Positions 1 to 64,000 of a DNA stretch of 64,000 nt are shown here, one piece after another. Below the pieces are notes generated by a model, which did not search any database, was not told the DNA's origin, and saw nothing but the letters and a program-made list of their open reading frames with translations. This stretch comes from Clostridiales bacterium. GTDB taxonomy: Bacteria > Bacillota > Clostridia > Lachnospirales > Lachnospiraceae. The position numbers were made by a program, and so were the translations under genes. Each line of letters begins with the position of its first letter. Position 1 is the stretch's first letter. Where the stretch lies: NCBI GenBank assembly GCA_020860715.1, contig JAJBTU010000011.1, forward strand, positions 1 to 64,000, written 5' to 3'.

Positions 1-114
1 TACCAAAAAAGAATTTTTTGCTAATTTATGCTTGACTTTTCATAGCTGGTCTCCATTTTCAGTTTCATTTTCAAGATTATTCTACAACATTTTTTGGAGT
101 TTATACTTAATTTT
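1..114. other. AT-rich non-coding edge
   Basis: This stretch is distinctly AT-rich and I see no convincing gene in it. A short A6/T6 palindrome lies near 6-20. It follows the stop of the truncated endonuclease gene on the minus strand and probably belongs to the same acquired segment. Confidence 0.4.
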
Positions 115-960
115 CTATCTCGGCCCCAGAAACTTGTCCCCATTCAAATGTATCATATGCTCCGGCATATCCGCGATCCAGACTTCCGTCTCCCATGCCA
201 ACTCTTCTGAAAACTTCTTATAGGTCTTGAAATCCAGAAACGCCGTCACAAATATCTTTCCTGCTGTCACACCCGTCGTCATATCAGTAATTTCAATAAT
301 CCGCTTCGGATCCATCGGGCCGACCGATGTAACCGACTCCACGAAATAAATCCAGTTTTTATCCTCCCGATACGACACCACATCCGGCATCTTATCATGC
401 AGGGTAATTTCAAAGCCAAGTTCTTTCAGCTTGTCTACATTCTTTACCAGATCTTTTTCTATTGTATCTCCAACATATAGGCACTCTGAATTTGGCGCAA
501 ATCTGGAAGCAAATTCCTCGATAATCGCTTTCTGCAGTTCATTATGTTTTCCAGGAGAAAAGCTAAACTCTGCCCCGTTAATTTTCACAGGCATCATTTC
601 CATTTTCTTTTTGGAAGCATAAATATCTACCAGTTTGTCATGATACGCCAGAAAACGGTCTAACGAACCCAGCCACTGCGGCGATTGATAAACTCTTAAC
701 ATCTGTAATGTTTCTTCTGTAATCCGATACCGATAATTCGGGCTGTTCGTTGCCTTTCCATTATCCTCTACAAGAGCGGCTGTCCGAAATCTATGTAATG
801 CCTGCTTCCGAAATGTTTCCCGACTATTCTCGGCATATGTAGTACCATAGTAGGTGTTGGAAAATTGTATAATATCATGAATCCGAATCCACTCATTTGT
901 AGCTTCGTTCCATGCCATATCCGGCTTTACACCTTCCATTGCAAGCAAAACATAGCAACA
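115..960 (-). pseudogene. BsuBI/PstI-type restriction endonuclease, 5'-truncated
   Basis: The readable protein (277 residues from a TTG at 948) matches the C-terminal part of BsuBI/PstI-family type II restriction endonucleases. The N-terminal half carries a helical DNA-binding-like segment with the TYAENSRETFRKQALHRF stretch. The C-terminal catalytic region contains YVGDT, MPDVV and FVESVTSVGPMDPKR, the conserved acidic and lysine cluster of the family. The frame stays open upstream to 999 without an ATG. Residues CYVLLAMEGVKPDMAW still look native, but beyond them the sequence is unrelated, so roughly the first 30-40 residues are missing. No partner methyltransferase is present in the window. 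The gene is more AT-rich than its neighbours. I infer a decayed restriction-modification remnant; activity is unlikely. Confidence 0.72.
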
Positions 961-965
961 GATAG

Positions 966-1049
966 GCGGAGATCGCGAAGCAGCTTGAAAATGTGATCAA
1001 CGGTACTGTGCCGGATGGTAGCCAAATGGGAAGTATAGCCAATTTGTAG
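966..1049 (+). pseudogene. possible integrase C-terminal scrap
   Basis: A short plus-strand reading stretch, flanked by stops at 963 and 1047, encodes AEIAKQLENVINGTVPDGSQ followed by MGSIANL and a stop. It abuts the sequence break in the endonuclease gene and points toward the 3' end of guaA, where an island integrase gene would end. The composition and position fit the tail of a tyrosine recombinase, but it is too short to assign firmly. It may be chance coding. Confidence 0.25.
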
Positions 1050-1053
1050 CCAA
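1019..1053 (+). repeat. three TAGCCAA direct repeats
   Basis: The heptamer TAGCCAA occurs at 1019-1025, 1036-1042 and 1047-1053, between the island scrap and the guaA terminator. Short direct repeats here could be recombinase arm sites or part of an old attachment site. This is inference from position only. Confidence 0.4.
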
Positions 1054-1061
1054 GTAAAAGG

Positions 1062-1101
1062 AAAAGTCTCGGAAAATCCCGTAAAGGATTCTCGGACTTT
1101 T
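1062..1101 (-). terminator. guaA terminator
   Basis: Just downstream of the guaA stop the minus strand folds AAAAGTC with GACTTTT outside an inner AATCC/GGATT stem, ending in a short U-rich run. This is a plausible intrinsic terminator. Confidence 0.65.
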
Positions 1102-1106
1102 GCCCG

Positions 1107-2651
1107 TTATTCGAACTCTATCGTCGCCGGAGGCTTCCCGGTACAATCATAAAGCACACGATTGATATGTTTCACCTCGTTGACGATCCGGCTGGTGGTT
1201 TTCTCGATGACCTCCCAAGGCACCTGAGCGCTCTCAGCGGTCATGAAGTCGGTGGTGGTGACGGCGCGGAGCGCGATGGCGTAGTCGTATGTACGCTCGT
1301 CGCCCATGACGCCGACGGAGCGCATGTTGGTGAGGGCGGCAAAATACTGGCTGATGGTCTTGTCGAGGCCGGCATTGGCGATTTCTTCACGCCAGATGGC
1401 GTCTGCGTCCTGTACCATGGCTACCTTTTCGGCGGTCACATCGCCGATGATGCGGATGCCGAGGCCGGGGCCCGGGAACGGCTGGCGATAGACCAGATAG
1501 TCCGGGATGCCGAGTTCGAGGCCGGCGCGGCGGACTTCGTCCTTGAAGAGGTCGCGCAGCGGCTCGATGATTTCTTTGAAATCGACATAGTCAGGCAGGC
1601 CCCCGACGTTGTGATGGGATTTGATGACGGTGGATTCGCCGCCGACGCCGCTCTCTACCACGTCCGGATAGATGGTGCCCTGTACAAGGAAGTCAACTGC
1701 GCCAATCTTTTTGGCTTCTTCCTCGAAGACACGGATGAATTCTTCGCCGATGATCTTGCGCTTGCGCTCGGGCTCGGTGACTCCGGCAAGTTTGGAGTAA
1801 AAGCGTTCCTGCGCATTGACACGGATGAAGTTGAGCTTGTAGGGGCCGTCCGGGCCGAATACGGCTTCGACCTCGTCGCCTTCGTTTTTGCGCAGAAGGC
1901 CGTGGTCGACGAAGACGCAGGTAAGCTGTTCGCCGACTGCTTTGGAGAGCAGGACGGCGGCCACGGAGGAATCTACGCCGCCGGAAAGAGCGCAAAGCAC
2001 TTTGCCGTCTCCGACTTTTTCACGGATGGCTGCAATAGACTGCTCTACAAAGGAATCCATGCGCCAGTCTCCGGCGCAGCCGCAGATATTGTAAACGAAG
2101 TTGGAGAGCATTTTCTGGCCTTCTTTGGTGTGCAGCACCTCCGGATGGAACTGGGTCGCGTAAAGTTTTTTTTCTGTATTTTCCATCGCGGCGTAGGGGC
2201 AGTTGTCGGAATGGGCGATGGCCTTAAAGCCCGGCGCCATCCCGGCTACGTAGTCGTTGTGGCTCATCCAGCAGATGGTCTTTTCGGATACATCGGTAAA
2301 GAGTTTGGAATTCTGGTCTACGGTCACTTCGATTTTGCCGTATTCGCGGACCGGAGCTTTGCCGATTGTTCCGCCGAGCAGGTGCATCATGAGCTGGGAA
2401 CCGTAGCAGATGCCCAGAATCGGCGCGCCGATGTCAAAGATTTCTGTTGTATAAGTGGGCGCTCCCGGCTCGTAGCAGCTGTTCGGGCCTCCGGTAAAAA
2501 TGATGCCTTTGGGCTGCAGGGCTTTGATTTTTTCGATATCTGTCTTATAGGAATAAATCTCGCAGTACACGCCGCACTCGCGCACACGTCTTGCGATCAA
2601 TTGATTATACTGTCCGCCAAAATCCAGAACTACAACGGTTTCTCTTTTCAT
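1107..2651 (-). CDS. guaA: GMP synthase (glutamine-hydrolysing)
   Basis: Converts XMP to GMP using ATP and glutamine in the cytoplasm, the last step of guanylate synthesis. Domains in order: a class I glutamine amidotransferase (nucleophile Cys82 in GICYGSQ, later FHPEV histidine/glutamate), an ATP pyrophosphatase domain with the SGGVDSS P-loop, and the C-terminal dimerisation domain ending [10 protein letters not shown]. Length (514) is normal. I choose the ATG at 2651 rather than 2663 because GGAGAGG lies five bases ahead of it, and the upstream ATG would start inside that Shine-Dalgarno sequence. The 3' end of guaA is a known integration site for genomic islands, which fits the debris at 115-1060. 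An unusual A-rich repetitive leader precedes it (2668-2815). Confidence 0.97.
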
Positions 2652-2667
2652 TTGCCTCTCCATTTCT

Positions 2668-2815
2668 GTCTTGTTTTCTGATTGTCCTTTGTTTTGCTTT
2701 CTGTTTTTGTTTTCTGTTTTGCTTTTTGTTTTGCTTTCTGTTTTTGTTTTCTGTTTTGTTTTCTGTTTTGCTTTCTGCCTTGTTTTTTTCCTTTGGGGCT
2801 TTGTTTTCTGATTTA
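2668..2815 (-). repeat. A-rich imperfect tandem repeat in guaA leader
   Basis: About 150 bases directly upstream of guaA consist of imperfect repeats which on the coding strand read as variants of ACAGAAA(A/G)CAAA. They would form an almost unstructured, guanine-poor leader. I see no purine riboswitch here. Confidence 0.7.
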
Positions 2816-2876
2816 TACCCTGTCGTTAAAGCGCAGCTCCAAAAGTATCCTTTAAAACATCAGCTGCTCACACAGA

Positions 2877-3197
2877 TCACACGGATGCTTCCCCATGAAC
2901 CAGTTTGAGCAGTTCTTCTTTACTGGTAAGTCCGACGTTTCTCTCCACACATGCCCCGCCGCGGAAAATGAGAATCGTGGGGATGGAAGCCACGCGATAC
3001 TGCTGTGCGAGTTCTGTGAAATCGTCGACGTTTACTTTTGCCACGAGGTAATCTTTCGCTTCCTGATCCAGTTCCTCAATCAAAGGCGCGAGCGCCTTGC
3101 ACGGACCGCACCAGTCGGCGTAAAAATCCACCAGCACCGGCCTGTCCGCTTTGAGTACTTCCAGATCAAACTGTTCCTGCGTATTTATTATAATCAT
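2877..3197 (-). CDS. trxA: thioredoxin
   Basis: A 106-residue cytoplasmic thiol-disulfide reductant. The active site WCGPC spans residues 29-33 (Cys30, Cys33) after the typical VLVDFYADW strand, and the conserved cis-proline lies in ASIPTILIF. Size and fold signature match classical thioredoxins. An AAAGGACA ribosome site lies seven bases before the ATG. No thioredoxin reductase is adjacent. It is followed, on the same strand, by the repetitive leader of guaA. Confidence 0.95.
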   Translation of the reverse strand: MIIINTQEQFDLEVLKADRPVLVDFYADWCGPCKALAPLIEELDQEAKDYLVAKVNVDDFTELAQQYRVASIPTILIFRGGACVERNVGLTSKEELLKLVHGEASV

Positions 3198-3290
3198 ATC
3201 CGGCTGTCCTTTCTATATATTTCGTAAAAGTATTTCCGCTATGCCTGATTTCTATTCTTATCTTATTTAATGCCCGACATTTTCCCAGAC

Positions 3291-4037
3291 TCAGGTCCTC
3301 ATCGCTCCGTCCACGGAAAGGATTTCGCCTGTCACATAGGAGGCCATGTCGCTCGCGAGGAATAGGAAAGCATTGGCGATGTCTTCCGGCTCGCCGATGC
3401 GGCGAAGCGGTATCGCGGAAATCAGCGGCTGGATCATCTGCTCCGGAAGTGCCGCTACCATGTCGGTCTTGATGATTCCGGGCGCTACGGCATTGACGCG
3501 GATATGGCTCGGGCCAAGTTCCCGTGCAAGAGAAACGGTCAGTCCGTTAACCGCAGATTTGCTGGTCGGATACGCGACACCGCTCGGTTGTCCGCAGATG
3601 CTTACCATGGAACTGGTATTTAAAATGCAGCCGCCGCCCTGCTCTCTCATGATTTCCACCACCGGCTGAACCGCATTGAAAATCGCGTTTACGTTCAGCT
3701 TCATAATTTTCTCAAACTGCCCCTCCGCGTAATTCTCAATCTTCGTACTGTCTGATGTTCCCGCATTGTTGATGAGGATATCAATTTTTCCGTAAGTCTC
3801 TTTCACTTTCAAAATTGCAGCTTTTACTGCTTCCGCATCAGAAAGATCCGGGCAGTCGCCCGCCACGTTCCAGTCAGGATTGATCTCTTTTAATGCATTC
3901 AGCGCTTTCTCCACGGTCTCTGCTCTGGAGCCGAAAAGAACCACTTTGGCTCCGTTCTCCAGAAACTTTTTTACCGTTGCAAAACCGATTCCCCTTGTGC
4001 CGCCGGTAATGACAGCAACTTTTCCCTCTAACATCAT
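3291..4037 (-). CDS. short-chain dehydrogenase, BaiA/FabG-like
   Basis: A classical NAD(P)(H)-dependent short-chain dehydrogenase of 248 residues. It has the TGGTRGIGFA cofactor loop (11-20), the NNAG motif (90-93), Ser143, and the YPTSK catalytic Tyr156/Lys160. The GGTRGIGFA loop, the NGAKV..FG strand and the VTGEILSVDGAMRT ending resemble clostridial BaiA-type 3-alpha-hydroxysteroid dehydrogenases as well as 3-oxoacyl-ACP reductases. Where BaiA proteins carry an acidic residue after the second strand (NAD preference), this protein has Ser37-Arg38, which suggests NADPH. No bile-acid or fatty-acid genes flank it, so the substrate is open. Two adjacent ATGs are possible starts; the first has AGGA at good spacing. 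Confidence 0.88.
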   Translation of the reverse strand: MMLEGKVAVITGGTRGIGFATVKKFLENGAKVVLFGSRAETVEKALNALKEINPDWNVAGDCPDLSDAEAVKAAILKVKETYGKIDILINNAGTSDSTKIENYAEGQFEKIMKLNVNAIFNAVQPVVEIMREQGGGCILNTSSMVSICGQPSGVAYPTSKSAVNGLTVSLARELGPSHIRVNAVAPGIIKTDMVAALPEQMIQPLISAIPLRRIGEPEDIANAFLFLASDMASYVTGEILSVDGAMRT

Positions 4038-4324
4038 GATAGTTCCTTTCTGCCGCGCCCGCAGCCTGTTTGTAATAATTCAGAAGGGTATTCCTGTTCT
4101 TAATTGTTAGCGGTTTGTGAGTTTTGATACCTTTTTAAGCTTTGAAAGTACCAAAAAGTTACATTACATTTATCTTACAGGAAACACGAGAGAATTACAA
4201 GGCGCTTTTCCTGATCTCTGTATAGAAAAATCTCCGTTTCTGTTTTATAATGATAGCACCTTTTTCAGTTTTTCCCGTAAAAAGAATCTAATCTATGAAA
4301 TATTTACGAAAGGAACCTATCATC
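4038..4324. promoter_or_regulatory. divergent intergenic region ahead of larC
   Basis: This 287-base gap separates two divergent genes. An extended TGTTTTATAAT minus-10 element at 4246-4251 points toward larC, with only a weak minus-35 upstream. I could not identify a clear promoter for the dehydrogenase. Confidence 0.4.
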
Positions 4325-5917
4325 ATGAGTGAAAACATTTTATATCTGGACTGCAGTTCTGGCATCAGCGGCGATATGACAGTAGCCGCACTTCTGGATC
4401 TGGGAGCGGACCGTCAGATACTGCTTGACGCGCTGAAAAGCCTGCCGTTATCCGGATATTCGATTGAGATAAAAGATGTATACAAGTCGGGGATTCGCGC
4501 CTGCGATTTTAATGTGATTCTGGACGCGGAGCATGAAAATCATGACCATGACATGGAATATCTGCACAGACATGAACACTCCAACAATGGGCAAGGGCAT
4601 TCCGAGCACAAGCATTTCAGTCAAGTACATGAATGTTCTGATCATGTGCATTCCAATCATGAACAGGAGCACTCACACGAATGCTCCTGTCATGATCACG
4701 ACAATACAACACACGATCATGATACGGTTGTTGCTGAATCTGATGCTTCCTCACGCCATCATCACGCAACCGTAAATGTGGACGCAATACACTCCGGTCA
4801 CGGCCACACCCACTCCGCCCGCAACCTGCAGGACATCATTTCAATCATCCGCGCAGGGAATTTGACCGCTTCGGCCGCGGATCTTGCAATTCGGATTTTT
4901 GAGATTCTGGCAAAAGCGGAAGCCAAGGTACATGGTAAGGGTATCAATGAGGTGCATTTTCATGAGGTGAGCGCCATCGATTCGATTGTCGATATTGTGG
5001 CGGCGGCAGTCTGTCTGGATAACCTGCATCCGGATCAGGTGGTCGTGTCTGCGCTCACGGAAGGCTGCGGGCAGATTCGCTGTCAGCACGGCCTAATTCC
5101 GGTTCCAGTGCCCGCGGTCACTGCCATTGCTGAACAGGAACAGCTGATGCTTCGGCTTACTGATATTCAGGGCGAGCTGGTGACGCCGACCGGCGCGGCA
5201 ATCGCAGCCGCCATTCGCACGCTTAACAAACTGCCGGAACAATTTCTGATAAAAAAGAGCGGTCTTGGGGCAGGCAAACGTGAGTACGAAACACCAGGCG
5301 TGCTGCGTGCTATGTGGCTGGTGGGTGAGACGAACAAAATTTCCATCCGTACTGCAACAACTGATAAAGCACACGATGCGCCCCTTGATGCAATATCTGG
5401 TAACCCAACTAATGTCGTTCCCGATGTATCACTTAATGTGATGCCGTTCCCGGTAACCACTCCGGTCGATAGTGATTCCGTCCTCGTCCTTGAGACGAAC
5501 ATCGACGACTGCACCGGAGAAGCGCTCGCGTTCACGATGCAGAGGCTTCTGGACGCCGGAGCCCTCGACGCCTTTTACATCCCGATTTACATGAAAAAGA
5601 ACCGCCCGGCTTATCTCCTGAAAGCAATCTGCAATCCGGAAGACCGGGAGACTCTGGAATCCATTATTTTTGAAAATACAACGACCATCGGCATCCGCAG
5701 GCAGGTCATGCAGCGCACAAAGCTGAGCCGCAGGATCCTTTCGGTAAAAACGCCCTGGGGAGAAGCCGACATCAAGTGCTGTGATTATGAAAAAGATGTG
5801 AAATACTATCCTGAAAACGACAGTGTCAGCCGTCTCGCCCTGGAGAATGGGATTGGCTTCCCCAAAATGTACCGGCTGCTGCAGGATTTCGCATATGAGA
5901 ATCTCAGGCTTTCCTGA
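4325..5917 (+). CDS. larC: nickel-pincer cofactor biosynthesis protein LarC
   Basis: LarC inserts nickel into the pyridinium dithio-mononucleotide pincer cofactor in a CTP-dependent reaction; the cofactor is used by lactate racemase and its relatives. The signature DCSSGISGDMTVAALLDLG begins at residue 9, and the C-terminal half carries the TNIDDCTGE and YMKKNRPAYLLK motifs. A long histidine-rich insert (about residues 70-163) plausibly binds nickel. In some species LarC is split by a programmed frameshift; here it is a single frame. The ATG at 4325 is chosen over one at 4295, which would overlap its AAAGGA site. LarA, LarB and LarE are not in the window, so the client enzyme must be encoded elsewhere or be another racemase. 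Confidence 0.9.
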   Translation: MSENILYLDCSSGISGDMTVAALLDLGADRQILLDALKSLPLSGYSIEIKDVYKSGIRACDFNVILDAEHENHDHDMEYLHRHEHSNNGQGHSEHKHFSQVHECSDHVHSNHEQEHSHECSCHDHDNTTHDHDTVVAESDASSRHHHATVNVDAIHSGHGHTHSARNLQDIISIIRAGNLTASAADLAIRIFEILAKAEAKVHGKGINEVHFHEVSAIDSIVDIVAAAVCLDNLHPDQVVVSALTEGCGQIRCQHGLIPVPVPAVTAIAEQEQLMLRLTDIQGELVTPTGAAIAAAIRTLNKLPEQFLIKKSGLGAGKREYETPGVLRAMWLVGETNKISIRTATTDKAHDAPLDAISGNPTNVVPDVSLNVMPFPVTTPVDSDSVLVLETNIDDCTGEALAFTMQRLLDAGALDAFYIPIYMKKNRPAYLLKAICNPEDRETLESIIFENTTTIGIRRQVMQRTKLSRRILSVKTPWGEADIKCCDYEKDVKYYPENDSVSRLALENGIGFPKMYRLLQDFAYENLRLS

Positions 5918-5982
5918 TTATATGATTCAAACGGCAAAAGGAATATCCTCTGAAAGTCTGGCGCCCTTACGCCCCTGTATCA

Positions 5983-6567
5983 TTACATCCGTATCGCCGC
6001 CCGCCACGCCTCTGTAAGCCTCTCCAGGGACCACGCCGCGTTGGCGGGGCTGGTGGACGGAAGCCCGATGGAATCCCGGTTCAAGGTTTGCTTCTGGTAT
6101 TTTTGAAAAAGCTTTGTGGCGGTGCCTCCATTCGTGTAGATCTGTCGGATCGGCGCATTTTCCAGAATACGCCGCAGATCGGTCGGCACTACGTTGCGGA
6201 TGCTGCTGTCACTGGAACCTACAATATCACATTCATAAATCACGTCCCAGAGTGCGACATGGTTCTGATGGAGGAAAGCTTTCTTTTCCTCTATGGTCTG
6301 AGGCACCCATTTTTCACGCAGATTTTCCGGACACCGAATATTTCTTTTAGCTGCAACATCCTTTGCTGTTTCCGGAGTATTGTTCAGGTACGCACTTCCA
6401 TCCTCCAGGACCCCCGCCAGTACCTTCCAGAAGCGGTTCTGCGGATGTCCGTAGAAAAACTGCTGCTCCCGCGATTTCACAGACGGAAAGCTCCCCAGAA
6501 TCAGGATCCGGCTGTTCTCATCAAAGAGTGGGCCAAAGGGGTGCGTGATTCTTTTATAATCTGACAT
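5983..6567 (-). CDS. DNA-deoxyinosine (hypoxanthine) glycosylase, UDG family 6
   Basis: Probable base-excision repair enzyme that removes hypoxanthine from deaminated adenine. The 194-residue single domain shows the family motifs: LGSFPSVKSREQQFFYGHPQNRFW at the N-terminus (GSFPS 25-29, Asn44), ALWDV (105-109), YTNGGTA, and the C-terminal LPSTSPANA (169-177) that replaces the usual DNA-insertion loop. Length is normal for this family. It converges with larC, and its stop lies 66 bases past the larC stop. No other repair genes are nearby. Substrate preference (hypoxanthine versus uracil) cannot be read from sequence alone. Confidence 0.85.
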   Translation of the reverse strand: MSDYKRITHPFGPLFDENSRILILGSFPSVKSREQQFFYGHPQNRFWKVLAGVLEDGSAYLNNTPETAKDVAAKRNIRCPENLREKWVPQTIEEKKAFLHQNHVALWDVIYECDIVGSSDSSIRNVVPTDLRRILENAPIRQIYTNGGTATKLFQKYQKQTLNRDSIGLPSTSPANAAWSLERLTEAWRAAIRM

Positions 6568-6653
6568 AAAAACCTCTCCGCCGGTTCCCCGGCATCTATT
6601 TTATGCATTGCTTCCGCAGCTGCATTACCTCCACAGCCGCATTATTCCGGCGT

Positions 6654-7589
6654 CTACTCCTCTTTCACATCCACCTCGATCCCCAACTCCCTCGGAAGGA
6701 ACCGCGGGCATACGTTCTCATTCGAAATGATCACGGCGGCGGATAGCCTGGTGCCGATCTCGCAGGATTCCTGCAGTGTTTTGCCGTAGGTGAGTCCTAC
6801 GACCAGCCCTGAACAAAACGCGTCTCCCGCCCCGGTCGTATCCTTTACCTGCACGCTCATGGGCGGGCAGATGCCCTTGTGGCCGTCCGCATCCGCATAG
6901 ACGCTGCCCTTGCCTCCCATGGTAACGACCATGGCCTGATACTGGGCGTTCTGCAGCTGTTCCGCGAGCACCTCCATCATCTCTTCCGGCTCCAACTGTG
7001 AGTAATCCGCGGCAAAAAGAAGTCCGGCTTCCTGCTGGTTGCAGACGAAGCAGTCCAGCCGCTTGATGAAGTCGCGGCGCTTCAGTGCGATGCTCATATT
7101 AGAGACCACAGCGTAAACCTTTTTCCTGTATTTTTCCGCCAGGTCAAATACTTTCTTGATGATCTCTTTGTTGATGTCGATCTCGACCACGATCGAATCC
7201 GCGTCGCGGAAAATCTCATCGCCATGCTCTTCCAGTACATTCAGGATCGGCATCAGATCCGGCCGTTTGGAAATGGAGCCCGCCACATCTCCCGAGCTGT
7301 CAAACACCGCGAGCCAGGTACCCATCCCGTCCGGTACTTTTCGAACATAGTCCGTATTCACCTTGTGATTTCGCAGCTTGTGCACGACCTCCGCGCCCAT
7401 GGCACTCTCATCGATCAGGCTGACAAAGGTCGGTCGCAGCTCGATATTCGCAATGTTTTCTACCACATTGCGGCTCACACCTCCGTGGATATATTCGACC
7501 GTCCCGGCATTTCGCCCGTTCGGAATATAATTGTCATTCGGAAATCCCTTGATATCTACAAAAACTGCTCCGATTACTACAATGCCCAT
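6654..7589 (-). CDS. PfkB/ribokinase-family sugar or nucleoside kinase
   Basis: Cytoplasmic ATP-dependent kinase of 311 residues. The N-terminal strand GIVVIGAVFVDIKG, the di-glycine substrate lid GGVSRNVVEN (36-45), the ATP-site VTMGGKGS and the DTTGAGDAF anion hole with catalytic Asp256 are all present. The GGVxRNVxEN form is typical of pseudouridine kinases and related nucleoside kinases, but no psuG glycosidase is adjacent, so the substrate is uncertain. The start at 7589 is supported by GGAGGGAG nine bases upstream; longer in-frame extensions to 7709 lack any ribosome site. Confidence 0.87.
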   Translation of the reverse strand: MGIVVIGAVFVDIKGFPNDNYIPNGRNAGTVEYIHGGVSRNVVENIANIELRPTFVSLIDESAMGAEVVHKLRNHKVNTDYVRKVPDGMGTWLAVFDSSGDVAGSISKRPDLMPILNVLEEHGDEIFRDADSIVVEIDINKEIIKKVFDLAEKYRKKVYAVVSNMSIALKRRDFIKRLDCFVCNQQEAGLLFAADYSQLEPEEMMEVLAEQLQNAQYQAMVVTMGGKGSVYADADGHKGICPPMSVQVKDTTGAGDAFCSGLVVGLTYGKTLQESCEIGTRLSAAVIISNENVCPRFLPRELGIEVDVKEE

Positions 7590-7771
7590 CTTTTGTATCT
7601 CCCTCCTTCGCTCATGCATACTCACCCCCTGTGATGTATACACGAACGTATTCTGCGTTTCCATCTTTTTGAAGCCGGTCTTCGCCGCCCTGTCCTTCAT
7701 TCTCTGCACATTTTGCCCGCTCTTTTTGTCCGCAACAATTTTTCCTGTAAATGTACGTTTTCATACGTTTC

Positions 7772-9208
7772 TCACAACGAGTGCGAGATACTGTTCTGAA
7801 TAGTCACTGGCAGCTTACTGGTACATGTATAAAGGATGCCCAGCTGAATCAGACTTCCCAGCAGAAAAACCCTGCCGCCCGAGGCGTACACTGTAGGTGA
7901 AAATCCCATGATAAAGCCGCTGCACAATGAAGCTGCCAGCATAAGGAACAGCATACAAAAGGTTCCGTTTCTCTGAAAGCATTGCACAAATCTCCCATTT
8001 GTGTCAGCATGCTGTATCCGGTCCGTGGACGGCGATTCCGGCCTCAGATCATCCGGAATCAGATCTGTGTTCGGCAAAATGCTGACAGACTTTTGGGAAA
8101 TGTTGTTTCCGAAAACGGAATACAACAGCACCACAACACATCCCAGAACACTGCTGAAAAGGACACATTCCAGAGCAATGTCCATCCAGGTGACAGCAGC
8201 ATTGATTTCCGGCAGCTCTGTATTCTGCAGCAGTCCCGAAAAAGGCAGCCGAAAATCGATTTCAAATTTATTAAATACCGTCCCGCAAAAACCACTCACA
8301 AATGTGATCAGCCAGGAATACGCGCCTGTCAGACAGAGGAAAACGGATTTTCTTTCAATCAGCGTCAGCGCAAAAAGAGCAGACAGAATCAGCAGAAAAT
8401 ACAGGTTTCCTGACTCACAGGTAATGTAAAAAGAGCAGGTGCGCAAAAATCCGGTCAGTATCTTTTCACCAATCGTGTAGGATGCAAATTCCGGAAACCA
8501 GGTCTGTGTCTCCGCTGCGCTTCTGGCCGCGTTTCCGGGACAGGTGAGTGTGAAAACAAGTACGCCAAACGTTATCAGGCACAACATATACCCGAAAAGG
8601 GGCATTTTTTGCCGCTGAATACGCCTGCCGATGGCATATAAAAGAAAAAGGACAAACAGGACGGCCGCCGTCTGCTCCTGAAAACTGCCCAGAAAGCAGC
8701 CGATCGCGCAGACCGGATATTCGTAGGAACAAATCCTTTTCCCCGTTTCCCATTTTCGCAGTAAAATCAGCGGCAGAAATCCGAGCGTGACCGGCCACAG
8801 GTAATTCATTGTCGTAGTGATCCACCCCGCGCCGTTATGCATCTGAACCGGAAGGAGAAAAAGAAAAACTGCGAAGAAAAGCTGCGCCTTTGGCTGGGTT
8901 TCCTCATCCTCTCCCCATATCGCGGCAAGTTCATACACAAGCAACATGAAAAAACAGATATTCAGCCCTTTCCAAATCCATGACGGCCATCTTGTCAGAT
9001 ACACCAGAAGCGCTTCCGTCGGCAGTCTGGATGTCCAGGTCATATATCTGACCCGCAGATACGAAAGCAGATCATAGCGATCCAGTACCGCGGCAAACCA
9101 GGCATCATCATTTGTACCCGTCACAATCCGGCTGTGTACAACAATCAGGATCAGAAAATAAAGAGCGACAGCGCCCCAATACATCCTGTTTTTATTCTCT
9201 TTTTTCAC
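7772..9208 (-). CDS. polytopic membrane protein, DUF6056-like
   Basis: A membrane protein of about 478 residues with roughly ten or more hydrophobic segments. Motifs include NGAGWITTTMNYLWP, GSFQEQTAA and CPGNAAR, which I associate with DUF6056-type proteins and, more loosely, with integral-membrane glycosyltransferases. A long hydrophilic loop (about residues 375-415) precedes the last two helices. I choose the GTG at 9208, preceded by AGGAGAG, over earlier codons without a ribosome site. No polysaccharide genes are adjacent, so the role (surface glycan assembly?) is a guess. Confidence 0.6.
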   Translation of the reverse strand: MKKENKNRMYWGAVALYFLILIVVHSRIVTGTNDDAWFAAVLDRYDLLSYLRVRYMTWTSRLPTEALLVYLTRWPSWIWKGLNICFFMLLVYELAAIWGEDEETQPKAQLFFAVFLFLLPVQMHNGAGWITTTMNYLWPVTLGFLPLILLRKWETGKRICSYEYPVCAIGCFLGSFQEQTAAVLFVLFLLYAIGRRIQRQKMPLFGYMLCLITFGVLVFTLTCPGNAARSAAETQTWFPEFASYTIGEKILTGFLRTCSFYITCESGNLYFLLILSALFALTLIERKSVFLCLTGAYSWLITFVSGFCGTVFNKFEIDFRLPFSGLLQNTELPEINAAVTWMDIALECVLFSSVLGCVVVLLYSVFGNNISQKSVSILPNTDLIPDDLRPESPSTDRIQHADTNGRFVQCFQRNGTFCMLFLMLAASLCSGFIMGFSPTVYASGGRVFLLGSLIQLGILYTCTSKLPVTIQNSISHSL

Positions 9209-9537
9209 AACTCTCTCCTGTTTCCATTCCCCGTTACCAGAATGAAGCAAGCGCCCCACACCTGCATTCCGGTACCCACACAAGGTGTTACAAAACGTGT
9301 TCTGACACAGCCCGACAGCAGGTGTCAGGCTCGCCGTAAACAGTTACCACAAAATTTTACTGCTGCAATGGTATCATGTTCTTCCCTTTCCCGCAACCGG
9401 TTTTTGGTTTTAATAAAAACAGGCGGACTCTCAGTTGGCAACACTCACCATCTGAACCTCCGCCCTGTTTTCCTGTCTGCTATACTGTTCAACTTTTATG
9501 TTTTGCTTTTCGTCTGCCTTTCGGTCTTCCTGCCGCC
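9209..9537. other. intergenic region between the DUF3798 operon and the membrane protein
   Basis: No gene is visible in this gap. It holds the terminator of the upstream operon (9412-9471) and a CTGACAC/GTGTCAG hairpin (9302-9328) that would lie in the leader of the membrane-protein gene. A GTAACTG half-site near 9345 resembles one arm of the dispersed 27-nt palindrome. Confidence 0.5.
9412..9471 (-). terminator. terminator of the riboswitch-controlled operon
   Basis: On the minus strand AAAACAGGGCGGA pairs with TCCGCCTGTTTTT across a 30-base loop and continues into a T-rich run. It closes the operon that ends with the DUF3798 gene. Confidence 0.7.
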
Positions 9538-10770
9538 TTATTTCTCCGCAAACTCCTGAAACGCCGCATAATCCGCATCCGCATTGTAAAGCTTCAGCAC
9601 CTGCATCATGTCGGTCGCGCTGTAAGTGTTTTCATAGGTACTGATGGACTGCGCATACAGCTCGTTGAATTCTTCGGTATCCGCCGCGTACCAGTAGGTC
9701 TGATACAGGCGGAACGCATATCCGTCCTCATCGCGAAAATCATCCGCGTACCCGGCGTAAGCGTTGCACATCGCGACAAACGACGGACCGACGATTGCGC
9801 CGTATTTTCCGACCAGGCAGTTCAGCCTTGAGTCGCCGTTTGCGTCTGTCTCGTTGAAAAAGGCGTAATTCTGGTCTGTGAAGCAATCGACCATGCCGAC
9901 CTTGATGTCATAGCCGTACTCCGCTTCCGCATTGCAGATGTTGGTGATCGCGTTGGCGATGGTCATGGCCGAGATCACCATGGTATATTCACCGCCGGTC
10001 ACGGCTTCGCCCACTTCACTGCCATCCACCAGATAGCCTGGGAAAATAGTAATGCCAACGTCTGTGCCGGTCTCGATTTCCGTCGTTTCGGTGATTGTGG
10101 CAAGCTCCTCAATGGACTGGTCGTAGGTCAGTCCGTAAATATCCTGCAGCTTTGTCAGGATGCCGATGGTCCTTAAGCGATGCATTTCATTGCCGAGACC
10201 GCTGCCGCCGGTCACGACCAGATAGCTCGCGCTGTTGCTCTCATCAAGTGCCGCAAGGTCTTCCGCGAGCGTTTCGCCTGCCGTCTGCTCATCCTCCGTG
10301 GTCGGACCGATGGTTCCGAGAAAATACGGATTGTCCTTTACGTTTTCATATACTTCATCGGAAATCGTACCGGATCCGAGCACGTAATACATCCCGTACT
10401 CCTCACACACCGGAAGCACATCCTCTATATAGGTCGAAAGGAAAGAGATGATGCCTTTTACACCTGCTTCGTGCAGTTCTTCCACAAACGCAATCTCATC
10501 CTCGGCCGTGTCAATCCGCTCCGCATTATAATAGAAGGTCGTGTTAAACGCGGTGCCAAGGTAATCTTCAAAATAATCCCGGAAAGCGATTGCCTCCCAG
10601 TCCTCCGGATCATAGACGGACACGCCAATGGTGTAGCCCGCGGCCAGCTCCTCCGCTGCGGACAGGGTTTCCTCCGCTGCCAAAGCCCTGCTTCCTTCCG
10701 CCGGCACTCCGGCAAACGTACTTATGCCAAACAGCAGTCCAAGCAAAAATATCGCAGCTGATCTTCTCAT
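9538..10770 (-). CDS. secreted DUF3798 protein (periplasmic-binding-protein-like)
   Basis: A 410-residue exported protein with a signal peptide (MRRSAAIFLLGLLFGISTFA, likely cut after RALA). The mature part (YTIGVSVYDPEDWEA, GVKGIISFLSTY, YYVLGSGTISDEVY, YLVVTGGSGLGNEMHR, YTMVISAMTIANAI) has the alternating strand/helix pattern of type I periplasmic binding proteins and matches what I know of DUF3798. There is no lipobox cysteine, so anchoring is unclear. It is the last gene of the cobalamin-riboswitch operon, behind a complete Opp/Dpp-type ABC importer that already has its own binding protein. I infer a second ligand-capture or sensing subunit; the ligand is unknown. Start 10770 has AAAGGA six bases upstream. 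Confidence 0.75.
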   Translation of the reverse strand: MRRSAAIFLLGLLFGISTFAGVPAEGSRALAAEETLSAAEELAAGYTIGVSVYDPEDWEAIAFRDYFEDYLGTAFNTTFYYNAERIDTAEDEIAFVEELHEAGVKGIISFLSTYIEDVLPVCEEYGMYYVLGSGTISDEVYENVKDNPYFLGTIGPTTEDEQTAGETLAEDLAALDESNSASYLVVTGGSGLGNEMHRLRTIGILTKLQDIYGLTYDQSIEELATITETTEIETGTDVGITIFPGYLVDGSEVGEAVTGGEYTMVISAMTIANAITNICNAEAEYGYDIKVGMVDCFTDQNYAFFNETDANGDSRLNCLVGKYGAIVGPSFVAMCNAYAGYADDFRDEDGYAFRLYQTYWYAADTEEFNELYAQSISTYENTYSATDMMQVLKLYNADADYAAFQEFAEK

Positions 10771-10793
10771 GTCGAATCCTTTCTCGTAATAAT

Positions 10794-10820
10794 GTAACTG
10801 TTCCGTACCTTCGCAGTTAC
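10794..10820. repeat. 27-nt dispersed palindrome, copy 1
   Basis: GTAACTG and CAGTTAC arms flank a 13-base spacer (TTCCGTACCTTCG). It lies between the second ATPase gene and the DUF3798 gene. Copies of identical length are at 30253, 35478 and 55379. Confidence 0.8.
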
Positions 10821-10908
10821 AGGCAATATCCCTTGCGAAGCATGGGATGCCACCCGGCGAGGGCATATCCCGCAATTTATAGCAGTTTCTTAATCACACT
10901 TCATAATC

Positions 10909-11943
10909 TCAAAACAGATGGCACGCCACCTCATGCCCTTTTCCGATTGTTTTCAGCGACGGCTTTTCTTTTTTACAGATTTCCATGCACCGGTCGCAGC
11001 GGTTCTGAAACGGGCATCCGGGAGGCGCATCGACCGGGCTGGGAGCTTCACTCTCGATGCTCTCGATCTTTTTGGTAAAATCCATCTTTGTAGAAAAGAT
11101 CGCGCCTAGCATGGCCTGTGTATACGGGTGCTGCGCGTTGGTCGCCACCTCGCTGCCTGAAAGCACCTCCACGATATTTCCGAGGTACATCACTGCCAGC
11201 TGATGCGCAAAGGACTGCACCAGCGCCATATCGTGGCAGATGAACACGAAGGAAATTCCTTTTTCTTTCTGCAGCTTTACCAGCAGCTCAATGATGCGGT
11301 CCTGTACGGAAACATCCAGCGCCGATGTTGCCTCGTCGCAGACGATGATCTCCGGCTCCAGGGCAAGCGCCCGCGCAATGCCGACTCTCTGCCGCTGCCC
11401 GCCGCTCATGTTGTGCGGATAACGGTAAATGAAATCCTCCGGAAGTTCGACCATGCGAAGCAGCTCCTTCGCTTTTGCCTCGCGCTCCGAGCGTTTGATC
11501 AGCTTAAAGTTCATCAGCGGCTCGGTGACTATGTCGATAATTTTCATCTTAGGGCTGAACGCGGCAGCCGGATCCTGAAACACCATCTGGATCTTTTTCC
11601 GGCTCTGACGCAGTTCCTCGCCTTTCAGTTTTGTGATGTCTTTTCCGTCAAAGAGAATCTGTCCCTCTGTCGGCTGAAACATCTGGACGATCATTTTTAC
11701 AAAGGTCGATTTGCCGCAGCCGCTCTCCCCGACGATGCCGAGCGTCCTCCCGCGGTAAACGGTCAGGTTGATGTCGTTGCAGGCTTTGAGGGTTCGTCCG
11801 CCGGAAGCGGGAAACTGCTTTGTAACATGGCAGGCCGTCAGGATTGCCTCGTGTCCGGTCTCTTTTTCCGACATATAATCTGCTCCCGCGCTGCCATCCG
11901 GCATCGGATTCACTGCCGCATTCTCATTTTTTTCAGGAGACAT
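10909..11943 (-). CDS. Opp/Dpp/Nik-type ABC transporter ATPase (OppF-like)
   Basis: Second nucleotide-binding subunit of the family-5 importer, 344 residues. Walker A GESGCGKST, Q-loop VFQDP, signature MSGGQRQRVGIARAL, Walker B IIVCDEATSALD and the H-loop VFICHDM are intact. The C-terminal oligopeptide/dipeptide-transporter extension carries the PGCPFQNRCDRCMEICKKEKP cysteine cluster, which in this family can bind an iron-sulfur cluster. An unusual hydrophilic N-terminal 30 residues precedes the domain. The start (GGAGGG eight bases upstream) overlaps the end of the preceding ATPase gene by 11 bases, so the two are translationally coupled. Confidence 0.93.
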   Translation of the reverse strand: MSPEKNENAAVNPMPDGSAGADYMSEKETGHEAILTACHVTKQFPASGGRTLKACNDINLTVYRGRTLGIVGESGCGKSTFVKMIVQMFQPTEGQILFDGKDITKLKGEELRQSRKKIQMVFQDPAAAFSPKMKIIDIVTEPLMNFKLIKRSEREAKAKELLRMVELPEDFIYRYPHNMSGGQRQRVGIARALALEPEIIVCDEATSALDVSVQDRIIELLVKLQKEKGISFVFICHDMALVQSFAHQLAVMYLGNIVEVLSGSEVATNAQHPYTQAMLGAIFSTKMDFTKKIESIESEAPSPVDAPPGCPFQNRCDRCMEICKKEKPSLKTIGKGHEVACHLF

Positions 11944-12730
11944 AACGTTTTCCCTCCATTTCCGGCACAGCGGCCAGCAGATTCTTTGTATAATCGTTCG
12001 TCGGATGCTTCATCACATCATCTCGTGTCCCGCGGTCTACGACCTTGCCGTACTGCATAACGACCAGTTGATCCGCCATATAGGCCGCCACGCCGATGTT
12101 ATGCGTGACAATGATGACCGAAGTGCCGAACTGGTCGCGCAGCTCCATGATCTGCCGCACGATCTGCGCCTGCGTCGTTACGTCCAGCGCACTCGTGGGC
12201 TCGTCCGCCAGAAGCAGCTTCGGGGAAAAGGTCATCGCCATGGCAATGCCGACCCTCTGCCGCATTCCGCCGGAGAGCTGGAACGGATAGCTGTTCATGA
12301 TATTCCGGCCGTCCGGCAAACGCATCCGCTCCAGCATTTCTACGCCTTTATCAAAGGCGTCCTTTTTCGATATCTTCTCGTGGGTGCGTATGTATTCCAC
12401 ATACTGCGCCCCGATCTTGCGGATCGGATTGATCATGGCTCCGGAGTCCTGAAAGATCATGGAGACCTTTGACCCTCTTAAGTCGCGCCACTCGTTTTTG
12501 GAAAGTTTCAAAAGGGAGCGTCCTTCAAACAGGATATCTCCATCGGTCACCTGTCCGCCGCCGGGAAGCAGCCCCAGCACGGCACGGATCACGGTCGTCT
12601 TGCCGCTTCCGCTCTCCCCGACGACACTGACCACCTCGCCCTCTTTCATATCGAGATTGAAATGTTCGATCGTCGGTTTGGGATTTTTCCCGTATTTCAC
12701 AGATATATCCTGTATGTTCAGCAAATCCAT
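11933..12730 (-). CDS. Opp/Dpp/Nik-type ABC transporter ATPase (DppD/NikD-like)
   Basis: First nucleotide-binding subunit of the importer, 265 residues. It has Walker A GESGSGKTT, Q-loop IFQDSGAMINP, signature LSGGMRQRVGIAMAM, Walker B LLLADEPTSALD and the H-loop VTHN. It lacks the long cysteine-bearing C-terminal extension of OppD proteins and in length is closer to NikD. The ATG at 12730 has AGGAGG seven bases upstream. The gene is separated from the binding-protein gene by a duplicated hairpin (12751-12879), which may tune its expression relative to the binding protein. Confidence 0.92.
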   Translation of the reverse strand: MDLLNIQDISVKYGKNPKPTIEHFNLDMKEGEVVSVVGESGSGKTTVIRAVLGLLPGGGQVTDGDILFEGRSLLKLSKNEWRDLRGSKVSMIFQDSGAMINPIRKIGAQYVEYIRTHEKISKKDAFDKGVEMLERMRLPDGRNIMNSYPFQLSGGMRQRVGIAMAMTFSPKLLLADEPTSALDVTTQAQIVRQIMELRDQFGTSVIIVTHNIGVAAYMADQLVVMQYGKVVDRGTRDDVMKHPTNDYTKNLLAAVPEMEGKRYVS

Positions 12731-12750
12731 AACCAATCCTCCTGATATAT

Positions 12751-12879
12751 GTCCTCAATCTGCGTAAGCAGGTTGAGGACGCAGACCGCGCCATCGTGCG
12801 AAGCGCGATATATAATGCGCGGTTCACCTTAGTATTGTCCCGATTTGCGTCAGCTAATCGAGGACGCAGACCGCGCCAT
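12751..12879 (-). repeat. duplicated hairpin between binding-protein and ATPase genes
   Basis: Two units (12751-12794 and 12837-12879) share a 20-base direct repeat, GAGGACGCAGACCGCGCCAT, at 12775-12794 and 12860-12879. Each unit also folds: GTCCTCAA/TTGAGGAC in the first, and CGATT/AATCG flanked by GTCC/GGAC in the second. They probably protect or attenuate the mRNA after the abundant binding-protein message. Confidence 0.7.
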
Positions 12880-12885
12880 ATTTTT

Positions 12886-14514
12886 TTACTCCGCTGGCTT
12901 GATGTCTGTGCTCAGCCAGTAGTAGTCAAATGTCGAAATCTCCGCTCCGGTCACCTTGGACGCGTTGCTGATCATCGTCGAATTGTAATAGCCGTGCAGC
13001 AGAACCGCGCAGTCATTGACCAGCACCTGCTCCATCTCGACCACCAGTTCATTTCTCTCATCGGTATCAAGAGATGCAATAAACTGCTCATACAGCGCGT
13101 CAAATTCATCACTGTCATAATTGCAGTAGTTGGTACCGTTCTGGTTGTCCTCACCATAGAAGTTTGATCCGTCCTCACCGCCGTACCAGTTCAGCAGGAA
13201 TGCAGTCGGGTCTCCGGTGCCTACGGTAATCCAGTTCGAATCACAGAGATCATACTCACCGGCCTGCATCAGGTTCCACTCGGTTTCACTGTCGGTGCTG
13301 TTCACACTCACACCGATGCCGATCGCGGAAAGAGAAACCTGGACTGCCTGCGCGAAATCAGACAGACAGCGATTGTTGTAGGTAACATAATTCAGGTTGA
13401 TGTTTTCGCCGTCCAGCTCGCGGATCCCGTCGCCGTCCGTATCCACAATACCGGCCTCATCCAGCAGTGTGGTCGCCGCGTCGATATCATATGCATACGG
13501 ATTATCCAGATTCTCATCCTCATAAATCAGGGACGAAGGCAGGATACCGACGCCGGCGGTATACATGCCGCCCACCGTGACGCTGCACATCGTCTCACTG
13601 TCAATCGCCATACGGACTGCCTGACGCAGCGTATCATTTCCAAGCACGCCGGCCATATTGATGTAAGCAAATCCGCTTCTCACACCGGAAGCCTGGGATA
13701 CATAATAAGCATCGTTGGCTTCCAGAGTCGCCAGATCACTGGACGTCGTCACATTCTCCGTCAGATCCACCAGCCCGCTCATCAGAGACATTGCTTTGGT
13801 CGTATCGTCTTCAATGAATGTAAAATTCACTGTCCCGTAAGGAACCTCACCGTTCCAGTAGTTCTCATTTGCAACCAGAGTACCGCTCTTCGTTGTTGTG
13901 TCAAACGAGGACAGCGCATAGGGACCGGTCGCGATCACAGTCGTCGCGTATCCGCCCTCATGCTCCGCATCGGTCGTGTCGCCATAAACATCTATGATCG
14001 AGTAGTACGGGAAACACAGAGCAGCGGTCAGATCCGCCATCGCCGTATTCAACACGATTGTCACGGTATTCGCGTCCGTGTCGGCCTCAATGCTTGCCAT
14101 GTCAATGTAGCCGGCCGGGGTGGAAGTGAGATCGTCGCTGTTCGCACATACATAGTAAAGACGATTCAAAGAATCCGCGACTGCCTGCGCGTCGCAGGCA
14201 TCTCCGTTTGAGAACAATACGCCGTCGCGGATGTGGAAGGTCCAGGTCAGCTTATCGTCGGACGCCTCGTAGGTATCGCAGAGCATGGGTTCTACGCTCA
14301 TGTCATTGTTGAATTTGAACAAGCATTCCGTGACACCCATACGGACGCCCTGCCATGCGGCATTCTGATATCCGGCCGGGTCAAACGAGGTCGCATATAC
14401 ATAGCATCCAAAATTCAGCACATCATCCGACGCCGCCTGTGAGACGACCGGGGAGGCGCTTACCACCATTGCGGCCGCCAGCGTGGCAGCCAGTACTTTT
14501 TTCAGCTTTTTCAT
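12886..14514 (-). CDS. family-5 extracellular solute-binding protein
   Basis: Ligand-binding subunit of the importer, 542 residues, in the OppA/DppA/NikA class. A signal peptide (MKKLKKVLAATLAAAMVVSA, cut near SQAAS) has no lipobox cysteine. Class motifs include the N-terminal LNFGCYVYATSFDP, MGVTECLFKFN, YEASDDKLTWTFHIRDGVLFSNG, ATGPYALSSFD and RQAVRMAIDSETM. Ligand identity cannot be deduced: peptides, nickel or cobalt chelates, or corrinoids are all possible for this fold, and the riboswitch upstream argues for a cobalt or corrinoid link. The start at 14514 has GGAGGAAAT upstream. It is placed in the middle of the operon, after the two permease genes. Confidence 0.9.
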   Translation of the reverse strand: MKKLKKVLAATLAAAMVVSASPVVSQAASDDVLNFGCYVYATSFDPAGYQNAAWQGVRMGVTECLFKFNNDMSVEPMLCDTYEASDDKLTWTFHIRDGVLFSNGDACDAQAVADSLNRLYYVCANSDDLTSTPAGYIDMASIEADTDANTVTIVLNTAMADLTAALCFPYYSIIDVYGDTTDAEHEGGYATTVIATGPYALSSFDTTTKSGTLVANENYWNGEVPYGTVNFTFIEDDTTKAMSLMSGLVDLTENVTTSSDLATLEANDAYYVSQASGVRSGFAYINMAGVLGNDTLRQAVRMAIDSETMCSVTVGGMYTAGVGILPSSLIYEDENLDNPYAYDIDAATTLLDEAGIVDTDGDGIRELDGENINLNYVTYNNRCLSDFAQAVQVSLSAIGIGVSVNSTDSETEWNLMQAGEYDLCDSNWITVGTGDPTAFLLNWYGGEDGSNFYGEDNQNGTNYCNYDSDEFDALYEQFIASLDTDERNELVVEMEQVLVNDCAVLLHGYYNSTMISNASKVTGAEISTFDYYWLSTDIKPAE

Positions 14515-14545
14515 TTGCTTATTTCCTCCATAAAAGAAAATTGAT

Positions 14546-15373
14546 TTATTCATCTCTGGGATCCAGGACGTCCCGCAGACTGTCTCCTAAGAGGTTGAAT
14601 ACCACAACAGTTACCAGAATCGCGAGACCCGGATACAGCATCATCCAGGGTGCCGCCATCATATAGCTCCGACCCTCACTCAGCATCAGACCCCATTCCG
14701 CCATCGGCGCCTGCGCGCCAAAGCCGAGGAAGGACAGTCCCGCCAGTTCCAGCATCATGCTTCCAATGTCGGTAAACGCAGTCACCAGCAGCGTCGGCAT
14801 GACGTTCGGAAACAGGTAAACACTTAAGATATGCGGCGTGGTCGAGCCGGTCACCCGTGCAGCCGCAATGTAATCACAGTTCTTAATCTTTAGAACCAGT
14901 GAGCGCGCCAGTCTGGCATATTTTGTCCAGCTCACAGCAGTAATTGCGATCACCGCGTTGGTAATGCTGGCTCCCAGAATACCGGCGATAGCGATGGCCA
15001 GCACCATGCCCGGAAAGGAGATCATCATATCCGCGATGCGCATGATCACCGCGTCCACCCAGCCGCCGAAATATCCCGCCAGAATACCCAGCACCGATCC
15101 GACTACAAAAATGCACGCCACCAGGATCAGCGCCGAAGACAGTGAAATGCGGCTTCCGAAAATCACTCTGGAAAAGAGATCCCGACCCAGCTTGTCCGTG
15201 CCGAACCAGTGTGTGGAACTCGGCGCCTGCAGTGCGTCGGTCAGCACAGCCTCATAGGGATCGTAAGGAGCAATATAGTCCGCGAATATCGCGACCAGCG
15301 CGAGCATGGCTGCCAGAATGGCAAACACCGTAAACGCCTTATGTTTTTTGATAAAGCTTATTATCTTCTGCAT
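14546..15373 (-). CDS. Opp/Dpp/Nik-type ABC permease (DppC/NikC-like)
   Basis: Inner-membrane permease of 275 residues with about six membrane helices. The N-terminal DPYEA...[21 protein letters not shown] motif is the hallmark of DppC/NikC proteins, and the coupling (EAA) loop is seen at [24 protein letters not shown]. The ending [12 protein letters not shown] is typical. It lies 15 bases after the DppB-like gene and 31 bases before the binding-protein gene, clearly in one operon. Confidence 0.93.
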
Positions 15374-15388
15374 ACTCTGCCCCTTTCC

Positions 15389-16423
15389 TCAGCCTTTCAG
15401 TGAACCCGACGTACCGGATGCCGCGGCCGCCTGATTTGCGCCCGCCTTTGTCTGGCGCGTCTCTTTTTTTGAAGAACGGGGCGCAGCCATGTTGCTTCTC
15501 ATGCGCGGATCAACCAGATTGTATGAAAGGTCAACCACCAGATTGACGACCATGTAGATCAGCGCGATCCAAAGCACATAGCCCTGTATCAGCGGATAAT
15601 CCATGGAAGAGATCGCCGACACCGCCAGACTGCCAAGTCCCGGATAGGAGAAGATCACTTCCACCACCGCTGTGCCGCCGAGCAGGGAACCGAGGGACAG
15701 TCCCAGCATCGTGATCAGCGGAAGCAGGGAATTCGGAAACACATGCATCCACAGGATTTTGCTTTCTTTAATTCCGCGGGCACGCGCCCCGGTCACATAA
15801 TCCTGATTCAGCTCCTCCAGAACCGCCGTTCGCACCTGCCTCGCATATTTCGACGACATCGGAAACGCCAGCGTCAGCGCCGGAAGGATCATCGGTTTGA
15901 TTCCCGTGCCGATGGAAATGACCGGCAGCCAGCCGAGCACCATTCCTATGTAGTAGGCCAGCAGCAGGCCAACCCAGAAGTTCGGCATAGACACGCCAAG
16001 AAACGTGTAGCCGCGGACGATGTAGTCAAAAATGCTTCCTTTATACACCGCCGAGATCATGCCGAGCGGGACCGCGATCACCAGCATCATCACCAGAGAG
16101 AGCAGCGCCAGCTTCAGCGTCGGCAAAAGCCTGGACGACAGAAGCGTCAGCACCGGCGTTTTCAGCGAGTAGGACGTGCCAAAATCTCCATGCAGGCATC
16201 CGGTCAGCCAGTTCCAGTACTGCACCAGAAGCGGATCGTTCAGCCCCATCTCCTCTCTGGTCGCCTCCAGTACCGCCTCACTTGGTATCGTACCGTTGAC
16301 CGCGTACATCGAGCGCACCGGGTCTCCGGGAGCCAGATACGTCAGCGCAAATGTCAGAAAACTGATTCCCACAAGCACAATCACAATCTGCAGGAGTCGT
16401 CCGCCGAGCTGCTTTTTACTCAT
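15389..16423 (-). CDS. Opp/Dpp/Nik-type ABC permease (DppB/NikB-like)
   Basis: First gene of the riboswitch-controlled operon; 344 residues, six predicted membrane helices. DppB/NikB motifs: the N-terminal helix with FLTFALTYLAPGDPV, the GLNDPLLVQYWNWL and GDFGTSYSLKTPV periplasmic segment, the coupling loop DYVTGARARGIKESKILWMHVFPN, and EVIFSYPGLGSLAVSAI. A hydrophilic 35-residue tail (SKKETRQTKAGANQAAAASG) extends past the usual end LVDPRMR and is atypical. Its leader contains a cobalamin riboswitch and two terminator-like hairpins. Confidence 0.93.
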   Translation of the reverse strand: MSKKQLGGRLLQIVIVLVGISFLTFALTYLAPGDPVRSMYAVNGTIPSEAVLEATREEMGLNDPLLVQYWNWLTGCLHGDFGTSYSLKTPVLTLLSSRLLPTLKLALLSLVMMLVIAVPLGMISAVYKGSIFDYIVRGYTFLGVSMPNFWVGLLLAYYIGMVLGWLPVISIGTGIKPMILPALTLAFPMSSKYARQVRTAVLEELNQDYVTGARARGIKESKILWMHVFPNSLLPLITMLGLSLGSLLGGTAVVEVIFSYPGLGSLAVSAISSMDYPLIQGYVLWIALIYMVVNLVVDLSYNLVDPRMRSNMAAPRSSKKETRQTKAGANQAAAASGTSGSLKG

Positions 16424-16531
16424 CGCTTTTCCCTCTTTTCACTGTTAATCGGTCAGGCAGTCTTGTCTCCTGCCCGCCCGCGTGGGCTGCGTTCGGCTTT
16501 AGCCGAAAAATGCCTCTTGCAGCCCTGCGCA

Positions 16532-16566
16532 TAAAAACAAGAAACGCGCCCCGTTTCAGGACGCGT
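16532..16566 (-). terminator. terminator-like hairpin, distal, in riboswitch leader
   Basis: On the minus strand ACGCGTCC pairs with GGGGCGCGT around TGAAAC and is followed by TTCTTGTTTTT. It lies about 110 bases before the first gene and could be a second attenuator. Confidence 0.5.
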
Positions 16567-16626
16567 CTTAAGACTCTTATATCTGCAGCATGCGGCCATC
16601 GATCCCGCACTATCAATCGGAAAATG

Positions 16627-16650
16627 AAAAAAGCGCCCGGCACGGGACGC
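16627..16650 (-). terminator. terminator in the riboswitch expression platform
   Basis: On the minus strand GCGTCCCG pairs with CGGGCGC (one bulge) around TGC and runs directly into TTTTTT. It lies about 90 bases after the riboswitch 3' box and is the likely ligand-controlled intrinsic terminator. Confidence 0.65.
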
Positions 16651-16734
16651 ACTTTCACTCCTGTTTTTGCACGCAAAAATAAGATGTATAAAAGCTTTTC
16701 CTATCCACCGTAAGAAGAAACCAATCCTCGGACG

Positions 16735-16945
16735 CAAGCAGTTCTCCTGACTTAAGATCAACGCCTTCTGTCGCCTTCCCACCAGACAAACGCCTCGCAG
16801 TGACATACCGCACAGCACCTTTGGTTCTTTATTGTCAAACAAAAATGCCGCATTTTTAACAGAAGACTCCCTATCACAGTGACGGGATCGTACCGGACTC
16901 TCACCGGTTTCTCTTTTAATCCCCGATTAGGGGGAACATGCATCC
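16735..16945 (-). ncRNA. cobalamin riboswitch
   Basis: The minus strand carries the conserved blocks of adenosylcobalamin riboswitches in order: AAACCGGTGAGAGTCCGG, GATCCCGTCACTGTGA, GTCACTGCGAGG, GGTGGGAAGGCGACAG and the 3' B12 box AAGTCAGGAGAACTGC (16738-16753). The size is normal. It is followed by terminator-like hairpins and then the DppB-like gene, so corrinoid binding should switch the six-gene ABC operon off by transcription termination. Recognition is by sequence blocks only, not by a covariance search. Confidence 0.93.
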
Positions 16946-16978
16946 TCTATTCAGTTTTAAAATATCTAAATCGTATTC

Positions 16979-17007
16979 AGTTTAGCACTCTCATTTTTAT
17001 TTGTCTA
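16979..17007 (-). promoter_or_regulatory. promoter of the riboswitch operon
   Basis: A TAGACA minus-35 (17002-17007) and a TAAACT minus-10 (16979-16984) with a 17-base spacer read toward the riboswitch. The start would fall near 16972, about 30 bases ahead of the first conserved riboswitch element. Confidence 0.6.
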
Positions 17008-17077
17008 CATAAAAATTAAAAAAACATAAATAATTTTCCGAAAAAGGCAAAATTCTGCCGGATTCATAAAATTCTGA

Positions 17078-17107
17078 TTGACAGATTTCGCCTTTTCCCT
17101 TTATAAT
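17078..17107 (+). promoter_or_regulatory. promoter of the P-type ATPase gene
   Basis: A perfect TTGACA (17078-17083) and a perfect TATAAT (17102-17107) are separated by 18 bases and point toward the ATPase. The leader is about 200 bases and contains an inverted repeat (17197-17261). Confidence 0.75.
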
Positions 17108-17196
17108 GCCTGTAAATCCTTCCATCGAAATCTAATTTCATTTTAGAATATCTAAGCGGTCATCGCGGTCTGCGATGATTTATTTTCGTATCACCA

Positions 17197-17261
17197 GTTC
17201 AGAACAGCAGCGAAATGGAAAAACAGGAGCGGAGCGTAGACCTGCGGCCTGCTGTTCTGAA
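17197..17261. repeat. long inverted repeat, copy A
   Basis: TTCAGAACAGCAG (17198-17210) is perfectly complementary to CTGCTGTTCTGAA (17249-17261). The segment CTGCGGCCTGCTGTTCTGAA (17242-17261) recurs exactly at 39577-39596 ahead of the ABC exporter genes. It lies in the ATPase leader. Confidence 0.75.
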
Positions 17262-17315
17262 TCATATGAAAACCACATGAACCCAATATACCACACAGGA
17301 AAAGGAGAATCCGTT

Positions 17316-20042
17316 ATGAGCAAAGAAGAACTTCTCCATGAAGAAGACGAATGCGGCTGCGGACACGATCATGAGGAGCACGACGAATGCGGCTGCGGAC
17401 ACGATCATGGACACGATCATGATGATCACGACCATAAGCATCATCACATCGAGGGGCATCCGGACGACTGTGAGTGTGAACTCTGCCACCCGCATGAAGA
17501 TTACTGCGACGTGTGCGGGCAGAGCCTCTCGAACTGCACCTGCCGCATGCCGGATGAAGACTGCGTAAAGAAAGTCTATCTGCTGGAAAATTTAGGCTGT
17601 GCCAACTGCGCTGCCAAAATGGAGAAAAAAATCAAGGAGCTGCCGGGCGTGACCTACGCGACCATCACCTACACGACAAAGCAGCTGCGGCTTTCCGCGA
17701 AGGACCCGGACGCGCTGCTGCCGCAGATTCAGGCAATCTGCTCCGCAATCGAGTCCGAAGTAAAAGTTTTGCCGCGCACAAAGTCCCCCGGCACACTGGT
17801 CACCAGAACCTATACAGTGGAAAACTTAGGCTGCGCCAACTGCGCCGCCAAGATGGAAAAAAGAATCAGTGAACTGGACGGCATCACGACCGCAACGCTG
17901 ACATTCGCGACCAAACAGCTGCGTGTAAGCGGCAAAAATCCGGACGGCCTGTTTGCAGAAATGCAGAAAATCTGCAGCACCATCGAGTCCGAAGTGAAGC
18001 TGGTACCCAAAGATACCCGTCCGAAGAGCAAGGACACGCTGAATGTCAATGAGATTCTGCCGGAAGCGCGTCAGATGGAGCCGCCGTTTGCGCTCTCCGA
18101 CAATATGAAAACGCTGCTCGGCATCGGGCTGGGCGCGGTACTGTTCATCTTGGGTGAAGTGCTGGAACATCGCGGACAGGATACCGCCTCCCTGCTGGTG
18201 CTGCTGGTCGGCTATGTGGTACTCGGCGGACGCATCGTGCTTACCGCCGTAAAAAATCTTTTCAAAGGACAGATTTTTGATGAGAATTTCCTGATGAGCA
18301 TTGCCACACTCGGCGCGTTCGCCATCCGCGAATATCCGGAGGCAGTCGGCGTCATGCTCTTCTACCGCATCGGCGAGTATTTTGAACATATTGCCGTGGA
18401 AAAGAGCCGCGGACAGATCATGGATGCGGTCGATATGCGTCCGGAAGTCGTCAGCCTTGTGGTCGGTGAGGATATCCGTGTCATTGACGCGGAAGATGCC
18501 AACGTAGGCGACATCCTGCTGATCCGTCCGGGCGACCGCATTCCGCTGGACGGCGTCATCGTAGATGGCGAGAGCCGTCTGGACACTTCGCCTGTGACAG
18601 GCGAACCGGTACCCGTAAAGGTCGGCTACGGTGATGAAGTCGTCTCCGGCTGTGTGAACACGTCAGGTCTTCTGAAGATTCGCGTAGAAAAAATTCTGGA
18701 AGAATCCATGGTCACCCGCATTCTCGATTCTGTAGAAAATGCGGCTGCCAGCAAGCCGAAGATTGACCGCTTCATCACACGGTTTGCAAGAATCTACACC
18801 CCGGTCGTTGTGATCCTGGCGGCGGCAACAGCCATCATCCCGTCCCTCGTGACCGGCAACTGGTACTATTACATCTACACGGCGCTGACCTTCCTTGTCA
18901 TGAGCTGCCCGTGCGCTCTCGTTTTAAGCGTTCCGCTCGCCTTCTTCTCCGGCATCGGCGCCGGCTCGAAGCGCGGTATTCTCTTCAAGGGCGGCGTCGC
19001 TCTGGAGGCCATGCGAAATGTCGACGCAGTCGTCATGGACAAGACCGGCACCATCACGAAAGGCAACTTCGTCGTACAGCGCGCCGTACCTGCCGCCCCG
19101 GATGTTTCACAGGACGAGCTGCTGTCTCTCTGCGCAAGCTGCGAATTGACGAGCACCCACCCGATCGGTGTGAGCATCTTAAGTGCGGCGGATGAGCAGA
19201 AAATCAGCTACGCGCGCCCCATAAAAGTAGAAGAGATTGCCGGACACGGCATCCGCGCAGTGCTTCCTGCGGCAGGCAATTTCTCCGTTGCTTCACAAAA
19301 TATCAATGCCGAAACTTCTGACGCAGCTTCAGATTCCGAAAAAGAATCCGTCACAGGCGCTTCCGGGACCTGCACGGTTCTTTGCGGCAACCGCAAGCTG
19401 ATGGAAAAATTCGGCATTTCGCTTGAAAATTATGAAAAGAAAGGCTTTGGAACAGAAGTGCTCGCCGCCAAAGACGGCGTTTTCATCGGCCACCTCGTCA
19501 TCTCTGATACCATCAAGGAAGACGCAAAATCCGCGATCAGCCAGATTAAGTCACTCGGCATTGAGACCATCATGCTGACCGGCGATGCGGAGGATTCCGC
19601 CGAGGCCGTTGCGGACGCGACCGGCATCGATGAAGTACACGCGAAGCTGCTTCCGCAGGATAAGCTCACCGAGCTGATTCAGGTGCGGAATTCACACGGT
19701 GCCGTCATGTTTGTCGGCGACGGCATCAACGACGCACCGGTACTCGCGGGTGCGGATGTCGGCGCGGCCATGGGAAGCGGCGCGGACGCTGCCATCGAGG
19801 CGGCAGACGTCGTGTTCATGACTTCCAGCATGGAAGCCATCCCACAGTCCCTCGCCATCGCGCGGGCGACCAGCGCCATCGCATGGCAGAACGTCATCTT
19901 CGCACTTGTTATCAAAGTACTCGTCATGATCCTCGGCCTGTGCGGCTTCGCCTCCATGTGGATGGCGGTGTTCGCCGATACCGGCGTTGCCATGCTCTGC
20001 GTGCTGAACTCGATCCGGGTGCTGTATAAGAAAAAGATTTGA
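17316..20042 (+). CDS. heavy-metal P1B-type ATPase (Zn/Cd/Pb class)
   Basis: ATP-driven metal exporter in the cytoplasmic membrane, 908 residues. A Cys/His-rich tail (residues 11-75 with ECGCGHDHE repeats, HDHDDHDHKHHH and CELCHPHEDYCDVCG) is followed by two heavy-metal-associated domains, each with GCANCAAK (first at 94-101). The membrane CPC motif is at 531-533, the phosphorylated Asp575 is in DKTGT, and TGEPVPV and GDGINDAPVL are intact. The CPC-proximal sequence fits ZntA/CadA better than copper ATPases. A 30-residue insert after the HGIRAVLP motif is low-complexity. The ATG at 17316 with AAGGAGA is preferred over upstream codons. Metal specificity is inferred. Confidence 0.92.
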   Translation: MSKEELLHEEDECGCGHDHEEHDECGCGHDHGHDHDDHDHKHHHIEGHPDDCECELCHPHEDYCDVCGQSLSNCTCRMPDEDCVKKVYLLENLGCANCAAKMEKKIKELPGVTYATITYTTKQLRLSAKDPDALLPQIQAICSAIESEVKVLPRTKSPGTLVTRTYTVENLGCANCAAKMEKRISELDGITTATLTFATKQLRVSGKNPDGLFAEMQKICSTIESEVKLVPKDTRPKSKDTLNVNEILPEARQMEPPFALSDNMKTLLGIGLGAVLFILGEVLEHRGQDTASLLVLLVGYVVLGGRIVLTAVKNLFKGQIFDENFLMSIATLGAFAIREYPEAVGVMLFYRIGEYFEHIAVEKSRGQIMDAVDMRPEVVSLVVGEDIRVIDAEDANVGDILLIRPGDRIPLDGVIVDGESRLDTSPVTGEPVPVKVGYGDEVVSGCVNTSGLLKIRVEKILEESMVTRILDSVENAAASKPKIDRFITRFARIYTPVVVILAAATAIIPSLVTGNWYYYIYTALTFLVMSCPCALVLSVPLAFFSGIGAGSKRGILFKGGVALEAMRNVDAVVMDKTGTITKGNFVVQRAVPAAPDVSQDELLSLCASCELTSTHPIGVSILSAADEQKISYARPIKVEEIAGHGIRAVLPAAGNFSVASQNINAETSDAASDSEKESVTGASGTCTVLCGNRKLMEKFGISLENYEKKGFGTEVLAAKDGVFIGHLVISDTIKEDAKSAISQIKSLGIETIMLTGDAEDSAEAVADATGIDEVHAKLLPQDKLTELIQVRNSHGAVMFVGDGINDAPVLAGADVGAAMGSGADAAIEAADVVFMTSSMEAIPQSLAIARATSAIAWQNVIFALVIKVLVMILGLCGFASMWMAVFADTGVAMLCVLNSIRVLYKKKI

Positions 20043-20053
20043 AAGGATCTCTC

Positions 20054-21004
20054 ATGAAAACCGACATGACCTACGGCGGCCTGACCGCTGCCCCATGCAC
20101 AAAAATACAGGGCTTCGTCCCGCTCGGACCATCCGGCGAGACGATCCCCGCGACACTGATCAACGGAGCCGGTGAGGGCAGGACTGTCCTCATCTCCTCC
20201 GGTATCCACGGAAGCGAATATCCCGGCATCCTCACCGCCATGGAACTGGCAAAAGAACTCACGCCGGAACAGATCAACGGACAGCTGATTCTCCTGCATC
20301 CGGTCAACACCGCCGCTTTTTACGAGCGGCGCAGCTACATCAACCCTGTGGTCGGGGAAAACTTAAACCGGCTCTACCCTGGCTCGCCGGACGGCTCCAT
20401 GGCCGAACGGGTCGCCTGGTACATGGGTGAGGAATACCACAAACGGGTCGATTTTGTCATTGACCTCCATGGCGGCGATGTGCCGGAAATCCTGCCGCCC
20501 TACGTGTACACCCCCGGTATCGGAAATCCGGATGTTCTGAAAGCGTCCATGGACGCGGCGCTTCTGGTAAACGCCGACTATCTAGTAAAATCAAAATCCA
20601 CCACCGGCTTTTACAACTCCTGCGCCATCCAGGGTACACCGGCCATCCTCATAGAGCGCGGCAGCCAGGGTATCTGGAGCCGCGAGGAAGTTGACACGTA
20701 CAAGGCAGATGTTAAAAATCTTCTTGTACATCTGGGTCTCCTGTCAGGTACTGTAAAACAGCCGGCAAAAAAAGCGTACCTTCTCACAAATGTCGTATTT
20801 CTCGACGCGCCCGTCTCCGGCTGCTGGCTGCCGGAGGCCGCTCTGGGCGAGCATGTGAAAAAGGGACAGATTCTCGGCATTATCACCGATCTGTTTGGCC
20901 GCACACTCACAGAAATCCGCGCGGAATTTGACAGCATTGTCGTCAGCTTCGCGGTTTCCCTCGGCATAAAGGAAGGCGACCAGCTGATCACGTACGGGAT
21001 TTAA
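20054..21004 (+). CDS. succinylglutamate desuccinylase/aspartoacylase-family protein
   Basis: Zinc-dependent M14-like deacylase or carboxypeptidase, 316 residues. The metal-binding motif GIHGSEYPG, the later DLHGGD, and NLNRLYPGSPDGS fit the AstE/AspA family (His, Glu and a second His as ligands). A C-terminal beta-barrel-like part (VFLDAPVSGCWLPEAALGEHVKKGQILG) resembles a biotinyl-type domain, as in related proteins. It begins 11 bases after the ATPase stop with AAAGGA upstream, so it is probably co-transcribed with it. The substrate, perhaps an N-acyl amino acid or amide, is not deducible. Confidence 0.85.
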   Translation: MKTDMTYGGLTAAPCTKIQGFVPLGPSGETIPATLINGAGEGRTVLISSGIHGSEYPGILTAMELAKELTPEQINGQLILLHPVNTAAFYERRSYINPVVGENLNRLYPGSPDGSMAERVAWYMGEEYHKRVDFVIDLHGGDVPEILPPYVYTPGIGNPDVLKASMDAALLVNADYLVKSKSTTGFYNSCAIQGTPAILIERGSQGIWSREEVDTYKADVKNLLVHLGLLSGTVKQPAKKAYLLTNVVFLDAPVSGCWLPEAALGEHVKKGQILGIITDLFGRTLTEIRAEFDSIVVSFAVSLGIKEGDQLITYGI

Positions 21005-21010
21005 AGTACC

Positions 21011-21901
21011 TCATTCCTCCCTGAGTCCCTGCACGTATTTCAGGAACTCCTCTGCCGCGTGCGAGAGAGAATGGTTTTTGTTCCAGATCAGCACATAAGA
21101 GGCCATCATCTGCGGATTGACCAGCTTTTTGATGCAGACGGATGCATCCGTCCCGATGTTGGCGGAAGCCGGGTAAATCGTGATGCCGACGTTCTGTCTG
21201 GTCAGCTCATAGGCATTCACCATATTGGCGATCCGGCAGCGGACCTTCAGCTTTTCCTCCGGTGAGGACTGCCAGCCGGCGATTTCCTGCAGGCGGGACT
21301 CTCTGGAAGGAATGATCAGATCATACTGAATGACCCGCTGAAAGTCCACCGTATCTCCCGGCTCTTCCGCCAGAGGGCAGGAAGAGGGGATCATCGCGAT
21401 CCAGGGTTCCGAATAGACCGGGAGCGCGTTGATCCCTTCTGCGTTATGCGGCTCCATGATCAGCGCCAGCTCACACAGGCCTTTTGTCAGCCGATTGACC
21501 ACTTCGTCTGAATTGCCGTTCCAGAGATTGTAGGTGACATGCGGATGCTGTTTCTGAAAACCGGCAATCCACCGCGAAAACAACGCCGGCGCATGGCCTT
21601 CCACAGACGCAAGATAAATCGTCCCGTGCAGCCCGCTGTGCATTTCCTTTACATCCTCCGCGGATTTATTGACCAGGTCGAGCACCCTCGCCGCGTACTG
21701 GCGAAACACCTGCCCCTCCTCCGTCAGCTGCAGCGCATGCGGCCTGCGGATGAACAACGTTACCCCCAGTTCTTCCTCCAGCTCTTTGATCTGCCGGCTC
21801 AGGGGCGGCTGTGCGATGCAGAGTTTTTCCGCTGCTCGCGTAAAATTCATTTCCTCTGCCACCGCAAGAAAATACCGAATGTGCCTCAGTTCCATATTCA
21901 C
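21011..21901 (-). CDS. LysR-family transcriptional regulator
   Basis: A 296-residue LysR regulator. The N-terminal winged helix (ELRHIRYFLAVAEEMNFTRAAEKLCIAQPPLSRQIKELEEELG) is followed by the effector-binding domain (TIYLASVEGHAPALFSRW, QRVIQYDLIIPSR). The sequence after the helix-turn-helix is close to the CatR/BenM-like branch. It converges with the aspartoacylase-like gene (6-base gap). A palindrome in its own upstream region is a candidate binding site. The expected divergent target upstream appears reduced to a 25-codon frame. Confidence 0.92.
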   Translation of the reverse strand: MNMELRHIRYFLAVAEEMNFTRAAEKLCIAQPPLSRQIKELEEELGVTLFIRRPHALQLTEEGQVFRQYAARVLDLVNKSAEDVKEMHSGLHGTIYLASVEGHAPALFSRWIAGFQKQHPHVTYNLWNGNSDEVVNRLTKGLCELALIMEPHNAEGINALPVYSEPWIAMIPSSCPLAEEPGDTVDFQRVIQYDLIIPSRESRLQEIAGWQSSPEEKLKVRCRIANMVNAYELTRQNVGITIYPASANIGTDASVCIKKLVNPQMMASYVLIWNKNHSLSHAAEEFLKYVQGLREE

Positions 21902-21961
21902 ATGCCTCCCATTCCTTCAATAAAAATATTTCACTGCATGCCTCTCTGTTTTTGATTTATA

Positions 21962-21976
21962 ATACCTTACAGGTAT
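21962..21976. promoter_or_regulatory. candidate LysR operator
   Basis: ATACCT-TAC-AGGTAT is a perfect 6-3-6 palindrome with the T-N11-A form used by LysR proteins, about 60 bases upstream of the LysR start. A weaker related site follows near 21994-22012. Confidence 0.55.
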
Positions 21977-22150
21977 CGCAATACGTTTATTATATGTATT
22001 TTACAAGTATAAGTCAATGCGTTATAGTATTGCCAGAAAGAAAAAAGAACGCACCGCTTTCCGATCTCTGACCACAGCAGTTTCATCGCCGGTGATATCC
22101 GGCAGGAAAGAAGACAAAGCGATGCACCAGCAAGAAAAGGAGGAATTATT

Positions 22151-22228
22151 ATGTTGAAGTTCATGAAGAAGGCAGTTCTGTTTCTGGAAGATTACTATGG
22201 GAGTTTCGCAACACCGAATTTTCGCTGA
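22151..22228 (+). CDS. 25-codon small reading frame with strong ribosome site
   Basis: The frame encodes MLKFMKKAVLFLEDYYGS followed by FATPNFR. It starts six bases after AAGGAGGAATTATT, one of the strongest Shine-Dalgarno sequences in the window, and is divergent from the LysR gene. A long hairpin follows at 22326-22369. It could be a genuine small basic/hydrophobic peptide, a leader peptide, or the surviving start of a deleted LysR target. I do not recognise the sequence. Confidence 0.4.
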   Translation: MLKFMKKAVLFLEDYYGSFATPNFR

Positions 22229-22325
22229 TTACCGATAAAGGCGGGCGCTGCCGACAACGTTTGTTCCTCTCACAGCGGTAACGACCGCGCCGCACATCTC
22301 TCTGGCAGGTGTGTGACAATGCTTT

Positions 22326-22369
22326 AGAAGAAAAGGGTACCCTTCTGGCGGTGGGTATCCTTTTCTTCT
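22326..22369. terminator. strong 17-bp hairpin
   Basis: AGAAGAAAAGGGTACCC pairs with GGGTATCCTTTTCTTCT, one mismatch, loop of ten. It lies after the small frame and 90 bases before the LacI gene. It probably terminates transcription from 22151, although no pure U run follows. Confidence 0.55.
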
Positions 22370-22458
22370 TCTCCTTACGGCCGCTCCGGCATTCGCAAAT
22401 CACTTGTATTTTTCTGGATTCGATTCTATAATGGCACAAAGGAAGGAGAAGTGCCCCC

Positions 22459-23445
22459 ATGTCATTAAAAAAAATTGCCGAAATGACCGGCGCGTCCATA
22501 TCCACCGTCTCAAGAGTATTAAACAACCGGGATTACAACTGCGCGTCGTCAGAATTAAAGGATAAAATCTGGGAGGCCGCAAAAGAAATCCAGTATGTTC
22601 CCAATGAAAGCGCGCGGAATCTCAAGCTGGGCGCCAGCTCCGGACATACGGCTCCCATCCGGAACCTCGCAGTGATCCTGGAACGTTTTGCTTCTCTGGA
22701 CGACGACCCGTTTTTCCGTGAGTTATACCGCAGTGTTGAGCAGGCGGCATTTGCCTGCGGATGCACCATCAGCAGCGTATGCTTTTCTGAACCGGATCTT
22801 ACTGCCCTGCGCAGGGAAAAAGCGGACGGCTATATTTTACTGGGACGCAGCTCCACGCAATTCCTGCAGTATCTAAAAAAAATCAGCAGAAACATTGTCT
22901 CTATCAGCCGGAACCCGACGCAATTCGAAGTAGATGAGATCATCTGTGACGGAAGGTCTGCTGCGGTTTGCGCAATGGAATACCTGATCGGCAAAGGATA
23001 CCGGCACATTGCGTATATCGGCGACTGCTCTTACGAGGATCGCTATGTCGGATACTGCGATACCATGATCCGAAATGGGCTCCCTATGGATTACGCCGCT
23101 ATTTTTCCCACAGATCAGACAGTCAAAAGCGGCCGTGCCGCAATGAAAAAACTGCTGGCGGGCAATACAGCGGAGGCGGTTTTCTGTGCCAATGACGCCA
23201 CGGCCATCGGCGCCCTGCAGGGCTGGAAAGAATATCAAAACGCCGGCAAAATGCCGGCGCTGATCTCTATCGACAATATTACAGCAGCTGAAGAAGTTAC
23301 CCCCGCTCTGACCACTGTTCATATTCCCCATGAGGACATGGGGAAAGCAGCCGTAAAAGTCCTGCTTGACCGCATACAAAAAGGGCACACGGAACACCTG
23401 CGCGTGGAATTTCCCAGCCGCCTGGTAATACGGGAAAGCTGCTGA
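22459..23445 (+). CDS. LacI-family transcriptional regulator
   Basis: A 328-residue LacI/GalR repressor. The N-terminal helix-turn-helix and hinge (LKKIAEMTGASISTVSRVLNN, YVPNESARNL) are followed by the periplasmic-binding-protein-like effector domain (ADGYILLGRSSTQFL, HIAYIGDC, FCANDATAIGALQGWKE, ISIDNITAAEEVTPALTTVHIP). It resembles galactoside repressors such as EbgR/GalR in the last section. It converges with the GH53 galactanase gene (one-base gap), which is a likely target. AAGGAGAAG precedes the start. Confidence 0.92.
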   Translation: MSLKKIAEMTGASISTVSRVLNNRDYNCASSELKDKIWEAAKEIQYVPNESARNLKLGASSGHTAPIRNLAVILERFASLDDDPFFRELYRSVEQAAFACGCTISSVCFSEPDLTALRREKADGYILLGRSSTQFLQYLKKISRNIVSISRNPTQFEVDEIICDGRSAAVCAMEYLIGKGYRHIAYIGDCSYEDRYVGYCDTMIRNGLPMDYAAIFPTDQTVKSGRAAMKKLLAGNTAEAVFCANDATAIGALQGWKEYQNAGKMPALISIDNITAAEEVTPALTTVHIPHEDMGKAAVKVLLDRIQKGHTEHLRVEFPSRLVIRESC

Positions 23446-23446
23446 G

Positions 23447-24739
23447 TCAGTTCTCTTCTCCGATCACCTGAAGCGTCGGCAGCGCGTTCCCCTCATAATC
23501 AAACAGTGCCTGATTGGCCCACTCGTTTCCATACGGTCCCGGCTCCTGAATGTAAGCGCAGGAGGCCGCGTTCGCCCAGCCGACATTCGGCACCGGAATC
23601 CATGCCGGTTCCCAGTAGATAAAGCCGCAGCCCAGCCCGTCCGGCACCTGCCGGATCACCCGGATGCAGTCTCTCATGAAATCCGCCTGTCCCTGCGGGG
23701 TCATCGGATACGGCACATTCGCGGCAATCTCCGGTTTTGTCGCCATCCCCTTGCGCTCCCCGGATGCAAGATGCTCATACGCGGCGTAATCCTCCATGGT
23801 AAATCCCATCGAGACCTCCGCCACGATCAGTTTCTTTCCATAACGCTTCGCAATATCATTCATGTTGTTCTGCAGCATATCCAGCGTTCCATGCCAGAAC
23901 GGATAATAAGACAGTCCTATGTATTCAAAATCTTCCCCGCCGTTCGCGAAATAATGATCAAACCAGCTGCGGTAAAGTGCGTTATTGCCGCCGTTGTCAA
24001 GATGAAGCATGACGGGAATTTTATTCACAGCAGCTTCTGTGGCACGATCCGCTCGATTCTCCGCATCCCGGGCAATGCTCTGCGCCTCTTTTTCACCTGT
24101 CATACCAGCTGCTGCTTCGTTTCTGTTATCCGGGTTATTTCTACTGCTTTGACTATCCTCAAAATCTCTTACCGCGCGGATGCCCGCGCTTACAAACGCC
24201 GCCACGTTTTGATACGCGTGCTCAAGCGCCTGATCCGTCTGCAGCAGTTCTTCCTGTTTCCTGCATGGCGGCAGCTGTCCCAGCGGCCACAGCAGCCCGT
24301 TCGAAAGTTCATTCCCGACCGCCACCATCTGCGGTACAATATCTTCCTCGCGGCAGCGGTTCAAAATCTGTGACGTATATTCGTACACCGCCTGCTCCAG
24401 TTCTTTTTCATTCATGCCGCGCCATGCCTTCGGCACACGCTGCTTTCCGGGATCCGCCCAGAAATCACTGTAATGAAAGTCCAGCAGCCAGCCGACGCCC
24501 AGCTTCTTCGCCCGCTTTGCGAGCGCCAGTGTCGTCTCGATATCTCCGCCGCCCGCGCCATACGCATTCCCATTCTCGTCAAAGGGATCGTTCCACAGGC
24601 GCAGCCGCACCAGATTCATGCCATAGCCCTGCAGAATCTCCATGGCGTCCGCCTGGCTCCCATTATCGTAAAATTTACCGCCGTTTTCTTCCACTGCCAG
24701 CAGCGTGGAAAGGTCCATTCCTGTAATCCAGTTGTTCAT
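23447..24739 (-). CDS. intracellular endo-beta-1,4-galactanase (GH53)
   Basis: Glycoside hydrolase that cleaves beta-1,4-galactan or its oligomers. GH53 features are clear: TGMDLSTLLAVEENGGKFYDNG, MNLVRLRLWNDPFDENGNAYGAGGGDIETTL, acid/base Glu144 in VAVGNELSNG, and nucleophile Glu308 in LIVAEVSMGF. There is no signal peptide, unlike most family members, so the enzyme should act on imported galacto-oligosaccharides. A charged 45-residue insert (about 193-240) interrupts the domain between AGIRAV and IPVMLHLDNGG and is unusual. Start at the ATG 24739, six bases after AGGTG. It follows the traX-like gene by 18 bases. Confidence 0.92.
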   Translation of the reverse strand: MNNWITGMDLSTLLAVEENGGKFYDNGSQADAMEILQGYGMNLVRLRLWNDPFDENGNAYGAGGGDIETTLALAKRAKKLGVGWLLDFHYSDFWADPGKQRVPKAWRGMNEKELEQAVYEYTSQILNRCREEDIVPQMVAVGNELSNGLLWPLGQLPPCRKQEELLQTDQALEHAYQNVAAFVSAGIRAVRDFEDSQSSRNNPDNRNEAAAGMTGEKEAQSIARDAENRADRATEAAVNKIPVMLHLDNGGNNALYRSWFDHYFANGGEDFEYIGLSYYPFWHGTLDMLQNNMNDIAKRYGKKLIVAEVSMGFTMEDYAAYEHLASGERKGMATKPEIAANVPYPMTPQGQADFMRDCIRVIRQVPDGLGCGFIYWEPAWIPVPNVGWANAASCAYIQEPGPYGNEWANQALFDYEGNALPTLQVIGEEN

Positions 24740-24757
24740 AGTCGTCACCTGTGTTTG

Positions 24758-25561
24758 TCATGATTTGAGCAACAAAAGAATCACTCCCAGCACCAGCAGA
24801 TGCGCCGGGTAAAAAATGTAGTACGCATATTTCGGAAGCCTGTCCTTCCGCTCCCCTGTGTAGAAACCGATCCCGTAAAAAGCAAACGGGCCGACCACAT
24901 ACAGCAGACTGATGACCGCACCCAATATGATTTTTAATCCGTTTCTGTCATGAAGCAGATAGAACACCGCGGTCAGGAGCACCAGACAGAAGCCATAGCC
25001 TGCCCGCAGCAGAGACACCCAGAAAACCGCGCAGGCCACGATCAGCAGCTGGATCAGAACCGACCAAAACCGACCGCTCTTCTTTCCGCTTCCATCGTCT
25101 TTTGGCTTTGCCATCCGCAGAAAATACAGCATGAGCAGGCATACAGACATAGCCATCAGCGCATTCTGGCTGCTCCAGTCCATCAGCCTGCCGCTGCACG
25201 CCAAATCATACGGGATTTCACTGAGCACTGCAAACAGCAGCATACGCCGAAGATAAGCTGCATAGTCCGAAGTGTGCAGGAATCCCTCCACCAGAAGAAA
25301 CGCAAAGATCGGCACCGCCAGACCGCCGATGATCTGCATCACGGAACCCACTCCCGCAAGTACCATCAGGTGTGAATCCGCCTCCATCGCCGCAGACAAT
25401 TCCTCCTGTGTATACTGATCCAGATGAATCAGTCCGTTTTCCACAATGGCTATGCCGATATTCTGAATCAGCATCGTGACACAGGCAAAATTTTTCAGCC
25501 CGTCCACCGTAAATCCCGGCAGATTCCAATGAACGCCCTGCCGTCCCATTCCTGAGGCCAT
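24758..25561 (-). CDS. TraX-family membrane protein
   Basis: A 267-residue integral membrane protein of the TraX family, related to membrane acyltransferases (in the F plasmid TraX acetylates pilin). It shows about eight hydrophobic segments, the early FTVDGLKNFACVTMLIQNIG segment and the diagnostic ending RLPKYAYYIFYPAHLLVLG. Chromosomal copies are common in gut Firmicutes and their substrate is unknown; there is no conjugation gene nearby. It probably forms a two-gene operon with the galactanase. The ribosome site (AAAGGAG) lies about 13 bases upstream, rather far, so the start is less certain. Confidence 0.82.
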   Translation of the reverse strand: MASGMGRQGVHWNLPGFTVDGLKNFACVTMLIQNIGIAIVENGLIHLDQYTQEELSAAMEADSHLMVLAGVGSVMQIIGGLAVPIFAFLLVEGFLHTSDYAAYLRRMLLFAVLSEIPYDLACSGRLMDWSSQNALMAMSVCLLMLYFLRMAKPKDDGSGKKSGRFWSVLIQLLIVACAVFWVSLLRAGYGFCLVLLTAVFYLLHDRNGLKIILGAVISLLYVVGPFAFYGIGFYTGERKDRLPKYAYYIFYPAHLLVLGVILLLLKS

Positions 25562-25668
25562 AATCCAGCTGACACTCCTTTCATCTGGTTTTCTCTTGAA
25601 TCGGTCAATTCCTTCCTGAATATATACAGCACGTTTTTATCACCTGTATTCAAAAAGAGAAGAATTGG

Positions 25669-25711
25669 GAAAAAAGGAGCCGCACGCTGACGTATCGGTG
25701 TTTCGGCTCCT
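25669..25711 (-). terminator. terminator of the first MalEFG operon
   Basis: On the minus strand AGGAGCCG pairs with CGGCTCCT and is followed by TTTTT. It separates the ABC-transporter operon from the traX-galactanase pair. Confidence 0.75.
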
Positions 25712-25729
25712 CTCTTCCTTCATTCTCTT

Positions 25730-25963
25730 TCACCCTTCCGAAAAATCCTCGAAATCCTTCTCCTCGAACCGCCGCATCATCGCGCCGTAGCGGAACCGCG
25801 CAATCTGATTTTTCTCCAGGACATCCTCCTCGCTGCCGCGGTACTGGCAGCGGATGCAATAATATTCCTTCTTTTCCTTATCGTAAAACATATCCAGGTC
25901 CAGATCACGCATAAAGCACGACGGACAGCGGTAATTTAATTTGCCTTTTCCAGATTGAGCCAT
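25730..25963 (-). CDS. small zinc-ribbon protein
   Basis: A 77-residue cytoplasmic protein with two CxxC knuckles (CPSC 13-16 and CIRC 36-39) separated by an acidic segment, then a charged helical tail. It has no other recognisable domain. The start lies within the last codons of the upstream gene (28-base overlap) with AAGGAGG ten bases before it, so translation is coupled. Such ribbons can bind nucleic acid or proteins; its role in a sugar-uptake operon is unknown. Confidence 0.65.
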   Translation of the reverse strand: MAQSGKGKLNYRCPSCFMRDLDLDMFYDKEKKEYYCIRCQYRGSEEDVLEKNQIARFRYGAMMRRFEEKDFEDFSEG

Positions 25964-27894
25964 GTCGTGAAGACCTCCTTCTCACATAATTTACCGGTAT
26001 AGCCGATCGTGAACATCGGGCTGAACGCGTACCCCTCTTTGATGTAACCGGCCTTATCCCTGCCTTCACAGGTCATGGAGACTGCCGTCTCGATCGGCGG
26101 TACGACGCAGGCCGCACGGTCTGCTCCTTCGAGAGACGCCTCACGGCATTTGTACTCATAAGGAATCTCCGTCTTTTCATCGCCCTTCTTCAGGCTCAGC
26201 GTCAGGCTGGACATATCCTCCGTATACTCGGTCGTACCGTAGCAGCCTACCATGTACTCATTGATCGTTATCTCAGCAGCTGCGATATCTGATGCGTCCA
26301 CTCCGTCTGCCGGCGTGATCTCCAGCACCTTCCGGTCGATGCGGATGCTGCCGGTGCCCTCGGTAAAGGTCATCACTGTCTGCAGCTTCACGGTCAGATC
26401 AGAAAACTCGATCTCCACCGGATCCAGCGTCAGGATACGGTTCTTCGGAACATTCACTCCGCTGCATCCGATTCCCGCGGTTTCGTTTTTCACTGCGGCA
26501 TCTGCAGACTGTTTTGACGCTGTTTCTTCGCCGGAGAGAACCCCCTCCGAAAAATGCGCCTTTGTACGGCAGAGACAGAGGTCAACCTCCTCGCCGTTAT
26601 GACAGATCTTCGCGCTGCGGATCGTGCCCTCTCCCGCGTAATGGGTGAAGTATCCGGCACGGTATTTTTCCTGAATCAGGAACGGATAGCTCGCGTCCTG
26701 GATGTGCGGCGTGCCGATGCCGACCGGCCAGTTCAGCTTTGCCACATACGGACGCAGGTCAACGATCGCGCCGCCCTGATCCATATTGACGCCCGCGCGC
26801 ATATACGGGTCGCAGTACCAGAACACCTGCTTTTTGCTTCCGTAAAGAATGTCTCTCCAGAGCGCGCATTCCGGCTCCGTGTAGGACTTCTTCTGACGAT
26901 AATAGTCCGCGAACTCACTCATCGTCATGTCGATCAGCCTGCCCTCTTTTTTCAGCTTGCCATAATATGCACAGCCGTCCTCATAGGATTTGAGCAGCAG
27001 CTCATAGGGCGCCTCCCAGCGGCCCATCTTGTTCATCCAGCCCGGTCCTACGAACATCATATTGTAGGAATAGCCGTTGTTGAACTTCGCCTGATAGCGG
27101 TACTGATCGATCAGATTGTAGAGATACGGATACTCCCAGGTCTCGGTGTCGTAGATCATGCCGCGCAGCACGTTCTGCGGATGGGTACCGAAGTTCGAGC
27201 CGTTGCCGTCATAGCAGGCGATCAGGTCACGGCTCAGGTGCGGGATCGCCACAATGCCGGAATCCTCCGCCTCATTCGCCGCCGGAGCGTGCGTGTTCTG
27301 CTTTGACGGGATCCACGGAGCCCAGGGGCCGCCGTCCATGAAGGTATACCAGCTGTTGTTGCAGGTGTGATAGGCCTTCGGGCCTTCCTCCCAGCAGGTC
27401 GCCACCGCACACTTCACAGACGGATAGGTCTCCTTGATGTAGTTTGTTAGCTCCGCGTCCATGTAATAGGAACCGGTCGACTCCGGATAGAAACCGAAGC
27501 ATTCATGGAACTTTTCAAACACATCCTGCACGATCGCCTTTTTGTCCTCCATGGAGAACATCCAGATGCAGAAATCCTTTGTCTTGTATTTTTCGCGGAA
27601 TTCCTCGCATGGCAGACCGAGCAGCGTCAGCGCGATCTCATCGCCGTATTTCTCATGGTGCTCCTTTGCAAGAGCGATCGCCTCCTCATTAAACAGGCTG
27701 GCGTAGGTCATCTCAATTGTTGTTTTTAAGCCGTTCTTGTGCGCGCACTCCTGCTGCGTCTTAAAAATATCAAGGTTTTCCGTCAGCAGCTCCTTGCGTC
27801 CGATATCCTCCGCTTTCCCATGGCCGGTCACCTTTTCGGCATACTCCGGCACCATTTCCGGGCGGTGGATAATATTCACTACAAATTTATCCAT
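25936..27894 (-). CDS. uncharacterised 652-residue protein in a sugar-uptake operon
   Basis: I do not recognise this protein with certainty. It has no signal peptide. The first 300 residues (GLKTTIEMTYASLFNEEAIA, YGDEIALTLLGLP, FYPESTGSYYMDAELTNYIK, VKCAVATCWEEGPKAYH) have strand-helix spacing reminiscent of polysaccharide-deacetylase-like or GH57/GH38-type barrels, as in some DUF3863-type proteins. The C-terminal 250 residues are beta-rich (VEIEFSDLTVKLQTVMTF, GSIRIDRKVLEI). It follows the MalG-like permease by 16 bases and precedes the zinc-ribbon gene. The context makes it a likely carbohydrate-active enzyme working on the imported sugar; the reaction is unknown. Confidence 0.6.
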   Translation of the reverse strand: MDKFVVNIIHRPEMVPEYAEKVTGHGKAEDIGRKELLTENLDIFKTQQECAHKNGLKTTIEMTYASLFNEEAIALAKEHHEKYGDEIALTLLGLPCEEFREKYKTKDFCIWMFSMEDKKAIVQDVFEKFHECFGFYPESTGSYYMDAELTNYIKETYPSVKCAVATCWEEGPKAYHTCNNSWYTFMDGGPWAPWIPSKQNTHAPAANEAEDSGIVAIPHLSRDLIACYDGNGSNFGTHPQNVLRGMIYDTETWEYPYLYNLIDQYRYQAKFNNGYSYNMMFVGPGWMNKMGRWEAPYELLLKSYEDGCAYYGKLKKEGRLIDMTMSEFADYYRQKKSYTEPECALWRDILYGSKKQVFWYCDPYMRAGVNMDQGGAIVDLRPYVAKLNWPVGIGTPHIQDASYPFLIQEKYRAGYFTHYAGEGTIRSAKICHNGEEVDLCLCRTKAHFSEGVLSGEETASKQSADAAVKNETAGIGCSGVNVPKNRILTLDPVEIEFSDLTVKLQTVMTFTEGTGSIRIDRKVLEITPADGVDASDIAAAEITINEYMVGCYGTTEYTEDMSSLTLSLKKGDEKTEIPYEYKCREASLEGADRAACVVPPIETAVSMTCEGRDKAGYIKEGYAFSPMFTIGYTGKLCEKEVFTTWLNLEKAN

Positions 27895-27910
27895 AACTGT
27901 CCCTTTCTTA

Positions 27911-28765
27911 TCAGCCCTTCACCGCTCCACCAGTGATTCCTTCCACATAGAACTTCTGCATGATCATAAACAGGATCGAGATCGGGATCGACACGATCAC
28001 ACCGCCGCAGCAGAAAATGGTGAAGTAGGAATTGATCAGGCTCTTATCCAGCATCTTATAAAGTCCGATAGCCACTGTATACTTCGATGAAATACCGGCG
28101 TTCAGGATCATCTTGGCATAAACGAAATCCATCCACGGCGTCAGAAAGCTGCTGATAACCGTATATACAATGATCGGACGGCTCATCGGAATGATGATGT
28201 TTGTAAAAATCCTTGCCTCATTGCAGCCGTCGATCCGCGCCGACTCGCACAGAGCCCGCGGCACCGTGTCGAAGAAGCCCTTCGCGATCAGGTAGCCGAG
28301 TCCAGAGGACGCCGAGTATACCATGATCAGACCGGCATAGCTGTTGGTCAGGTTAAATGATTTCAGTGTAAAGTACACAGCGATCATGGCCAGCATGCCC
28401 GGAAACAGGTTCAGGATCACGGCCATGTTCATCAACGGTTTGCGCATCGGGAAGCGCATGACGGAAGTCGCGTACGCTACCATCAGCACAAAAAATGTTG
28501 AGATCACACAGGTAAAGCAGGCAATGATGAACGTATTCATAAACCACTGCGGGAACTGCTGTACCGTATCCGTCTCGAATAATAACTGCTTATAATGGGT
28601 CAGACTCCACTCCTGCGGGAAAAAGGTACTCGTATTCATTCCGGAATACGCGCTGAACGAGGTCGTCACCAGCCAGATAATCGGAATCAGCCAGAAGATT
28701 GCCAGCGCCGCGATCAGAAGATTGTGGAGGAAAATGCCTCTCTGTTTCTTTTTTGATCCAGTCAT
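27911..28765 (-). CDS. MalG-type sugar ABC permease
   Basis: CUT1-class inner permease, 284 residues, six membrane helices. The coupling loop CESARIDGCNEARIFTNIIIPMSRP, the RFPMRKPLMN loop and the ending FYVEGITGGAVKG are typical of MalG. The start codon overlaps the stop of the MalF-like gene (TAATG). No ATPase gene is in the operon, so a shared MsmK-type ATPase encoded elsewhere must energise it. Confidence 0.93.
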   Translation of the reverse strand: MTGSKKKQRGIFLHNLLIAALAIFWLIPIIWLVTTSFSAYSGMNTSTFFPQEWSLTHYKQLLFETDTVQQFPQWFMNTFIIACFTCVISTFFVLMVAYATSVMRFPMRKPLMNMAVILNLFPGMLAMIAVYFTLKSFNLTNSYAGLIMVYSASSGLGYLIAKGFFDTVPRALCESARIDGCNEARIFTNIIIPMSRPIIVYTVISSFLTPWMDFVYAKMILNAGISSKYTVAIGLYKMLDKSLINSYFTIFCCGGVIVSIPISILFMIMQKFYVEGITGGAVKG

Positions 28766-30189
28766 TATTGATATTCCTCCTCTCTGTCTCCGCTTATCAG
28801 TTTGTTAAATGCAAACAGGGTAAATACCGCGCATATGATAAACACCATAATACCGATGACAGACGCCATCTTGTAGTTATAGTAATCCTGTGTCAGTCGG
28901 AACAGCCAGGTCACCAGCAGGTCGACTTCCTTCGCCTGCGAGTTTGCCATCGCCTGATTCGTCGTTGTGTAAACATTTTCTGTCAGCAGATAAATAACAT
29001 TGAAATTGTTAATATTCTTTACAAAATCCGTGACGAGTGCCGGTCCTGTGACAAACAGCATATACGGCATCGTGATCTTTCGGAAAATCTGGAACGGGCT
29101 TGCACCGTCTACCCGCGCGCTCTCCAGCTGATCAGAAGGAAGATTCATCAGCACGCCTGTCGCGATCAGCATCTGATATGGCACACCGATCCAGATATTG
29201 ATCAGTATGATCATCACATGCGCCCATCCGGGTGCAGACAAAAACGGAATATAGCTGGTCGATATCAGACCGATATTCCTTAAGAATCCGGTCAGCCCGA
29301 TGTTCGCGCAGATCGTATTGACAATGCCTCCGTTGGAGAAAAAGTTCCGGACCAGAAGCAGCGATACAAACTGCGGCACCGCGATCGTGACTACAAACAG
29401 GGTTCTCCACAGCTTTGGCAGCCGCGTCTTCGAACTGTTCAAAAGCAGTGAGAGCAAAATGCCGCCGATGTACGTTGTGAACGTTGCGAAAAACGCCCAT
29501 ACCAGCGTCCATCCGAGAACACGGACAAACGCATATCCAAACGTGCTGGTAAGGCCGCCGCCGCCAAACAGACTGATAAAGTTGTCAAATCCAACCCACC
29601 AGAAGAGGGAGGTCGGAGGCATATGATTCTGATCGTAATTGGTAAACGCCACCAGGATCAGCAGCAAAATCGGGATCGCAGTAAAAATAACAATTCCCAG
29701 CACCGGAAGCGTAAGCAGTGTGATATGGAACTTCTCATCCAGATAGGTTCTCATATCCTCACGGAATGTATTGATGTGATGTCCCAGTTCCGCCTCGACC
29801 TGAAGGCGTCTCACATTTACCACATTTCTCATCCAGATCACTATGAACGCAAACCAGACGACAAAGCTGATCAGAGAATAGAGCAAAATCTGGAACGAGT
29901 TGTCATAATCATTAAACTCGCTCTTCATCGTCTCCATATTGAAAACTTTTTCCATCTGGACTGTTCCAAGTGTGCCAAATTTGGATACATACTGAACCGC
30001 AAACGTAAAAGTAAACGCGATTACCGCCACTTCGAGGACCGTCATAATCAGCGCTTTTATATACTGTTTCCTTCTGGCATATCCTGCTCCCATCCAAAGC
30101 AGCGACAGCTTAACAAAAGCATCCCCGTGAACAACTGCTTCTCCAAATGTGGAGAACCATTTCCCAATGGCTTTAAAGAAGCCGCTCAC
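28765..30189 (-). CDS. MalF-type sugar ABC permease with N-terminal extension
   Basis: CUT1 permease of 474 residues, longer than the common 290-residue form. The first 170 residues add two membrane segments (ALIMTVLEVAVIAFTFTFAV; ILLYSLISFVVWFAFIVIW) as in maltodextrin MalF of Gram-positive bacteria. The core carries FTNYDQNHMPPTSLFWWVGFDNF, and the coupling loop LESARVDGASPFQIFRKITMPYM. It pairs with the MalG-like protein. The resemblance suggests a glucan or maltodextrin-like oligosaccharide, but ligand identity is inference. Confidence 0.92.
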   Translation of the reverse strand: MSGFFKAIGKWFSTFGEAVVHGDAFVKLSLLWMGAGYARRKQYIKALIMTVLEVAVIAFTFTFAVQYVSKFGTLGTVQMEKVFNMETMKSEFNDYDNSFQILLYSLISFVVWFAFIVIWMRNVVNVRRLQVEAELGHHINTFREDMRTYLDEKFHITLLTLPVLGIVIFTAIPILLLILVAFTNYDQNHMPPTSLFWWVGFDNFISLFGGGGLTSTFGYAFVRVLGWTLVWAFFATFTTYIGGILLSLLLNSSKTRLPKLWRTLFVVTIAVPQFVSLLLVRNFFSNGGIVNTICANIGLTGFLRNIGLISTSYIPFLSAPGWAHVMIILINIWIGVPYQMLIATGVLMNLPSDQLESARVDGASPFQIFRKITMPYMLFVTGPALVTDFVKNINNFNVIYLLTENVYTTTNQAMANSQAKEVDLLVTWLFRLTQDYYNYKMASVIGIMVFIICAVFTLFAFNKLISGDREEEYQ

Positions 30190-30252
30190 GGGATTCGTTT
30201 TCCCTTTTTTTCAATCTCGGCCATAGAAACCTCCCTTCACGGCAACTCCTTT

Positions 30253-30279
30253 GTAACTGTTCCGTATCTTCACAGTTAC
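30253..30279. repeat. 27-nt dispersed palindrome, copy 2
   Basis: GTAACTG and CAGTTAC arms with the spacer TTCCGTATCTTCA. It is located between the binding-protein and MalF-like genes. Confidence 0.8.
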
Positions 30280-30298
30280 ACCCTTTTCTGTAAAAAGA

Positions 30299-30325
30299 GG
30301 ACGTGCAGGCGCACGCTGCACGTCC
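30299..30325 (-). other. intergenic hairpin after the binding-protein gene
   Basis: GGACGTGCAG pairs perfectly with CTGCACGTCC around a seven-base loop. Without a U tract it is more likely an mRNA-stabilising or partial-attenuation element, giving more binding protein than permease. Confidence 0.6.
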
Positions 30326-30372
30326 CCTAAATTATCATACTTCAGGCATTTTCAACCTTGCCGCCCTGATTA

Positions 30373-31638
30373 TTACTCAATCGCCGCCGTAACGCCTTCT
30401 ACCAGAGTATCCAGAGCCTCCTGAATTGCAGCTTCGTCGTCAACTGCCAGAGTACCCTGAGCGATGTTCTCACCAAAGGTAGCGGTCGGATCCCAGTACT
30501 TGTCGCCTACTCTCTGAACCTGACCATAAGCAGACTGCTCAGCAAGCGCTGCCTGCGCTACATTCTCCAACACTGCGTCGGAAGAAGCAACTGCAATGTT
30601 CGAAGGTCCGCTCTGACGCTGTGTGAAGTATTCTTCCTGAGAAGACTCACTGGTCATATATGCTGCCAGAAGAACCGCCCAACCGGAATTCTCAGAATAA
30701 CCGTTTGCACCAACATACTTATAACCGGATACGGAACCCTGCTGTACCTGATCCTCGCCAATCGTGTAGGTCGGAAGCTTGGTAGCCGCATAGCCGTCGC
30801 CAAACGCTGTCTGGCAAGCCTCAGCATCCCATGTACCGGAAACAACCGCTACAAGGTCGCCGGAAGCGATCTGGTTGGAAGTGTCGCCATCTGCGATCGC
30901 CATGAATGCTTCATTCGCTGCGATCTCAAGCATAGCCTGTGTAACCTGTACACCGGTGTAACCGTCTTCGCTCGTGCCGTTCCAGTCAATCGTGGTCGTG
31001 CCGTCATCATTCAGGCCTGTCGTAAAGCCGGCACCATAGAAGAACGATGCGTTGTACCAGCCGGAGTTCAGAACCATGCCGACTTTTCCGCCTGCCTCAG
31101 CTGCTGCTGCAAGCAGAGAATCCCAGGATGCTACATCTTCCTCAGAGAGAACAGATGCATTGTAATACAGGAAGTAGCCATTGTCCGCCGCACGCGGGAA
31201 AGCATACAGGCTGCCGTCAATCGAAGCTGCGTCTACGGAACCTTCAACGTTCTCGCTCTTGATCGTCTCCAGTGATGTGCCGGCATAAGCCTGAAGCATC
31301 TCATCGTACTCTTCCAGATTCAGAAGCGCGCCGGCGCTTACCAGAGCATTCAGCTGATCATCCGGGAATGCGAAAACATCCGCAGCAGCCTCAACGTCTG
31401 TCAGGATCGTATCCTTCGCCGTAGACTCTGACTCAACACCGATCTGGATGTCGAAGTTCGCGTACTCTGCATAGGTCTCAGCAAAACCGGATGCCAGTTC
31501 ACCGAGAAGATCCTGATCTTCCTCAGCGCCCCAGACTGTCAGTGAGATCGTCTCCAGCTCGTCCGCGCTTACACACATTGCGCAGGACATCGTCATACCG
31601 GCTGCCAGTGCAACCGCAAGAGCCTTTTTTAATTTCAT
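30373..31638 (-). CDS. MalE-type sugar-binding protein
   Basis: Extracellular binding protein of 421 residues, first gene of the operon. A signal peptide (MKLKKALAVALAAGMTMSCA, cleavage near VSADE) leads to a CUT1 family-1 binding fold (ISLTVWGAEEDQDLLGELASGF, VFAFPDDQLNALVSAGALLNL, GSLYAFPRAADNGYFLYYNA, VVSGTWDA, SENSGWAVLLAAYMTSE). The nearest well-known class is maltose/maltodextrin binding protein. AAGGAGG lies eight bases before the ATG at 31638. A promoter and two operator palindromes lie directly upstream. Confidence 0.92.
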   Translation of the reverse strand: MKLKKALAVALAAGMTMSCAMCVSADELETISLTVWGAEEDQDLLGELASGFAETYAEYANFDIQIGVESESTAKDTILTDVEAAADVFAFPDDQLNALVSAGALLNLEEYDEMLQAYAGTSLETIKSENVEGSVDAASIDGSLYAFPRAADNGYFLYYNASVLSEEDVASWDSLLAAAAEAGGKVGMVLNSGWYNASFFYGAGFTTGLNDDGTTTIDWNGTSEDGYTGVQVTQAMLEIAANEAFMAIADGDTSNQIASGDLVAVVSGTWDAEACQTAFGDGYAATKLPTYTIGEDQVQQGSVSGYKYVGANGYSENSGWAVLLAAYMTSESSQEEYFTQRQSGPSNIAVASSDAVLENVAQAALAEQSAYGQVQRVGDKYWDPTATFGENIAQGTLAVDDEAAIQEALDTLVEGVTAAIE

Positions 31639-31671
31639 GTGTTTATCCTCCTTATGGATTAATATGTAACC

Positions 31672-31692
31672 GTTGCGCAACCGTTGCGCAAC
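31672..31692. promoter_or_regulatory. tandem LacI-type operators at the MalEFG promoter
   Basis: Two perfect GTTGCGCAAC palindromes (31672-31681 and 31683-31692) are spaced 11 bp, one helical turn, just downstream of the predicted start of transcription near 31703. They match MalR/CcpA-type half-sites, so a LacI-family protein bound here would block elongation or open-complex formation. Confidence 0.8.
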
Positions 31693-31709
31693 CGTTTGCT
31701 CATGAGAAC

Positions 31710-31738
31710 AGTATACCTTATCTGTTTCTTCATGTCAA
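31710..31738 (-). promoter_or_regulatory. promoter of the MalEFG operon
   Basis: TTGACA (31733-31738) and TATACT (31710-31715) with a 17-base spacer read toward the binding-protein gene. Confidence 0.8.
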
Positions 31739-31813
31739 CTATACTAATTATACAGTATTCATTTCTATTTTTTGTGCAAATTGCACATGTGTTTTTTCGC
31801 TGTTTTTTCGCGT

Positions 31814-31829
31814 GCGCAATCGGTTGCGC
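31814..31829. promoter_or_regulatory. upstream LacI-type operator
   Basis: GCGCAA-TCGG-TTGCGC is a near-perfect palindrome of the same type as the tandem sites, about 75 bases upstream of the minus-35 and next to the end of the LacI gene. DNA looping with the downstream sites is possible. Confidence 0.65.
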
Positions 31830-31901
31830 CCAAGGGATACAACTCCTTTCAAATGATCGGATCCCTTATTCTGCGCCGCAGGAGGATCCGACAGAATCCG
31901 G

Positions 31902-32915
31902 TCACTTCGTCGATTCCCGCAGGATCACCTGGTAATTCAGCGGCATAAATTCTCCTTTCACATTTTCACCCAGCTGATCCAGAAGAAGCTGGCAGGCATT
32001 CATGCCGAGCGTCTTTGTGTTAAAATGCAGACTGGTGATGGCCGGAATGTAATACTCCAGCAGAGAGCTGTCGTACAGGCTGGCCACTTTTATATCCTGC
32101 GGAATCCGTACATCCCGCTCGCGCAGGCAGCCCAACAGCATATTCGCGATAAAATCATCCATGCAGACAATTCCGTCCGCTCCTGCTGTCAGAATCGTAT
32201 CCACCGCGGATGCGATCTCCGCGTAGCTGTTCCTGTCCAGAAACAGAAGATTTTCGTCCAGTCTGACCCGGTAATCACTGTGAGCGTCTTCAAATCCCTG
32301 TACCCGGCTCTTTGTCACAAGATGTGCGCGGCTGCCGCCCAAAAGGGCGATATGGCGCAGCCCTTTCATCAACAGGATACCGGTCAGTTCCCGGCTGCCC
32401 TCCCGGTTCTGGTTGTCGATCCAGATCAGACCCGGCTCTTCCTCCTCCGGCGTGCCGATCGCCACGAACGGTATCTTCTCCTCTTTCAGGTATTCGCGTA
32501 CAGAAGAATTAACCAGCGCCCGCGTCACGATCACACCGTCCACCTTGCGGTTGGCGGTCAGCCGTCTCAGCCCGGTCAGGTCTTTTCCGTCCACCATCGA
32601 AAGAAGGATGTCATAATTATGCTGCGCGGCCTTTTCGCAGATGCCGCTCATGCATTCTTTAAAAAACGGGAAATCAATGTCCGAATAGTCGTCCGGCAGC
32701 AGCAGGGCAATATTATAGGTTCTGCTCTGCGCCAGACCTTTTGCGATCACATTCGGCTGGTAATCCAGCCGTTCCACGCAGGAGAGCACTTTTTCCCGCG
32801 TTGCCTTGCCAACACGTCCTTTCCCGGAAATTGCCCTGGATACCGTCGTCTTGCTGATACCCAGTTCACGCGCAATATCGTCAATTGTGCACGGTTTCTT
32901 TTCTTCTCTTTCCAT
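31902..32915 (-). CDS. LacI-family transcriptional regulator (MalR-like)
   Basis: A 337-residue LacI repressor: helix-turn-helix and hinge CTIDDIARELGISKTTVSRAISGKGRV...LDYQPNVIAKGLAQ, then the effector domain (YNIALLLPDDYSDIDFPFFKECM, VDGVIVTRALV, DGIVCMDDFIANMLLGCL, VASLYDSSLLEYYIPAITSLHFN). It is the last gene of a run SBP-permease-permease-GH31-LacI and lies immediately upstream of the MalEFG promoter with its GCGCAA-type operators, so it may control both importers. An AGGTGGGGG ribosome site precedes the start. Confidence 0.92.
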   Translation of the reverse strand: MEREEKKPCTIDDIARELGISKTTVSRAISGKGRVGKATREKVLSCVERLDYQPNVIAKGLAQSRTYNIALLLPDDYSDIDFPFFKECMSGICEKAAQHNYDILLSMVDGKDLTGLRRLTANRKVDGVIVTRALVNSSVREYLKEEKIPFVAIGTPEEEEPGLIWIDNQNREGSRELTGILLMKGLRHIALLGGSRAHLVTKSRVQGFEDAHSDYRVRLDENLLFLDRNSYAEIASAVDTILTAGADGIVCMDDFIANMLLGCLRERDVRIPQDIKVASLYDSSLLEYYIPAITSLHFNTKTLGMNACQLLLDQLGENVKGEFMPLNYQVILRESTK

Positions 32916-32970
32916 AGCGCAGCCCCCACCTGACAGTTCCCTGTATCATTATCCTGATTTCCCATGAGAA

Positions 32971-35358
32971 TCAGTCAAAAAACGCATACTCCGTCACACC
33001 CGCCGGTATCACGCGCTCTCTCACCTGCGTGCCTTCATACACGGTCAGCTGCACTTCCTGCGGCAGCGCCGCCGTCAGCTTTACGGTGAGCGCCGCGCCG
33101 GCAGCCTCCTTTTGTGCCGTCGGGCTGTCCTGCGAACTCTGCTTCCGGCATCCGCCGCATTTTGTCACGCAGATTTCATTTGCGACCGTTCCTTCTGTCG
33201 TAACCACGCGGCAGGAGGCCGCCGCACCATCCTGCAGCTGATACAGGCGCAGCGCCAGATTGCCGGCATAGTCATAATCCGGACGTGTCTCGACGGTTCC
33301 CATCGCAAGCAGGGTATTCTCGCGGGCAAACAGCGGCAGCGAAAAATAGTCATATGTGCCCCGGTTCCAGCAGCCTCCCATCTGTACTTCTCCGCTCAGT
33401 AAATGCGTCCAGGTTCCCTGCGGCAGATAATAGTCGCACACACCGTCTTTCCGGAACACCGGTGCGACCAGCAGCGCGTCGCCGAGCATATACTGCATGT
33501 CCAGATACGAGCAGGCCGGATCTTCCGTAAATTCAAACACCATCGGCCGCATCAGCGGCGTGCCGTCCTCGTGTGCCTCCAGCGCCCTGTCATAAAGGTA
33601 TGGCATCAGGGTACATTTCAGCTTCGTAAAGTACGCCACCACATCACTCGCCTCATCGTCAAATACCCACGGCACACGGTAAGAACTCGAACCGTGCAGA
33701 CGGCTGTGCGAAGAAAGCAGGCCGAACGCCGCCCAGCGCTTGTAAAGATCAGGCGTCGCCGTGTTCTCAAAGCCGGAGATGTCATGGCTCCAGAACGCGA
33801 AGCCGCTCATGGCAAACGAGAGGCCGCCGCGCAGTGTCTCCGCCATGGACGGATAGTTCGCGGAAGAATCTCCGCCCCAGTGCACCGGAAACTGCTGGCA
33901 GCCTGCCGTCGCGCTGCGCGCAAACAGCACCGCCTCCTTCTCTCCCTTTACCTCTTTTAAGAGGCTGAAGACTGCCTGATTATAAAGGAAGGTATAATAA
34001 TTGTGCATCGCCTGCGGATCGCTGCCATCATAGTATTTCACATCGATCGGGATCCGCTCGCCGAAGTCCGTTTTGAACGCGTCTACGCCGCAGTCCAGAA
34101 TCTCACGCAGCTTATCCGTGTACCATTTCGTGGCCGCCGGATTCGTAAAGTCCACCACAGCCAGTCCAGACTGCCAGTTGTCCGTCTGCCAGACGCCCTT
34201 TCCGTCCGCGCGCATCAGCAGATAACCGTTCGCGGCGCCCTCGCGGAAGAAATCCGTTCCCTGCGCAATGTAGGGATTGATCCAGACGCAGATCTTCAGG
34301 CCTTTTTCATGATACCGCGCAAGCATGCCGTGGATATCCGGGAAAAATTCTTTGTTCCACTCAAAATCGCAGAGGTGAAACGCCTGCATCCAGTAGCAGT
34401 CAAAATGAAATACAGAGAGCGGAATCCCACGCTCAGCCATCCCATCAATAAAGGAACTGGTCGTCTCCTCATCGTATCTGGTCGTAAAGGAAGTCGAGAG
34501 CCAGAGGCCAAATGTCCATGCGGGCGGCAGGGCCGGACGGCCGGTCAGCCCCGTGTAACTCTTTAAAATCTCCTTTGGCGACGGGCCATAGAAGAAATAA
34601 TAAGAAAGCATTTCTCCCGGAACCGAGAAGCCCACGTATTCCACCTTCTCACTCGCCACCTCGAACGATACCCGGTCCGTGCTGTCCACAAACACGCCGT
34701 AGCCGCGGTTGGTCATATAAAACGGAATATTTTTGTAGGCTACCTGAGAAGCCGTGCCGCCGTCCTCATTCCAGATGTCAACCACCTGTCCGTTTTTCAC
34801 AAAGGGCGTAAAGCGCTCGCCTAAGCCATACACGCACTCCCCCGGCGAGAGCGACAGTTCATTTACCATATAGGGTTCACAGACCTCCATCAGGTAATTG
34901 TCCGCCGGAAGCACCGTCTTCGGCTGACGGTTCCAGCGCATATAAGCCAGATTCCGGAACCCGCACGAGGTCAGTTCCCGTCCGTCCTTCTCAAAAGCAT
35001 AGCGGAAGTTTTTGCGGTCTACACGCACCTGAATAAGTCCGGTATCCAAAACCGCTTCCTCATCGGTGATCGTCACTTTTACATCCTGCTTAGTGCCGGT
35101 TTCATACTTTTCAAACTCCGGCACATGATTGTCATACGCCTCATAATGCCACGCCCTCACAGAGATCATCTCCGGACCGCGTGCCACAAACTCCATGCGG
35201 ATCGCCGGCATATCGCACGTATCTCCGCGCCCCCGGATCGGACGGGTTGGCGCAAGAATGCGCATACCTCCCGGTATCTTTTCCACCTCATACGCCTCTG
35301 TCGCAAACAGGGCGTTCGCGCGCTCAGAGCGCAGCCAGAAGCCTTCTGTAAATTTCAT
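32971..35358 (-). CDS. yicI: alpha-xylosidase, YicI-like (GH31)
   Basis: Exo-acting alpha-xylosidase of 795 residues that releases xylose from isoprimeverose and xyloglucan-type oligosaccharides. The nucleophile Asp431 is in FKTDFGERIPIDV and the acid/base Asp497 in HWGGDSSANY. The surroundings (GSDPQAMHNYY, LFARSATAGCQQFPVHWGG, FWSHDISGFENTATPDLYKRW, HSRLHGSSSYRVPW) are nearly identical to E. coli YicI. The protein has no signal peptide, so it acts in the cytoplasm on sugars imported by the adjacent CUT1 transporter. A cysteine-bearing low-complexity insert (GGCRKQSSQDSPTAQKEAAG) sits near the C-terminus. Alternative alpha-glucosidase activity is less likely given the active-site match. Confidence 0.93.
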   Translation of the reverse strand: MKFTEGFWLRSERANALFATEAYEVEKIPGGMRILAPTRPIRGRGDTCDMPAIRMEFVARGPEMISVRAWHYEAYDNHVPEFEKYETGTKQDVKVTITDEEAVLDTGLIQVRVDRKNFRYAFEKDGRELTSCGFRNLAYMRWNRQPKTVLPADNYLMEVCEPYMVNELSLSPGECVYGLGERFTPFVKNGQVVDIWNEDGGTASQVAYKNIPFYMTNRGYGVFVDSTDRVSFEVASEKVEYVGFSVPGEMLSYYFFYGPSPKEILKSYTGLTGRPALPPAWTFGLWLSTSFTTRYDEETTSSFIDGMAERGIPLSVFHFDCYWMQAFHLCDFEWNKEFFPDIHGMLARYHEKGLKICVWINPYIAQGTDFFREGAANGYLLMRADGKGVWQTDNWQSGLAVVDFTNPAATKWYTDKLREILDCGVDAFKTDFGERIPIDVKYYDGSDPQAMHNYYTFLYNQAVFSLLKEVKGEKEAVLFARSATAGCQQFPVHWGGDSSANYPSMAETLRGGLSFAMSGFAFWSHDISGFENTATPDLYKRWAAFGLLSSHSRLHGSSSYRVPWVFDDEASDVVAYFTKLKCTLMPYLYDRALEAHEDGTPLMRPMVFEFTEDPACSYLDMQYMLGDALLVAPVFRKDGVCDYYLPQGTWTHLLSGEVQMGGCWNRGTYDYFSLPLFARENTLLAMGTVETRPDYDYAGNLALRLYQLQDGAAASCRVVTTEGTVANEICVTKCGGCRKQSSQDSPTAQKEAAGAALTVKLTAALPQEVQLTVYEGTQVRERVIPAGVTEYAFFD

Positions 35359-35433
35359 CGTCTCCTCCTCATCAATCCCTTTTGACGTTCAAACCATTTT
35401 TATATGTAACAGCGCCTCTTCCCTGAACTAAGA

Positions 35434-35465
35434 AAAGCGGGATCCGAAATACAGATCCCGTTTTC
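35434..35465 (-). terminator. partial terminator between permease and GH31 genes
   Basis: On the minus strand CGGGATC pairs with GATCCCG around a nine-base loop, followed by CTTTTC. It may reduce read-through into the alpha-xylosidase gene. Confidence 0.5.
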
Positions 35466-35477
35466 ACTTTCACATTC

Positions 35478-35504
35478 GCAGCTGTCCAGTACCCTCACAG
35501 TTAC
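35478..35504. repeat. 27-nt dispersed palindrome, copy 3 (diverged)
   Basis: The right arm CAGTTAC is intact and the left arm reads GCAGCTG. Length and spacer pattern match the other copies. It lies between the second MalG-like gene and the GH31 gene. Confidence 0.6.
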
Positions 35505-35578
35505 TCACATTCACTTACAGGAACGTATGACAACCGTTTGACCAGAGCCGCGTTCCATTTTATTACATAAAATTCCCG

Positions 35579-36445
35579 TCAGCCCTTCACAGCGCCTGCT
35601 ACCATACCCTTGATGATCTGCTTGCTGAACGCGAAGTACAGCACGATGATCGGCGACATGGTGATCAGCATGGCGGCCATCTGCTTCGGATAGTCCGACG
35701 CGAACTGCCCCTTGAACTGGGTCAGCGCGAGCGGTACGGTCTGCAGAGCGGAATCGCGAATCAGTACCAACGCGAACGAGAATTCATTCCAGCAGCTGAA
35801 TACCTGAATGATCGCGACCGTCACAAGGATCGGCCTGCAGATCGGGAAAATAATATGCCAAAGTGTGTAGGAAAAACTGCTGCCGTCGATAGAAGCAGCC
35901 TCTTCCAGAGAAACCGGAATCGTCTTTACGTAGCCTTCCACCAGGAAAATGCCCATCGGCAGACCGAATGACACATACGGCAGGATCAGGGTGAACCACT
36001 TGTTGGAGATTCCGCACCGTAAAAATACGACATAGATCGGAACCAGCAGGGAGTGGATCGGGATCAGCATGCCCATCAGGAACATCACATACAGCACGCG
36101 GTTCAGCTTAAAGCGCACACGCGAAAGGATGTAGCCAACGATGAAGCTGAAAACAACGATCAGTACAATGGAGATACCCGTGGTACGTACACTGTTCCAC
36201 ATGGACTGTGCCAGATGGTAGTCCGGATTGGTCAGGATACGGATGTAATTGTACAGGGTCGGGTCCTTCGGCAGTCCGATAATGTCCGCGTTGAACACAC
36301 GCTTTTCCTTCAGTGAAGAATAAAACATCCAGACGATCGGAAAGATGCAGGAGAGGGAAAAGATCCAGAGGATCGCGTTCATGAAAAAGCCCAGTACGCC
36401 CCTTCTCACCTTGTGAGCAGCGGGTACGTTTTTATTCTTCGCCAT
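35579..36445 (-). CDS. MalG-type sugar ABC permease (second importer)
   Basis: CUT1 permease, 288 residues with six membrane helices. It has the MalG-type coupling loop SLEEAASIDGSSFSYTLWHIIFPICRP, the FKLNRVLYVMFLMGMLIPIHSLLVPIY region and the ending IIKGMVAGAVKG. It starts one base after the stop of its partner. It pairs with the next permease and binding protein; the GH31 neighbour suggests xyloglucan-derived oligosaccharides. Confidence 0.93.
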   Translation of the reverse strand: MAKNKNVPAAHKVRRGVLGFFMNAILWIFSLSCIFPIVWMFYSSLKEKRVFNADIIGLPKDPTLYNYIRILTNPDYHLAQSMWNSVRTTGISIVLIVVFSFIVGYILSRVRFKLNRVLYVMFLMGMLIPIHSLLVPIYVVFLRCGISNKWFTLILPYVSFGLPMGIFLVEGYVKTIPVSLEEAASIDGSSFSYTLWHIIFPICRPILVTVAIIQVFSCWNEFSFALVLIRDSALQTVPLALTQFKGQFASDYPKQMAAMLITMSPIIVLYFAFSKQIIKGMVAGAVKG

Positions 36446-36446
36446 A

Positions 36447-37343
36447 TCAGTCCTCCCCCTTTCCCTTTGTTGCTCTGTTAATCAGTGCCTGAGAACCGCC
36501 GATGACGATCAGGGACAGCACAAAGATGCCGACGGAAATACAGCTGCCGTAGCCCATGTTGCTCTGACCGAACGATACCTGATATCCGTACATGGCCATA
36601 ACCATGGATGCCGTACCGGGACCGCCGCTCGTCATGACATAGATGCTGTCGAATGCTTTCATATTACCTGCAATACACAGCGTAATGCAGACAAGCATCG
36701 TGTTCTTGATCAGCGGAAGCGTGATGTGAAGCGCCTGCTGCACACCGTTCGCGCCGTCGATCTCAGCACTTTCAAAAATATCCGTACTGATGCCGGAAAT
36801 CGCCGATAGGATGATTACCATATAATAACCGATGAACTGCCAGATCAAAGGGATCGTGACCAGCAGCATGACCAGCTTCGTGTTATTCAGCCACACCTGC
36901 GTCAGATCACTGCGCCCGATTGCCTTTAAAAACCAGTTCAGAATACCATATTTGTTGTGGTAAACCATCGTCCAGATCATACCGATGCAGACAGCGGAGA
37001 TCGTGCTCGGGAAAAAGCCGAACGTGCGGTGGATCGTCTTACACTTTACCAGCTTGGAGTTTACCATCATGACCAGAATAAACGCGATACCCACCTGGCC
37101 GATGATACAGGCAACCACCAGGTAAATGTTGTGGCCAAAGGCTTCCCAGAACGTGGTATCGTGAAACAGCTTTATGTAGTTTGCCAGCCCGTTAAAGGTC
37201 TTGTTCGGGCCGCCCTTCCACTCGTAAAAGCTGTACACCAGCGCTGTAACCAGCGGCACAAATACGGTAAATACAAACATGGCCACCGGAACCAGCAGGT
37301 ACAGGAAAATCGTTTTGTTCTTCGGTCTGGTCGCATTTAACAT
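36447..37343 (-). CDS. MalF-type sugar ABC permease (second importer)
   Basis: CUT1 permease of 298 residues, the usual short form. It begins with a cytoplasmic basic segment (MLNATRPKNKTIF), then a first helix, and has six helices in all. The coupling loop IFESAEIDGANGVQQALHITLPLIKN and VMTSGGPGTASMVMAMYGYQ are typical. A hairpin separates it from the binding-protein gene. No ATPase is encoded in the cluster. Confidence 0.93.
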   Translation of the reverse strand: MLNATRPKNKTIFLYLLVPVAMFVFTVFVPLVTALVYSFYEWKGGPNKTFNGLANYIKLFHDTTFWEAFGHNIYLVVACIIGQVGIAFILVMMVNSKLVKCKTIHRTFGFFPSTISAVCIGMIWTMVYHNKYGILNWFLKAIGRSDLTQVWLNNTKLVMLLVTIPLIWQFIGYYMVIILSAISGISTDIFESAEIDGANGVQQALHITLPLIKNTMLVCITLCIAGNMKAFDSIYVMTSGGPGTASMVMAMYGYQVSFGQSNMGYGSCISVGIFVLSLIVIGGSQALINRATKGKGED

Positions 37344-37429
37344 CTTACTTCCCTCGCTCTCCTGTCTTTATTATCGTACAGGCTCACATCCGGTACAGAC
37401 CGGAAAATCCTTATACGTGTCCCGTATAG

Positions 37430-37466
37430 AAAACCGTCCTACCCACTGCTGTGAGCAGAACGGTTT
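37430..37466 (-). other. hairpin between binding-protein and permease genes
   Basis: AAACCGT pairs with ACGGTTT, enclosing a smaller CTGCT/AGCAG stem. Its position matches that of the 30299-30325 hairpin in the other importer operon and suggests the same role in lowering permease expression. Confidence 0.5.
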
Positions 37467-37512
37467 CCAGGTTACATATTATTACTTTTCAGTTCGGCTT
37501 ACGCCTTGCTTT

Positions 37513-38886
37513 TTAGTAGTTCTCCTCGTAAGCAGCCTGTGCATTCGCCGCTACTTCCTCCGGAGTGATGTCGCCGTTCATAAGGGTCTGCAGATCTGTG
37601 TTCAGAACATCCCATACAGCGCTGCTGATGTAGGAGTCATAGATCTCGCAGGTCTCTGTGTCAACATAAGACCAGTTGTAGAAGTCTACCGTGATCTGAT
37701 CGAATGCGGAAAGGTCAATGTCGTCAACTACGGTCAGACCGCCCAGTGCATAGTACTCGCCTACGAATGTAGCGAATGCCGGTCCGGTGATCTCCTGTGC
37801 AAGGTCAATCGCTGCCGCAAGTTTGTCCGGATCGTCCGCCAGATTCGCGTTAAACGCTACCGCGTAGCCAAGACCGATGTTCTGAGAATTCGGAGCGTAG
37901 GTCGCGTCTGTCGGCTGCGGAAGAACCGCGAAGCCAATGTTGTTGTATTTCTCTTCGTCGCTCTCAAGCAGAGTAGCCGCGATGTAGGACTCATCCCAGT
38001 TGCCGCCGATGAACGCTGCTGCGTCGCCAGCGATGTAGTACTCACGAGCATCCTCGTTTGTAACTGCGTTGAAGTCCTCATTGAAGATGTTTGTCTCAGA
38101 GAACAGATACTGCATCTCAGCCAGAGCCGCCACGAACTCTTCATCCGTGAAAGCAGCACCGTCTTTAAGAATCAGGCTCTGGAACCAGTCCGGACCTGTG
38201 TAGCGGTTGCCCAGAGTGGAGAGGAAGTCGGAGTTTGCCTGCCACTGACCGCCATTGCCAAACGCGATCGTATCGATGCCCTGCTCGCTGAAGTACTCAG
38301 CTGCTGCCTCAACCTCTTCCCATGTGCTCGGGAACTCATCATAACCAGCCTCTGCCCACATAGCCTTGTCATAGATGACAACCGTGCAGGTACCGCCGGT
38401 CAGTGCCGGATAGCCGTAGATGCTGCCGTCCGACGTGCTGAACGGTGTGAAGTAAGCGGTATTGTAATCATCATAATACGGAGACTCTGCGATGATGTCG
38501 GTCAGGTCCATGATCAGACCCTGCTCCGCCCATGCTACCGTATTCATGCCCTGAAGAAGGAATACGTCCGGAAGGTCGCCTGCAGCTGCCTGCGTCGCGA
38601 TCTGGGTCTTGTACTCGTCATTCGCCAGGATTTCCTGTGTCAGTGTGATGTCCGGATGCGCCTCATCCCATGCTGCCAGCACGCTGCGGAAGCCGTCGGA
38701 ACCGCCGTTGCCCTCAGACTCCTCAGATGTGGAATAGTGGAAAATGGTAAGCTCTCCTGTGTAAGCCAGGTCATTCACAGCCAGGTTCTTTACTTCCTTC
38801 TCGCTCTCCTCAGCATACGCTGTCACGCCGAGAGATGCAACCATAGCCGCTGCCAGGACTACACTTACTGCCTGTCTCTTTTTCAT
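37513..38886 (-). CDS. sugar-binding protein of the second CUT1 importer
   Basis: Extracellular binding protein of 457 residues, first gene of its operon. Signal peptide [20 protein letters not shown] with likely cleavage at AYAEES; no lipobox. The mature part has the family-1 pattern ([80 protein letters not shown]). The likely ligand is the substrate of the co-transcribed alpha-xylosidase, for instance a xylosylated oligosaccharide; this is context inference. A well-formed promoter with tandem operator-like repeats lies upstream. Confidence 0.92.
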
Positions 38887-39081
38887 GTTTCATCCTCCTT
38901 AATAAATTGGAATGTCTTCATTCCTTATTTTAATATGTCAAAAACCAGTGCCGGTGAAAAACGCCCCCGCAAAGGTGTGTGACCATCCTCATAAATGTAC
39001 AAAAGTACAAAACATCTGTCTATGTACATCCGTTCCCAACGTACCGTCTGAACAGTATGTCTTGTTCAATTTGCCTTTTTC

Positions 39082-39119
39082 AAACGTTTACGTTCTCAAG
39101 TTTACGTTCTCAAAACGTT
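39082..39119. promoter_or_regulatory. tandem operator-like repeats upstream of the second importer
   Basis: GTTTACGTTCTCAA is repeated head-to-tail (39086-39099, 39100-39113). It is flanked by the palindrome AAACGTTT (39082-39089) and AAAACGTT (39112-39119). Cores of this kind fit LacI-family operators, and the array lies just downstream of the predicted promoter. Confidence 0.65.
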
Positions 39120-39125
39120 AGTATT

Positions 39126-39155
39126 ATTAAACACCTCTTCCATGGTTTTTGTCAA
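39126..39155 (-). promoter_or_regulatory. promoter of the second importer operon
   Basis: TTGACA (39150-39155) and TTTAAT (39126-39131) with an 18-base spacer read toward the binding-protein gene. The leader is about 230 bases. Confidence 0.6.
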
Positions 39156-39396
39156 CTCTTTTCTGTGGCTTTTTGTCTTTTTCGTGAAAAAACGTGTCCC
39201 GTTTGTGAAATCAAATGATTTTCTTTCCGTTTTTGTGTATTTTCACTTAACGAATTCTTCGTATTTTCGTATCTGTTTTCATGCTCTTTCTCTTTTTCCT
39301 CTTACTTACAGTACGCACTGTCACCGTCCGGAGATTTTCCCTGTTTGATCAGCCCCCGCTGCATGATTTCGCTTCATTATTTCATGCTTTTTTCAC
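39156..39396. other. AT-rich intergenic stretch
   Basis: The 741-base gap between the divergent importer and exporter genes is T-rich here. I see no gene, repeat or clear signal in this part. Confidence 0.4.
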
Positions 39397-39425
39397 TTGA
39401 CATTGTTTTTTATTTCTCCTATCAT
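39397..39425 (+). promoter_or_regulatory. promoter of the ABC exporter pair
   Basis: TTGACA (39397-39402) and TATCAT (39420-39425) are separated by exactly 17 bases. Transcription should begin near 39432, giving a leader of almost 200 bases. Confidence 0.65.
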
Positions 39426-39439
39426 GTCTTAGGATTGAG

Positions 39440-39469
39440 ATGCCGTCCGCGAAAAAAGAATCTTTTTGA
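39440..39469 (+). CDS. possible leader peptide of the exporter operon
   Basis: A nine-codon frame MPSAKKESF follows AGGATTGAG. Its stop codon overlaps the first base pairs of a GACAC/GTGTC hairpin ending in TTTT. The arrangement resembles ribosome-controlled attenuators of drug-exporter operons such as bmrCD of Bacillus subtilis. The predicted transcript start is only about eight bases upstream, which weakens the case. Confidence 0.3.
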   Translation: MPSAKKESF

Positions 39470-39531
39470 CACGACGGTGTCTTTTCGTGTAAAAGCAGCT
39501 CTGCTTGGGCAGAGCAATCGGCTTTTACACG
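39468..39531 (+). promoter_or_regulatory. structured leader of the exporter operon
   Basis: Two hairpins follow each other. GACAC-GACG-GTGTC with TTTT lies at 39468-39485. A strong one has CGTGTAAAAGC (39486-39496) paired with GCTTTTACACG (39521-39531) and an inner GCTCTGC/GCAGAGC stem. Confidence 0.6.
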
Positions 39532-39536
39532 TTATA

Positions 39537-39605
39537 TTGTAACAGTTCAGAACATCTTTGAAACGACAGCACAGGTCTGCGGCCTGCTGTTCTGAACAGT
39601 AACAA
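39537..39605. repeat. long inverted repeat, copy B
   Basis: GTTCAGAACA (39545-39554) pairs with TGTTCTGAAC (39588-39597), with partly complementary outer arms. It shares CTGCGGCCTGCTGTTCTGAA (39577-39596) exactly with copy A at 17242-17261. It ends 20 bases before the exporter start. Confidence 0.75.
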
Positions 39606-39627
39606 AGAAAGCAGAAAGGAGATTCCC

Positions 39628-41376
39628 ATGATTCGTACACTTGCGAAGCAGGTAAAGGAATACCGGAACGCCTCAATCGCCACACCACTTTTCATGCTTC
39701 TGGAAGTCCTGATGGAGACAATGATCCCATTCCTGATGGCCTCCATCATCGACAACGGCGTTAATACAGGCGATATCGGACACATCTACCGCGTCGGCGG
39801 CCTGATGATCGTCTGCGCGCTGATCGGGCTGGCCGGCGGTATGCTGGGCGGCCGGTTTGGCGCAAAGGCTTCCGCCGGGCTGGCGAAGAATCTTCGCGCG
39901 TCGATGTTCGAACACATCCAGTCCTTTTCTTTTTCCAACATTGACAAATTCAGTCCTGCCGGTCTTGTGACCCGGCTGACGACGGATGTAACCAACATCC
40001 AGAACGCCTACCAGATGATCCTGAAAATGGCGATGCGGGCTCCGGCCAGCATCATCTGCGCCCTGGTCATGGCCTTTATGATCAATGCCAGACTGGCTTC
40101 CATCTATCTGGTGGCCGCCCTGATCCTGGGTACGGCTCTCATTTTTCTTGTAAAGCACGCGACCCGGTATTTCCAGCAGGTCTTCCCGAAATACGACGAC
40201 CTGAACGCGTCGATCGAGGAAAATGTCTCCGCCATCCGCGTTGTCAAGGCGTATGTGCGTGAGGACCATGAGACGAAAAAGCTGAATCGGGCAAGCGAAA
40301 ACATCTATAAGCTGTTCGTAAAAGCAGAGCACAACGTCATTATCAACGGACCGCTGATGCAGTTTACCGTATACTGCTGCATCATTCTGATCAGCTGGAT
40401 CGGCGCCAAAATGATCGTAGCGTCCTCCCTCTCGACCGGAGAGCTGATGAGTCTTCTGACCTACTGTATGAACATTCTCTCCAGTCTGATGATGCTCTCG
40501 ATGATCTTCGTCATGATCTCCATGAGCATGGCCAGCGCGCAGCGTATCTGCGAAGTGCTGAACGAGGAGCCGGAACTTGCCAATCCGGAGCATCCGGTCA
40601 TGGAAGTGGTGGACGGCAGCATCCGCTTTGAGCATGTAAACTTCTCTTATCATAAAGGAAGCCAGGAACATGTACTTACGGATATCTGTCTCGACATCCA
40701 TTCCGGTGAAACGATCGGCATCATCGGCGGCACCGGCAGCGCCAAGACAAGTCTGGTGAACCTGATCAGCCGCCTTTACGATGTGTCGGACGGCGCTGTC
40801 AGAGTCGGCGGTACCGATGTGCGCGACTACGATATGGAAGTGCTGCGCAACCAGGTAGCTGTCGTGCTGCAGAAAAATGTCCTGTTTTCCGGCAGCATTT
40901 ATGAGAACCTGCGCTGGGGCAATAAAGAAGCCACAGAGGAGGAATGCCAGGAGGCCTGTCGGCTCGCCTGCGCGGACGATTTCATCCGTTCCTTCCCGGA
41001 CGGTTACAACACACACATTGAACAGGGAGGCTCCAATGTCTCCGGCGGACAGAAGCAGCGGCTCTGCATTGCCCGCGCTCTTCTGAAAAACCCGAAGATC
41101 CTGATCCTCGACGACAGCACGAGCGCCGTGGATACTGCCACCGACGCGAAGATCCGCCGCGCGTTCCGCGAGGATATCCCGAACACGACGAAGCTGATCA
41201 TCGCGCAGCGTATTTCCAGCGTGCAGGACGCGGATCGGATCATTGTCATGGAGGAAGGCCGGATCAACGGCTTCGGCACTCATGAGGAGCTGCTTGCCTC
41301 GAATGAGATCTACCGCGAGGTATATGAATCTCAGACGAACGGCGGCGGCGATTTTGATGAAAAGGCAGGTGATTGA
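39628..41376 (+). CDS. ABC exporter subunit with degenerate ATP site
   Basis: Half-transporter of 582 residues: six membrane helices followed by an ATPase domain. Walker A is GGTGSAKTS, the signature VSGGQKQRLCIARAL, and Walker B ILILDDSTSAVD, where the catalytic glutamate is Asp. That is the mark of the non-catalytic partner in heterodimeric exporters such as LmrCD, BmrCD and TM287/288. The 3' end runs into the start region of the second subunit (2-base gap). AAAGGAGATT precedes the ATG. The substrate, a drug, lipid or peptide, is unknown. Confidence 0.92.
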   Translation: MIRTLAKQVKEYRNASIATPLFMLLEVLMETMIPFLMASIIDNGVNTGDIGHIYRVGGLMIVCALIGLAGGMLGGRFGAKASAGLAKNLRASMFEHIQSFSFSNIDKFSPAGLVTRLTTDVTNIQNAYQMILKMAMRAPASIICALVMAFMINARLASIYLVAALILGTALIFLVKHATRYFQQVFPKYDDLNASIEENVSAIRVVKAYVREDHETKKLNRASENIYKLFVKAEHNVIINGPLMQFTVYCCIILISWIGAKMIVASSLSTGELMSLLTYCMNILSSLMMLSMIFVMISMSMASAQRICEVLNEEPELANPEHPVMEVVDGSIRFEHVNFSYHKGSQEHVLTDICLDIHSGETIGIIGGTGSAKTSLVNLISRLYDVSDGAVRVGGTDVRDYDMEVLRNQVAVVLQKNVLFSGSIYENLRWGNKEATEEECQEACRLACADDFIRSFPDGYNTHIEQGGSNVSGGQKQRLCIARALLKNPKILILDDSTSAVDTATDAKIRRAFREDIPNTTKLIIAQRISSVQDADRIIVMEEGRINGFGTHEELLASNEIYREVYESQTNGGGDFDEKAGD

Positions 41377-41378
41377 TT

Positions 41379-43283
41379 ATGCCAGGACCAGGACAGGGAA
41401 CTCCGCGCGGAGTCAAATCAAACGTACAAAATCCCGGAAAGCTGCTTGCAAGACTGATGGGCTACATTTTCCGCGATTATAAATTTCACTGCATTGCCGT
41501 ATTCATACTGATCTGTTTCAGCGTACTGGCCAATGTGCAGGGAACGCTTTTTATGAAAAACCTGATCGATGATTACATCACGCCGTTTCTTTTGACGGAC
41601 AATCCGGACTTTGGTCCGCTCGCACGCGCAATCAGCCGGGTGGCCTGCTTTTACGCGGTCGGCGTCGTCTCCGGTTACCTGTACAACCGCATCATGGTAA
41701 CGGTGTCACAGGGTACGCTGAAGCATTTGCGGGACGATCTGTTCTCCCATATGGAGACACTTCCGATCAAATATTTTGACACCCACGCGCATGGCGACAT
41801 CATGTCCGTCTACACGAATGATATTGACACGCTGCGCCAGATGATCAGTCAGAGTATCCCCCAGATCATCAACGCGGCATTTACCATCGTCAGCGTGTTT
41901 ATCAGCATGCTGATCTTAAGCATTCCGTTGACACTGGTGACGCTCGTCATGGTCTGCGTGATGCTCTACTGTACCAAAAAATCCACCTCCTTAAGTGGGA
42001 AATATTTTATGGAGCAGCAGAGAAATCTCGGCATCGTGAACGGCTATATCGAAGAAATGATGAAAGGGCAGAAGGTCGTCAAAGTCTTCTGTCATGAGGA
42101 AGAAAGCATTGAGAAATTTTCAGAGCTGAATGAAGCGCTCCGCGACAGCGCGGACAAAGCCAATACGTACTCCAGCTTCTTAGGCCCGATCAATGCACAG
42201 CTTGGCAACGTCAGCTATGTCATCTGCGCGATCGTCGGCGGCATCCTCGCTCTGAACGGTGTCGGCGGCTTCACGCTCGGCGGACTCGCCAGCTTTCTGA
42301 CGTTCAACAAGAGCTTCAGTATGCCGATCAATCAGGTCAGCCAGCAGTTCAACTCCATCATCATGGCGATGGCCGGTGCGGACCGTATCTTCCGTCTCAT
42401 GGATGAAAAGCCGGAGACAGACGACGGCTACGTGACGCTCGTTGACGCAAAAGAGGTTGGCGGAAAGCTGACCGAGTCTGAGGCCAGGACCGGCCGCTGG
42501 GCATGGAAGCACACCCATCAGGCGGACGGCTCCGTGGACTATAAAGAACTGACCGGCGACATCGTCTTTGACGGCGTGGACTTCGGCTACACGGACGACA
42601 AGATCGTCCTCCACGACATCAAACTCTACGCGACGCCGGGTCAGAAGATCGCGTTCGTCGGTTCCACCGGCGCCGGAAAGACCACGATCACGAATCTGAT
42701 CAACCGCTTCTATGACATCCAGGACGGCAAGATCCGTTATGACGGCATCAATATCAATAAGATCAAAAAAGCTGACCTGCGCCGTTCGCTCGGCATCGTG
42801 CTGCAGGATACGCACCTGTTCACCGGTACGGTCAGTGAAAATATCCGCTTCGGCAAGCTGGACGCGACCGATGAAGAAGTCGTGGCAGCCGCGAAGCTGG
42901 CGAACGCAGACGGCTTCATCCGTCGCCTCCCGCAGGGCTATGATACCATGCTGACCGGCGACGGCGCGAACTTAAGCCAGGGCCAGAGGCAGCTGCTCGC
43001 GATCGCCCGCGCGGCCATCGCAGACCCGCCGGTGCTGATCCTCGATGAGGCGACAAGTTCCATCGATACCCGTACCGAGCGCATCGTTCAGGAGGGCATG
43101 GATCACCTGATGGCAGGGCGCACCACCTTCGTGATCGCGCACCGCCTCTCCACCGTTCGAAATTCCGACTGCATCATGGTGCTCGAACAGGGCCGCATCA
43201 TTGAGCGCGGCACGCACGACCAGCTGATTGAGGAGAAAGGGCGCTACTACCAGTTGTATACGGGAAACGCGATCGGAGCGTAA
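41379..43283 (+). CDS. ABC exporter subunit with intact ATP site
   Basis: Half-transporter of 634 residues, the catalytic partner. Six membrane helices with a long second extracellular loop (YITPFLLTDNPDFGPLARAI) precede an ATPase domain with Walker A GSTGAGKTT, Q-loop VLQDTHLFTGTV, signature LSQGQRQLLAIARA, Walker B VLILDEATSSID and H-loop IAHRLS. About 30 residues between the membrane and ATPase domains (KEVGGKLTESEARTGRWAWK) are extra. The ATG at 41379 is preferred over a TTG two codons earlier. A strong hairpin terminates the operon at 43294-43344. Confidence 0.93.
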   Translation: MPGPGQGTPRGVKSNVQNPGKLLARLMGYIFRDYKFHCIAVFILICFSVLANVQGTLFMKNLIDDYITPFLLTDNPDFGPLARAISRVACFYAVGVVSGYLYNRIMVTVSQGTLKHLRDDLFSHMETLPIKYFDTHAHGDIMSVYTNDIDTLRQMISQSIPQIINAAFTIVSVFISMLILSIPLTLVTLVMVCVMLYCTKKSTSLSGKYFMEQQRNLGIVNGYIEEMMKGQKVVKVFCHEEESIEKFSELNEALRDSADKANTYSSFLGPINAQLGNVSYVICAIVGGILALNGVGGFTLGGLASFLTFNKSFSMPINQVSQQFNSIIMAMAGADRIFRLMDEKPETDDGYVTLVDAKEVGGKLTESEARTGRWAWKHTHQADGSVDYKELTGDIVFDGVDFGYTDDKIVLHDIKLYATPGQKIAFVGSTGAGKTTITNLINRFYDIQDGKIRYDGININKIKKADLRRSLGIVLQDTHLFTGTVSENIRFGKLDATDEEVVAAAKLANADGFIRRLPQGYDTMLTGDGANLSQGQRQLLAIARAAIADPPVLILDEATSSIDTRTERIVQEGMDHLMAGRTTFVIAHRLSTVRNSDCIMVLEQGRIIERGTHDQLIEEKGRYYQLYTGNAIGA

Positions 43284-43293
43284 CCCCGCTTAG

Positions 43294-43344
43294 TATCAAC
43301 GCCGCGAAAGCCACGACATAAAATGTCGTGACTTCGCGTTGATA
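43294..43344. terminator. long bidirectional hairpin after the exporter genes
   Basis: TATCAACGC, GCGAA and CACGACAT pair in turn with ATGTCGTG, TTCGC and GTTGATA, making more than 20 base pairs. It can end transcription from the exporter operon and from the small secreted-peptide gene opposite. Confidence 0.65.
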
Positions 43345-43394
43345 TATCTACCCAAATTAAGTTTCTATAACATAAGAAAATCCTCATTATCTTA

Positions 43395-43541
43395 TCAACA
43401 CGGTGCATCCGTCGCATTGCCGTAGTCCGAACAGAACTGTGTCCACTGGATCAGATCCTCCGACTGCGCACCATAAGCGCAGGCGCACATGCTAACTGTT
43501 AAAGCCATCGCCAGTGCCCTTTTCTTTATTTTATTTTTCAT
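43395..43541 (-). CDS. 48-residue exported small peptide
   Basis: A short gene preceded by GGAGAAATGAT. The product starts MKNKIKKRALAMALTVSMC, a signal-peptide-like segment, and continues ACAYGAQSEDLIQWTQFC then SDYGNATDAPC. Cysteines at 19, 21, 37 and 48 are notable, and the SMCAC region could act as a non-canonical lipobox. It is downstream of the DUF6171 gene on the same strand. It could be a genuine secreted cysteine-containing peptide or the remaining start of a longer exported protein. Confidence 0.5.
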   Translation of the reverse strand: MKNKIKKRALAMALTVSMCACAYGAQSEDLIQWTQFCSDYGNATDAPC

Positions 43542-43603
43542 ATCATTTCTCCGTTTTTATACAGAACGTTTCCATTCGCTTTTCTGACTGCGGCACGCCA
43601 TAC

Positions 43604-43894
43604 TCATTGCCAGGCGCTTTCCCGTTCCGGCTCCCATCTGGGCGGCACATGCGGGCATCCGCGCACGCGCATTGCCGCGCGCAGTTCAACGTAACAGCCG
43701 CACAAAATACACATACCGGAAAGCAGTTTGTCGCATGTGCGGCAAACTGCCAGTCTTTCTGCGTATACCGCATCCGGAACCCGGTCGTCCGCCGACAGGC
43801 TGTCCAGATACGCATACAGATTCGCATACCGCTCCTGATCCGGCATGTCCCGCAACAGGCATCTTCTGCAGACCCGTGTTGTCCTCTCCGTCAT
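43604..43894 (-). CDS. cysteine-rich DUF6171-like protein
   Basis: A 96-residue protein with CRRCLLRDMPDQERYANLY, then CRTCDKLLSGMCILCGCYVELRAAMRVRGCPHVPPRW. The repeated CxxC pairs suggest a small zinc- or metal-binding fold. This arrangement is characteristic of DUF6171, seen widely in Lachnospiraceae with no known function. It lies 48 bases after the arabinofuranosidase gene and may be co-transcribed. Confidence 0.8.
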   Translation of the reverse strand: MTERTTRVCRRCLLRDMPDQERYANLYAYLDSLSADDRVPDAVYAERLAVCRTCDKLLSGMCILCGCYVELRAAMRVRGCPHVPPRWEPERESAWQ

Positions 43895-43942
43895 TTACGC
43901 CCACCGATCCCGTTCTTTCATCTTCGCTGCCGTTCCGTACTC

Positions 43943-45484
43943 TCAGCGTACCGCAAGGTGTATCACCGAGCAGGCCGGAATCGTGAAACGAAGACCGTTT
44001 TCTGTGCGTTTTATATCGTCAAAGGCAGTCATTTTTACCGTTTCCGGCGACTCAAACGTATTTCTGGCCGCCATCGCTCCGGTCAGGATTTCTCCGGTAA
44101 TCGCATCATCGCCTTTCCCGGCGCCCTCAGCCCGGTCTTCATAAGTCCTGCCCTGAATCTCCGTATCAATCTCATAAGATTCCTCAATCGACAGATTCGC
44201 GACCGTGATATGCAGCACACCGTCCGCATCCACAGATACCGACTCTGACAGGTTCGGCACACAGTTTTCCGTCTCAGCCCCGATCGGCGCCGCGTCAATG
44301 CTGCTCTCCACAAGCTGCGCATCCTGATGATCCCGATACATGCGGAACACATACCAGGTCGGCGTTTTGATCATCTGCGCGCCGTCCGTCAGAATCACAG
44401 CCTGCAGGACATTCACCATCTGCGCGATGTTTGCCATCTTTACACGGTCGCTGTGCTTATTGAAAATATTAAGCGTCAAAGCCGCCACCATCGCGTCACG
44501 CATCGTATTCTGCTGATAGAGGAAGCCCGGGTTCGTCCCCGGTTCCACATCGTACCAGGTCCCCCATTCGTCAACCATCAGGCCGACCTTCTTCTGCGGG
44601 TCGAACTCATCCATGATTTCACTGTGCCTGCGCACGAGTTCTTCCATATAATATGCCCTGTGAAGAGTCTTGTAATATTCTTTTCCGTCAAACTCCGTCG
44701 CGCTGCCCTTATGACTGTTCCAGTCATCCCCGGGAATCGTATAATAGTGCAGCGACAGTCCGTCCATAAAGCCGTGCTGTTCTTCCTGACTGCGCGAAAA
44801 ACAGGTCGCAAGGACCTTGCGGGTCCATTCATAGTCATCCACATTCGGTCCGCAGCAGATCTTCCGGATCTTACAGTCCTGATGATAATCCCGCACGTAG
44901 GTCTGATAGCGCCGGTATTCATTTGCATAAAATTCCGGGGTCATATTTCCGCCGCAGCCCCAGTTTTCATTGCCAACGCCGAAGTAATTCACCCGCCAGG
45001 GCACTTCGTGCCCGTTCCTCGTGCGCTCATCCGCCATCGGAGAGACGCCGTCAAACGTCATGTATTCCACCCACTCGGACATCTCCCGCACCGTGCCGCT
45101 TCCCAGATTGCCATTGACATAGGTCTCGCAGCCAAGCTGACGGCAGAGTTCAAAATACTCATGTGTTCCGAAGCTGTTGTCTTCCACAACGCCGCCCCAA
45201 TGGGTATTGATCATCTTTTTACGGTTTTCCTTCGGGCCGATACCATCCTTCCAGTGGTACTCATCCGCAAAGCATCCGCCCGGCCAGCGCAGCACCGGCA
45301 CGCGGATCTCTTTGAGCGCCTCCACCACATCCGTGCGCATCCCGTTTACATTTTCAATCGCGGAATTTTCTCCGACATACAGTCCCTCATAAATGCATCT
45401 TCCGAGATGCTCGGAAAAATGACCGTAAATCTCCTTATTGATCCTGTTCAGGACATGATCCGCATGAATCTTCAGCTTAGCCAT
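43943..45484 (-). CDS. abfA: alpha-L-arabinofuranosidase (GH51)
   Basis: Intracellular exo-enzyme of 513 residues that removes arabinofuranosyl side chains from arabino-oligosaccharides. The N-terminal motifs [20 protein letters not shown] and [15 protein letters not shown], the acid/base Glu173 in [11 protein letters not shown] and the nucleophile Glu306 in [10 protein letters not shown] are all present. The C-terminal beta-sandwich ends [14 protein letters not shown]. No signal peptide. A linker with several acidic residues ([17 protein letters not shown]) is longer than usual. The remains of an ArsR-type regulator and a sugar permease lie directly upstream, suggesting the enzyme once belonged to a larger arabinan-utilisation locus. 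Confidence 0.94.
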
Positions 45485-45520
45485 TGTTTTTAGTCTCCTT
45501 CATATGATTATGATGCTCTG

Positions 45521-45784
45521 TCAGGATGGACTGTAGGAAATCCGTGTCCGTATGTCCTGACCATAGTTGCCAAATCCGCTGCCGAACAGCGTCAGCCCGC
45601 CGTTCGTGATCCCAAGGCTGGCCGCAAGTGTATTCATATTCATCGCCGGATTTTCCAGCAGCTGGTTTAAAATGCGAATTCGAAGTTCTGATCCCAGCGC
45701 CTTAAACACATCCAGACCTTCATCCAGCTTCTTTATATGCAGCATATCTTTATCCACACTTTCCAGAGTTTCCTCGGGATCCAT
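45521..45784 (-). pseudogene. ArsR-type regulator with internal deletion
   Basis: Only 87 residues. The first 64 form a winged-helix domain (LDVFKALGSELRIRILNQLLENPAMNMNTLAASLGITNGG). The last 20, LTLFGSGFGNYGQDIRTRISYSPS, resemble the C-terminal end of roughly 300-residue ArsR-like regulators found next to arabinofuranosidase genes in Clostridia. The middle (about 200 residues, the effector domain) is absent although the frame is kept. I infer an in-frame deletion, perhaps by recombination at a short GGLT-type repeat. The product could still bind DNA but would lack sugar sensing. The family assignment of the tail is from memory. Confidence 0.6.
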
Positions 45785-45828
45785 GTTATAAACCGGATTC
45801 CGATTAGTTTAGATTTCTCTAAACAACA

Positions 45829-46191
45829 CTATACCGTTTTTTTCCATAATATGCAATCCCTGCCGGCTCTGGTTAAAGATGTATTTTTGTGAACAGTTCC
45901 GTCGTTTTCCGTAAAACAGAAATCGGAGGCCAACGCAAACGCGCTTGCGCCGTCGATTTTTGCCGCTTCATAATAGTCTCGCAGAATGCTCTGCAGTCCG
46001 GACAGGTACAGGATAACGGAAGTACCAAGTCCCTTCCATGTCATAAAGATGATCATGGCCACCTTGACCCAGAAGTCGTCGCCCAGCCAGTTCGGGCCAT
46101 GATGCCCGGTAAGCGCTTTCCAGATACTGTTCAGAAGACCGTAATCATAGTTGAATACCCACATCCACAGAATCGCAACCGCGACCAGCTT
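45829..46191 (-). pseudogene. MalF-type permease fragment
   Basis: The readable part KLVAVAILWMWVFNYDYGLLNSIW...GPNWLGDDFWVKVAMIIFMTWKGLGTSVILYLSGLQSILRDYYEAAKIDGASAF is the middle of a CUT1 permease up to the coupling loop. Both ends are broken: after GASAF the protein becomes unrelated, and upstream of about 46191 the sequence belongs to an inverted, different gene. It is presumably a relic of the importer that accompanied the arabinofuranosidase. Confidence 0.75.
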
Positions 46192-46389
46192 CTGATCCTG
46201 GTGATTCTGGCCTCCTTTGTCATCCTTGGCATCGGCTTTACGCCGGGCATGGGACTGATGCTGATCTGCGGTGTGGGACTGTACGGATATATTTCTTCCT
46301 GCATCTATATCTCCGTCTTTCGGAAATATCTCCCGGATGAGACAAAAGAAGACGCAGAAAAAGCCGGGATCGATCAGTTTCCCGGCTGA
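46186..46389 (+). pseudogene. membrane-protein 3' fragment, inverted
   Basis: A plus-strand tail QLLILVILASFVILGIGF...YGYISSCIYISVFRKYLPDETKEDAEKAGIDQFPG ends in a stop. It has two hydrophobic segments and a charged end, the look of a genuine membrane protein terminus. Upstream the same frame is only the antisense of the permease fragment, so the 5' part of the gene is gone. The family is not recognised. Confidence 0.5.
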
Positions 46390-46458
46390 TTCTTCTGCTC
46401 ATTGTCTTCGGCGCCGCATTTCCGGCAAGCGCCCGGTATCCGTGTTCTATACGGTGTC

Positions 46459-48255
46459 TCACATCTGACGGAACCGTTTCTGTCTCTGTTCCATGATCTC
46501 CTGCGGGTTCTTATCCGCACACTCATGGAAAAATTCCCTCATGTGTTTGTCAATAATCTTTGCTATCTCCTCCAGGCTTTCTTCTTCCGCCGGCTCATCC
46601 TCACAGATGATGCGCTCGATAATGCCGAGTTCGTAGAGTTCCTGGGCGGTCACCTTCATCAGCTTCACAGCCTCATCCGCACGGCTCGCATCCTTCCAGA
46701 TGATAGAGGCAAAGCCTTCCGGAGAGAGAATCGAATACGTCGCGTTCTCCAGCATCCAGACCTCGTTTGCCACTGCGAGCGCCAGCGCGCCGCCGCTCCC
46801 TCCCTGGCCGATAATAATGGAAAGGATCGGAACTTTCATCGTCGACATCTCATAGAGATTGCGCGCAATCGCCTCGCCCTGGCCGCGCTCCTCAGCCTCC
46901 ATGCCCGGATACGCGCCCGGCGTGTCGACAAAGCAGATGATCGGACGGTTAAATTTTTCCGCCTGCTTCATCAGCCGCAGAGATTTGCGATAGCCTTCCG
47001 GAGATGCCATGCCGAAATTCCGGCCGACGGTCTCCTCCATGGTCTTGCCGCGGTCCTGGCCGATGACAGTGACCGGCACGCCGCAGTAGGTGGCGAGACC
47101 GCCGATCACCGCGGCGTCATCCCCAAAATAGCGGTCTCCGTGAAATTCAATAAAATCCTGAAACAGCGTCCGGATATAATCTCCCGCTACCAGACGCCCG
47201 TTCTTTCTCGCCTGATGCACTGCCTCCAGCGGCTCCGTGTGGCGTTTTGCGATCTTGTTCAGTGTCTTCTGACGCATCGTCCCGGAGAACGGGGCACGGC
47301 GGCTCTTCGGGGCATGATCTCTCCAGCTTTCAAGCTGGCGGCGCATGGTCTCTGAAATCGTTTCATCCGAGGAAGTATGCAGATTGTTTTCCTCCGACCA
47401 GGTCTGCCAGGATTCCTCGCCGCAGTGCAGCTTCAGCAAAAGGCCAAGCATCGCCTTCTGATCCCTGCGTTCCACCACGCGGTCCACAAAGCCGTGTTCC
47501 TGCTGAAACTCCGCCCGCTGAAACCCCTCGGGAAGTTTCTGGCGGATCGTCTGCTCAATGACGCGCGGTCCCGCAAATCCGATCAGCGCTTTCGGCTCCG
47601 AAAGAATGATATCGCCGAGCATCGCAAAGCTGGCTGTCACGCCGCCGGTCGTCGGGTCGGTCAGCACACTGATGTACAGAAGGCCCGCGTCCGAATGGTT
47701 TTTGACCGCTGCGGATGTCTTCGTCATCTGCATCAGCGAGACGATGCCTTCCTGCATTCTTGCGCCGCCGCTCGCCGCGTACGCGATCACCGGCAGTCTC
47801 CTCTCGGTCGCGCGCTCAAACGCTCTCGCCACCTTTTCGCCCACATTGTAGCCCATGCTTCCCATCAGGAAACGGCAGTCACAGACCATGATCACCGTCT
47901 CAATGCCGTTGATCTTTCCGCACCCGGTCACGATCGCTTCATTCAGGGACGTCTTTTCTTTCACAGCCGCCAGCTTCTCTCCATATTCCGGATAATCCAG
48001 CGGATTGACCTCTTCCATCTGCGCGTCCCATTCCTCGAATGTTCCGGCATCGATAATCATTTCAATCCGGCGGTACGCATGCACACGGAAATGATAGCCG
48101 CACTTCGGGCAGATGTAATAATTGTCTTTCAGCTCCTGCGCGGTAAACGTCGCACCGCATTTTTTGCACGGACGCTTTTCCGGGCGTTTCTCCTGCTCCT
48201 TTGCCTCTGTCTGTGTGCGCGCGTTTTTGTCGAAAATCTGTTTCAAGTTCGGCAT
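46459..48255 (-). CDS. accDA: fused acetyl-CoA carboxylase carboxyltransferase (beta-alpha)
   Basis: Transfers carboxyl from biotin to acetyl-CoA, the committed step of fatty-acid synthesis. The 598-residue chain is AccD (zinc ribbon CKKC 30-33 and CPKC 49-52; YAASGGARMQEG; LTDPTTGGVTASFAMLGD) joined to AccA (RHTEPLEAVHQARKNGRLVAGDYI...GGLATYCGVPVTVIGQDRG...FVDTPGAYPGMEAEERGQGEAIARNL). In most bacteria the two are separate genes; a single chain occurs in some Clostridia and in actinobacteria. BCCP and biotin carboxylase are not nearby. The catalytic oxyanion motifs of both halves appear complete. It lies downstream of prfA, with a GH27 remnant between. Confidence 0.93.
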   Translation of the reverse strand: MPNLKQIFDKNARTQTEAKEQEKRPEKRPCKKCGATFTAQELKDNYYICPKCGYHFRVHAYRRIEMIIDAGTFEEWDAQMEEVNPLDYPEYGEKLAAVKEKTSLNEAIVTGCGKINGIETVIMVCDCRFLMGSMGYNVGEKVARAFERATERRLPVIAYAASGGARMQEGIVSLMQMTKTSAAVKNHSDAGLLYISVLTDPTTGGVTASFAMLGDIILSEPKALIGFAGPRVIEQTIRQKLPEGFQRAEFQQEHGFVDRVVERRDQKAMLGLLLKLHCGEESWQTWSEENNLHTSSDETISETMRRQLESWRDHAPKSRRAPFSGTMRQKTLNKIAKRHTEPLEAVHQARKNGRLVAGDYIRTLFQDFIEFHGDRYFGDDAAVIGGLATYCGVPVTVIGQDRGKTMEETVGRNFGMASPEGYRKSLRLMKQAEKFNRPIICFVDTPGAYPGMEAEERGQGEAIARNLYEMSTMKVPILSIIIGQGGSGGALALAVANEVWMLENATYSILSPEGFASIIWKDASRADEAVKLMKVTAQELYELGIIERIICEDEPAEEESLEEIAKIIDKHMREFFHECADKNPQEIMEQRQKRFRQM

Positions 48256-48271
48256 AATCTTAACTCCTTTA

Positions 48272-48412
48272 TCAATGGTTTATCCTAAAGTTCCGTCGGC
48301 AGAGGAAGGAAACCGCGTTCGCCTTTACGCGGTCTTCCGTCACGGTTGTATCATAATAATCATAGCTGTTCCAGCCCATAGGCGGTGTCCGTACAAATTC
48401 ATTCTTATTCAT
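48272..48412 (-). pseudogene. GH27 alpha-galactosidase N-terminal remnant
   Basis: From the ATG at 48412 the frame reads MNKNEFVRTPPMGWNSYDYY then DTTVTEDRVKANA before becoming unrelated and stopping. RTPPMGWNSYDYY and VTEDRVKANA are the first beta-strand region of GH27/GH36-type alpha-galactosidases. The remaining several hundred residues are missing, so this is a deletion scar between prfA and accDA. Confidence 0.75.
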
Positions 48413-48479
48413 GTCCGTTTTCCCAGTCTTTTCTGATGTTTCCGTTAAAGCAAGTCCGCTCAGACATCGTCTGCCCCTC

Positions 48480-49553
48480 TCACGCACTCTCCAGACGGCT
48501 CAACTTCGCCGCCTGATCGGCCGCAATGCAGTGATCGATAATCTCCTGTATATCCCCGTCCATGATTTTGTCCAGCCGGTACAGTGTGAGATTGATCCGG
48601 TGATCCGTCACACGTCCCTGCGGAAAATTATAGGTACGGATCTTCTCGGAGCGGTCGCCGGATCCCACCTGGCTGCGGCGAGCTTCCGCCTCCGCGTCAT
48701 GCGCTTTCTGCAGCTCAAGGTCGTACAGCTTCGCACGCAGGACCTTCAGAGCCTTATCTTTATTTTTCAGCTGGGATTTCTCATCCTGGCAGGAAATCAC
48801 AATGCCGGTCGGTATATGAGTCAGACGAACCGCCGAATCCGTCGTGTTGACACACTGCCCGCCGTTTCCGGAAGCGCGGAACACATCGAATTTGCAGTCA
48901 TTCAGATCCAGCTGCACATCCACTTCTTCCGCCTCCGGCATGATTGCCACCGTGATTGTCGAAGTGTGAATACGCCCGCCGGATTCCGTCTCCGGCACAC
49001 GCTGCACGCGGTGCACACCGGACTCGTATTTGAGCATGGAATACGCGCCCTGTCCGGTCACCATAAAGCTGACAAATTTCATCCCGCCGATGCCGATTTC
49101 CTCCACATCCATCGTCTCCACTTTCCAGCGGCGGCTCTCCGCGTAGTGAACGTACATGCGGTAAATCTCCGCGGCAAACAGAGCCGCCTCATCTCCGCCC
49201 GCTCCCGCACGAATCTCGATGATTACGTTTTTCTCATCATTCGGATCCTTCGGAAGCAGCAGAATCTTCAGCTTCCGTTCCAGTTCCCCGACCTGCGTCC
49301 TCGCGTCAGAGAGTTCCTCCTTCAGCAGTTCGCGCATTTCTTCATCAGACTCTTCCTCCAGCATCGCCAGAGACTCCTCTTCCGTCTGTCTGTATTCTTT
49401 GTATTCGCGGTAAGTATCAACAATCGGCTGCAGGCTTCCCTGTTCCTTCATCAGCTTCTGAAACCGCGCCTGGTCCGCAATCACGGACGGCTCATTGAGC
49501 ATATTCAGAATTTCCTCAAAACGTATCAGCAAATCGTCCAATTTATCAAACAT
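48480..49553 (-). CDS. prfA: peptide chain release factor 1
   Basis: Recognises UAA and UAG and triggers peptide release on the ribosome. The 357-residue protein contains the helical N-terminal domain, the catalytic GGQ in [23 protein letters not shown] and the [17 protein letters not shown] segment. The GGQ glutamine is methylated by the product of the adjoining prmC gene, whose end it overlaps by eight bases. Length is standard. Confidence 0.97.
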
Positions 49554-50589
49554 AACGAACCCTCCCCGACACTACCCGGTCATGCCCCGGCAGGTCCTTC
49601 GCAACTGCCACTTCTGAAAAACCGTTCTGCCGCATCAGCTGCGTCACAGCGTTTCCCTGATCAAAGCCAATCTCCAGAAGCAGCCATCCGCCCGGCATCA
49701 GATACCCGCAGCTTTCCCTGATGATCTTCCGATAAAAATCCAGCCCGTCCTCGCCTCCGTCCAGAGCGATGCGCGGTTCATGCGAGCGCACCTCTTCCGA
49801 CAGTTCCTCAATCACCGCGGTACGGATGTATGGCGGGTTGGAAACAATCATATGAAACCTGCTGCTTTCCGGGCCGTCCGATTCAAATTCAGAGAACATA
49901 TCACTTCGGATAACGCGCACATCCGCCTGCAGCCGTTCTGCATTCTCTCGCGCCGCTGCAACAGCTTCCTCTGAAATATCGGAAGCCGTAATCCGCAGGC
50001 CTGCGGCCTGCCCGGGCAGTTGTTCCCAATGCTTTGCCAGACTCACCGCGATGCAGCCCGACCCGGTGCACAGATCGAGAACCCGCAGTTCCTGCCCGCC
50101 CTGCCGCCCGGATGTTTCCTCTTTCTCCGGCACTGTTTCCGATAAATCCCCGCCGATGCCGTTTTTCATCGCGGCCGCATACGCTTCCAGTTTCTGAAGC
50201 GCAAGCTGCACAAGTGTCTCCGTGTCCCATCTGGGAATCAGAACATTCTCGTTGACCCGAAATGACAGGCCCATAAACTCCTGTTTTCCGGTCAGACGCT
50301 GAAGCGGGATGTGTGCACCGCGTCGATTGACCAGCGCAGCATACGCATCCCTCTGTTTTTTACTCATATTTTGCCCGCGGTCAGCCAGATAGGCCGTACG
50401 GCTGATGCCTGTTGCATATTCCAAAAGATACCACGCGTCAACCGCCGCATCCTCAATCCCATAGGACATCAGATACTGCTCCGCCTTTTTGCAGGCGTGC
50501 AAAAAAGAAGTCTCTCCATCCAGCGAAAACGCGGATAGCTGCCCGGTATCCCTGCATTCTGAATGTTTTCTGTCCACCATATGGCTCAT
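49546..50589 (-). CDS. prmC: release-factor glutamine methyltransferase
   Basis: S-adenosylmethionine-dependent N5-glutamine methyltransferase acting on the GGQ motif of release factors. The catalytic/recognition motif [13 protein letters not shown], the cofactor motif [15 protein letters not shown] and the [18 protein letters not shown]-terminal domain signature are present. At 347 residues it is longer than E. coli PrmC (277), with an N-terminal 25-residue extension and inserts such as [20 protein letters not shown]. It overlaps prfA (8 bases) and the yqhQ gene (4 bases). Confidence 0.95.
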
Positions 50590-51743
50590 GCATCCGCTCC
50601 AACATTCCGGTTCAGCTGAGCTTCCGGCGCTGTCTCTGCATTTTCCTGCTCTGCGTCTGCCTCATCATTCCGCTCATAGTGTGTCCCAAACTGCTCATTC
50701 TCGAATTTTCTCCAGTCAAACACCGCCTCCACGGACGCGATGCCGACCTCGATCATCGAGTCGTCCGGCTCTTTGGTCGTCATGTGCTGCAGCATCATGC
50801 CCGGACGGCTTAAAGCATTGATCACCTTGTTATCCGTTCTGCCTGCAAGCTGGATGAACTCATACGACACGCCCGCAATGAGCGGGAGAAGCGCGATACG
50901 CAGTACGATCCTCCAGAAAGCCGTATTGATATGGAGCACAGCAAACAGCGGGATACTGAACAGCATAATAAAAATGATACTGATAAACATCACAAGAAAC
51001 AGAAAGCTGGTGCCGCAGCGCTTATGCTCGCGGGAACATTGCCGCACATTCTCCACATTCAGTTCCAGACCATTTTCAATACAGTTGATACACTTATGCT
51101 CCGCGCCGTGATACATAAAGGTGCGCTGAATATCCTTCATCCGCGAGATCAGCCAGAGATAGCCGAAAAATATCAGCAGCTTCACCGCGCTTTCGATCAT
51201 CAGAAGAATCGTCTCCGAGCTGATCAAAGGGCGCAGCAAACGTGACAGAAAATACGGCAGCATCATAAACAGCACGACGGAAAAAATGAGTGAAAAAACA
51301 ACCGTCAATGTCATCAGCCAGTCGTCGTCGCTGGAAGCATCCCCGCCGGCCGCTTCTTTTTCCAGCTTTTTTTCGCATTTTTCAAGAACCTTTTCCGCTG
51401 CTTCCGTCTTTCCCTTCGCCCGCAGCTTATCAGCCTTTGCCGCCGCCTTTTTGCGCGCCTTGCCTTCCCGTTCGACCCGTTCCTCCTCCGTCTCCTCCGC
51501 AAAAAAATTCGCAGAGAACATCAGCGTCTTCATGCCCAGGATCATGGAATCAAAGAAATTCACCACACCCCGGATAATCGGCAGTTTTACGAATTTATTC
51601 TTTTGAAGTTTTTCGCTGGAGCACTCCTGCGTGTCGACCACGATTTTGCCGTCCTGTGTCCTCACAGCCACGGCATACCGGCCGCGGTTGCGCATCATCA
51701 CGCCCTCGATCACGGCCTGTCCTCCGATACCGGATGGTTTCAT
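50586..51743 (-). CDS. yqhQ: DUF1385 membrane protein (YqhQ)
   Basis: A 385-residue membrane protein of the YqhQ/DUF1385 family, widespread in Firmicutes. The family signatures are the opening GIGGQAVIEGVMMRNRGRYAVAVR, then RGVVNFFDSMILGMKTLMFSA, and later YHGAEHKCINCIENG and HKRCGTSFLFLVMFISI. About four membrane helices are seen. A highly charged segment (ERVEREGKARKKAAAKADKL) lies in the middle. The role is not firmly known. It belongs to the conserved rpmE-yqhQ-prmC-prfA cluster. Confidence 0.92.
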   Translation of the reverse strand: MKPSGIGGQAVIEGVMMRNRGRYAVAVRTQDGKIVVDTQECSSEKLQKNKFVKLPIIRGVVNFFDSMILGMKTLMFSANFFAEETEEERVEREGKARKKAAAKADKLRAKGKTEAAEKVLEKCEKKLEKEAAGGDASSDDDWLMTLTVVFSLIFSVVLFMMLPYFLSRLLRPLISSETILLMIESAVKLLIFFGYLWLISRMKDIQRTFMYHGAEHKCINCIENGLELNVENVRQCSREHKRCGTSFLFLVMFISIIFIMLFSIPLFAVLHINTAFWRIVLRIALLPLIAGVSYEFIQLAGRTDNKVINALSRPGMMLQHMTTKEPDDSMIEVGIASVEAVFDWRKFENEQFGTHYERNDEADAEQENAETAPEAQLNRNVGADA

Positions 51744-51902
51744 AAAATCGTTCCTTTCCTGGCCTTTTTGCCCCGTATATCATCCTGCAAAACGAAACTG
51801 CCTTCGCGGAGCATTGCGCTGCTTTATGGAAGCAATCTTTCCCATAAAGCAAAAACAGGTTGAGATCCTGCGAACCCCAACCCACTCTTTCCCCGTCTAT
51901 TT

Positions 51903-52103
51903 TTACTGGAGGCCATACTTCTTGTTGAAACGCTCGATACGACCGCGTGCGGTAGCTACCTTCTGCTGTCCGGAATAAAACGGATGGCACTTGGAGCAGA
52001 TCTCCACGTGGATACTTGGCTTTGTCGAACCTGTCACGAACGTATTGCCGCAGTTGCAGGTCACCTCCGCCTGATAATACTTCGGCTGAATTGCTTCCTT
52101 CAT
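51903..52103 (-). CDS. rpmE: 50S ribosomal protein L31 (zinc form)
   Basis: A 66-residue protein of the large ribosomal subunit. CNCGN and CSKCHPF supply the four cysteines of the zinc-binding, C+ form of L31, used when zinc is plentiful. The ATG at 52103 lies six bases after AGAGGTG; an in-frame GTG three codons earlier overlaps that site. A long leader (about 265 bases) separates it from its predicted promoter. Confidence 0.95.
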
Positions 52104-52376
52104 CTTATTCACCTCTTCTTTTCAATTTTGTGAACTGCCTGTCCTGAGTCGATCCAGACCGGCTGATACTGCCGCAGCTTCTGCGGATGTCCTGTATCCC
52201 GCGCTCAACTCATCACAAATTCCCGGTCAATGCCGCTCGACTGTTACCGCGGCAAGTCTCCCCGGGCTATCCCTGCAAGTCCCTGCAGTTCGCCGGGCAA
52301 GCATTCCGGCACTCATCCCACGCAGTACAACGGTATCTGCGGATGAGAAACACGAACAATTTTACACAGCAAGAGA
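52104..52376 (-). promoter_or_regulatory. long GC-rich leader of rpmE
   Basis: No gene is apparent. The GC-rich stretch contains several short inverted repeats such as GCCGG/CCGGC and CCGCAG/CTGCGG. L31 genes of Firmicutes can carry autoregulatory RNA leaders, so a structured regulatory leader is plausible, but I cannot match it to a known motif. Confidence 0.4.
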
Positions 52377-52405
52377 AGAATAACATAGTTCCTGAAGAAA
52401 TGCAA
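52377..52405 (-). promoter_or_regulatory. promoter of the rpmE cluster
   Basis: TTGCAT (52400-52405) and TATTCT (52377-52382), spaced by 17 bases, read toward rpmE. The start would be near 52370. Confidence 0.55.
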
Positions 52406-52415
52406 GAAATTTCTT

Positions 52416-52592
52416 TTACACAAACGCGTTTCTTCCCGCATCATATTCGTACTCAGCCGCGGCCAGTTTTTCCATAATCGTTTCTTTGGAAACATTCAGC
52501 CCCGCGCACAGATCATCGAGCGACGCATAATTGTCGCGGAGCTGCGTATTGATATAACTCAGCAAAATCATCGGGTCACTGGGCAAGTCCAT
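52416..52592 (-). CDS. small DUF4250-like protein
   Basis: A 58-residue cytoplasmic protein: MDLPSDPMILLSYINTQLRD, then NYASLDDLCAGLNVSKETIMEKL and a short tail. The layout (LPxDPxxLLSxINTxLRD, a helix-turn-helix-like segment) is that of DUF4250, common in Clostridia and of unknown function. The start is set by AAAGGCGGA about nine bases upstream. It may be co-transcribed with clpB. Confidence 0.8.
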   Translation of the reverse strand: MDLPSDPMILLSYINTQLRDNYASLDDLCAGLNVSKETIMEKLAAAEYEYDAGRNAFV

Positions 52593-52698
52593 CCTTATCG
52601 TCCGCCTTTCTGATAATTTCCTTCTGTCGGGGCGCACATCCGCGCCCCTTTTATCCGGTTCTTCCGGTCTTATACATTCCTGCCATTCCAGGCTGGTC

Positions 52699-55304
<2,606 letters not shown>

Positions 55305-55378
55305 AAGCTGCCTCCTTATTACTTACAACATGATTGCCGCCCTGTTTTCCGCAGGATCATGTGTTTTTCTGTTTCTTC

Positions 55379-55405
55379 GTAACTGTTCCATATTTTCACA
55401 GTTAC
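55379..55405. repeat. 27-nt dispersed palindrome, copy 4
   Basis: GTAACTG and CAGTTAC arms with the spacer TTCCATATTTTCA. It lies in the clpB leader, between promoter and start codon. Confidence 0.8.
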
Positions 55406-55424
55406 ATTTCTTTTATACAACCGC

Positions 55425-55453
55425 ACTATAACACTGTTTGTTAGCCAAGTCAA
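55425..55453 (-). promoter_or_regulatory. clpB promoter
   Basis: TTGACT (55448-55453) and TATAGT (55425-55430) with a 17-base spacer read toward clpB. Confidence 0.75.
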
Positions 55454-55467
55454 GAGGTGAGTGCTAA
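55441..55467. promoter_or_regulatory. degenerate CIRCE (HrcA operator) over the clpB minus-35
   Basis: GAGTGCTAA (55459-55467) is a perfect CIRCE half-site. Nine bases away TTAGCCAAG keeps only TTAGC of the other half. It overlaps the clpB minus-35, where HrcA would repress. Confidence 0.55.
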
Positions 55468-55547
55468 TTTTCAGAATTTTTTTCATACGCGCAAGTGCGC
55501 ATCCCGCGGAGCGTTTTTGATTTATAGAAACGAAGGTTCCTGTAAAG

Positions 55548-55585
55548 CAAAAAACAGCCCTTCTCCATCACAGAAAAAGGCTGTT
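55548..55585 (-). terminator. gdhA terminator
   Basis: On the minus strand AACAGCC pairs with GGCTGTT, followed by TTTTT. It lies directly after the gdhA stop. Confidence 0.75.
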
Positions 55586-55605
55586 TGTAAAAACATATTT
55601 CAGAA

Positions 55606-56982
<1,377 letters not shown>

Positions 56983-57060
56983 TCACAATCCTCTCCGGCC
57001 GCTTTCCCGGCGGTTGCCATGTGGTGTGCGATCAGAAAACCTTTTCCGTCGCCGTGCGCA

Positions 57061-57090
57061 AAATACCCGTGGCAGAAGCCACGGGTATTT
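57061..57090 (-). other. perfect 13-bp hairpin in the gdhA leader
   Basis: AAATACCCGTGGC and GCCACGGGTATTT pair perfectly around a four-base loop. It lies about 85 bases into the predicted gdhA transcript, so it may act as an attenuator. It could instead be a read-through terminator of the upstream protease gene. Confidence 0.6.
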
Positions 57091-57181
57091 ATTTCGCCTT
57101 ATCACGAATCCTGAAGCCTGCTCAGCTTCCAGGCGCAAACCAGCATCCATAATGTTTGCTCCGTCGCACACATGCGATGTT

Positions 57182-57210
57182 ATTATACACGCATGGAATT
57201 TGATTTGCAA
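57182..57210 (-). promoter_or_regulatory. gdhA promoter
   Basis: TTGCAA (57205-57210) and TATAAT (57182-57187) with a 17-base spacer read toward gdhA, giving a leader of about 230 bases. The rest of the 300-base gap holds only the hairpin. Confidence 0.7.
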
Positions 57211-57243
57211 TCAGTTTTCAGCGGCAAATACATATTTTCGTCT

Positions 57244-58572
57244 TTATTCGCTTATTGAAGGTTCATTTACCGCGGGTTCATTTGCCGAATCCTCTGTCTC
57301 TGTCTGATAATCCGACAGCAGTCCCAGCGTCAGCTCGATCGTCTCCTCAACGTATTCTCCATTCGACTGGTAGCTCACTACAATCGAAACGGTCTCTCCT
57401 CCCGCATAATATGCAAGCAGTTTTTTCAGTTCAGTCATGGAGCTTACAGTCGTACTGTCAAACCTGGTAATGATATAACCTGTCTGCAGGCCTGCGGCCT
57501 CTGCCGGACTGTCCTCCGCCACCTCTGTGATATAAATGCCTTCCGGAATGCCGTACACGCTGGACATCTCAGAAGAAACCTCCTGTCCGGTGATGCCGAT
57601 ATACGCGCTCTCTTCCTCACTGACAGTCTCCGTTCTGGTCTGCTTATTCATCAGATCCTCGATGATGGAAACCACATCGGAGATCGGAATCGCGTAGCCC
57701 ATGCCCTCTACTGCGGTTGAAGAAGTCGAAGAAGACACCTTAGCGGTATTGATGCCAATCACACGGCCGTTCATGTCAAGCAGCGGGCCGCCGCTGTTGC
57801 CGCCATTGATCGCCGCATCCGTCTGAATCATTTCCGCGGTATACGTATCCAGTTCCACCGTACGGTTCAGGGCGCTGACAATACCGGTCGTCACGGACTG
57901 GCCATAGCCGAGTGCGTTTCCGATCGCCACGACCTGCTCGCCCAGCTGCAGATTATCAGAATTACCGATTTCCGCAATCGCGATCTCAGACATCGTCTCA
58001 TCCGAAATGTCATCCAGCTGCACCGCAACCACCGCGATATCAATGGATGCGTCCGTGCCCTTGATCACTGCCTCCGCCGCCTCCGCGTCATCCTCATCGT
58101 CGCTGATGAATCCTACGGAAAGCTCCGTCGCGTCCTCTACCACATGATAGTTGGTAAGGATCAGAAGTTCCGTATCATTTTCTCCGATGATGATACCGGA
58201 TCCGACACTCACGCTCTCATAAGTGGTCGTTCCTCCGTCACCACCGTTTCCGTATCCAAAATAGTATCCGTAATAACCGTACATGTTTTCCAGTTCCGTC
58301 ACGGATGTGTTTGTGATCGTCACTACAGACGGAAGCGCTTTTGCCGCTACCTCCGCGACAGTGAGTGTCGAAGAGGAACTGTCGTCTTTCGAACTCTCCT
58401 CCGTCACGCTGTCGTCCGATACTGTCGTCAGTGTAACCGTATCATCCTCAGATTCTGATGCAAATGTCGTTGCTACCTCCGTATCCTTCGAAGTAAAACC
58501 GGTCAGCCCGGCGATTGCTCCCACTGTCAATACTCCTGCTAAAACTGCTGAAATCACGTTTTTGTTCTTCAT
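57244..58572 (-). CDS. HtrA/DegP-like serine protease
   Basis: Membrane-anchored extracytoplasmic protease for misfolded exported proteins. A single N-terminal hydrophobic segment (residues 7-27) is followed by a very acidic, Ser/Thr-rich linker to about residue 70. The protease domain has His143 (TNYHVV), Asp178 (SIDIAVV) and Ser260 (GGNSGGPL). One PDZ domain (AYIGITGQEVSSEM...GLQTGYIITRFD) completes it. The Gly/Tyr patch YGYYGYYFGYGNGGDGG before the first strand is odd. 442 residues is normal for the single-PDZ type. Confidence 0.94.
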   Translation of the reverse strand: MKNKNVISAVLAGVLTVGAIAGLTGFTSKDTEVATTFASESEDDTVTLTTVSDDSVTEESSKDDSSSSTLTVAEVAAKALPSVVTITNTSVTELENMYGYYGYYFGYGNGGDGGTTTYESVSVGSGIIIGENDTELLILTNYHVVEDATELSVGFISDDEDDAEAAEAVIKGTDASIDIAVVAVQLDDISDETMSEIAIAEIGNSDNLQLGEQVVAIGNALGYGQSVTTGIVSALNRTVELDTYTAEMIQTDAAINGGNSGGPLLDMNGRVIGINTAKVSSSTSSTAVEGMGYAIPISDVVSIIEDLMNKQTRTETVSEEESAYIGITGQEVSSEMSSVYGIPEGIYITEVAEDSPAEAAGLQTGYIITRFDSTTVSSMTELKKLLAYYAGGETVSIVVSYQSNGEYVEETIELTLGLLSDYQTETEDSANEPAVNEPSISE

Positions 58573-58723
58573 AGCAATCCCTCTTTTCGTAATAATTTTT
58601 TATGATGAGTACGGCTGCCGCCGTTTTGTTTATCATGGCTGTAGTATAAAATCCCGGTTTGACCGATTTGTGTTGAATATGTGGTTCTTATATGACAAAA
58701 CTGTGTCTATTCTGTGAACGCGC

Positions 58724-58754
58724 AAAAAGCGTCCCGGCTTACCGGGACGCTTTT
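58724..58754 (-). terminator. terminator of the 58.8-62.7 kb operon
   Basis: AAAAGCGTCCCGG and CCGGGACGCTTTTT form a perfect hairpin with a short loop and U run on the minus strand. It lies just downstream of the amidohydrolase gene; it could also work for the opposite strand. Confidence 0.8.
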
Positions 58755-58805
58755 CATATGCCTGTCTTTCCTTTGGATTTTCAATCAGCATTTGCTGCCG
58801 ATTTT

Positions 58806-59840
58806 TTAAATTCTGTAGATTTTCTCCGCATTGCCATGCAGCATCATCTCTTTCTCTTCGTCCGTGACGTCCAGTGCGCGCACGAAAGCCGGTCCGTCCG
58901 TCAGCCACTCTTTGCGGACCGGATAAGATGTCCCCCAGATGATGTGGTCGGCACCAAGCACTTTCACCGCACACTCCAGCTGCGTCTTGCCCCAGGGCTG
59001 CGCGTGGGACATCTCAAAATAGATGTGCTCACGGAAGCGGGCCGCCGTCTCGCCTCCGTCGGATTTGAAGCGGCTGACATTCTCGGTCTGTTTCGCCTGC
59101 TGCGGAAACATCATATTCGAAACAGCAAAGAAGCCGCCTCCAAGCATGGAGTGCACCATCCTGATATTCGGGAACCGGATAAAGAAATCGCTGAACACTT
59201 CACGCCCCACCGCGAGCCCCTGGTCGACGCATCGGCCGTAGGAACGTCTTACATTATTGTATGCCAGGAAGGACTGCGGCTCTGCCGGGATCGGAGTGTG
59301 GTGAACGTATACGTTCATCTGCAGTTCATTGACCTTTGCAAAAAATGCGGAAAATCGCTCGTCGTCAAGATACGCCTCTCCATAATGTGCGCTGACCTGC
59401 ACTGCATTCATGCCCAATTCCTTTTTACAGCGTTCCAGCTCCGCAAGGCTCTCCGGTGTGCCGTAGGGTGGAATAACTGCAAGCGGAATCAGACGGCCGC
59501 CGCTTTTTTGTGCGCACTCAACCATCCCGTCGTTGAACTGCCGGCAAAAATCCAGATCCATCCATTCATGGCAGCCTGGTACTTTGAGCACCGCCTTGTC
59601 CACACCTGCCGCGTCCAGATCGGCCAGCATGCCTTCCAATCTATAGTCGCCCTGCACATAATTCAGATTCGGACTGCCTTCCGGCTTTTCCAGCACAATC
59701 TGCTTTTTCCCATTTGCGCCCGGAATCTCTTCACAGCGGCCGACCCAGTCAAATTTTGTTTCTCCCAAGAATCGCTCCATCAGAGCGTCGTCCGTAAAGA
59801 GCTGCTCCGGAACCCAGTATAAATTTGCGTCTATTACCAT
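58806..59840 (-). CDS. amidohydrolase-fold protein with altered metal site
   Basis: A 344-residue TIM-barrel protein of the amidohydrolase-2 family (relatives of ACMSD decarboxylase and oxalomesaconate hydratase). Family landmarks remain: YVHHTPIP, MVHSMLGGGFF, and KVLGADHIIWGTSYP near the end. The first-strand HxH ligand pair is replaced (IDANLYW instead of IDAHxH), and the Asp of the GSDYP-type motif is Ser. The metal centre is therefore expected to be lost or unusual. It is the last gene of a four-gene operon and is followed by a strong terminator. Function is unknown. Confidence 0.75.
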   Translation of the reverse strand: MVIDANLYWVPEQLFTDDALMERFLGETKFDWVGRCEEIPGANGKKQIVLEKPEGSPNLNYVQGDYRLEGMLADLDAAGVDKAVLKVPGCHEWMDLDFCRQFNDGMVECAQKSGGRLIPLAVIPPYGTPESLAELERCKKELGMNAVQVSAHYGEAYLDDERFSAFFAKVNELQMNVYVHHTPIPAEPQSFLAYNNVRRSYGRCVDQGLAVGREVFSDFFIRFPNIRMVHSMLGGGFFAVSNMMFPQQAKQTENVSRFKSDGGETAARFREHIYFEMSHAQPWGKTQLECAVKVLGADHIIWGTSYPVRKEWLTDGPAFVRALDVTDEEKEMMLHGNAEKIYRI

Positions 59841-59901
59841 CTTCTGATACCTTCCTTTCCTGCAAAGCTATATAATGTTGGATGTCTAAAGTCACCTGTC
59901 C

Positions 59902-61236
59902 TCACATTCGTGAATGCAGTTCACTCAGCATCTCCACTGCCCGCTCTGTAAGCATCTCTGCTGCGCCGCGCCCAAACGGAGAGTTCTGCGCCTCGTAGCA
60001 GCTGCGGTCATAAACTGCGGCATCCGCCATGTACTTGGATGCGCCGTTTACCAGCGTGCAGACAAGGGTTGTATGAAATACAGACCGCTCCATGATATTC
60101 TCCGCCGTGCGGCAGGTCAGTTCCGGTTTCACCCCAAGCAAGACCATGTCGCCGATACAGATTGCCTCAATCTCCGTCTCGCTTTCCCCGTCCGGCTCAT
60201 AAATGGCGTTTCTTGTCGGCCGCAGGCTGTGCAGGTCGCGGTTCATTTGCTTTGCGGGCACGGTCAGCGTTGCGGAAATCGTCCGGATAAATGCTGCATC
60301 CTGATCTGCACACTGGTCGCAGTCGATTGCCTGTGCGATCTCTATGATGCTGTCTTTCAGGGTATCGGAAAGACGATCACAGATGGCAAAACCAGCTTCG
60401 TGCAGATCTGTGCGAATTTTCTCGCCGTTTTCAAATGTCTCGTTTACTGTTTTTTCAACAGGCGCCTGGTCCGCCGCCGCGCCGATCAAGAACATCACGA
60501 CCGGGAAGTTTGCACCCGCCTTCCCGGTATTGCCGACTGTTTCTTCCGGATTATCACATTCGTGCTCCAGAGCTGTTTCCGCCTTCCGGCAGGCGTTCCC
60601 GGCGATGTCGGAAGTCACCGGCTTTTTGCCGTCCGTCAGTTCGGACTGATCCATCACAGAGGACTGAATAGCAAAATGGCTGATCAGGGCAATGGGGTTC
60701 CCATCGAGATCATCAAGACGCAGCACGGTCACGGTCCGGTTCGTCGGGCCGTCGCCGTTTGTGCCGATCCACCAGCCGTCAGAAAGTTCAATGTCGCGGT
60801 TCGCGACGATTCCGCATTCGCCGGTGCCGACGCCCAGACGGGCAGGCCGCAGCTGTTTCACGGCATCTGCCGCCGCGCCCACAGCCGCGTTCTGCAGAGC
60901 CTTGCGGTATTCTTTTTTCAGTGTGATCTCTTTTTCCGACTTCATCATATGGTCGGGCAAAAGATGCGGGGAAGAAAAGGAGTGCGTCACGCACACCCAG
61001 ATATTTGTCTCTTTTACGCCTGTTTTCTCCGCGATCAGAGTGCGGATCACCGCTGTCTCCTCGCCCGGCATGGAGGTGATCTCCAACGAGACAAGTATAA
61101 TTGTCTCTCCGCCGCGAATTGCCGCTGCCCTGGCGTGAATCGGATCATGGATCACTCCGAAATTCTCGACCGCCAGATATTCCCGCGGGATCTCAATCTC
61201 CCGCCTGCCTGCTCCAGCTTCTAATCCTGCTGCCAT
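59902..61236 (-). CDS. neutral-ceramidase-like protein, cytoplasmic
   Basis: A 444-residue protein resembling the N-terminal domain of neutral/alkaline ceramidases: GRREIEIP, IHDPIHARAAAIRGGETIILVSLEIT, VTHSFSSPHLLPDHMM, and MFLIGAAADQAPVEKT correspond to the usual DPLYARALVL, SHTHSGP and NGAAGDQNP blocks. It lacks a signal peptide and the C-terminal immunoglobulin-like domain, so a ceramide substrate is unlikely; many bacterial homologues are uncharacterised amidases. It lies between the small membrane protein and the amidohydrolase-like gene in one operon. AAAGGGG lies eight bases before the ATG. Confidence 0.7.
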   Translation of the reverse strand: MAAGLEAGAGRREIEIPREYLAVENFGVIHDPIHARAAAIRGGETIILVSLEITSMPGEETAVIRTLIAEKTGVKETNIWVCVTHSFSSPHLLPDHMMKSEKEITLKKEYRKALQNAAVGAAADAVKQLRPARLGVGTGECGIVANRDIELSDGWWIGTNGDGPTNRTVTVLRLDDLDGNPIALISHFAIQSSVMDQSELTDGKKPVTSDIAGNACRKAETALEHECDNPEETVGNTGKAGANFPVVMFLIGAAADQAPVEKTVNETFENGEKIRTDLHEAGFAICDRLSDTLKDSIIEIAQAIDCDQCADQDAAFIRTISATLTVPAKQMNRDLHSLRPTRNAIYEPDGESETEIEAICIGDMVLLGVKPELTCRTAENIMERSVFHTTLVCTLVNGASKYMADAAVYDRSCYEAQNSPFGRGAAEMLTERAVEMLSELHSRM

Positions 61237-61303
61237 ATTATGCGCCCCTTTCTATATCACGCCTTTTTGTTGCTTGAATCATGTCATAAAACCGCTGCCA
61301 GCA

Positions 61304-61735
61304 TCACCACGCCAGCAGCGCGCTGCACATCGCCTCGGTGGAATCCGCGCTCTCGTAGTTGAACACGCACACTGCGCCGTCTGTCGTAGTCAGAACGATA
61401 TAACTCTCCACAGACTGTCTGATACACAGCGTGTACTGTCCCCAGTCCTCATTTTCCCACGTACCAACGGTATATTTTTTCTCGGAAATGCTTTCTACGG
61501 CATCTCCCATCGTGAAGGTTGTCACAAGCTCGGCTGACTGGATTTCCTCCTTTGAAAACTGCACCACCGTCTCATCTTCATATGTGATGGTAAACACCTC
61601 GTCCTCAATCTTCACCGTCACAGCGGCAGATTTGAAAATGCCGAGTGCATTTACGATGATCACGATCACGATGACCCCGACCAGAATTTTCAGCATATTT
61701 ACCAGGCCCTGATGTTTTTCTGTAAAATCAGCCAT
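61304..61735 (-). CDS. small membrane-anchored protein of unknown function
   Basis: A 143-residue protein with one transmembrane helix (residues 15-34, MLKILVGVIVIVIIVNALGI) and an extracytoplasmic or cytoplasmic beta-rich domain (VTVKIEDEVFTITYEDETVVQFSKEEIQSAELV). The strand order with a final helix (SADSTEAMCSALLAW) recalls bacterial PH-like domains. I do not recognise a family. AGGAGG lies before the start. It is the second gene of the operon. Confidence 0.6.
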   Translation of the reverse strand: MADFTEKHQGLVNMLKILVGVIVIVIIVNALGIFKSAAVTVKIEDEVFTITYEDETVVQFSKEEIQSAELVTTFTMGDAVESISEKKYTVGTWENEDWGQYTLCIRQSVESYIVLTTTDGAVCVFNYESADSTEAMCSALLAW

Positions 61736-61836
61736 AAAACTCCTCCTGCAGGAAATTATCTGCGCCCTGTTCCTGTCATCCGCCCCGCAGCCGGTTCCTG
61801 CACGGTTCTCCGTAATCGCGGGTCAAATGCACTGTA

Positions 61837-62736
61837 CTACAGCATCGTTTTATCATAGGAAAACTGATAACCTCTGTACACGACGTCTGCCATATTTTGG
61901 TTCTCCTTGAAAAATCCATTCTTCGGAACATCCGCGCTGTGCGGGAACTGGCAGTCATAAATGATATGACCGCTGGCATCCCGCTCATCCGTCACCGGCG
62001 GGCGTTTCCCGCTTTGACGGGGTTTTACAAGTTCTTCCCCTTTCAGGATCCTGCAGGCAGCCTCATAAAAAATCTCCAGAGCATCATCGGCTACCTTCTG
62101 CGCGCCGCCGTAGACCGCGTCAAACTCCTCTTTATGCGCAAGCAGCTTTTCCAGATCATTCTTCCATTTGCTGACGGTGTTATTCAGTGTCTTGCCGCGT
62201 TCCATGATCTCATCTCCGGTAAAAAGGAGCCGGTGTGTCCTGTCAAGGATCGCGATTCCGTCCGCCGTATGATCGCCAATGCAGATGATTTCCAGTTCAC
62301 GGCCTTTCAAAGGAATGATGTCTCCGTCGCCGACCGCCGTCTTCGGATAATCGGGCGCCGGAAACCGGATCCCGTCAAAGCTGGGATAGGGAATGGATGC
62401 CAGTGGAAGCGCTTCTTTCCCCATATATGCCATATCGAAATAAAAATTATTCGCTGTATGGTCGAAATGGTGATGCGTGTTGATCACCCAGGGAACCGGC
62501 TTTCCGCAGAGTTTTTCAAGGTATTCCCTTAAGTTGCCTGCGCCGTATCCGGTATCGATCGCCACACCGGCTTCCTCTCCGACCAGCAGATAATGATAGT
62601 CGCCTGAGCTCATGATCTGCCAGGTGTTTTCGTCAATCTGCTTCTCCTCATAATAGGGAACATCCATCGGAGTCAGAATTCCATTCTTGTGCCGGATCAG
62701 AATGTCATGTTTTGGAGAAAAATCTATCGCGTTCAT
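61837..62736 (-). CDS. metallo-beta-lactamase-fold hydrolase
   Basis: A 299-residue hydrolase with the binuclear metal motif THHHFDH (His88, His90, Asp92, His93), IGDHTADG (third histidine) and LLFTGDEIM (bridging Asp). It lacks the extra domains of glyoxalase II or RNase Z. It is the first gene of the minus-strand operon and is divergent from a LysR gene that probably controls it. The start at 62736 follows GGGAGGG. The substrate is unknown. Confidence 0.88.
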   Translation of the reverse strand: MNAIDFSPKHDILIRHKNGILTPMDVPYYEEKQIDENTWQIMSSGDYHYLLVGEEAGVAIDTGYGAGNLREYLEKLCGKPVPWVINTHHHFDHTANNFYFDMAYMGKEALPLASIPYPSFDGIRFPAPDYPKTAVGDGDIIPLKGRELEIICIGDHTADGIAILDRTHRLLFTGDEIMERGKTLNNTVSKWKNDLEKLLAHKEEFDAVYGGAQKVADDALEIFYEAACRILKGEELVKPRQSGKRPPVTDERDASGHIIYDCQFPHSADVPKNGFFKENQNMADVVYRGYQFSYDKTML

Positions 62737-62748
62737 GTGTCCCTCCCG

Positions 62749-62777
62749 TTGCTTTTTTTGTTTATAAATGCTATAAT
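62749..62777 (+). promoter_or_regulatory. LysR promoter in the divergent region
   Basis: TTGCTT (62749-62754) and an extended TGCTATAAT (minus-10 62772-62777) with a 17-base spacer read toward the LysR gene at 62846. A matching promoter for the metallo-hydrolase was not clear. Confidence 0.6.
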
Positions 62778-62845
62778 ACATCAATTCTTAAAAATATTTT
62801 GTACAAACTGCTGTAACAGGCAATTTTTCAAAAGGATGAATCCAT

Positions 62846-63811
62846 ATGTTAGAAAGCAGCGCCATAAAATATCTGAATGATTTTATTGCACTCGCCCATA
62901 CCGGCAATTACACGAAAGCCTGCGACCAGCTCTACCTCTCGAAGACCACTCTGACCAAACACATCAAAGACCTGGAAGCAAGTCTGGAGCATAAGCTGTT
63001 TGCCCTGTCCGGCCACAATCTTGTGCTGACCGAGTTCGGCAATCTTTTTTTGGACTACGCCGAACGTTTTGCAGCGTTGGACGAAGAATATAAGCATGCG
63101 AGATCTTCTTTTGACGAAGACACTTCCTCCGAGGTGCGCGTCGCCGTCTCGCTCCATATGAACTGCGATCACATGATGAATATGCTCTGGGATCATTTTG
63201 TCCCGTCACATCCGCAGTATCATCTCTCCACGATTGAGTACCAGGCAGGTGCGCTTAGCCGGGAAGATCTATTTGCCATGGGCTATGAGCTGGTGTTCGG
63301 TCTTTCTGCAAAACCGGACGATTCCTCATATGGATGTTTTACCTGGGCGGAAAGCACGCTGGTCGCTCTTCTTCCGCTGTCGCATCCGCTTGCCGCAAAA
63401 AACAGCATTCATCTTTCTGAACTTGCAGCAGAGTCCTTTGTCCTGCCGCCCAGAGACACTTCTCTGTACCGGCTGATCGTGGGAGTCTGTCAGAGGGCAG
63501 GATTTGACCCGCATGTCAATTTCACGATTCAGGGAAGCGCGAATCTGACGGAACTTGTTTCCGGAAATGTTGGCATTTCCATTTCCACTGCCAACGATAT
63601 TCCCGAATGGGTTTACTCAGATACGATAGCGATCGTGCCGCTTGACCCGCCCGTTTCTGTTTACCTGAATCTGTACTATCGCAGCGACCGGGCGTTGTCT
63701 CGGCCCGCACGCAGCTTTTTTGATTACGCGAAACTCATTCACCGGGATCACACGATGGACATCCCTTATTACGGACCGGAGGCTGGAGTTGAAAACCCTT
63801 TTTTTAAATGA
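62846..63811 (+). CDS. LysR-family transcriptional regulator
   Basis: A 321-residue LysR regulator with the N-terminal winged helix (YLNDFIALAHTGNYTKACDQLYLSKTTLTKHIKDLEASLEHKLF) and the effector domain (VRVAVSLHMNCDHMMNMLW, LVALLPLSHPLAAKNSIHLSELAAESFVLPPR, ELVSGNVGISISTANDIP). It is divergent from the four-gene operon, the usual arrangement for a LysR activator and its target. Its 3' end overlaps the start of another LysR gene. Confidence 0.93.
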   Translation: MLESSAIKYLNDFIALAHTGNYTKACDQLYLSKTTLTKHIKDLEASLEHKLFALSGHNLVLTEFGNLFLDYAERFAALDEEYKHARSSFDEDTSSEVRVAVSLHMNCDHMMNMLWDHFVPSHPQYHLSTIEYQAGALSREDLFAMGYELVFGLSAKPDDSSYGCFTWAESTLVALLPLSHPLAAKNSIHLSELAAESFVLPPRDTSLYRLIVGVCQRAGFDPHVNFTIQGSANLTELVSGNVGISISTANDIPEWVYSDTIAIVPLDPPVSVYLNLYYRSDRALSRPARSFFDYAKLIHRDHTMDIPYYGPEAGVENPFFK

Positions 63812-64000
63812 ATTTCTCGTTCTTGCGGATCAGCTGAATTTTTCCAATGCCGCGAAAAAGCTCGGCATCAATCAGTCTGCACTCTCCAGGCACATCAAGC
63901 AGCTGGAAGAGGAACTTGGCGTGCAGCTTTTCTCGCGTACTACACAGAAGATCGAACTGACGCCTTACGGCGTCGCGTTTCTTCCGCATGCGGTCTCCAT
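63789..64000 (+). CDS. LysR-family regulator, N-terminal part (cut by window end)
   Basis: The first 70 codons of a second LysR regulator: LKTLFLNEFLVLADQLNFSN, AAKKLGINQSALSRHIKQLE, EELGVQLFSRTTQKIELTPYG. The start appears to be TTG at 63789, six bases after GGAGG (63778-63782), inside the end of the preceding LysR gene. No ATG fits the helix-turn-helix frame. The gene continues beyond the window. Confidence 0.85.
   Translation, partial: MKTLFLNEFLVLADQLNFSNAAKKLGINQSALSRHIKQLEEELGVQLFSRTTQKIELTPYGVAFLPHAVS

Follow-up and report, generated by a model that had tools for sequence, protein, structure and literature searches.

A cobalamin riboswitch-led, Nik-type ABC importer operon with two unrelated exported binding proteins, probably for a cobalt chelate

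What would a bacterium import through a family-5 ABC transporter that stands behind a cobalamin riboswitch? We addressed this question for an operon of a Clostridiales bacterium (Lachnospiraceae) in a stretch of 64,000 nucleotides from contig JAJBTU010000011.1, the whole of which we call the window. Our analysis points to a B12-repressed importer of cobalt, probably in the form of a chelator complex, that would supply the metal for corrinoid synthesis; we consider this reading likely.

The operon and its leader

The features on which the argument draws are these (coordinates in the window, strand, description):

16720..16956, minus, cobalamin riboswitch aptamer (RF00174; 82.8 bits vs. a gathering cut-off of 31.5, E 7.1e-19)
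16542..16650, minus, two terminator-like hairpins (16633-16650 and 16542-16568) 3' of the aptamer, the presumed expression platform
15389..16423, minus, permease B, Opp2B type (NF045470; 394.1 bits vs. a cut-off of 350)
14546..15373, minus, permease C, Opp2C type (NF045474; 335.8 bits vs. a cut-off of 300)
12886..14553, minus, family-5 substrate-binding protein with a NikA-like fold, likely start at 14514
11933..12736, minus, ATPase D, OppD/NikD type
10909..11943, minus, ATPase F, OppF type, with a C-terminal oligo_HPY domain
9538..10770, minus, second exported binding protein, predicted type-I periplasmic-binding fold, a narrow family of its own
17175..20042, plus, P1B heavy-metal ATPase with a His-rich N-terminus, HMA domains and a CPC motif (TIGR01512; 476.2 vs. 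a cut-off of 313.5)
20039..21004, plus, AstE/AspA-type deacylase (PF24827, E 1.4e-24), overlapping the ATPase gene

The observations of the preliminary description largely hold and are partly confirmed: six co-oriented genes, all on the minus strand, encode a five-gene family-5 ABC importer and a second exported binding protein, and the cobalamin riboswitch proposed upstream of them is recovered by a covariance-model search, in which the predicted aptamer matches RF00174 over its full length (model positions 1-189), and exceeds the curators' cut-off, with no other Rfam match in the window reaching the gathering threshold. Both of the hairpins that had been noted downstream of the riboswitch sit between the aptamer and the first gene (permease B), and none of 10 mononucleotide shuffles of the operon leader produced any such hairpin; the wider region holds 21 terminator-like sites vs. 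9.0 expected. Across 16 leaders compared, a hairpin lies 40-94 nt 3' of the aptamer. An antiterminator formed by the aptamer 3' end and the terminator 3' arm was rejected: the 7-8 bp pairing seen in 11 of these 16 leaders is in each case within chance (28-139 of 200 shuffles equally good). A promoter-like site at 17007-16979 (TAGACA-17-TAAACT, with TG preceding the second hexamer) lies upstream, where a promoter had been claimed, and hints only weakly at an operon promoter because such sites occur near their chance number in the region (11 vs. 7.6, sd 2.8). The terminator said to close the operon is not found on the operon strand directly after 9538, the first one listed being at 9265. Judging from the riboswitch class and the hairpins, plentiful corrinoid would fold the riboswitch and end transcription at one of the two hairpins, and scarce corrinoid would leave the operon transcribed.

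The importer and its two binding proteins

Both permeases belong to BPD_transp_1, which rules out that the operon is a BtuFCD corrinoid importer; BtuFCD systems share the cobalamin-riboswitch control but are built from a FecCD permease and a Peripla_BP_2 protein. For the two permeases the highest scores come from the Opp2 nickel models, whose NCBIfam name is 'nickel transporter'; the proteins fall below the cut-offs for NikB and Opp1B (permease B) and for NikC and Opp1C (permease C). The predicted model of the family-5 binding protein is closest to NikA, and its best structural neighbours are nickel-binding proteins; nevertheless, it misses the NikA equivalog cut-offs (NF045468, 210.7 vs. 600; TIGR02294, 145.9 vs. 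393), and no His is conserved among the 21 sequences compared from the riboswitch clade. The metal-site residues of NikA are given in a passage of PMC2667541 as Arg97, Arg137, Tyr402 and His416; the window protein has a Tyr where phmmer aligns Arg137, the other metal-site residues being not reliably aligned. By homology, this protein would capture a cobalt complex that permeases B and C and ATPases D and F would pump inward. That the operon is instead a peptide importer incidentally regulated by B12 strikes us as very improbable, for although peptide transporters share family-5 membership and the oligo_HPY domain at the C-terminus of ATPase F, the Opp2 scores of the permeases and the metal and cobalt genes linked to the operon (see below) disfavour a simple peptide importer.

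The last gene lies in an open reading frame at 9538-10875, with the ATG at 10770 as its likely start. It had been identified as a DUF3798 protein, an assignment that Pfam searches do not support: the window protein has no Pfam match even at E 10, PF12683 (DUF3798) has no match in the window's genome at E 10, and it is absent from the nine families matched by 16 aligned members of the second-binding-protein family (E up to 1). Passages in the literature that mention DUF3798 state no function for it. The gene instead represents a narrow family whose structure model (pLDDT 83.5; 450 PDB matches at E <= 0.001) has a type-I binding-protein fold; searching the sequences of solved structures with a profile of the family returned nothing convincing (best E 0.14). 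CUT2-type sugar-binding proteins (ribose, glucose/galactose) share this predicted fold, but the identity to 2rjo is 13%, and the sugar-type ATPase and permease of CUT2 systems are absent from the operon, which contains the family-5 transporter only. The family occurs in 7 of 391 genomes of the class, the window's own included (E <= 1e-15). A distant homologue (L149, 30% identity) lies near a double-ATPase gene. The claim that two unrelated binding proteins share one operon was correct, and the arrangement is conserved.

Conservation, metal genes and a urease-linked branch

Of 32 non-paralogue operons with both the second binding protein and upstream sequence, 31 have a cobalamin riboswitch upstream on the same strand (14 genomes, the window's own included, 16 further loci and L142; L072 is the sole exception), and the riboswitch is retained even though the second binding protein falls to 35-40% identity. 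This count omits operons truncated at contig ends (G020, G029 contig C115, L056, L064, L069, L079, L080, L082 and L083; L064 shows an ATPase fragment, and the few hundred bases 5' of its transporter contain no riboswitch), a fragment in G006, L071, where the second binding protein has no full transporter as a neighbour, the distant matches L085, G052, G055, G008 C25 and G032 C163, and four riboswitch-less paralogues (L057, L058, L059 and L123). The contig scan relied on two short patterns and should not be taken as a census. In two Blautia loci (L062 and L068), separate cobalamin riboswitches stand before the second binding protein and before the transporter. A riboswitch-led transporter with no second binding protein on the stretch fetched was found in G023, G030, G031 and G029 contig C27; of these, G030 and C27 are truncated at contig ends, and C27 may form a single broken operon with C115.

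Divergent from the operon lie the P1B ATPase and the AstE-type deacylase, two genes absent from the preliminary description. They seem to belong to the module. A consensus promoter-like site for the ATPase is found at 17078-17107, and in some relatives both genes lie inside riboswitch-led operons, the ATPase sitting between riboswitch and transporter in G007 (L041), L070 and G029 (L122). Within the genus, AstE is present in 15 of 19 operon genomes vs. 0 of 15 non-operon genomes (Fisher p 2.2e-6, uncorrected for shared ancestry), although six genomes have it on a separate contig (G004, G008, G010, G014, G020 and G035). For this comparison a genome qualified as an operon genome if it had a riboswitch and matched ATPase D at 67% identity or more; G020 was counted although gene D runs off the end of its contig and the riboswitch lies on a different one, and G006 and G019 were omitted as ambiguous (both with AstE, both without CbiM). 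Homologues of the P1B ATPase are present also in non-operon genomes (G002, G003, G021 and G025), and five linked ATPases are shorter and lack the His-rich part (L062, L068, L080, L081 and L082). The second binding protein, the metal pump and the deacylase are unusual company for an importer of this kind.

The four riboswitch-less paralogues form a nested clade (support 0.996). Urease, a nickel enzyme, is encoded next to three of the four (L057, L058 and L059), which indicates a metal as cargo; these three loci may reflect one event, as they come from two related genomes only (G032 and G062). The genome carrying the fourth paralogue (G014) has no urease, and the 13 of 59 genomes with urease mostly have it distant from this transporter. 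The operon itself might import nickel, or a broad range of nickel, cobalt and zinc chelates, with the riboswitch as a partial or historical control. The NCBIfam name of both permeases, the nickel-binding structural neighbours and the linked ATPase, which exceeds a cadmium-family cut-off, agree with such a cargo, but we judge it improbable given how persistently the riboswitch accompanies these operons as the second binding protein diverges, and given that the clade beside urease is riboswitch-less, its family-5 binding protein sharing only ~31% identity with that of the window.

Cobalt supply and known systems

Cobalt is needed for corrinoid synthesis, and CbiD, a marker of the anaerobic pathway, is present in 57 of 59 genomes, the window's own included, vs. 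matches to the standard cobalt importer CbiM in 18 of 59. The window's genome has no CbiM, nor do 17 of 19 operon genomes (the exceptions being G007 and G029); within the genus this is 2 of 19 operon genomes vs. 8 of 15 non-operon genomes with CbiM (Fisher p 0.0098, uncorrected for shared ancestry). In one homologous operon (L076), a CbiK cobaltochelatase gene follows directly. CbiMNQO, the cobalt ECF importer, likely performs the same task as this operon, and in some relatives (e.g. G018) cbiM also lies 3' of a cobalamin riboswitch; to our knowledge, CbiM is unrelated to the families of this operon.

A corrinoid or a precursor (cobinamide, for instance) could be the cargo, the reading to which the preliminary description leaned; the deacylase would then be a remodelling amidohydrolase. 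Cobalamin riboswitches also regulate corrinoid uptake, solved family-5 relatives of the binding protein include entries named heme-binding protein, and an amide is a possible AstE substrate. Cobalt, moreover, need not use this pump: several operon genomes have CbiM (G007, G029 and the five with strong matches among G060-G082, namely G070, G071, G072, G074 and G077), matches at E <= 0.001 occur in 8 of the 23 additional genomes G060-G082 to which homologues led, and all seven CbiM-less non-operon genomes of the genus (G003, G012, G016, G021, G024, G025 and G033) keep CbiD, from which it follows that other cobalt routes must exist. We nonetheless think corrinoid import unlikely, in view of the urease-linked sister clade, the linked P1B metal ATPase and, once, CbiK, the permease scores above the Opp2 nickel cut-offs, and a separate riboswitch-led Peripla_BP_2/FecCD (BtuFCD-like) system in the same genome (L024), because of which the operon is not the sole candidate for corrinoid uptake. 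The interpretation first offered is partly supported: among its cargo options, chelated cobalt is favoured by the Opp2/Nik-type permeases, the NikA-like binding protein, CbiD in the host, the scarcity of CbiM, CbiK after one operon and the riboswitch-less, urease-linked clade, whereas a corrinoid or its precursor is less supported.

Along with cobalt import, the linked genes suggest further steps. The second, type-I binding protein would probably bind the chelator, or the complex in a different form; the deacylase would probably break the chelator and release cobalt; and the P1B ATPase would probably expel other metals that enter with the complex. A dedicated cobalt-chelate pathway is a tentative proposal that we hold as possible rather than likely. 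In it, an organic cobalt ligand, either secreted or scavenged, would be picked up by both of the unrelated exported proteins and enter through the Nik-type transporter; AstE would cleave it inside the cell, the P1B pump would expel accompanying metals other than cobalt, and B12 would control the whole. One branch of the transporter would have turned to nickel after it lost the riboswitch, came to lie next to urease and acquired an altered family-5 binding protein.

B12-switched importers of the Nik type are already known. NikABCDE/Opp2 nickel-cobalt importers share the five-subunit layout, the Opp2B/Opp2C permeases and the NikA-nearest binding-protein model but the binding protein here falls below the NikA cut-offs and has no conserved His, and the module adds a cobalamin riboswitch, a type-I protein as second binder, a P1B ATPase and an AstE deacylase. 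In the passages seen of PMC2667541, the NikABCDE systems of Clostridium tetani and Desulfitobacterium hafniense, which follow a B12 riboswitch, are exempted from the nickel-specific NikA orthologues, and B12-switched NikABCDE is set apart as a cobalt importer; those of PMC9600662 describe a Sporomusa ovata nikA aptamer used in a reporter chimera; control element and transporter are of the same kind as here, but these passages, our sole basis for the comparison, say nothing of an additional binding protein, a deacylase or a P-type ATPase. Titles, abstract beginnings and passages among the papers listed, from literature that takes in few subscription journals, yielded no description of this gene module (passages of PMC4285132 and PMC8620254 contain nothing on the gene set) and nothing relevant on amide-bearing cobalt ligands. 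The new elements here would be the two unrelated binding proteins, the deacylase and the metal exporter, with a cobalt chelate as the probable cargo.

From the linked deacylase one would expect a cobalt ligand that carries an amide, and the urease-linked sister clade provides a natural pair in which to study a change of metal by one transporter. The operon is carried by named Blautia strains (B. schinkii MSK.6.26 and Blautia sp. MSJ-9), which makes a culture test thinkable. For genomes that encode CbiD and mostly lack CbiM, the module would offer a concrete explanation, open to testing, of how a portion of them obtain their cobalt.

A conserved riboswitch-led operon

The preliminary description's claim of a cobalamin riboswitch was upheld by a covariance model, which returned a full-length match (82.8 bits vs. 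a gathering threshold of 31.5) to the sole Rfam family reaching gathering threshold in the whole window:

16956-16720, minus strand, cobalamin riboswitch

Six co-oriented genes follow on the same strand, as had been described, encoding two permeases and a family-5 binding protein, then two ATPases and finally a second exported protein, and the two terminator-like hairpins reported earlier were located between the aptamer and the first of these genes. A promoter-like site does lie upstream, though only at chance level for the region, and the terminator said to close the operon was not found directly after the last gene. At least one terminator-like hairpin was present in 20 of 22 leaders from relatives, window included (0 to 1.0 per mononucleotide-shuffled leader), although the long leaders of L070, L041 and probably L081 contain other genes and hairpins there may mean nothing; both leaders without a hairpin precede the second binding protein at the Blautia loci.

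Homologues of this second binding protein, the last gene of the operon, were found in 19/60 relatives and on 42 named contigs, of which 27 carry the title Lachnospiraceae, Blautia or Robinsoniella, 11 are given only as Clostridiales or Eubacteriales, and the remaining 4 are labelled Ruminococcus, Oscillospiraceae, Coriobacteriaceae and Clostridia. After paralogues were set aside, 32 operons combined this protein, the transporter and upstream sequence, and 31 of them (14 genomes, the window's own included, 16 further loci, and L142) are preceded on the same strand by a cobalamin riboswitch, the single exception being L072. At the two Blautia loci, second binding protein and transporter each have a cobalamin riboswitch of their own. 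We conclude that the operon is a real, conserved system.

Several further observations were made at these loci. A near-complete operon, cut at its binding protein, occurs on a short contig titled Coriobacteriaceae (L083), reflecting either gene transfer or misbinning. A MATE-like efflux gene, named by reading its translation, lies within or right after the operon in a Blautia-like subgroup (L066/L038, L062, L068, L142). The leader of the family-5 binding protein is twin-arginine-like (SRRxFLRG) in one subgroup (L029-L031, L117) and of the plain Sec-like type in the window. More divergent family-5 transporters (L091, L110, L120; 24-51% identity per gene) stand behind cobalamin riboswitches in genomes G016, G019 and G011, so the B12-switched family-5 class is wider than the family described here. 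Finally, a cobalamin riboswitch lies directly 5' of spoIVA, the sporulation coat ATPase gene, in the window's genome (L025:7329-9487, contig C12), and riboswitch positions and gene matches place the same arrangement in G003, G012 and G025 (L087, L090, L101); such control of a sporulation gene by B12 is unexpected, and none of the literature matches listed mentions spoIVA.

Linked deacylase and metal ATPase

Divergent from the operon are overlapping genes for a P1B metal ATPase with a His-rich N-terminus and an AstE/AspA-type deacylase. A promoter-like site 5' of the ATPase (17078-17107, plus strand) matches the consensus at 12/12 positions (TTGACA, 18, TATAAT). In some relatives these genes fall within the riboswitch-led unit: the ATPase lies between riboswitch and transporter (L041 in G007, L070, and L122 in G029), and at several loci AstE is on the operon's strand, either 3' of the second binding protein or before or after the transporter. 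AstE occurs at 14/42 named loci and the ATPase is matched at 26/42, 19 of them clear; of the other seven, L072 (43%, a fragment) and L084 (28%) are weak, and L062, L068, L080, L081 and L082 (42-43%) are a shorter kind lacking the His-rich part.

Genome-wide, 15/19 operon genomes encode AstE vs. 0/15 others (p=2.2e-6, Fisher test ignoring kinship between genomes), and both ambiguous genomes encode it as well. In six of those 15 operon genomes, AstE and the operon lie on separate contigs. The 17 AstE sequences compared, some of which share a genome, all have H57, E60, H144 and E206, presumably the catalytic base and zinc ligands. The link of the ATPase to the operon is weaker than that of AstE, since ATPase homologues occur in four non-operon genomes.

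Cobalt versus corrinoid

The operon had been proposed as an alternative uptake route for a corrinoid, a corrinoid precursor or chelated cobalt; our results favor cobalt over corrinoid on several grounds. CbiD, the one marker by which we judged the corrinoid pathway, is present in 57/59 genomes searched, the window's host included, and CbiM was not found in the window's genome, rated 100% complete. CbiM is matched in 2/19 operon genomes vs. 8/15 non-operon genomes of the genus, two of the latter matches being partial (p=0.0098, Fisher test ignoring kinship). Against this point, however, CbiM is also matched in 8/23 further genomes reached via homologues (G060-G082), five strongly, and CbiD is kept by 7/7 non-operon genomes without CbiM. 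Cobalt is also favored by a CbiK cobaltochelatase gene directly after the operon at L076, a single instance, and by another system in the window's genome (L024, 5700-12178 on contig C24), in which a riboswitch leads genes for a CbiK-type chelatase whose N-terminus is signal-like, a Peripla_BP_2 protein, a FecCD permease and an ATPase; similar operons stand behind riboswitches in several relatives, and this one is a better corrinoid-uptake candidate.

A further ground is a branch of four transporter paralogues lacking the riboswitch (L057, L058, L059, L123; support 0.996), nested in a clade (0.989) that also contains riboswitch-led operons. Urease genes adjoin three of the four, in two related genomes and so perhaps by one event; at L057, UreC, UreG and UreD were confirmed by Pfam. 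As urease requires nickel, the branch appears to be a nickel form of the transporter. Urease occurs in 13/59 genomes, mostly elsewhere than beside the transporter, and the same search found none in G014, which carries the fourth paralogue. Identity to the window's proteins is about 72-88% for the branch's permeases and ATPases and ~31% for its family-5 binding protein; two histidines common to three of its binding proteins are missing from the riboswitch clade, and neither the P1B ATPase nor AstE is present at the three urease-linked loci.

Proposed mechanism and meaning

Riboswitch, gene content, linkage and distribution were observed directly, and the protein folds are predicted by modeling. 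In the mechanism we propose, a corrinoid would repress the operon via transcription termination, the transporter would import a cobalt complex, AstE would cleave the chelator and the P1B ATPase would expel unwanted metals. The second binding protein may take part in import; this is the least certain point, because we know of no type-I binding proteins that dock on family-5 permeases.

A B12-switched Nik-type cobalt importer is already a known kind: NikABCDE of C. tetani and D. hafniense are predicted to have an upstream B12 riboswitch, these two are exempted from the nickel-specific members, and two cobalt NikABCDE in Clostridia are counted in Table 2 (all PMC2667541); the cobalamin aptamer of S. 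ovata nikA formed part of a reporter chimera (PMC9600662); and B12 operons or riboswitches led to recognition of many cobalt transporters (PMC7689651). Among the open-licence literature matches listed, as excerpted, none describes the dual binding proteins, the deacylase, the metal ATPase or the urease-linked sister clade. Cobalt is the likely cargo, and the operon raises a well-defined question, the nature of the cobalt ligand.
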